From a virus, in the IMG/VR virus record IMGVR_UViG_3300032245_000866, positions 1 to 23,550 of that record: a DNA stretch of 23,550 nucleotides; one strand, given 5' to 3'. Positions 1-23,550 of this stretch are shown here, in pieces. How positions within the stretch are numbered: position 1 is the stretch's first letter; the number at the start of each line of letters is the position of its first letter. A program made the translations under genes and the position numbers. The notes under the pieces are model-generated. The model was not told where the DNA came from. It did not search any database and was given only the letters and a program-made list of their open reading frames with translations.

Positions 1-1
1 T

Positions 2-328
2 CAGCGCCGCTATCCGCATGCAAAACTTGTGGATAACAATGTGGATAAGTGGAACAAGGGCGAAATTCCCTTGCTTTTACTGCACCCCAAGTCCGCCGGC
101 CACGGTCTTAACCTTCAGCATGGCGGCAACAAAATCATCTTTTTATCGTTGCCGTGGTCGCTCGAGCTTTACGAGCAGACGGTCGGTCGATTGCATCGCG
201 GCGGGCAGACGCGCGATGTGTGGTGCTATGTTCTTATGACCAATAAAACTGTAGATGAACGGATATGGGCGAGCCTGTTTGACAAGCGCGCCATATCGGA
301 TGTGGCCCTAGACGAGTTGAAAGCATGA
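2..328 (+). CDS. SNF2-family DEAD/DEAH helicase, C-terminal part (cut by left edge)
   Basis: The reading frame is open to the left edge, so only the last 108 residues are present. They form the end of the second RecA-like lobe of an SNF2-type ATPase. Motif V (SAGHGLNLQ) is at visible residues 31-39 and motif VI (QTVGRLHRGGQ, with the arginine finger) at 59-69, followed by the usual TVDERI stretch. By family knowledge this is an ATP-dependent DNA translocase or helicase; in phages such genes sit with replication and recombination functions. The stop codon overlaps the next start as ATGA, indicating an operon with the next two small genes. The internal Met at position 29 is not a start, because the conserved frame continues upstream of it. 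Confidence 0.9.
   Translation, partial: QRRYPHAKLVDNNVDKWNKGEIPLLLLHPKSAGHGLNLQHGGNKIIFLSLPWSLELYEQTVGRLHRGGQTRDVWCYVLMTNKTVDERIWASLFDKRAISDVALDELKA
28..48. other. Two direct DnaA-box-like 9-mers
   Basis: TGTGGATAA occurs at 28-36 and again at 40-48. Each is the exact complement of the strong DnaA box TTATCCACA. They lie 12 bp apart in the same orientation, inside the helicase gene, where they encode a VDN/VDK repeat. They may be a coding coincidence, or sites for host DnaA. Function is unproven. Confidence 0.4.
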
Positions 329-519
329 CTGACATTAAAACATTAGATTGGCGCAGACTAAATGATTTGCTGTGTACCTTTAGCGAAGACGAGTTAAAGC
401 GCATGATCGATAATGAGCTTGAAGGATTACGACGCCCATCAGTGCTGAAGCGGTTGCATCAGCGCTATTGCATGGTGCGCGCTATTCGTGAACGAGCGGA
501 AATTTTGGCACCGTTATGA
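325..519 (+). CDS. Hypothetical small helical protein
   Basis: This is a 64-aa protein whose ATG overlaps the helicase stop as ATGA and whose stop overlaps the next gene the same way, so it is translated as the middle gene of a coupled trio. It is predicted to be mostly helical and is rich in Arg, Leu and Glu. The C-terminal half (RRPSVLKRLHQRY, then an RER-containing stretch) resembles small proteins often found next to phage SNF2 helicases. I recognise no domain and assign no function; a helicase partner would be a guess from position only. Confidence 0.75.
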   Translation: MTDIKTLDWRRLNDLLCTFSEDELKRMIDNELEGLRRPSVLKRLHQRYCMVRAIRERAEILAPL

Positions 520-728
520 TTATTCAACTCAACCCCACTCTACCTGTCATTACACCCAAGGGCAAAGCACTCGCGCACTTTATGATTGATTACGGCGAAG
601 AGCATCACCTGATGTGGGTGTGCGTTCAAGAGACCGGAGAAATATGGACGTGGGCCAATCCTAAAGTTCGCGTCGAGAGTAACCCAACATTTGAACGACT
701 TTACAAAAATGACATAAAAATCATATAG
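516..728 (+). CDS. Hypothetical protein, 70 aa
   Basis: The 70-aa ORF starts within the previous stop (ATGA) and ends 27 bases before the phosphoesterase gene. It is probably a small beta-rich protein: it has a run through MWVCVQETGEIWTWANPKV, four Trp/Cys residues close together, and a strand-like C-terminus. A 133-aa ORF on the opposite strand covers the same DNA, but it lacks the coupled start, so the plus-strand reading is preferred. I do not recognise the family. Confidence 0.7.
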   Translation: MIIQLNPTLPVITPKGKALAHFMIDYGEEHHLMWVCVQETGEIWTWANPKVRVESNPTFERLYKNDIKII

Positions 729-755
729 ATCGCCTATAGCGGATGGAGTTTTATT

Positions 756-1691
756 ATGCCCACCAAGCCTATAAGCGATGAAATTCTCATTGAAACCTAT
801 AAGGCAGTTCAAGCGCATAACGGAAATTTTAAAGACGCCGCTCGCGAACTTAAAATGAGCGCCCCTGCCGTTCATAACAGAGTGCATAAATTTAAAGAAC
901 GGTTCCCTAACGGAATGCCGGAAAATATCGCAAGCGTTCAAGGCTGGACTTACCCCCGATCTATTAAAATAAATGCACCATCAACTAAATGGATTATTGG
1001 TTCTGATCTTCATGTTTGGTCTGGCGATCCGCCAGTTATTTTTAATGCATTCATTGCGATTGCTAAAAAATTAAAAGTAGATGGTATTGTTCTTAATGGG
1101 GACATTATTGACGGCGCGCGCATTAGCCGACACGGTATTCCACTTCGTTCCAAATCACCTAAAATATCTTTAGAAATTGATACCGCTAAAAAATGGCTAA
1201 AGATGTTGCCTAACGTACAACATAGACTTTGGACTATGGGCAATCACGACATCCGGCTTGACAATTACATCGCCGCCAACGCGTCAGAATTAGATGATTA
1301 CATTATATCTTTGAAAGAGCATTTTCCGCTTTGGGAAATGGCGTATGCGTTTGAATTAAACGACAACACCGAAATTCGCCACCGTTTTCGGTCTGGCATT
1401 CACGCCGCGTGGAACAATACTCTTCACGCAGGCATTAACATTTTAACCGGCCACACTCATCAATTGTCTGTCACAGCCCAGCGCGATCGGCGCGGGACAA
1501 GGTACGGGATTGAAACCGGAACATTGGCAGATCCCGCAGGGCCGCAATTTGAATATACAGAAGGCGCGCCGTCGCGGGCGCAGCAAGGATTTGTGGTTAT
1601 ATCTTTTGATCAAGACGGCTATATGATGCCGCCCGAACTGTGCGAAATGATTAGGGGCCGCCCCGTTTTCAGAGGCGACCCCGTTTTGTAG
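756..1691 (+). CDS. Metallophosphoesterase with N-terminal helix-turn-helix
   Basis: The protein has 311 aa. Residues about 7-47 look like a DNA-binding helix-turn-helix (FKDAARELKMSAPAVHNRVH). The rest is a calcineurin-like phosphoesterase with its metal-ligand motifs in order: D84-x-H86 (GSDLHVW), G115-D116 (NGDIID), G162-N163-H164-D165, H216 as the probable next ligand, and G232-H233-T234-H235. The full motif set predicts an active two-metal phosphodiesterase or phosphatase; the substrate is unknown. With the HTH it may act on DNA, for example as a nuclease in replication or repair (inference). A purine-rich RBS (GGATGGAG) precedes the ATG. The stop is only 7 bases from the stop of the convergent minus-strand gene. 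Confidence 0.9.
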   Translation: MPTKPISDEILIETYKAVQAHNGNFKDAARELKMSAPAVHNRVHKFKERFPNGMPENIASVQGWTYPRSIKINAPSTKWIIGSDLHVWSGDPPVIFNAFIAIAKKLKVDGIVLNGDIIDGARISRHGIPLRSKSPKISLEIDTAKKWLKMLPNVQHRLWTMGNHDIRLDNYIAANASELDDYIISLKEHFPLWEMAYAFELNDNTEIRHRFRSGIHAAWNNTLHAGINILTGHTHQLSVTAQRDRRGTRYGIETGTLADPAGPQFEYTEGAPSRAQQGFVVISFDQDGYMMPPELCEMIRGRPVFRGDPVL

Positions 1692-1698
1692 CCACAAA

Positions 1699-2025
1699 TT
1701 ACTCTTCAGTTTCTTCTTCTTCGTCGTCTTCAATCAATTCGTCGCCGATAAGAACAAGCACTGGTCTTTCAAAAGCATGGGCCATTGCGTCAAAATCTTC
1801 AGCAAACGACCAAAAATCATCGCCTGACGGGACAATAGCTTCATCGCTCCACCAAGCAATTTCACCCTCTTCATCGTAATAGACTTCGCGGATGCTAAAC
1901 TCACCTGTTTCGCCATTATCTTCGTAAGGCGAAAACACGACACGATAATCCCAGGCCATTTCGTCGGCTCCTTCGCTGTCACCATTCTGGATTTCAAAAA
2001 TATAATTAAACGCCAAATCAACCAT
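1699..2025 (-). CDS. Hypothetical, extremely acidic 108-aa protein
   Basis: I chose the ATG at 2025 because a strong Shine-Dalgarno (AAGGAGG, 2037-2031) sits 5 bases upstream; a longer frame to 2052 would put that site inside the gene. By my count the 108 residues include 35 Asp/Glu, three Arg, one His and no Lys, with four Trp and an acidic C-terminal run (EDDEEEETEE). No domain is recognised. The charge is of the type seen in DNA-mimic proteins such as T7 Ocr, but that is inference only. It is the last gene of the late strand, 50 bases after the endolysin, and it converges on the phosphoesterase gene. Confidence 0.8.
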   Translation of the reverse strand: MVDLAFNYIFEIQNGDSEGADEMAWDYRVVFSPYEDNGETGEFSIREVYYDEEGEIAWWSDEAIVPSGDDFWSFAEDFDAMAHAFERPVLVLIGDELIEDDEEEETEE

Positions 2026-2059
2026 ATTTGCCTCCTTGGTTAGCAGAGACAAACATAAA

Positions 2060-2076
2060 AATTGAACGCATCAATT
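2060..2076 (-). terminator. Weak hairpin after endolysin
   Basis: An AATTGA/TCAATT inverted repeat with a 5-base loop overlaps the end of the endolysin stop codon. On the minus strand it is followed by TTT. It is short and AT-rich, so at most a weak or partial terminator between the lysis genes and the acidic-protein gene. Confidence 0.25.
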
Positions 2077-2594
2077 TAATGACGGTTTGTCATTTCCAGA
2101 GCTTTATTTTGTACCTCGGTGACGCGGCGCGTCCAGCCCTTGCCAAACGTCGAAAAAGTCTCAAGATTTTCAAGAAACGCCTGCCGCGCGCGGCATACGC
2201 TGATGATCAGCTCGGCGGGATCGCTCTCTGATACAGCTCCCAAGGTTGCGGGGCCAATTGCACCATCAGGAGCAACTCCAATAGCTTTTTGAAGTATCTT
2301 GGCGGCACGGCCAACACCACTGTTAACAGCAATGTCGAACACAGAATAATCGACACCTGTCGGTAGAACATCTCCACGGACAGCGTCCCAGTACCGTTGT
2401 TTGTAGAGCGGCGCGACATCTTTAGGCCCCAAGGCTCGCATGTCTGCTTCAGTTACCGGATGGCCGACATACTCTTCCCAGACCTTCTGCGTGACGCCGA
2501 GGTTCGTGCGCCCGCCTGGGTCCGCCGGATGGTTAACGTAACCGCCTTCGTGCTTGAGCAGAAGGGCGAGGCATTGGTCAAAATTATCTTTCAT
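2076..2594 (-). CDS. Endolysin, GH108-type muramidase
   Basis: The product has 172 aa. The start is the ATG at 2594, which overlaps the holin stop as ATGA; an in-frame extension to 2810 runs antiparallel through holin coding sequence and is rejected. The N-terminal domain carries the GH108 signature: the catalytic Glu16 in EGGYVNHPADPGG, followed by TNLGVT. The C-terminal part (GVAPDGAIGPATL) is typical of the linked peptidoglycan-binding_3 domain. By family it cleaves the MurNAc-GlcNAc bond of peptidoglycan to release progeny. No signal peptide is seen, so export should depend on the holin encoded just upstream. Confidence 0.93.
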   Translation of the reverse strand: MKDNFDQCLALLLKHEGGYVNHPADPGGRTNLGVTQKVWEEYVGHPVTEADMRALGPKDVAPLYKQRYWDAVRGDVLPTGVDYSVFDIAVNSGVGRAAKILQKAIGVAPDGAIGPATLGAVSESDPAELIISVCRARQAFLENLETFSTFGKGWTRRVTEVQNKALEMTNRH

Positions 2595-3115
2595 TTCGGC
2601 ACCGAGTTGTAAATCATCTTGTCCTTGGCGGTGTCGCTTGAAGAGGCACCAAAGTAGAACGCGATGATGCCCATCCATGCGGTCTGAAGCGCGCCCAACA
2701 GCAAGAGCAGCGCCTCGTTGCCTGTCGTGGGTAAACCATAGACAAGCATGTAGAGAAGGATGCCAAAGAAGCCAATCGTGACCGTCACCGCAAGCGCGCG
2801 CGGGATCCAATCCTTGGTTTCTTTCTGCATGTCGCGCGCTGACGCGCGGTCGCCCGCTGCGATGCGTTCGAGATCGATGTCAAGCGATTTCATCTGGACG
2901 GCGAAATCGGCATCGATCTTTTTGAGCGCGGCAAGCTGATCGCCGGTCGGGTTAGCCAACGCGGTTTGAATCTCTTCTTCCGTAGCACTATCATGGCCGA
3001 ACAACGCGCCCGAGAGCGCCTTGACCGCCATGCCGGCGACAGGGCCGCCGAGCGCGGTTGCGATCGTAGGCGCGACAGACCCGATCAACGGGCCAAAGGT
3101 CTTAAGAATATCCAT
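2591..3115 (-). CDS. Holin, GTA_holin_3TM type
   Basis: The 174-aa protein has a hydrophobic N-terminal stretch (residues about 6-39), a polar helical middle with the conserved DRASARDM segment (89-96), and two clear membrane helices (about 104-126 and 134-156), then an FYFGASSSD tail. This layout and the DRxSARxM and YFGxSS motifs match the three-TM holin family named for gene-transfer-agent release, common in alphaproteobacterial phages and GTAs. It would form the inner-membrane lesion that lets the endolysin out. The start shares one base with the previous stop (TAATG), and the stop overlaps the endolysin start. Confidence 0.87.
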   Translation of the reverse strand: MDILKTFGPLIGSVAPTIATALGGPVAGMAVKALSGALFGHDSATEEEIQTALANPTGDQLAALKKIDADFAVQMKSLDIDLERIAAGDRASARDMQKETKDWIPRALAVTVTIGFFGILLYMLVYGLPTTGNEALLLLLGALQTAWMGIIAFYFGASSSDTAKDKMIYNSVPK

Positions 3116-3579
3116 TAGTGCCTCACAACTAGAATTAGCCCAATAACACCCATAGCCAAAAGAAGCCCACCAACAATGCTGCCCACAAAGATTGCATCTT
3201 TTCTTGCTTCTTCTACTTCTTCCGCGTGCAGTCTCGCCTGACGCGCAGCTTCCTTACGCATCTCGACGACTTGCTTTTGAATGTGCTCCCACGCGCCTTT
3301 GCCGTGCATGGAGATGAACAAGTTTTTCGCATCAAGCGCCAGTTGGTTCGCTTTGGCCTTGGCGCTGTAGAGCTTCATCGCTTCCGCTTCAAAGTCAGCG
3401 GTGGACTGAAACAATTTCTTCTTGCGCGGTAGTGAGACGAGCTGCACCACCTTAGACACTTCAGACATCAGACCGCTGACGCGCCGCGCCGTGTCTACAA
3501 CGTCCTCGCCCGCGCTTACCGCTGACTTCAGGCCGTTATAGATGGCGGTTGCGCCTGCGAGGATCGTAAATGGGTCCAC
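3115..3579 (-). CDS. Hypothetical protein with C-terminal membrane anchor
   Basis: The 154-aa product starts with GTG at 3579, preceded by AAGGCGG and sharing one base with the previous stop. A long charged helical region (about 60-125, rich in Glu, Lys, Arg and Ala) is probably coiled coil. It ends in a single strong membrane helix (about 130-151) and a short VVRH tail. The N-terminal MDPFTILAGATAIYNG type is common in podoviral unknown proteins. Its place just before the holin suggests a lysis accessory or a virion membrane-interacting role, but no family function is recognised. Confidence 0.75.
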   Translation of the reverse strand: MDPFTILAGATAIYNGLKSAVSAGEDVVDTARRVSGLMSEVSKVVQLVSLPRKKKLFQSTADFEAEAMKLYSAKAKANQLALDAKNLFISMHGKGAWEHIQKQVVEMRKEAARQARLHAEEVEEARKDAIFVGSIVGGLLLAMGVIGLILVVRH

Positions 3580-3815
3580 TATTTATCCGCCTTGGCATCT
3601 AGTTTATCGTAAATGCGTTGGAACATATCTTCGATGTGTTGCATTCTTTTGTCGAGATCGACCTTCTGCACATATTCTTTCGGCAAGTCGACTTCCAATT
3701 GATGCAGATCGCGCCGCAGTTCTTGCGACGCGTCCCAGAGCTGACGTCCGAACCATCCGCCTGCCGCGAGAGCCACTGCGGCGGCCCAGTTCATAATTGT
3801 CTGCGTATCCATCAT
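3579..3815 (-). CDS. Small membrane protein with coiled coil, lysis block
   Basis: The product has 78 aa, with an N-terminal membrane helix (about residues 8-25) followed by a charged, probably coiled-coil region (RRDLHQLEVDLPKEYVQK) and a lysine-rich end. The first ATG overlaps the stop of the preceding ejection-protein gene as ATGA; a second ATG follows directly. The N-in membrane anchor plus periplasmic coiled coil is the layout of an inner-membrane spanin, but no lipobox-bearing outer partner is seen. The family is a common small phage protein of unknown function. Confidence 0.75.
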   Translation of the reverse strand: MMDTQTIMNWAAAVALAAGGWFGRQLWDASQELRRDLHQLEVDLPKEYVQKVDLDKRMQHIEDMFQRIYDKLDAKADK

Positions 3816-6097
3816 CGAGCCAACGCGTTTTGATTTTGTTGAGAAGGAGCGAGAGCATTAACAGAGCCCGACAGCGCGCCGGAATAAGGCGGTGCAGTGG
3901 TTCCGGTAACAATACGCGCTTCTTGCGCGCGCTTGCGAGCAATCGCGGCGTCAAGCAAATCCGCTGCCTCATTGAGACGCGTAGGATCGTGAAGCATCTC
4001 ACCTAATTTTTTCGCCATCTTTGTATCTAACCGACCCGCAATACGGCGGTATACCTCGGTGATGATGCGGAGTTTTGTGTTTAGGAAGCTCGGCGTAGTT
4101 GATGGAACAATTGGCAAGCCTGATTTTTCCGCGTTTGCGATACCCGCAAGACGTGTATTCTCTTGCCCGCGCCGCACCACTTCTACGGCGTCGCGCAAAG
4201 ACGAAAGATCTTCTGGCGACGTGTTGCTTACCAAGGCCGCAACGCGCTCGTCCGCTGCGGTTTTAGCAACGCCTTTAGGGGGTTGTTCAAACTCCACGCC
4301 TTTTCGCGTTTCAGCAATCGCGGCTTTAGGCGACGTGATACGGTCAGTTTCTTGCGCGAGCGTGTCAAATTTAGCGCGAAGGTTCAAACCATTGGCGTCG
4401 AGTTTGTCGATCTGCGGACCATAGTCTTTTAAAAATCTTTCGTACGCTTTTGTATCAATCACGCCGTCCTTAATAACTTGGTTGCGGAAAAGACCTTCCA
4501 TGCCAAGCTGCGCGTCTTTCATGGCCGAGGGGTTCTTGCCAAACAGAGCTATAAAATTATCGGTCTTGTCGGCATCATTAAAGAACCGATCAACAACATT
4601 TGACGCGCCGATGCCGTGTTCGCCATTCTTAATTTTGAACAGATTGACTTGAAGCCCCTCTTTAAACCGAGGCGCATATTGCGTCGCGTAAGTTTCAAGC
4701 GCGTCTTTATACGCCGCAAGTGCTTTCGGCGGTAAAGTGTCGCTTGATATAACGGCGTCGTCCAAACGCTTGTGCAATTTCATCAAACGAGTGTAGCCGG
4801 CGTCGTCGCCCGCAGCCTTTGCTTTAACTGCTGCGTTATTGATGGCGGAGCGAATGTCACCAACATCTGATAGCGTTGCTGTAGGTGGCGTAACGACCGG
4901 CGTACCTTTATACGGCGCGCCGCCAGGGCCAAAAAGCTCTGGCGTTGTTGTTTCACCTTTGAATTTACCCAGACGACGTGACAGCACTGCTGCCGCGTCA
5001 GGATCAATCGTATCAATAATGTTTGCGGCTTCATTAGTCAGCGGGCTAATGTCAATTGGCGCGTTGCCCGCCAAATTTTCTGCCTCTTTAAATTTCGGGC
5101 GGATCAACGTGCGCTTGACGTCTTCTTTTATTTTTTCAGCGGTCGTGATCAAACGCTGACCTACAGTCTGCACGTTAGGTTCTGCTACCGTATCGGCGAG
5201 CGCGCGGGTGCCTTCAGCCATGCGCCCTTCAGCCACATTGGCACGCGCGGTAAGAAGCGCGTCTTGGACTTTTTGTGCGTCCGCGACTGTTTCGGGTGCG
5301 TGCCCCGCCAATTCGCTTGTAAATTTTGAGAACCCCGCGCTGCCTGCGGGCGCGGCGGCTTGGCCTGCGCTTTCTACGCCGCTAGTGGCTTCCCGAAGCG
5401 CGTTAACAACGTCGGGAGCTTTATTACCCGTTGCTTTAATCAACGCGTTTAGATCAGGGCGTACCATGTTTTCAATAGCTGTAACGGCGCGTCCGCCGGT
5501 ATTGGCAAGCACTTCCACAGGCCGCGCGGCTTTGGTAAGGCCGCCAGGCGTTGCAACTATATTTGCAACCATGCCGGCTTTTTCGCCGACTTCCGGCCCC
5601 AAAAACCGCGAGACAGGGTCAGTCACATAAGACCGCACAAGACCACTTAATGGGGACAGCACAATGCCCGCACCGCCAGCAAGTTGTTGACCCGCGCCAA
5701 GAACGGCGCTAGCTGGACGTCCAGCTTTAAGATTTTCAATCGCGCTTTCGCCGCCTTCTTTGGCAAACTGAGCGGCTGTTTGCGCTTCTCGGGCAATGTT
5801 GCCGCCGATGTCTTCAAACGATGGCGTTCTTACCGCTTCGCGCGCCGCGTAAAGATCTGCGTCAAGATTGCGGCCGCCGGTCATTGCGGACCATGCTTTG
5901 TCAAGCGGCCCACGCGGCGCAGGCATGCCTTCGCTGGTTACAGCGCGAGCCGCAGGCGCGGTAGGTTCTGTAGCCGCCGGCGGTTGCTCGCCTGCTCTAG
6001 CGGCTTGGTATGCCTTGACGACTGTATCGAACTCAGGCGTGCCTTTTTTATCGGCGTTGTTGACGATCCAGTTTGCGTAATCTTGCGCCGAAGCCAT
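3812..6097 (-). CDS. Putative DNA ejection / internal virion protein (gp16-like position)
   Basis: The product has 761 aa. The first 35 residues (DYANWIVNNADKKGTPEFDT, then a VKAYQAAR stretch) match a short N-terminal motif that recurs in large internal or ejection proteins of many podoviruses. An Ala/Pro-rich linker follows, then long amphipathic helical segments without a recognisable enzyme domain. Two Gly/Ala-rich hydrophobic stretches near residues 120-165 could insert into membrane. It is the third and largest of three successive genes placed where P22 has 7, 20 and 16, so I infer a role in moving DNA across the cell envelope. The start shares one base with the preceding stop. Confidence 0.72.
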   Translation of the reverse strand: MASAQDYANWIVNNADKKGTPEFDTVVKAYQAARAGEQPPAATEPTAPAARAVTSEGMPAPRGPLDKAWSAMTGGRNLDADLYAAREAVRTPSFEDIGGNIAREAQTAAQFAKEGGESAIENLKAGRPASAVLGAGQQLAGGAGIVLSPLSGLVRSYVTDPVSRFLGPEVGEKAGMVANIVATPGGLTKAARPVEVLANTGGRAVTAIENMVRPDLNALIKATGNKAPDVVNALREATSGVESAGQAAAPAGSAGFSKFTSELAGHAPETVADAQKVQDALLTARANVAEGRMAEGTRALADTVAEPNVQTVGQRLITTAEKIKEDVKRTLIRPKFKEAENLAGNAPIDISPLTNEAANIIDTIDPDAAAVLSRRLGKFKGETTTPELFGPGGAPYKGTPVVTPPTATLSDVGDIRSAINNAAVKAKAAGDDAGYTRLMKLHKRLDDAVISSDTLPPKALAAYKDALETYATQYAPRFKEGLQVNLFKIKNGEHGIGASNVVDRFFNDADKTDNFIALFGKNPSAMKDAQLGMEGLFRNQVIKDGVIDTKAYERFLKDYGPQIDKLDANGLNLRAKFDTLAQETDRITSPKAAIAETRKGVEFEQPPKGVAKTAADERVAALVSNTSPEDLSSLRDAVEVVRRGQENTRLAGIANAEKSGLPIVPSTTPSFLNTKLRIITEVYRRIAGRLDTKMAKKLGEMLHDPTRLNEAADLLDAAIARKRAQEARIVTGTTAPPYSGALSGSVNALAPSQQNQNALAR

Positions 6098-7740
6098 TAC
6101 TTACCCCCAATAATAGCATCCGCTGCGTCAAAAATGCTAGATGTAGCCGCCGGCGCTGCTGCCGCGCCGCCGCTCTTCAACCGTGCCTTTTCTCTTTCAA
6201 TACCGCGCTTAAGAATAGCTTGAAATTCCTTGGCCGCCTCGATGTAATCTTTTTCACTGGTGCTAAGATCCATACGAGTTTTAGCAGCAGTTGCTTTTTT
6301 ACCTTCAATTTCCGTAATCGAGCCGGTCCCGCGCAGAGAGTTGTACGCATCCAAGAACGCCGTGCCCGTCACTTGGTTGTGCAACGCAATAGCGCCTCTG
6401 GCGTCGGTTCCAGGAATGTAGCTTGTACCCCAACTCGCGCCCACCGCTTCACTAAAGCCTGGGTGGTTAAGGAGCTTATCAATCTGAGCTACAGCATCTT
6501 CAGCGCCTGCAACAGCGCCTTCAATCTGCGCGGGAGTAACTCCCCCAGACGCTTTTGCAATCGCCGCGTCGTATGAAACTCTCAACGGATCGTTTTCAGG
6601 CAATGCATTACGTTCATCAACAAGTTTTCCAATTTCAGACCGCGTCGCGCCGCTGCCACTTGCTTCTTTCTTGATCGCGTCGTCATAGCGCGCCCGCAAC
6701 GGGCTGTCAGGCGGCAACGCGTCGCGTTCCGCAATAAGTTTGCCAATTGTGGATTTGTTAGCCACATCAGTTTTAGGCACAAGATTTTTGCCTTCAACCT
6801 GAAGACGCACAATATCAGTCGGGTCTTTTTTGTTGACCGAATAGACACCGTTCGCGTCTTCGCGGATCTCACGATCGGGATGCTCTTGCTCCCATTTAGT
6901 TTTTTCGTTAGCCGATACTTCCGCAGGCGTAAGTGTTTTATCAAACCATGAAACATCTTGATTATACGTCGGGCTTCGTGGATTTGTATCCACCATAAGT
7001 TTTCGCCCGCCAACATCCATTTCAGTTAACTTAGGTTGCACCGCCGCTGTCTCGCGTTCATGCGCCTGCACCAATTGTTCAGCGGTCAGGTTAAGTGAAT
7101 GCATTCTCCAAGCGTCGGGATTTTTGGCAAAAGCCTCGGCGCTGCGCCGCGCGGCGTCATCCGGTGAGCCAGACAAAGCAGCAAATTCAGGAAATTCTTT
7201 TACCAACATGCGCGAATATGCGGCGGCGTCTTCTGGTGAGCTGACCATGCCGGCAAAACGCTGAACGTAAGCCAAACGATCGCCAACATTTTTAATGTCT
7301 TGGCCTTTAGCTTCCAGACCTAATTTATTTGTTCTGGCTTTGGTTTCTTCGCCCGTTGCCACTTTGTTGCTAAACTCGGCAATGTCTTGCGCTTGCGGTA
7401 CATACCCGCGCTTAAGCAACTCATTCTGCGTGCGAGCGTAAGGGTCCGTGCTCATGCCGGTGCCGCTATAAGACATGCCGCGAGCGCCTACCGCCGCAGG
7501 GCTGACACCTATATTGGTTGCGTAGATGTCCGCAATTTCTGCGTCTCTAGCTCTACCCGCTGCCGCGTTCGCCGCAGCCGCTTTGCGCCGCTCCAGCTCG
7601 TACGCGCGGTCTTCTTGCCAAGCCTGTAGCTTGAGTTGGTTCTCGGCCTCGGCTTGCTTGGCCGCGCGAAAACGCAACGCGTTGGCGATGTCGCTAGAGT
7701 TATCGTAAGGCTGCGGTACTGCGATGTTATAGTCGACCAT
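6097..7740 (-). CDS. Putative ejection / internal virion protein (gp20-like position)
   Basis: I start it at the ATG at 7740, one base after the stop of the upstream gene; the frame is open to 7809, but that would overlap the neighbour by 68 bases. The product has 547 aa, Ala-, Lys- and Glu-rich and mostly helical. Residues about 40-80 (AAKQAEAENQLKLQAWQEDR onward) look like a long helix. Between 6747 and 6559 it carries two copies of a 38-residue repeat. The C-terminal part ends in an Ala-rich tail. No enzyme motif is seen. The role is inferred from order, size and helical character between the 252-aa and 761-aa genes. Confidence 0.72.
   Translation of the reverse strand: MVDYNIAVPQPYDNSSDIANALRFRAAKQAEAENQLKLQAWQEDRAYELERRKAAAANAAAGRARDAEIADIYATNIGVSPAAVGARGMSYSGTGMSTDPYARTQNELLKRGYVPQAQDIAEFSNKVATGEETKARTNKLGLEAKGQDIKNVGDRLAYVQRFAGMVSSPEDAAAYSRMLVKEFPEFAALSGSPDDAARRSAEAFAKNPDAWRMHSLNLTAEQLVQAHERETAAVQPKLTEMDVGGRKLMVDTNPRSPTYNQDVSWFDKTLTPAEVSANEKTKWEQEHPDREIREDANGVYSVNKKDPTDIVRLQVEGKNLVPKTDVANKSTIGKLIAERDALPPDSPLRARYDDAIKKEASGSGATRSEIGKLVDERNALPENDPLRVSYDAAIAKASGGVTPAQIEGAVAGAEDAVAQIDKLLNHPGFSEAVGASWGTSYIPGTDARGAIALHNQVTGTAFLDAYNSLRGTGSITEIEGKKATAAKTRMDLSTSEKDYIEAAKEFQAILKRGIEREKARLKSGGAAAAPAATSSIFDAADAIIGGK
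6559..6747 (-). repeat. Tandem 38-aa protein repeat (two copies)
   Basis: Within the 547-aa protein, the 25-residue core IGKLxxERxALPxxxPLRxxYDxAI occurs at 6747-6673 and again at 6633-6559. The copies are exactly 114 bp apart, and 16 of 25 core residues are identical. The repeated ALP-x3-PLR-x2-YD pattern suggests a short helical hairpin unit. Confidence 0.85.
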
Positions 7741-7741
7741 T

Positions 7742-8500
7742 TTAGCCACCCATGAATGGGCCGTAGCCCGTGTAACCGCCTGCGCCATACGCATACGGGC
7801 TGCCACCACCGCCGTACATATACGCGTTCGTCATGCCGCGCGTCAGCGCGTTTGACGCGCCGCCAATAGCTTGGTTCCATGCGTTCGCCGCGCCCATGTA
7901 GCTTGACGCCTGCGCGTTGCCTGCGTAACGCCCTGCTTCGCCGGCAGCGTTGGCGTAGTTCTGCGCCGCGCTGCCAAGCGTATTGGCCGAGGTCTGCCCT
8001 ACGCCGCCCAGACTTTGGAGCGGATTGAGGATGTTAGCGCGCTCGGTCTGGTAACGATTGAACGCGTTTTGGTACTCTTGCGAGGCCGCGTTTTGGCCGT
8101 AGTCAACGGTAGCTTTCAATGTGTTGCCTGACAGCAGACCGCCGCGTGCGGCAGCCGACGCGTCGAGCGCCTTCTGGCCTTCGCTCAGACGGAACGCATA
8201 GCCGGGATCGGCAACAAATTTATCGGCGCTGAACTGCTCGCCCATCGAGCCGTAGCCCTTGGCGGTCGTGTTGCCGCTCAAGCCCAGCAAATCAAGAAGA
8301 CGGTTCTGCGCGGTAAGGCCCGCCGCACGAAAAGGTTCCTGAAGCGCGACTTGCTTTTCGAATATCGCCTTCTGGAGCGCAATGTCGCTGTTCGCAGCTT
8401 GAACTTGCGCGTCAGCGGCTTTGCTGGCGGCATTCGACGCCATCATGCCGCCGATCAGCGACGCGCCTGCCCCGATGACAGCCCCTAAGATAAAAGCCAT
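7742..8500 (-). CDS. Putative DNA transfer/ejection protein (gp7-like position)
   Basis: The product has 252 aa. The N-terminus (residues 3-22, FILGAVIGAGASLIGGMMAS) is a hydrophobic Gly/Ala helix, followed by a long Ala/Gln-rich helix. The DPGYAFRLSEGQKALDASAA region continues into ARGGLLSG, a pattern conserved in podoviral proteins annotated as DNA transfer or internal virion proteins. The C-terminus is Gly/Tyr-rich low complexity. A good RBS (GAGGGAAG) precedes the ATG, which lies 16 bases inside the end of the cupin-like gene. As the first and smallest of the three putative ejection proteins it sits where P22 has gene 7. Confidence 0.75.
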   Translation of the reverse strand: MAFILGAVIGAGASLIGGMMASNAASKAADAQVQAANSDIALQKAIFEKQVALQEPFRAAGLTAQNRLLDLLGLSGNTTAKGYGSMGEQFSADKFVADPGYAFRLSEGQKALDASAAARGGLLSGNTLKATVDYGQNAASQEYQNAFNRYQTERANILNPLQSLGGVGQTSANTLGSAAQNYANAAGEAGRYAGNAQASSYMGAANAWNQAIGGASNALTRGMTNAYMYGGGGSPYAYGAGGYTGYGPFMGG

Positions 8501-8910
8501 ACTACTTCCCTCGCAAGCTGTTGCTTGTTGGCGGGCCCACCTTGCAACTCGGCAGCGGTGGACTCGGTTAGTTCTTCGACGATCTTATCAAGATCCGTTT
8601 CGTTTGTCGCGTGGATATTTGTCCACACGGAGTCTTCCAAAGCATAAATCGCGCGCTTGGTGCCTGGCGGCGCGATGATAGTCGCCGGAGCGACCAGATC
8701 GATTGGCCCGTCCTCGGACGCTATCCTTACATGGCCCTTGGACAGAATGCACATGTGGTTGGTTTTGTGCACTGCACCCGTCACAATTGCGCCTGCCGGC
8801 ATGAACATCTCGCGGGCGTAAACCCCGTCAGCAAAATGATGTTTGATCGGCAAAATTGCCGGATCATAGGCTTGCATCAAATGCTCGAGCTGTTCGACCT
8901 TTTCTCTCAT
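8485..8910 (-). CDS. Cupin-like protein in tail module
   Basis: The 141-aa protein has a helical N-terminus (MREKVEQLEHLMQ) and then a beta-rich region with degenerate cupin motifs: H48 and H52 followed by G59 for motif 1, and P81-P82-G83-T84 for motif 2, where the usual His is replaced (R86). Weak metal binding or a purely structural barrel is therefore more likely than an enzyme. It lacks its own RBS, and its ATG overlaps the 39-aa gene stop as ATGA. Similar small cupin-fold proteins occur in phage tail and ejection regions with unknown function. Confidence 0.75.
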   Translation of the reverse strand: MREKVEQLEHLMQAYDPAILPIKHHFADGVYAREMFMPAGAIVTGAVHKTNHMCILSKGHVRIASEDGPIDLVAPATIIAPPGTKRAIYALEDSVWTNIHATNETDLDKIVEELTESTAAELQGGPANKQQLAREVVWLLS

Positions 8911-9026
8911 GGCATAATGTCAATCTGGGCTTGGAGAACGGCGATCTGCGTTTGCACAACAATTAACCCCATAAAAGTCGTTGCCGGGGTTGTTTCGCCG
9001 GTTGTTCCGTTAAGGGTAATCGTCAT
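8907..9026 (-). CDS. 39-aa micro-protein with fiber N-terminal motif
   Basis: The short ORF reads MTITLNGTTGETTPATTFMG and then LIVVQTQIAVLQAQIDIMP. Its start overlaps the stop of the upstream fiber gene (ATGA) and its stop overlaps the cupin-gene start (ATGA), so it sits seamlessly in the operon. The LTLNGTTGE stretch is shared with the 230-aa fiber-like protein encoded at 10757-10065. The second half is hydrophobic and heptad-like (IAVLQAQI) and could trimerise. It may be a remnant of a fiber gene or a real mini-protein; the intact coupling favours the latter. Confidence 0.65.
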   Translation of the reverse strand: MTITLNGTTGETTPATTFMGLIVVQTQIAVLQAQIDIMP

Positions 9027-9799
9027 GCCCAAGTTCCTACGCTAGTGTTCGCGCCGGAAACGCCAATCGGGTAGATCATAAAATACGACCCCGCAGTTGT
9101 GGTATACGCACCGCCAGGGGCTGCGGAAAGAGTGTATTGCGGAATAAACGTGCCGCCAGCGTTAACCGACACCGTGCCTTTGTAAGTAATAATAAAAGTA
9201 TTGGTTGCAGACGTTGCGGCGGCCATTACAACAGTGGCCGATGCCGTGTTAAATGAACCCATATTTGATGCCGCGCCTGTTGGTAAGGCTGCTGTGGAAG
9301 TTACATAAACGGCTTCATATAAAATGTTATTTAAAGTGGCTGTGCCACCAAAACCATGAGACAGAGTGTGGGATGTTGTGCCAGCAGTTTTTGTTAAAGT
9401 AAAATTTACTTCAAAAGCATAAACTGTGCTTGCAGAAAGACTTACACCAACACCAAACACACTCTGTGCGCTTGTCGCATCTGCGCCAACAACGCCAGAA
9501 TTGAGACGAAAAAACTGCGCGCCAAGGATTACGCCGCGCTGTGTGCTTTGCGGTGTTCCGTAGAAAACCTTGCCGTCATACTCAACCGCGCCAGCAGTTG
9601 CTGATGTCAGATTAGTACCAGATGCAAATTTTAATGGTGCAACAGACGCAGTACCAGCAACAAGTCCACCAGTAAATGTGGTTGTACCGGTGACAGATAA
9701 ATTCTGCCCAAGAGCAACACCACCGCTTGTATCAAGCGTCATGTTTACCGTAGCGGATGACGGCTCTTGGATTTGAGTTGTTTTAAGAAGTGCTGGCAT
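9023..9799 (-). CDS. Tail fiber / receptor-binding-like protein, paralogue A
   Basis: I start it at the ATG at 9799 (GGGGAA upstream) rather than the in-frame TTG at 9805. The product has 258 aa, Thr-, Ser-, Ala- and Gly-rich, all-beta in character. The middle ([18 protein letters not shown], then [19 protein letters not shown]) is a segment common in phage fibers. The C-terminal block ([18 protein letters not shown], then IYPIG) is shared with the 339-aa neighbour. It is probably a virion surface fiber or decoration contacting the host; which receptor cannot be told. Confidence 0.78.
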   Translation of the reverse strand: MPALLKTTQIQEPSSATVNMTLDTSGGVALGQNLSVTGTTTFTGGLVAGTASVAPLKFASGTNLTSATAGAVEYDGKVFYGTPQSTQRGVILGAQFFRLNSGVVGADATSAQSVFGVGVSLSASTVYAFEVNFTLTKTAGTTSHTLSHGFGGTATLNNILYEAVYVTSTAALPTGAASNMGSFNTASATVVMAAATSATNTFIITYKGTVSVNAGGTFIPQYTLSAAPGGAYTTTAGSYFMIYPIGVSGANTSVGTWA

Positions 9800-9801
9800 G
9801 T

Positions 9802-10068
9802 TCAATTCCCCGGTTTGGGATATTTATCTTTTACGGATTGAACCAATGCTTTCCAGCCGTCATACCCGCCATGAAAAAGAATATCAAATTGATCCGCAAA
9901 AGACGGGTATTCCCTAGCTCGGTCATATTTATACTGATCAGGGTCAACCCAAGCATCCACAAGGGCCATGTCAAGTTCGACTTGATTACCGTCTTTATCA
10001 AAAGCTCCGGCGGTATCGTCCACCGATACAACTTGAGGATAAAGAGCATAGATTGCGTTATGGTTCAT
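9802..10068 (-). CDS. Putative tail fiber assembly / chaperone-type protein
   Basis: The product has 88 aa. Its start overlaps the preceding fiber-gene stop as ATGA. The N-terminus MNHNAIYALYPQVVSVDD and the C-terminal FADQFDILFHGGYDGWKALV plus VKDKYPKP form a pattern found in many small proteins that follow phage fiber genes and are often annotated as tail assembly or chaperone proteins. A direct fiber-folding role is inferred from the position between two fiber genes. Confidence 0.7.
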   Translation of the reverse strand: MNHNAIYALYPQVVSVDDTAGAFDKDGNQVELDMALVDAWVDPDQYKYDRAREYPSFADQFDILFHGGYDGWKALVQSVKDKYPKPGN

Positions 10069-10757
10069 GCTGCAACTTCCATGACTGTAATTGTTGATAC
10101 CGCGCCAAACGAAGTATCAGACTGCCTCTTATTAACCACCAAAGTGCCGCCACCAGACGTTGATCCTGTTACCTTATATGTGGTTGCAGATGTCGTTGCC
10201 GGAGAATCTAAAAAAAACATCGTTGGAGTTGCTGTTAATTCAGAATTTAAAGACCTTACAGCAACTGTTGATGTGTATGTAGGACCAGAGTCTGCAAGGG
10301 CAATGTTTGTAGAATTTCTAACAAGACGGAACATAATGTCTTGGCTAGTGTTTGTTCCGGTTGCGCCGATTGCAAATACCACAAAAATTTTACTTGTCGC
10401 AGATGAAGGTGTGATGGAAACTGAAAGACCAGTTATATCAACATAAGTTCCTGCTGTTGTTGCGGATGAGAAGGTATCTGTTTTTGTCGCGCTAACAACT
10501 TGAAGAATGGAGCCGGTAGGAAGCGTAAGAGCAGACCATGTGGGCGCTGTGCCTGCACCGGCAGATTTCAAATACTGACCGCTTGTGCCTTGAGTTGTTG
10601 GCGAAGGATGAATTTCCCAGTTAGTCCCATCATAGGTTTCTAACTGAGTTGTTGTCGTATTAAATCCCGTTTGACCGGCAGTAGGTGACGCGGGACGCCC
10701 CGCCGTTGTCCACGATGGGAAGACTTCGCCAGTTGTTCCATTCAGTGTTAATGGCAT
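10065..10757 (-). CDS. Tail fiber-like protein, 230 aa
   Basis: An AAGGTGA RBS precedes the ATG. The N-terminus carries LTLNGTTGEVFPSW, then a short fiber module (PTAGQTGFNTTTTQLETYDG and TNWE). A linker (TSGQYLKSAGAGTAPTWS) leads to a C-terminal beta domain beginning at LQVVSATKTDTFSS and running to the end (TVMEVAA), a domain common in environmental phage fibers. It probably forms a trimeric fiber. The LTLNGTTGE start is copied in the 39-aa gene at 9026-8907. Confidence 0.78.
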   Translation of the reverse strand: MPLTLNGTTGEVFPSWTTAGRPASPTAGQTGFNTTTTQLETYDGTNWEIHPSPTTQGTSGQYLKSAGAGTAPTWSALTLPTGSILQVVSATKTDTFSSATTAGTYVDITGLSVSITPSSATSKIFVVFAIGATGTNTSQDIMFRLVRNSTNIALADSGPTYTSTVAVRSLNSELTATPTMFFLDSPATTSATTYKVTGSTSGGGTLVVNKRQSDTSFGAVSTITVMEVAA

Positions 10758-10768
10758 GTCAGTTCACC

Positions 10769-11788
10769 TTACGCCCAAGCGCCTACGATATTATCAGAAC
10801 CTGATGCTCCAATAGGGTAAATTGAAAAACTTGAATTAGCGTTTACGCTATACGCACCACCGGGGGCAGCAGATAGTTGATACTGCGGGATGAATGTTCC
10901 ACCAGCGTTAATTGAAACGATACCATTTACCCTGAAATATCTTGCAATTGCCGCTGCGGTTGTTGCCGATGCTACTACTGTTGCAGATGCTTGCGTAATA
11001 GCCGTTCCTGTAACCGCCGTGTCAGTAAAATTAAAAGTTGATTGCGAACCTGTAGAAGCAGCAATAATTAGATAAGCAATGCTATTTACGGTTGCTGAAC
11101 CGCCAAACAGAGTACTAAGTGTATGTGATGTAGTTCCCGCAGATTTTGAAATTAGAAAGTCAGCTTCAAATCTATATACGGTTGATGATGATAAAGTCAC
11201 GCCATACATAGATTGAATAGTAGTGGAAGCGATGGTTTGGCTATTATTGACAGTGTAAGTTCCTGCACCGCCAGTACCTGTGCCAAGAGCAGTAATGTAT
11301 GTGCCAGCAGTTATGCCTTGTGCAGCTAGAAACTGACCAACCGAAAAAGTTCCAGTAACAGTGCCGCCAACGGTCAATGTCGTTCCAGAAATTGAAGATG
11401 CCGTTGAGTTCCCGTTTACAAAAAATGGTTGCACAACATTAGAACTTATACCAGCAGTTGTTGTCTCTCTGCGGAAATATTGCATCCCTGGAACAACGCC
11501 GCGCTGCGTTCCTTGCGGAGTAGCATAAAAAACTTTGCCATCATACTCAACCGTACCATCCAAAGCTGTTGTTAAGTTTGTGCCTGCGGTAAAATCAAGC
11601 GGCGCAACGCTTGCCGTGCCTGCGGCCAAAACAGCGCCTGTAAGCGTAGGTGTAGTAATAGCAGGGCTTGCGCTTATCATAAGCGTGCCGGTAGACGCAG
11701 GGAGCGTAAGCGTGTTGGTGCCTGCTACCGCCGGAGGCGATAGCGTGATTTGACCGGAGGTGGCCCCTGCAAGAGAAATATTGCCCAT
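10769..11788 (-). CDS. Tail fiber-like protein, paralogue B with inserted 59-aa module
   Basis: The 339-aa product is a paralogue of the 258-aa protein encoded at 9799-9023. Both share [36 protein letters not shown] ([10 protein letters not shown] in the other) and the C-terminal [17 protein letters not shown] block ending in GxWA. It differs by a 59-aa module between the two shared parts. The N-terminus ([20 protein letters not shown], then [12 protein letters not shown]) is a common fiber start. It is all-beta and likely surface-exposed. The DNA looks more AT-rich than the neighbouring 295-aa gene. Confidence 0.8.
11216..11392 (-). repeat. Shared 59-aa fiber module, copy 2
   Basis: Module from ISGTTLTV to ASTTI within the 339-aa fiber protein. 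It aligns without gaps to the copy at 12233-12057; I count 34 of 59 residues identical. Landmarks are [16 protein letters not shown] and SQT-ASTTI. It is absent from the paralogous 258-aa protein. Confidence 0.85.
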
Positions 11789-11789
11789 A

Positions 11790-12677
11790 TCAGATCACCG
11801 TCCAGCTTGAAGATGAAGGAATGGTCACGGTGGCCGAGCCAGAAATAGTGATGGGCCCGAACGTGCCCGCGTTTGTGGTCGCAGGGATTGAGTAGCTAGT
11901 CGTGACCGTTTGACCGTTGTTCCAGAAGATCGCGTCTGAGCCGCCGCCTGTCGCGCCGCCCGAGCCGCCAATCGAACCCCAACCCGTTGAACTGTAGCCC
12001 TCAAACGTGTTGGTCGTGGTGTTATAACGAAGCATACCGGCGACAGGCACGTCGGTGATGGTCGTGGAGGCCACCGTCTGCGATGTATCGACAATGTAAG
12101 TGCCGGTGCTACCCGTGCCGGTGCCAAGGCCCACAACGCGTGTGCCTGACGTGACGCCCGTGCCGGTAATCGTTGCGCCGACATACATCGTGCCTGTCGA
12201 CACAGCCGTTAGGGTAAGCGTCGTGCCGCTGATCGAACCGGTGCCGCTAAACGCGCCTGCGCGTTGGGCTGTCGTGCCAGAGGCGACCTTAATCTGGCCG
12301 GTGGCGCTCATGTAAATGTAGTTGGTTGCCGTCAGCGTGCCGGTCGTGATGTAATTTGTATCGATCGAAAACGGACTGCCGCCGCTGCTGATGCCTGAGA
12401 TGTTATCCCAAACCGCAAGCTGAACGGCTGCCGAGGTTTGCAAGACGAACTTATAACTCACGCCATCTGTCAGCCAGATTTCGTAAGGAACACGGCCTGC
12501 CGAGTCCAGAACGACCGGATTTGAGTTAGCTACCGCCCCACTATTAGTCGTGTAAGTGACGGCCGGTGTTGTTGTGCCGGCGGCGTATGTGTACAGCAAC
12601 CCGCCCGTCAGCGGGTTACCGCTGTTGTCGAGAAATTGCCATCCGGCACCGCCGAGGGGGGAAAGAGAGACTGCCAT
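11790..12677 (-). CDS. Tail fiber protein with virion-attachment-type N-terminus
   Basis: The product has 295 aa. The N-terminal ~95 residues ([20 protein letters not shown] onward, then [17 protein letters not shown] and YKFVLQTS) have the layout of podoviral head-binding domains, including that of the P22 tailspike: a GxxYxYxxGT start, NPVVLDxAGR centre and a final hydrophobic strand ending WDNISG. After a linker come the 59-aa module and a fiber segment ([20 protein letters not shown]). The short C-terminus ends in [21 protein letters not shown] infer that this is the fiber attached to the virion. RBS TAGGGTG; 27 bases separate it from the upstream gene. Confidence 0.82.
12057..12233 (-). 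repeat. Shared 59-aa fiber module, copy 1
   Basis: This copy lies in the 295-aa fiber protein, from ISGTTLTL to ASTTI, with [13 protein letters not shown] in the centre. It is the same length as the module in the next gene (11392-11216). Clean, ungapped correspondence suggests domain shuffling or duplication of a compact beta unit. Confidence 0.85.
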
Positions 12678-12704
12678 ACGCGCACCCTACATTGATTTTC
12701 AGAT

Positions 12705-13526
12705 TTAGACAATCTGATACGTTGCCGAGAAAGTATAAGTCGTAGCTGTGGTATTCGCCGCAACAAACGAAAACTCAAACGTGTCGTTAGCTACGTTTGC
12801 ATAGATAGCGCCTTGCGCCGTGCCGCCTGCCGTTGTGGTGGCAAACGTGCCGCCGGCTTGGCGTGTCGCGGCAAAATTGCTCGCTATCGGCAAAGACATA
12901 CGCAGATTGCAAGTACCCGCTGCGGTCGCGGTAATGGACACAGAACCGCTGACGGTGACGACTGTCAAAAGTTGCATATATTGGCAAATTGCTGCGGTGC
13001 TGGAGCTGATATTGGTCACATTGGACAGCGTGGGCGTGTAAGTGCCGGACGCAAAATTGCCTGTGATCTGGCTCGCCGCAATGGTAACGCCCGCTGGCAG
13101 CGCGCCTGAGTTGATTTGTGTGGTAGCAATCGCGATCGGTGTGCTGCTTGCAGACGTCAACCGGCCTTGCTGGTCGACCGTAAACGTGCCGACAGACGTG
13201 GCCGAGCCGTAAGAGCCTGTCGTGACCGCTGTGTCATTGAGCTTAATCGTAATGACGCCTGGCGCGTTGGTGATGCCGATCGCCGTGCCCGCAGTCAGCG
13301 TATTGAGCGCAAAATTGCCGGAGTAACCGATCAAAAGCTGACCGTTGGTGGGCAAGTTAGACTGTCCGGTGCCACCGTTGACGATAGGTGCAACGCCTGT
13401 GCCGCCGCCGATCTGCGTATTGACGTTGTTGAAATACCGAAACCACTCACGCGACATCAAGCCCGTTCGTTCTTCAACGATCGGCACCCGAGGCGCGGGG
13501 ATCTGAGTAATATTGGTATTAGCCAT
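12705..13526 (-). CDS. Tail fiber-like protein directly after the gp10-like gene
   Basis: I chose ATG at 13526 (MANTNITQIP) over an in-frame GTG at 13535; either overlaps the end of the gp10-like gene. The product has 273 aa. The N-terminus PAPRVPIVEERTGLMSREWF is a motif seen at the start of many phage structural proteins. The centre has the VNGGTGQ fiber repeat and several beta segments. The C-terminal half (SGTYTPTLSNVTNISSSTA, then TVVTVSGSVSI and SLPIASNF) is a recurrent fiber-tip domain. It occupies the place of the P22 tail needle gene 26, but no long coiled coil is seen, so I call it a fiber. Confidence 0.8.
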   Translation of the reverse strand: MANTNITQIPAPRVPIVEERTGLMSREWFRYFNNVNTQIGGGTGVAPIVNGGTGQSNLPTNGQLLIGYSGNFALNTLTAGTAIGITNAPGVITIKLNDTAVTTGSYGSATSVGTFTVDQQGRLTSASSTPIAIATTQINSGALPAGVTIAASQITGNFASGTYTPTLSNVTNISSSTAAICQYMQLLTVVTVSGSVSITATAAGTCNLRMSLPIASNFAATRQAGGTFATTTAGGTAQGAIYANVANDTFEFSFVAANTTATTYTFSATYQIV

Positions 13527-14958
13527 TTGTGCCACTCAGCAGAAGTTCAGCGCCGGTAATGGACACTTTGACAGGATCTGTGCCTGACACCTCATACACA
13601 CGGTCACGGAGCTTGATGGTCATGCCAAGCCGACGCCAGAAGGTACGCGTAGCGTAGACGCCTAGCGCGCCCATCGAAGCCCAATGCTCGTTTGACCATG
13701 TGTGGCCGCCATCGTCTGACCACCGGAGCATAACCTGTGGATTACTGCCTTGACCGGTGTTGAGGCCCACGCCTGTCTCGGCGTCGAGCTGGAGGCTGTG
13801 CTGTGCGGTGCGGGTTAAATTGTTGGTGCCCTGCGGAAGCGCGCGCCAAGAACGAAGCCATTTTTGCACTGCACCATCGTCATCATAGACGTTCAAATCG
13901 AACGCATAGATGCGTCCGTTTTCGTAATCGCCGACAATAACTTCGTGATTAAAATTCATCTGACAGTTGGAACGGTGACGCGTGAACGAGCCGTTGCTCC
14001 AGCCCGCACGCTCGTGCCAATTGTCAGTCGCAACGTCATAGACCCATGTCGTGCCGGCGGTCGGGAAGACAAGCACATAGAACGCGTGGCCGTCCTGTTG
14101 ATAAGTGTAGCCGATCGAGTCCGAGATGTCGCCATATTGCTGGATTTGCCACTCGACCGCATGGGTTGAAACGCGAACACCGGTGTAGCCGTTTGTGCGG
14201 TACACAATGCCTTCACCGCGCGCGTCAGCGCCAAGCCAAAAAACACCGTTGTCGAGCTTGGCAACCGAGTAAGGAGCCGCGCAACCAATTTCGTTATAGG
14301 CACCCTGAATGCGGGTCAGCGGGAAAGGTGTCGTGCCTGCGTCGTACCAAACTTCAACCGAGTTAGTACCAAACAACCATGCTTCGCGGTGGTCGACGAT
14401 AAGCGAAAGAAGCCCGTCGGGCGAACCTTCCGCGCTAGCAAAACCAAGCGGGTCAATAGACTGACCGTCTAAAAGTTGAGTTACCCACACTTTTTGCGAG
14501 TCTGGTTGGTTAAAGACAAAATAGCCGTCCAGATAGCCCACCGTCACCGCACCGGCAAAATCAGGGTCCGTGATGGCCCCGAATGCCAAGGTGTTCATGT
14601 TGTAGATATAGCCGTTAGGATCTGTGGCGATAAAGATTTGAATGCCGTTGTCGGCCATAGACACAGGGCCTGTGCCTGCAACGGTGCCGCGTAACGTGGC
14701 GGTGTAGTTTTGATCGATTTGATAGAATTCATTACCCGAGACAACATAAGCGTATGTGCCGTTTGGTTCGGGTGCCCACAGCCCACGGATCGGGCCGGTG
14801 CCAATCGTGGTAAGCCGACGCAAGCCTGGCGCGCGGTTCAAAAACCCTGCGGTTTTGCCGGCTACAGGTGTCGCTTCTGGGTACATATTGACCATGCGAT
14901 TGTCGGCAGCGTTGACGCTGCGGGCAACGTAGCTCTGGCCGAGAATAGGCGTTTGCAT
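13519..14958 (-). CDS. P22 gp10-like packaged-DNA stabilization / tail hub protein
   Basis: The product has 479 aa (P22 gp10 has about 472). I start it at the ATG at 14958, which shares a base with the previous stop (TGATG); an in-frame TTG one codon upstream is less likely. The N-terminus (NAADNRMVNMYPEATPVAGK) and the repeated beta segments (GLWAPEPNGTYAYVVSGNEF; VDHREAWLFGTNSVEVWYDA) are typical of this family, which forms the hub between the portal ring and the distal tail and keeps packaged DNA from leaking. Gene order coat - gp4-like - gp10-like is the same as in P22. Confidence 0.88.
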   Translation of the reverse strand: MQTPILGQSYVARSVNAADNRMVNMYPEATPVAGKTAGFLNRAPGLRRLTTIGTGPIRGLWAPEPNGTYAYVVSGNEFYQIDQNYTATLRGTVAGTGPVSMADNGIQIFIATDPNGYIYNMNTLAFGAITDPDFAGAVTVGYLDGYFVFNQPDSQKVWVTQLLDGQSIDPLGFASAEGSPDGLLSLIVDHREAWLFGTNSVEVWYDAGTTPFPLTRIQGAYNEIGCAAPYSVAKLDNGVFWLGADARGEGIVYRTNGYTGVRVSTHAVEWQIQQYGDISDSIGYTYQQDGHAFYVLVFPTAGTTWVYDVATDNWHERAGWSNGSFTRHRSNCQMNFNHEVIVGDYENGRIYAFDLNVYDDDGAVQKWLRSWRALPQGTNNLTRTAQHSLQLDAETGVGLNTGQGSNPQVMLRWSDDGGHTWSNEHWASMGALGVYATRTFWRRLGMTIKLRDRVYEVSGTDPVKVSITGAELLLSGTNG

Positions 14959-15671
14959 CAATAGTTACCGGCAAAGATGTTAAACCGCTGACGTGTGCCG
15001 ACGATCGAGTACGGGATCGACATGACGTCATCAGGATTGTTGATACGCTTGAGGTTACGCTTTGATGTCATGGCAATGCGTTGAACGGTCGGAGGTGGTT
15101 CAACGCCAAATTCAGCCGCGATTTCACAGGCCAAATTGTATTTGAACGCCCGCAGATAACCCGGCGGGAATGCCAACGTGGTTGACAGATTTGCCGGTGA
15201 AGTAAGCGGGTCAACCGAGATAAAATGCCATTCAAGCACTTTGGTAGGTACAGGGTACAAATGCATGTCAATGTTAGGATAATTGGTATTTATCCACATA
15301 ACCTGTGGATAAGTACTCGTTACCGTTTTGACCGCAATGCCATCATATTGCTGCTGATTGATCAGTTTGATGCCAAACGAGATGCCGCTGGCAGGGTCAA
15401 CAAAATAAGTTGCGTCGTCCATGAGAATTGGACGTTCACCGACAAAATCGCCGGATGGGCCAAGCGTCTGGCTGATAAGGCCCGGCGTCCACAAGAACAC
15501 TTGGTCCATTGTCGTAAAGATCGACAGACGCTCGGTGCTCCAAGAGTCGATCATTTGATTGAGCGCCGCGAGGGCGTCTTGGGATGCGGCAGCAGTAGGA
15601 ACTTCAGACTCGGCCAATTGGCCGATCAAGCGAAGGGCTGCGTTGATCTGGTCACCGGCGGTCGTCGTCAT
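14958..15671 (-). CDS. P22 gp4-like tail accessory / head-completion protein
   Basis: The product has 237 aa, longer than P22 gp4 (166 aa). The helical N-terminus (DQINAALRLIGQLAESE, then SQDALAALNQMIDSWS) is the family signature. A beta-rich middle and a C-terminal helical region (YLRAFKYNLACEIAAEFGVE) follow. In P22 this protein binds the portal ring from below and is the first added after DNA packaging. The RBS AAGGAG overlaps the stop of the upstream 58-aa gene, with a GC hairpin directly before it. The gene contains an inverted pair of DnaA-box-like sequences at 15290-15312. Confidence 0.87.
   Translation of the reverse strand: MTTTAGDQINAALRLIGQLAESEVPTAAASQDALAALNQMIDSWSTERLSIFTTMDQVFLWTPGLISQTLGPSGDFVGERPILMDDATYFVDPASGISFGIKLINQQQYDGIAVKTVTSTYPQVMWINTNYPNIDMHLYPVPTKVLEWHFISVDPLTSPANLSTTLAFPPGYLRAFKYNLACEIAAEFGVEPPPTVQRIAMTSKRNLKRINNPDDVMSIPYSIVGTRQRFNIFAGNY
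15290..15312. other. Inverted pair of DnaA-box-like 9-mers
   Basis: TTATCCACA (15290-15298) and its exact reverse complement TGTGGATAA (15304-15312) flank a 5-base spacer. They lie inside the gp4-like gene, coding for part of TYPQVMWIN. The element can be read as two head-to-head DnaA boxes or as a 9-bp hairpin. Function is unproven. Confidence 0.4.
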
Positions 15672-15680
15672 GTCAGCTCC

Positions 15681-15857
15681 TTACGCGGCGTCCTGACGCC
15701 GCCTGCGGCGAAGCTCGTTGTCGGGAGCTTCTTTCTTTTCTTCTTCACGATTGATTGGGTCAAATTCTACCCAGCCATTTTCTTTGTCAGCATCTGCTTC
15801 AGCTTCCATCGTGGCGACTTTTGTACCATGAATTGGGTGCTTAAGATAGACAATCAT
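15681..15857 (-). CDS. Small unknown protein between decoration and gp4-like genes
   Basis: The 58-aa ORF starts at the ATG at 15857 after an AAAGGTAAG RBS. It reads MIVYLKHPIHGTKVATMEAE, then a DKENGWVEFDP segment, an acidic/lysine stretch, and an Arg-rich end (LRRRRRQDAA). Short proteins of this VYLxHPxHGTKVA type occur after the coat gene in other podoviruses. The acidic middle plus basic tail suggests binding to protein or DNA, but the function is not known. Its TAA forms part of the RBS of the next gene. It sits just downstream of a strong terminator, so read-through or a promoter in the 49-base gap would be needed. Confidence 0.8.
   Translation of the reverse strand: MIVYLKHPIHGTKVATMEAEADADKENGWVEFDPINREEEKKEAPDNELRRRRRQDAA
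15685..15702 (-). promoter_or_regulatory. GC hairpin next to the gp4-like gene RBS
   Basis: GCGGCGT and ACGCCGC pair around a 4-base loop. On the minus-strand mRNA the hairpin covers the last codons of the 58-aa gene and ends 3 bases before the AAGGAG of the next gene. It could hold back or pace initiation until ribosomes translate through it (inference). Confidence 0.35.
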
Positions 15858-15870
15858 TAGCTTACCTTTA

Positions 15871-15898
15871 AAAATTGGGCGGGGCCAAAGCCCCGCCC
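15871..15898 (-). terminator. Rho-independent terminator after decoration-protein gene
   Basis: A perfect 9-bp GC stem (GGGCGGGGC/GCCCCGCCC) with a 4-base loop spans 15877-15898. On the minus strand it is followed by AATTTTT. It starts 8 bases after the stop of the 138-aa gene. The plus strand also has GTTTTT after the stem, so it could act in both directions. Confidence 0.85.
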
Positions 15899-15905
15899 GT
15901 TTTTA

Positions 15906-16322
15906 TTACGAGATCGCGTAAAGCGCCCATGTGCCATCGCCCGTCTTACGAGCGCGGAATGAACGAACCGTACCAGCAGTTGCCGCAATGGTCATAAGAC
16001 CTTGCGAACCGCTTGAGCCGATCGTCCAACCCGTGTTGGTCGTCACTGTAATGACGCCAGCCGTGGTTGTGTTGATGACGCGGAAATCGAATGTTGAGCC
16101 GACTTTAGCGTTGCTGAGGGTGCTATCAACGTCAGCCGCGAGCGGAAGCGTGTATGCTGCCGTTGTCGTCGGTGTGCCGATGATAATGCCGTTAGTCAAC
16201 TGGCTAACAGACAATGTCGCGCTGTCCGTTGCAGTGGCCGGAGCGGCTGCAACAGTCAGTTTTACTTCGTTAAGGTTGCCATCATTGAACTGATAGCCGC
16301 CACCTACGGTAGGAAGTGCCAT
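15906..16322 (-). CDS. Putative capsid decoration / head-associated protein
   Basis: The product has 138 aa, Thr-, Ala- and Val-rich, predicted all-beta with no Cys. The N-terminus ALPTVGGGYQFNDGNLNEVK and the C-terminal FRARKTGDGTWALY occur in small proteins encoded next to coat genes of several phages. It follows the coat gene with a strong RBS (TTAGGAGT) and is isolated between two hairpin terminators, consistent with a product needed in high copy. A decoration role is inferred from position, size and composition. Confidence 0.72.
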   Translation of the reverse strand: MALPTVGGGYQFNDGNLNEVKLTVAAAPATATDSATLSVSQLTNGIIIGTPTTTAAYTLPLAADVDSTLSNAKVGSTFDFRVINTTTAGVITVTTNTGWTIGSSGSQGLMTIAATAGTVRSFRARKTGDGTWALYAIS

Positions 16323-16350
16323 AGTAAAATACTCCTAAGAAAGAAGGGAA

Positions 16351-16374
16351 AACCTCCGCATTTCTGCGGAGGTT
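16351..16374 (-). terminator. Hairpin terminator after major coat gene
   Basis: A perfect 10-bp stem (AACCTCCGCA/TGCGGAGGTT) with a 4-base loop sits 6 bases after the coat stop codon. On the minus strand it is followed by TTCCCTTCTTTC, so the T-run is weak. It is probably a partial terminator or an mRNA 3' end stabiliser rather than a full stop, since the next gene's RBS lies just downstream. Confidence 0.6.
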
Positions 16375-16380
16375 AATGAT

Positions 16381-17595
16381 TTAGCCCCAGATACGGGCGG
16401 CCATCGGCGCGCGGATTGTGGAGTAACCGTAAAGCACGTCGATACGGCAAGGCATACGATCGTTATTGATGTCATACTGACGAACAATACGGAGCGAGAT
16501 GCCGTTGTGAACCTGACGCGAAGCCATGTCGACGCCCTGCGGAAGCAGAAGGTCGGCGGTAGCAAACGTGATCGCGTCTTTGTGGTACGCGAGGTTCTGC
16601 GGATACGTTGTGGACGCTGCGCCGACAACCGTAACTGCCGCGTTGTCTGCTGGGAACGAGTCCACAGTAGCAAGCGCGTTAGCCGGTGTGTAGATAGCCG
16701 GCGAAATAGCTACGTTTGTCCACGCACCCGAAGATGCCGTAGCCGTGGCGGTCACAACGAACTGTTGCAAGCTGCCGGTTGACTGACGGGTCTGCGGGTT
16801 GACTGCGTAGACGCCTGCGATCGTGAACACGTCGCCGACGTTGAACGTAGCCGAGCCTGTGCCGCCATCAAGATTGATGGTGGACTGACCTTGCGTCGAT
16901 ACTGCACCGTTAACGAGGATGGTGTCCGAAGCCGAACGCGAACCTGTCGTGTGCTGAACGATCGACTGAGACATGCTCATTTCGTCGAAGCCGAGGATGC
17001 CTTCGCCCATCAAGCCGTTCTTGAACTGCTTGCTGATGGTCGACACTGGGTTGAAAAGACCCTTCATGCCTTCGACAAGACCAGCGTTTGCTGCTGGGTT
17101 GACGGTGGCATAACGGTTTTGCATCGGTGTCGCCATTTCGTTGAGCTTCTGGTTAGCCTGAAGCAGAACGAGTGAGGTCGAAGGTGTCGTGCCGGGCGTG
17201 CCGACTGACTGATAGATGCCTTTGTAAGCGTTGGCGACGTCGTTGTCGACCGAGGCCGCAAGCTGCGAAATACGCGGCTTGAGAACACGTTCTGCGAAGT
17301 CGTCCAACTGCATGGTCAATTCAGCCGATGTGAAGTTGACACCAATGTGCTTCTGGCTCGAAACCGTAAGCGTGGTGTACTGTTCGTTGTCGTCCTGAAC
17401 CTGCAATGCAGCGCCGTCCGTGACGAGCGCACGATCGGGCAAGCGGATGCGGAGGGTTGAACCGATCTTTGCACCTTCGACAGCGAAGCTGTCGTCGTAC
17501 TGACGGTTCACGTTGCGTGTGATCACCAGGTTGTTCTCGAGGATTTCGAGAGCTTTGCGGGTGATCATGTCGATAGTAAGTAAGCTATTACCCAT
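16381..17595 (-). CDS. Major capsid (coat) protein, P22 gp5-like
   Basis: The product has 404 aa (P22 coat has 430). It begins MGNSLLTIDMITRKALEILE, the typical start of the P22 coat family, followed by the VNRQYDDSF and KIGSTLRIRLPDR segments and an AERVLKPRISQLAASVDNDV helix. The C-terminus (QYDINNDRMPCRIDVLYGYS) is also typical. It forms the HK97-fold icosahedral shell. It lies just after the scaffold gene, with AAGGAC as RBS, and a hairpin terminator follows it. Confidence 0.93.
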   Translation of the reverse strand: MGNSLLTIDMITRKALEILENNLVITRNVNRQYDDSFAVEGAKIGSTLRIRLPDRALVTDGAALQVQDDNEQYTTLTVSSQKHIGVNFTSAELTMQLDDFAERVLKPRISQLAASVDNDVANAYKGIYQSVGTPGTTPSTSLVLLQANQKLNEMATPMQNRYATVNPAANAGLVEGMKGLFNPVSTISKQFKNGLMGEGILGFDEMSMSQSIVQHTTGSRSASDTILVNGAVSTQGQSTINLDGGTGSATFNVGDVFTIAGVYAVNPQTRQSTGSLQQFVVTATATASSGAWTNVAISPAIYTPANALATVDSFPADNAAVTVVGAASTTYPQNLAYHKDAITFATADLLLPQGVDMASRQVHNGISLRIVRQYDINNDRMPCRIDVLYGYSTIRAPMAARIWG

Positions 17596-17615
17596 GACAC
17601 AATGTCCTTATGAAG

Positions 17616-18371
17616 TTAGCGGGATCTTGCCGCTTCCATCTTCTTTATCTGCCGTAACCGTTCCGCAGCGATCCACTCTGCCGTGCTCATGGCTTTCATT
17701 GAGCGTGGGTCAGTCGTATCGTATGCAGGCGCTCCACTGGTTTTAGCAGTGACCGGAGATATAGGAGCTGGTGCGCTCGATGATTTTTTGACGGGCGGAT
17801 CAGCGGCCAATTTGGCTTCGACCTTCCCAATCTCTTTTGCCTGCAAAAATGGCGCGAGCTTTGAGATCCGGTCAGCTTCTTTGGGGTTTGCCCCCAGATA
17901 ATAAGCCACTTCTGGCCCAATATCAGACGCCTGAATTGTTTGCGCCATAACGGTTGTGATTGGGAGAGACGGGTTATACGCGACTTGTTCAAAGTCCTCG
18001 TATTTGTTCCGTGCCTCTTCTTCACGCTCGCTATAAGCGTCAAGGATCTCACGTTGCTGTTTCTGCATCTCACGCTGTCTGAGAAGCTCTTCAGCCTTTT
18101 GCGTTGCTAATGCTTCAGCATACGCATCTGGGCTGTTGAACTTGTCGGGCGTGACCGCTTCGACAGGTGGAGGCGGTGGGGTCTGCTCTCGCATGGCCCT
18201 ATCGCGTTCCAGCTTACGTTCAAATTTAGCAAGCCTTTTAGTTACAATGGCATCGACTTCCTCTTGTGTGAAAGTCTTTGACGCCTCCGGCTGTTGTTCG
18301 ATTGGAGCTTCAGGAGCCGCCGTGGCTTCTGGTTCCGGCGCGGTTACCTCCGCTAAGGTTTCATCTGTCAT
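17616..18371 (-). CDS. Scaffolding protein
   Basis: The product has 251 aa, highly charged. The N-terminus is acidic and Pro/Ala/Glu-rich (VTAPEPEATAAPEAPIEQQP). Next comes FTQEEVDAIVTKRLAKFERK, a motif common in phage scaffolds, then a long coiled-coil-like region rich in Gln/Glu/Arg. The C-terminus is basic (AERLRQIKKMEAARSR), as expected for coat binding in P22-type scaffolds. It lies directly upstream of the coat gene, as gene 8 does before gene 5 in P22. It would direct procapsid assembly and then leave. Confidence 0.85.
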   Translation of the reverse strand: MTDETLAEVTAPEPEATAAPEAPIEQQPEASKTFTQEEVDAIVTKRLAKFERKLERDRAMREQTPPPPPVEAVTPDKFNSPDAYAEALATQKAEELLRQREMQKQQREILDAYSEREEEARNKYEDFEQVAYNPSLPITTVMAQTIQASDIGPEVAYYLGANPKEADRISKLAPFLQAKEIGKVEAKLAADPPVKKSSSAPAPISPVTAKTSGAPAYDTTDPRSMKAMSTAEWIAAERLRQIKKMEAARSR

Positions 18372-18390
18372 AGTTGACCCTTATAGATCC

Positions 18391-18407
18391 CTGGTGAACC
18401 TCACCAG
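18391..18407 (-). promoter_or_regulatory. Intergenic hairpin upstream of scaffold gene
   Basis: CTGGTGA and TCACCAG pair around a 3-base loop in the 43-base gap between the 89-aa gene and the scaffold gene. No T-run follows on either strand, so it is not a classical terminator. It ends about 9 bases before the scaffold RBS (AAGGGT), so it could affect mRNA processing or initiation. Confidence 0.35.
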
Positions 18408-18414
18408 TACGGTT

Positions 18415-18684
18415 TTATTCGTAACTTATGGTGGCGTTTACGGTGCCTCCGAGTACGACGTAAAGTCCTTTGTTCAAATAAATGCCTTCAGCGGCATTGA
18501 ACAAATAGTTTGTAGCCGCCGCAGGCGTAAACGTACCAACTACGGTCGTTGTGGTGCCCTTAGCGTCGGTATCATAGACGGTAATGGTCGGCGTGCTACT
18601 AGCGGCGCTTACGAAGATTGCCTTTAGCTTTGCGGGAGCCGTTTTTACCTGAGAAGTAGCTGTGATGTAGGAATACTGAGCCAT
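18415..18684 (-). CDS. Small beta-rich protein, possibly structural
   Basis: The 89-aa product (MAQYSYITATSQVKTAPAKL start) is Thr-, Ala- and Val-rich, with alternating hydrophobic strands (LKAIFVSAASSTPTITVYDT) and ends in GTVNATISYE. It has an RBS (GTGAGG) and starts 7 bases after the preceding stop. Similar small beta proteins are found among phage head genes. No defined function is recognised; a capsid-associated role follows from the position between portal and scaffold. Confidence 0.7.
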   Translation of the reverse strand: MAQYSYITATSQVKTAPAKLKAIFVSAASSTPTITVYDTDAKGTTTTVVGTFTPAAATNYLFNAAEGIYLNKGLYVVLGGTVNATISYE

Positions 18685-18691
18685 AAAAGCC

Positions 18692-19054
18692 TCACGACAA
18701 GAATTTAAGTTTGTAAAGGGTTGTTAGATAAAGTTCGACAATATTGTCGATCAATTGCTGAAGCGAAGTGTCTTTGCGGTCGACAACGTCGTAGCGCATG
18801 TCTTCGATTTCTTTGAGCTGATTTTCAAGAAAATCGACCACATTAGCCGTTTTGTTGTGCGATTGGAGCGAAATGCCACCAATCAGGCCGTAGCGGCCCT
18901 GATAGGCTTCTGCAAATGCGTCTGCCGCGTCTACAATGCCTTCGTAGAATTTTTGAAGCGCCTTGTGCTTGGCGTAACTGCGCGTGTTGAGATGGACCGA
19001 GTGGGTCACATCCCGTGCGAGAAACAGCATTCCTACAAATTCGGCGCATTTCAT
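18692..19054 (-). CDS. Helical DUF5856-like protein with Dps-type ligand spacing
   Basis: The product has 120 aa, predicted all-helical. The N-terminal half (FVGMLFLARDVTHSVHLNTR and on through FYEGIVDAADAFAEAYQGR) looks like a phage family I recall as DUF5856. H18, H30, D45 and E49 have the same spacing (12, 15, 4) as the ferroxidase ligands H31, H43, D58 and E62 of Listeria Dps. The D-x-x-A-E and (L/F)Y residues nearby also agree, while the fifth Dps ligand (D47) is Gln34 here. A ferritin-like fold and perhaps iron binding are my inference. The start overlaps the portal stop as ATGA, so it is made with head proteins. Confidence 0.8.
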   Translation of the reverse strand: MKCAEFVGMLFLARDVTHSVHLNTRSYAKHKALQKFYEGIVDAADAFAEAYQGRYGLIGGISLQSHNKTANVVDFLENQLKEIEDMRYDVVDRKDTSLQQLIDNIVELYLTTLYKLKFLS

Positions 19055-21234
19055 TGTGGTATTCCTTGCGAAGGCGGCATCATAGCCTGCATTGGCTCAT
19101 TAGGCAACTCGCCCGGCAATTCTTGCCCTGGCATCTCTGCGATGAGGTCGCCGCTGGTAATCATGCCATGTACAGTGCCCAAAACAATGTCTTGGATTTG
19201 CTCGGGCGACATGGACGCTTGGACCGCGCTGATACGCTTGGTTTCCGCGTCATAGGCTTTAATAGTTGCTTCGAACTCTTTGACGGCGAGCGTTTGGACT
19301 TCAACCGACTTGGTGACGTTTTGGAACATCCCGTGCATTTGGTCGAGTTCTTGCGAGAGGGCTTGAATTTTTTGCTCGGCTGCTTGGAGAGCGGGCGACT
19401 TGTCGCTGTTCTCGAAGAGCTTGGGGTCCATCGACTTGGCGATGCGGTTGGAGAGTTCTGCTGCGCCGGGCCAATCCATGTGCTTGACAAACAAGTCGCC
19501 AGCCACGCCCCAAAGCTGCGGATTGCCTTGTAGCAGTTGCGCCATACCATCAAGCGCCTCCTGACGTTTTGTCATGTAGCTTGGGCCTGACGTGACGACG
19601 ACGTCGTAACGGCCAACTGACGGATTGTAGATCTTGTCGATCTCGATATTGTTCTCGTCACGGATGACCTTGACGGCTTCCGCTTGCATGGGGTCGATCT
19701 TCGCCATGCTTGTCTCGCCATCAAGGTTGATGATGCGAGCAATACGCTGTGTGTCGTAGATCTTCGGGATCAGATCAACGATTTGACGCGTTGTATAACG
19801 GATCGCACGAGCGAGATTGTCCACGTAATGATACGTTCCAGTGTCTGCTTGGCGTTCGCGAGCAAGGATTGCACGTCCAGACCGTTCATTTGATTGCGCT
19901 CCAAGGCTTGGGTCGTACTGACCGGTAGTTGCTTTAATGTCGTCAGAAGCGCCCATTTTGGCCTGAATTAGGCCGGTTTGGGCCATTGGAGGCATAGCGC
20001 GCGCGGGCAACGGCAAAACGCCGCCCTGACCGTCTGTAACGTCAGGATTTACCTCCAAATACGGCCAATTGTTCGTATTGGCCGTCTTCCATTGCATTTC
20101 ATAGCCTTCAAATTGGCCGCCATAGCCGATAAACGGCGCTTTTGGGGCCAATGCAAGCATCTCAGTCTCCTGAGACACCCAATAATTGTACATACGTTGC
20201 GCGTCTTTGGCGTTTCTGATGATGCCGGACACAAAAATGCGGCCATCGACCTCATATTCGTTGCCCACGACGCGGATGACGGGAATCCACTTGCCTGCCC
20301 AATCGCTTTCTTCAAGCACTTCGTAGCCGTTTGTCTTCATCCACTTGATTTTGCGGACCTGAACCGTGCGGCTGCGGATGGGCTTCACGCCCATTGCCTT
20401 CATTTGCTTGTCTTCAGGGCTTCCATCAAAATATGATTGGTTGCCTGGGTACAAATTGAGCTTCTGCGGCTCATAGACCGCGTAAAAATACTCAGCGATG
20501 CGGACGACTTGTTCGTTGATCCAGTTGGTCAGGGAGTCGTCGCCGACGCCTTGCACCTGAATGGACGATGCCGGCATCGCATTCGGGAACTGACGCTCAT
20601 ATTCGTCGCGTGTCAGGTCTTCCGTAATGAAGCAATACTCGGCATCCGCCCCGCAAGGGTCTTGGATGGTCGGGTCCATGTACACACTGAACGAGTTACG
20701 GATACGGCCAATGCGGATGTCCTGTTCGAAGCTGTCATCCGTGCAGTATTCGGTCAAAATGCGGATATAACCTTCGCCGTATGTGACCTGATTTTCGCAT
20801 GCCGTGTCGTATGCCACGTCGGCGTCTGATGCGTACTCGATGTGCCGCACCATGCCGTCGAAAATCTCAGCCACCTTGGGGTCCGCCCGATCGTCCGCAG
20901 GGATGACCTTGCCTGATGGCCGGTTCTGGCGCTGGTCGTTCGTTACCTGGCGCACATGTTGTGGCAGCTTGTTGACTGTCAGGCACGGACGAGCGTTGAT
21001 AGTCTGGCCTTGCACCGAGCCGCGTGTCTGGAGCACGTCAGCCGGCCACTGCCACTGATTGTCCGGCGAGCCTGCGAAGAAGCGGAGGTCGTCCAGCTCG
21101 TCTTCGCGGCTTTCCGAATAGGCGCTGATTGCCATATTCAGGCGAAAGCGCATGGTTGCCATGACGTCAGAGTCTTTCGACCCGCCGTCGGCTACTTTAC
21201 CCGCTGTGCCTACGCCTGAATAATCGTTGTTCAT
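19051..21234 (-). CDS. Portal protein, P22 gp1-like
   Basis: The product has 727 aa, practically the length of P22 gp1 (725). Recognisable segments are the N-terminal RFRLNMAISAYSESREDELD, the conserved RPCLTVNKLPQHVRQVTNDQ and RQNRP stretch, DPTIQDPCGADAEYCFITED, and the Gln/Glu-rich helical C-terminus (LQAAEQKIQALSQELDQMHG) that would form the barrel-like extension. It forms the dodecameric DNA channel at one capsid vertex, binds terminase during packaging and later the tail. The start overlaps the stop of the 43-aa gene (ATGA), and its stop overlaps the next gene. Confidence 0.93.
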   Translation of the reverse strand: MNNDYSGVGTAGKVADGGSKDSDVMATMRFRLNMAISAYSESREDELDDLRFFAGSPDNQWQWPADVLQTRGSVQGQTINARPCLTVNKLPQHVRQVTNDQRQNRPSGKVIPADDRADPKVAEIFDGMVRHIEYASDADVAYDTACENQVTYGEGYIRILTEYCTDDSFEQDIRIGRIRNSFSVYMDPTIQDPCGADAEYCFITEDLTRDEYERQFPNAMPASSIQVQGVGDDSLTNWINEQVVRIAEYFYAVYEPQKLNLYPGNQSYFDGSPEDKQMKAMGVKPIRSRTVQVRKIKWMKTNGYEVLEESDWAGKWIPVIRVVGNEYEVDGRIFVSGIIRNAKDAQRMYNYWVSQETEMLALAPKAPFIGYGGQFEGYEMQWKTANTNNWPYLEVNPDVTDGQGGVLPLPARAMPPMAQTGLIQAKMGASDDIKATTGQYDPSLGAQSNERSGRAILARERQADTGTYHYVDNLARAIRYTTRQIVDLIPKIYDTQRIARIINLDGETSMAKIDPMQAEAVKVIRDENNIEIDKIYNPSVGRYDVVVTSGPSYMTKRQEALDGMAQLLQGNPQLWGVAGDLFVKHMDWPGAAELSNRIAKSMDPKLFENSDKSPALQAAEQKIQALSQELDQMHGMFQNVTKSVEVQTLAVKEFEATIKAYDAETKRISAVQASMSPEQIQDIVLGTVHGMITSGDLIAEMPGQELPGELPNEPMQAMMPPSQGIPQ

Positions 21235-21362
21235 TTTTTGCCTGCTTTACGCTTCATTGCATACGCAATGGCAACTGCCTGCTTTTGCGGCTTGCCGTGC
21301 GCCATCTCGGTCTTGATGTTTTGTTTGAATGCTTTGGGGCTTGCTGATTTCTTAAGCGGCAT
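21231..21362 (-). CDS. Small basic protein, DUF6496-like
   Basis: The 43-aa ORF, MPLKKSASPKAFKQNIKTEM then AHGKPQKQAVAIAYAMKRKA and GKK, has an RBS (GAGGAA) and overlaps both neighbours (one base upstream, ATGA with the portal gene). The NIKTEMAHGKPQKQAVAIA motif is characteristic of a small phage family that I recall as DUF6496. It is strongly basic, suggesting nucleic acid binding, but function is unknown. Confidence 0.8.
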   Translation of the reverse strand: MPLKKSASPKAFKQNIKTEMAHGKPQKQAVAIAYAMKRKAGKK

Positions 21363-21505
21363 CACTTTTTCCTCGTTTTAGCGGACTCTTTGAACGCCTT
21401 TGCGGTGGGTGCGCCTTTGGTGCCGGGCTTCCGCATCTTCTCACCGGAGCCTGCCGCGATGCGCTCGCGTTTAGCGTGGATGTTTGCGTATAGACCGTTC
21501 TTCAT
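21362..21505 (-). CDS. Small basic phage protein, 47 aa
   Basis: The ORF MKNGLYANIHAKRERIAAGS continues with a GEKMRKPGTKGAPTAKAF segment and ends in KTRKK. It is coupled to both neighbours (ATGA upstream, TGATG downstream). The GLYANIHAKRERIAAGSGEKMR pattern is widely conserved in tailed phages near terminase and portal genes. It is highly basic and Gly-rich, probably flexible. No function is known. Confidence 0.8.
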   Translation of the reverse strand: MKNGLYANIHAKRERIAAGSGEKMRKPGTKGAPTAKAFKESAKTRKK

Positions 21506-21759
21506 TTGCAATTCCACCGTTTCATGCTGGCCTTGGCCCGCTCTGCGTTTTTAGACTTGGCGACAACCCCACCCATCCGCGCGCAGAAACTGGCTTTACG
21601 CCCTTCGTCAGCCTTAGTTGTCGGGTGCGGTGCGGGGGCTTTAAGGTTAGACCCCGTCTCGCGGTTGTATTTAGCCCGTCCTTTAGCGGTCAGACCAGCG
21701 CCTTTGCTAGCGGGTAGCTTTTCGCCGCGTCCGACCGATAAAGAAACAGACTTTGCCAT
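21502..21759 (-). CDS. Small basic protein, DUF6321-like
   Basis: The 85-aa product (MAKSVSLSVGRGEKLPASKG, then LTAKGRAKYNRETGSNLKAP) carries a Cys in SFCARMGG and a second near the C-terminus (MKRWNCK). It resembles a basic phage family that I recall as DUF6321. No Shine-Dalgarno is visible, and the ATG follows the upstream TAA by one base, so it likely relies on coupled translation. It is the first of three consecutive basic small proteins before the portal gene. Confidence 0.78.
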   Translation of the reverse strand: MAKSVSLSVGRGEKLPASKGAGLTAKGRAKYNRETGSNLKAPAPHPTTKADEGRKASFCARMGGVVAKSKNAERAKASMKRWNCK

Positions 21760-21760
21760 A

Positions 21761-22171
21761 TTAGAGGCAGTGGATCAGAGCGTAGTTGATCACAACCGCT
21801 TCCGCCAGCGGGCTCGCTGTCATGTTGCGGATTGTAATGACTGCCGAGCCGGTCGTCATGCTTGACACATAGGTCGTGTATGCGGCTGCCGTGCCACCTG
21901 CGCTGATGTTCGTGATGACGATGTCATTGGCGCTGATGAGGCTGTTGTTCAGCGTGAACGACACTGCGGTATTGGCTGCCAGTGATGCAGCGTTCATCGT
22001 GATCTGACCAGCCGACTTGTTGAGCGTGACCGCCGTCGACTTGCTCGTTGCCTGCGTTACAGTGCCCTGCGCCGCAGCCGTATAGCCAAGCTGACCGCTT
22101 GATAGAAGTACATCAGCACCGCTGATGTCTTGGTCGGAGTACGCGACCCCGATTGGTTTGGTATTAGCCAT
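21761..22171 (-). CDS. Beta-rich small protein next to terminase, possibly structural
   Basis: The product has 136 aa. The start is well supported by TAGGAGA upstream. The central part (GTVTQATSKSTAVTLNKSAG, then QITMNAASLAANTAVSFTLN) is a Thr/Ala/Val-rich beta pattern found in many phage proteins encoded next to terminase or head genes. The C-terminus NMTASPLAEAVVINYALIHC is hydrophobic. It may be a minor capsid or decoration component; no function has been shown to my knowledge. Confidence 0.75.
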   Translation of the reverse strand: MANTKPIGVAYSDQDISGADVLLSSGQLGYTAAAQGTVTQATSKSTAVTLNKSAGQITMNAASLAANTAVSFTLNNSLISANDIVITNISAGGTAAAYTTYVSSMTTGSAVITIRNMTASPLAEAVVINYALIHCL

Positions 22172-22182
22172 TTAGTCTTCTC

Positions 22183-23550
22183 CTACGATCCCATCCATGA
22201 CACAGAGTTCGCGCCGCCGGATGAGAAGCGACGGACTGATTTCTCGACATATTCACGATGGGCAACAGGAAATGCAAACGTCACTGCCAGTGCGTCTGCT
22301 GCGTCTGGTGAGGCCAATCCTCTTGCGCGCATTTCCTTTTTCCCCTCAAGGAAAATCGTACCCGACGAGTTTGGCTTTTTCGTTGGCCCGATCAGATCCG
22401 CCTTCAACTGACGGTCGTCCGGTAGCGCCGCTGTTCTGAGCCACTCTCGCATCGCGCCCCACATCTCGGCGCGCTTGTTACCCCACATGACGGAGTTCTT
22501 GGCTTTCCAACCAAAATTCACGCCCCGTACCTTGTACCTCTGTTCGTTCAATCGGTCAAGGATGCCGTACCCCAGCCCGCCCTCGTCGATGACCGATAGC
22601 GTTGGCTTGTACTCCTCGATCGCGTCGATGACCCGTCCCACGATCGACATGGTGTCCTCGCCCTTGAACCGTTTAATCGCCACGATGTCGCGTCCCTGCC
22701 GTATGACGATGACCGTCGAGTCCATGCCACCGCGTGCAGGGTCGATACCCATGACGACCGGTGCTGTCTCGTCTTTGTACCTTGGCCGCGCGATGGCCTC
22801 GTTCACCAGCGCGGGGCCGATGAATTGATCGTCGCCCTCCGACGGAAACTCCCCATAGACCTCGATGCGTGCTTGGCTCGAGTCTTCGCCGTACTCCGCG
22901 ATAATCTGCTCGTACACGTTCTTGTCGGTGTCCTCGACTGTGCGCGCGTCGACTTGCTTGGTTTTCCAGAAGTCACGTTTCCCGTGAAACGTCTCGAAGA
23001 AGTACCCCTGATTGCGTCGCGGGTTGGAGAACGCGCACCAGTAACGATCGAGGATGTTTTCCGTGAAAAAGCCCGCGCCGACCGACCAGATCTGGTCAGG
23101 AATACCGCTCGCCTCGTCGAAGATCAGCATCATGCCGTCGTGGTTGTGTACGCCCGCGTAACTGTCGGGGTTCTCTTCCGACCACAGCTTGCCCTCCGCC
23201 GCCCAGTAGCGCGTGCCCTTCTTGAGGTCGCGCTCGACCAGCTCGCACACCCATTTCGCCGGCATGAGCTTGGTCGCGCTGATTTCCCACCAGTGCGCGT
23301 TGATGATCATCGCGGCCCATTTGGTCAGTTCACCCCAGGTCACCGACCGGAGCTGCGCTTCCGAGTTGGCGCTGACAATGACGGTCGACCCAATCCGCGT
23401 CGATAGCATCCACAGGATCAGCCAACTGACAAGGGCCGACTTGCCAATACCGCGCCCCGAGCTGACCGCCAGCCGGAACGTCTCCATGTCGAGCTTGCCG
23501 TCGTTGTCGTCGATGTGCTGCTTGATGGTGCGGAGCACCTCGCGCTGCCA
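22183..23550 (-). CDS. terL: Terminase large subunit (cut by right edge)
   Basis: The frame is open to the right edge; 455 residues are visible, starting WQREVLRTIK, which is close to the true N-terminal region. Walker A is SSGRGIGKS at visible residues 30-38, and Walker B is MMLIFDEAS, with the catalytic DE at about 145-146. The C-terminal nuclease domain has its acidic residues in GIDPARGGMDSTV, SVIDEGGLG and SPDAADALAVTFAFP. It is the ATPase and nuclease that packages DNA through the portal. The small terminase subunit should lie beyond the edge. The GTG at 23538 is internal, not a start. Confidence 0.95.
   Translation of the reverse strand, partial: WQREVLRTIKQHIDDNDGKLDMETFRLAVSSGRGIGKSALVSWLILWMLSTRIGSTVIVSANSEAQLRSVTWGELTKWAAMIINAHWWEISATKLMPAKWVCELVERDLKKGTRYWAAEGKLWSEENPDSYAGVHNHDGMMLIFDEASGIPDQIWSVGAGFFTENILDRYWCAFSNPRRNQGYFFETFHGKRDFWKTKQVDARTVEDTDKNVYEQIIAEYGEDSSQARIEVYGEFPSEGDDQFIGPALVNEAIARPRYKDETAPVVMGIDPARGGMDSTVIVIRQGRDIVAIKRFKGEDTMSIVGRVIDAIEEYKPTLSVIDEGGLGYGILDRLNEQRYKVRGVNFGWKAKNSVMWGNKRAEMWGAMREWLRTAALPDDRQLKADLIGPTKKPNSSGTIFLEGKKEMRARGLASPDAADALAVTFAFPVAHREYVEKSVRRFSSGGANSVSWMGS

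Follow-up and report, generated by a model that had tools for sequence, protein, structure and literature searches.

A predicted minimal Dps-like mini-ferritin encoded beside the portal gene of a P22-like podovirus

The protein considered here has described relatives in several phages. In phage T4, lysis inhibition collapses slightly later when rI.-1 is overexpressed, and the slow growth that results from rIII expression is suppressed (Golec et al. 2010, cited after the review PMC6832632). A homologue is also present in phage RaK2, which is without T holin, RI, RI.1 or RIII (PMC3622015). A third relative, gp217 of Salmonella phage Sajous1 (Kuttervirus), was detected with 10 spectra in CsCl-purified virions and called a ferritin by Phyre2 in a 2024 study, whose authors cautioned that proteins with low spectral counts may be contaminants (PMC10892097). 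Infection by Kuttervirus relatives was unaltered in tonB and feoB host mutants (PMC10892097), which argues against a role for iron uptake in the entry of these phages. True Dps proteins are known from Lactobacillus phages and gut phages (PMC8008677), and the metal site of Listeria Dps is built from Asp58 and Glu62 of one monomer and His31 of its neighbour (PMC8389677). Our literature searches returned no paper on the family DUF5856 and none that treats rI.-1 together with Dps, and in the literature searched we did not find the link between DUF5856, T4 rI.-1 and the virion "ferritin" drawn. The first-pass annotation of this locus had named no described function for the family, a statement that needs amending in view of the modest published effect of rI.-1 on lysis inhibition and the presence of gp217, a predicted ferritin, in virions.

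The window, by which we mean the whole stretch of 23,550 nucleotides of viral DNA that was analysed, contains a 120-aa open reading frame whose limits had been given correctly in the first-pass annotation, to which we add the minus strand. Pfam and PHROG matches of the neighbouring genes likewise bear out its placement between portal and scaffold: the gene order runs from a P22-like portal through the DUF5856 gene, an 89-aa ORF and the scaffold to a P22-like coat (Table 1). The 89-aa ORF had no Pfam match and no convincing PHROG match. The overlap between the portal stop and the start of the DUF5856 gene recurs in 69 of 81 close loci, and the DUF5856 gene follows the portal in all 76 callable loci of the window's own lineage. 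We infer from the 4-base overlap that translation of the two genes may be coupled.

Table 1. Features of the portal-scaffold region of the window and of the predicted mini-ferritin
Feature	Coordinates	Strand	Basis
DUF5856 / phrog_858 gene, 120 aa, minimal Dps-like mini-ferritin (predicted)	18692..19054	minus	PF19174 E 2.2e-21, phrog_858 E 2e-26
Overlap of portal stop and DUF5856 gene ATG, 4 bases	19051..19054	minus	sequence
P22-like portal gene, immediately upstream of DUF5856 gene	19051..21234	minus	PF16510 E 2.2e-165
89-aa ORF between DUF5856 gene and scaffold	18415..18684	minus	no assignment by Pfam or PHROG
Head scaffolding protein	17616..18371	minus	phrog_8865 E 5.1e-27
Helix A, residues 3-21	18992..19048	minus	model
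Helix B, residues 27-55	18890..18976	minus	model
Helix C, residues 72-90	18785..18841	minus	model
Helix D, residues 96-118	18701..18769	minus	model
H18 codon, helix-A ligand of the first-pass annotation	19001..19003	minus	93% weighted; R or Q in some relatives
H21 codon, equivalent of Dps ferroxidase H51	18992..18994	minus	invariant; profile alignments
H30 codon, equivalent of Dps H63	18965..18967	minus	invariant; profile alignments
Q34 codon, position of Dps fifth ligand D67	18953..18955	minus	variable in family
D45 codon, equivalent of Dps D78	18920..18922	minus	invariant; profile alignments
E49 codon, equivalent of Dps E82	18908..18910	minus	invariant; profile alignments

We placed the protein in DUF5856 (PF19174) by a match of 77.1 bits that covers positions 1-94 of the 94 in the model and passes the Pfam gathering score of 34.6 bits; it also matches phrog_858 (E-values in Table 1). 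The phage Dps profile, phrog_3636, reaches it at E 0.008 and weakly matches 28 of 69 DUF5856 members, while E. coli Dps is a strong match to phrog_3636 and a weak one to phrog_858. The Pfam Ferritin family (PF00210, cut-off 24.5 bits) did not match the window protein, and the best DUF5856 member scored 12.4 bits against it.

T4 rI.-1 resembles the window protein in its full-length family match, its four invariant residues and its predicted bundle. The two differ in that rI.-1 belongs to the rI operon and has Asp at the position of the fifth ligand, whereas the window gene appears to be coupled to the portal and encodes Gln there. Sajous1 gp217 is also a DUF5856 protein (E 1.3e-28); aligned with the window protein over 118 columns, it shows 35% identity. 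Sajous1, however, is a myovirus with another gene order, and presence in the virion was measured for gp217. Just upstream of the Sajous1 DUF5856 gene lie the genes for two abundant virion proteins, gp214 and gp215 (L362 4642-7649), which belong to phrog_3867 and phrog_4048, respectively, both without an assigned function.

The first-pass annotation had staked its proposal on a four-helix bundle, and the window protein, modelled as a monomer, is confidently predicted to be one (mean pLDDT 93.6, pTM 0.88), with Dps the best match among solved structures. Dps proteins made up nearly all of the best 30 matches to the model in a Foldseek search of the PDB, with probabilities reaching 1.00 and TM scores reaching 0.74; the E-values were weak (best 0.057, none below 0.05). 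A single-sequence phmmer search of the PDB gave nothing useful, and Dps was reached by the family profile only. In that profile search HP-NAP (1ji4, E 2.3e-4) and several Dps lead when designed and coiled-coil proteins are set aside, and the lowest E-value, 2.6e-5, belongs to a designed protein that aligns in short repeats around helices C-D. The model of T4 rI.-1 is also a four-helix bundle (pLDDT 91.2), and its structural matches are a loose mixture of Dps, bacterioferritin and other helical bundles, so they support the bundle but not Dps specifically. Taken with the profile matches, we regard membership of the window protein in the ferritin superfamily as real and well supported. Matches to the window model in the viral structure library BFVD include crAss-like DpsA and giant-virus proteins, among them A0A481ZC29 (Pithovirus) and A0A7D3V608 (Fadolivirus), which have the same fold and no assigned function.

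The ligand residues required a correction. The first-pass annotation had read H18, H30, D45 and E49 as the equivalents of four Dps ferroxidase ligands at a literal spacing of 12-15-4, and these residues are indeed present at that spacing. Shuffling the protein's own residues produced the pattern with p = 0.0004 (0.04%), and among the 67 ORFs of the window (ATG start, at least 60 aa) this protein alone has it. However, every alignment that covered helix A paired H21 with the Dps histidine. The hmmsearch profile search of the PDB aligned H21 to the histidine of the HWN motif in HP-NAP, with a 3-residue gap in the A-B loop, and hhalign against E. coli Dps alone paired H21 with H51, H30 with H63, D45 with D78 and E49 with E82. 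The same pairing was obtained against ten Dps proteins (probability 94.2%, E 1.1e-7, 112 columns); a reversed Dps profile, run as a control, gave a probability of 0.7%. When six DUF5856 subgroups were aligned separately, five aligned over helix A, all pairing H21 with the Dps histidine, and the sixth aligned over helix B only.

Conservation gave the same answer. None of the 69 diverse relatives departs from H21, H30, D45 or E49, nor does any member of a set of 58 sequences that includes T4 and Actinomarina proteins, while H18 is present in 93% (weighted) and replaced by R or Q in some lineages. Invariance among homologues had been proposed as a check on the four residues originally named, and it is borne out for H30, D45 and E49 and not for H18; H21, which had not been named, is the invariant histidine of helix A. 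The Dps equivalence therefore stands for H30, D45 and E49 (H63, D78 and E82) and fails for H18, which we rejected as the ferroxidase histidine since the alignments pair H21 with E. coli H51 (Listeria H31) and H18 is variable. We also rejected a fixed 12-15-4 spacing as a family signature: among 248 unique proteins, 240 have it, five keep only 9-15-4, and three have neither, namely two partial sequences and a jumbo-phage copy in which the loop is extended by an insertion. The alignments indicate a true spacing of 9-15-4, the loop between helices A and B having three residues fewer than in Dps, and the exact 12-15-4 match is explained by a further histidine that the family has one turn before H21. 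The A-B loop length is itself not fixed, given that the jumbo-phage homologue (L088) has a four-residue insertion there. An exact match in residue spacing can thus select the wrong residue. The relatives came from viral contigs, named phages and genomes and were found by short peptide patterns. Since some of these patterns span the ligand motif, the search itself tilts the result somewhat towards absolute invariance, a bias that affects the difference between H21 and H18 less.

The fifth ligand of Dps, Asp67, is replaced by Q34 in the window protein, as the first-pass annotation had pointed out. Across the family this position is G in 77% (weighted) and Q, R, D, E or N elsewhere, with Asp in T4 rI.-1. 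The difference weighs less than it might seem, because Gln also occupies this position in Dps2 of Deinococcus radiodurans and in a Campylobacter phage Dps (L353, L354), so Asp at the fifth ligand does not strictly define a true Dps. Given this, and its variability in the family, Q34 neither excludes nor proves a ferroxidase site.

Bacteria use Dps to protect DNA through the oxidation of iron. Compared with the Dps family (E. coli Dps, Listeria Dps, HP-NAP, MrgA), the window protein shares the four helices, with profile homology extending from helix A through helix D, and the aligned H51/H63/D78/E82 positions, and Dps proteins are its best structural matches. It is nevertheless smaller (120 aa versus 167 in E. 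coli Dps), with the shorter A-B loop and a fifth ligand that is not conserved in its family. Many Dps proteins, though not all, have a basic tail for DNA binding; the window protein has none, its helix A starting at residue 3 and its pI being 6.05 (family median 5.6). In Dps the linker between helices B and C also forms a short helix, which lies at the two-fold interface. In our model the linker (residues 56-71) contains no helix of 4 or more residues, and therefore the Dps-type two-fold interface that the site needs may differ. True phage Dps proteins (phrog_3636; Lactobacillus and Campylobacter phages) are likewise phage-borne and have the same ligand residues, but they are full-size and match phrog_3636 and PF00210 strongly. 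By strict tests, then, the window protein is not a Dps, having no PF00210 match, no B-C helix and no tail, although by analogy it probably works like a small one.

We therefore favor reading the window protein, with a probability of roughly 0.6, as a minimal mini-ferritin of the Dps-like kind, encoded by a P22-like podovirus and having an iron site shared between subunits that is predicted to oxidise Fe(II). By analogy with Dps, H21 (with H30) of one subunit and D45 and E49 of its two-fold partner would form a metal site. This site would bind Fe(II) and then oxidise it, probably with peroxide, a putative ferroxidase activity that would damp Fenton chemistry during phage DNA replication and packaging. 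If coupled to the portal, the DUF5856 product would be synthesised late, and the particle may hold some copies of it, as seems to be the case for the homologue in Sajous1. With no basic tail and a short B-C linker, the protein is less likely to bind DNA in the manner of Dps or to build a full 12-subunit iron store. If the reading is correct, the family gains a chemical function that can be tested, in which iron is bound and oxidised at four named residues.

The DUF5856 family is matched in at least 1,379 sequenced phage records, T4-like phages among them, in which the gene (rI.-1) lies downstream of rI with a 4-base overlap. In Ackermannviridae it lies near the DNA primase; other groups have it by tail-fibre and endolysin genes (L094, L136) or close to a gene for an HNH endonuclease (L205). 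Candidatus Actinomarina has a chromosomal copy beside metabolic genes, such as a pyridoxal-dependent (Orn/DAP/Arg) decarboxylase, and it groups in the tree with viral contigs (L111, L117, L119). We sought a genomic partner common to the family in the compared loci and found none.

This spread bears directly on whether the protein could be a component of the virion or of its assembly, a ferritin-like bundle that serves the portal vertex or the building of the prohead and holds Zn, Mn or Fe as a structural metal, without redox chemistry. The 4-base overlap with the portal, the core presence of the gene in its lineage, the homologue in purified Sajous1 virions and the missing fifth ligand would all suit such a role. 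However, other lineages keep the site while the gene lies elsewhere (T4 rI, L094, L136, L205, Actinomarina chromosomes), so a portal-specific role cannot account for it, and we consider this explanation unlikely. The protein might instead be an accessory of lysis timing, modulating holin or antiholin by protein contacts, as proposed for T4 rI.-1, with the metal site secondary. We judge this quite improbable. Although rI.-1 overexpression affects lysis inhibition and rIII slow growth (PMC6832632), the T4 gene overlaps rI by 4 bases and the L136 and L094 copies lie near endolysin genes, the effects in T4 are small and were seen on overexpression, RaK2 lacks T holin and RI yet has a homologue (PMC3622015), the window gene sits in a head operon away from any lysis gene, and what is conserved is a set of metal-site residues rather than a contact surface. 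Despite homology to Dps, a DNA binder in many species, a DNA-binding or regulatory protein is barely credible, and we rejected the PHROG label "starvation-inducible transcriptional regulator" as a function, given the missing basic N-terminal extension and the pI values above and given that the label is a name inherited from Dps, behind which we know of no test.

Damping of iron and peroxide damage, as in the mini-ferritin reading, fits all lineages and contexts better than a portal- or lysis-specific role. A broader proposal, which we offer as tentative and rather doubtful, is that minimal Dps-like ferroxidases are widespread in viruses, either late and portal-coupled or packaged in virions, and control iron and peroxide around phage DNA, with T4 rI.-1 tying iron or redox state to the timing of lysis. 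If the mini-ferritin reading is right, many phages would need to control iron and peroxide, and metal-site mutants would offer a way to re-examine the lysis phenotype of rI.-1. New here are the corrected site, its invariance, the link among DUF5856, T4 rI.-1 and Sajous1 gp217, and the chromosomal Actinomarina branch.

Several minor observations accompany these results. Actinomarina (OCS155; L335-L347) is a streamlined marine actinobacterium; its DUF5856 protein, a cellular branch of a mostly viral family, is 135 aa long and has Gln instead of H18. An apparent betaproteobacterial prophage (L327, CP070643.1), a fragment holding a portal end, DUF5856 and tail genes, was rejected as such: runs of N flank this phage piece in a MAG chromosome, and it is probably a phage contig that was wrongly scaffolded. 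Two otherwise unlike phages have a phage GroES co-chaperonin gene close to DUF5856 (L083 6561-6809, L086 4907-5098). Between terminase and portal, the window encodes an 85-aa DUF6321 protein (PF19846, 21502-21759); in other phage groups, too, its homologues are found in the neighbourhood of DUF5856 genes, at 38 of 80 and 23 of 39 loci. Finally, the window ORFs at 9023-9805 and 10769-11788 are alike by eye, both containing the stretches YDGKVFY.TPQ..QRGV and AGTTSHTLS, and are probably paralogous tail-fibre domains.
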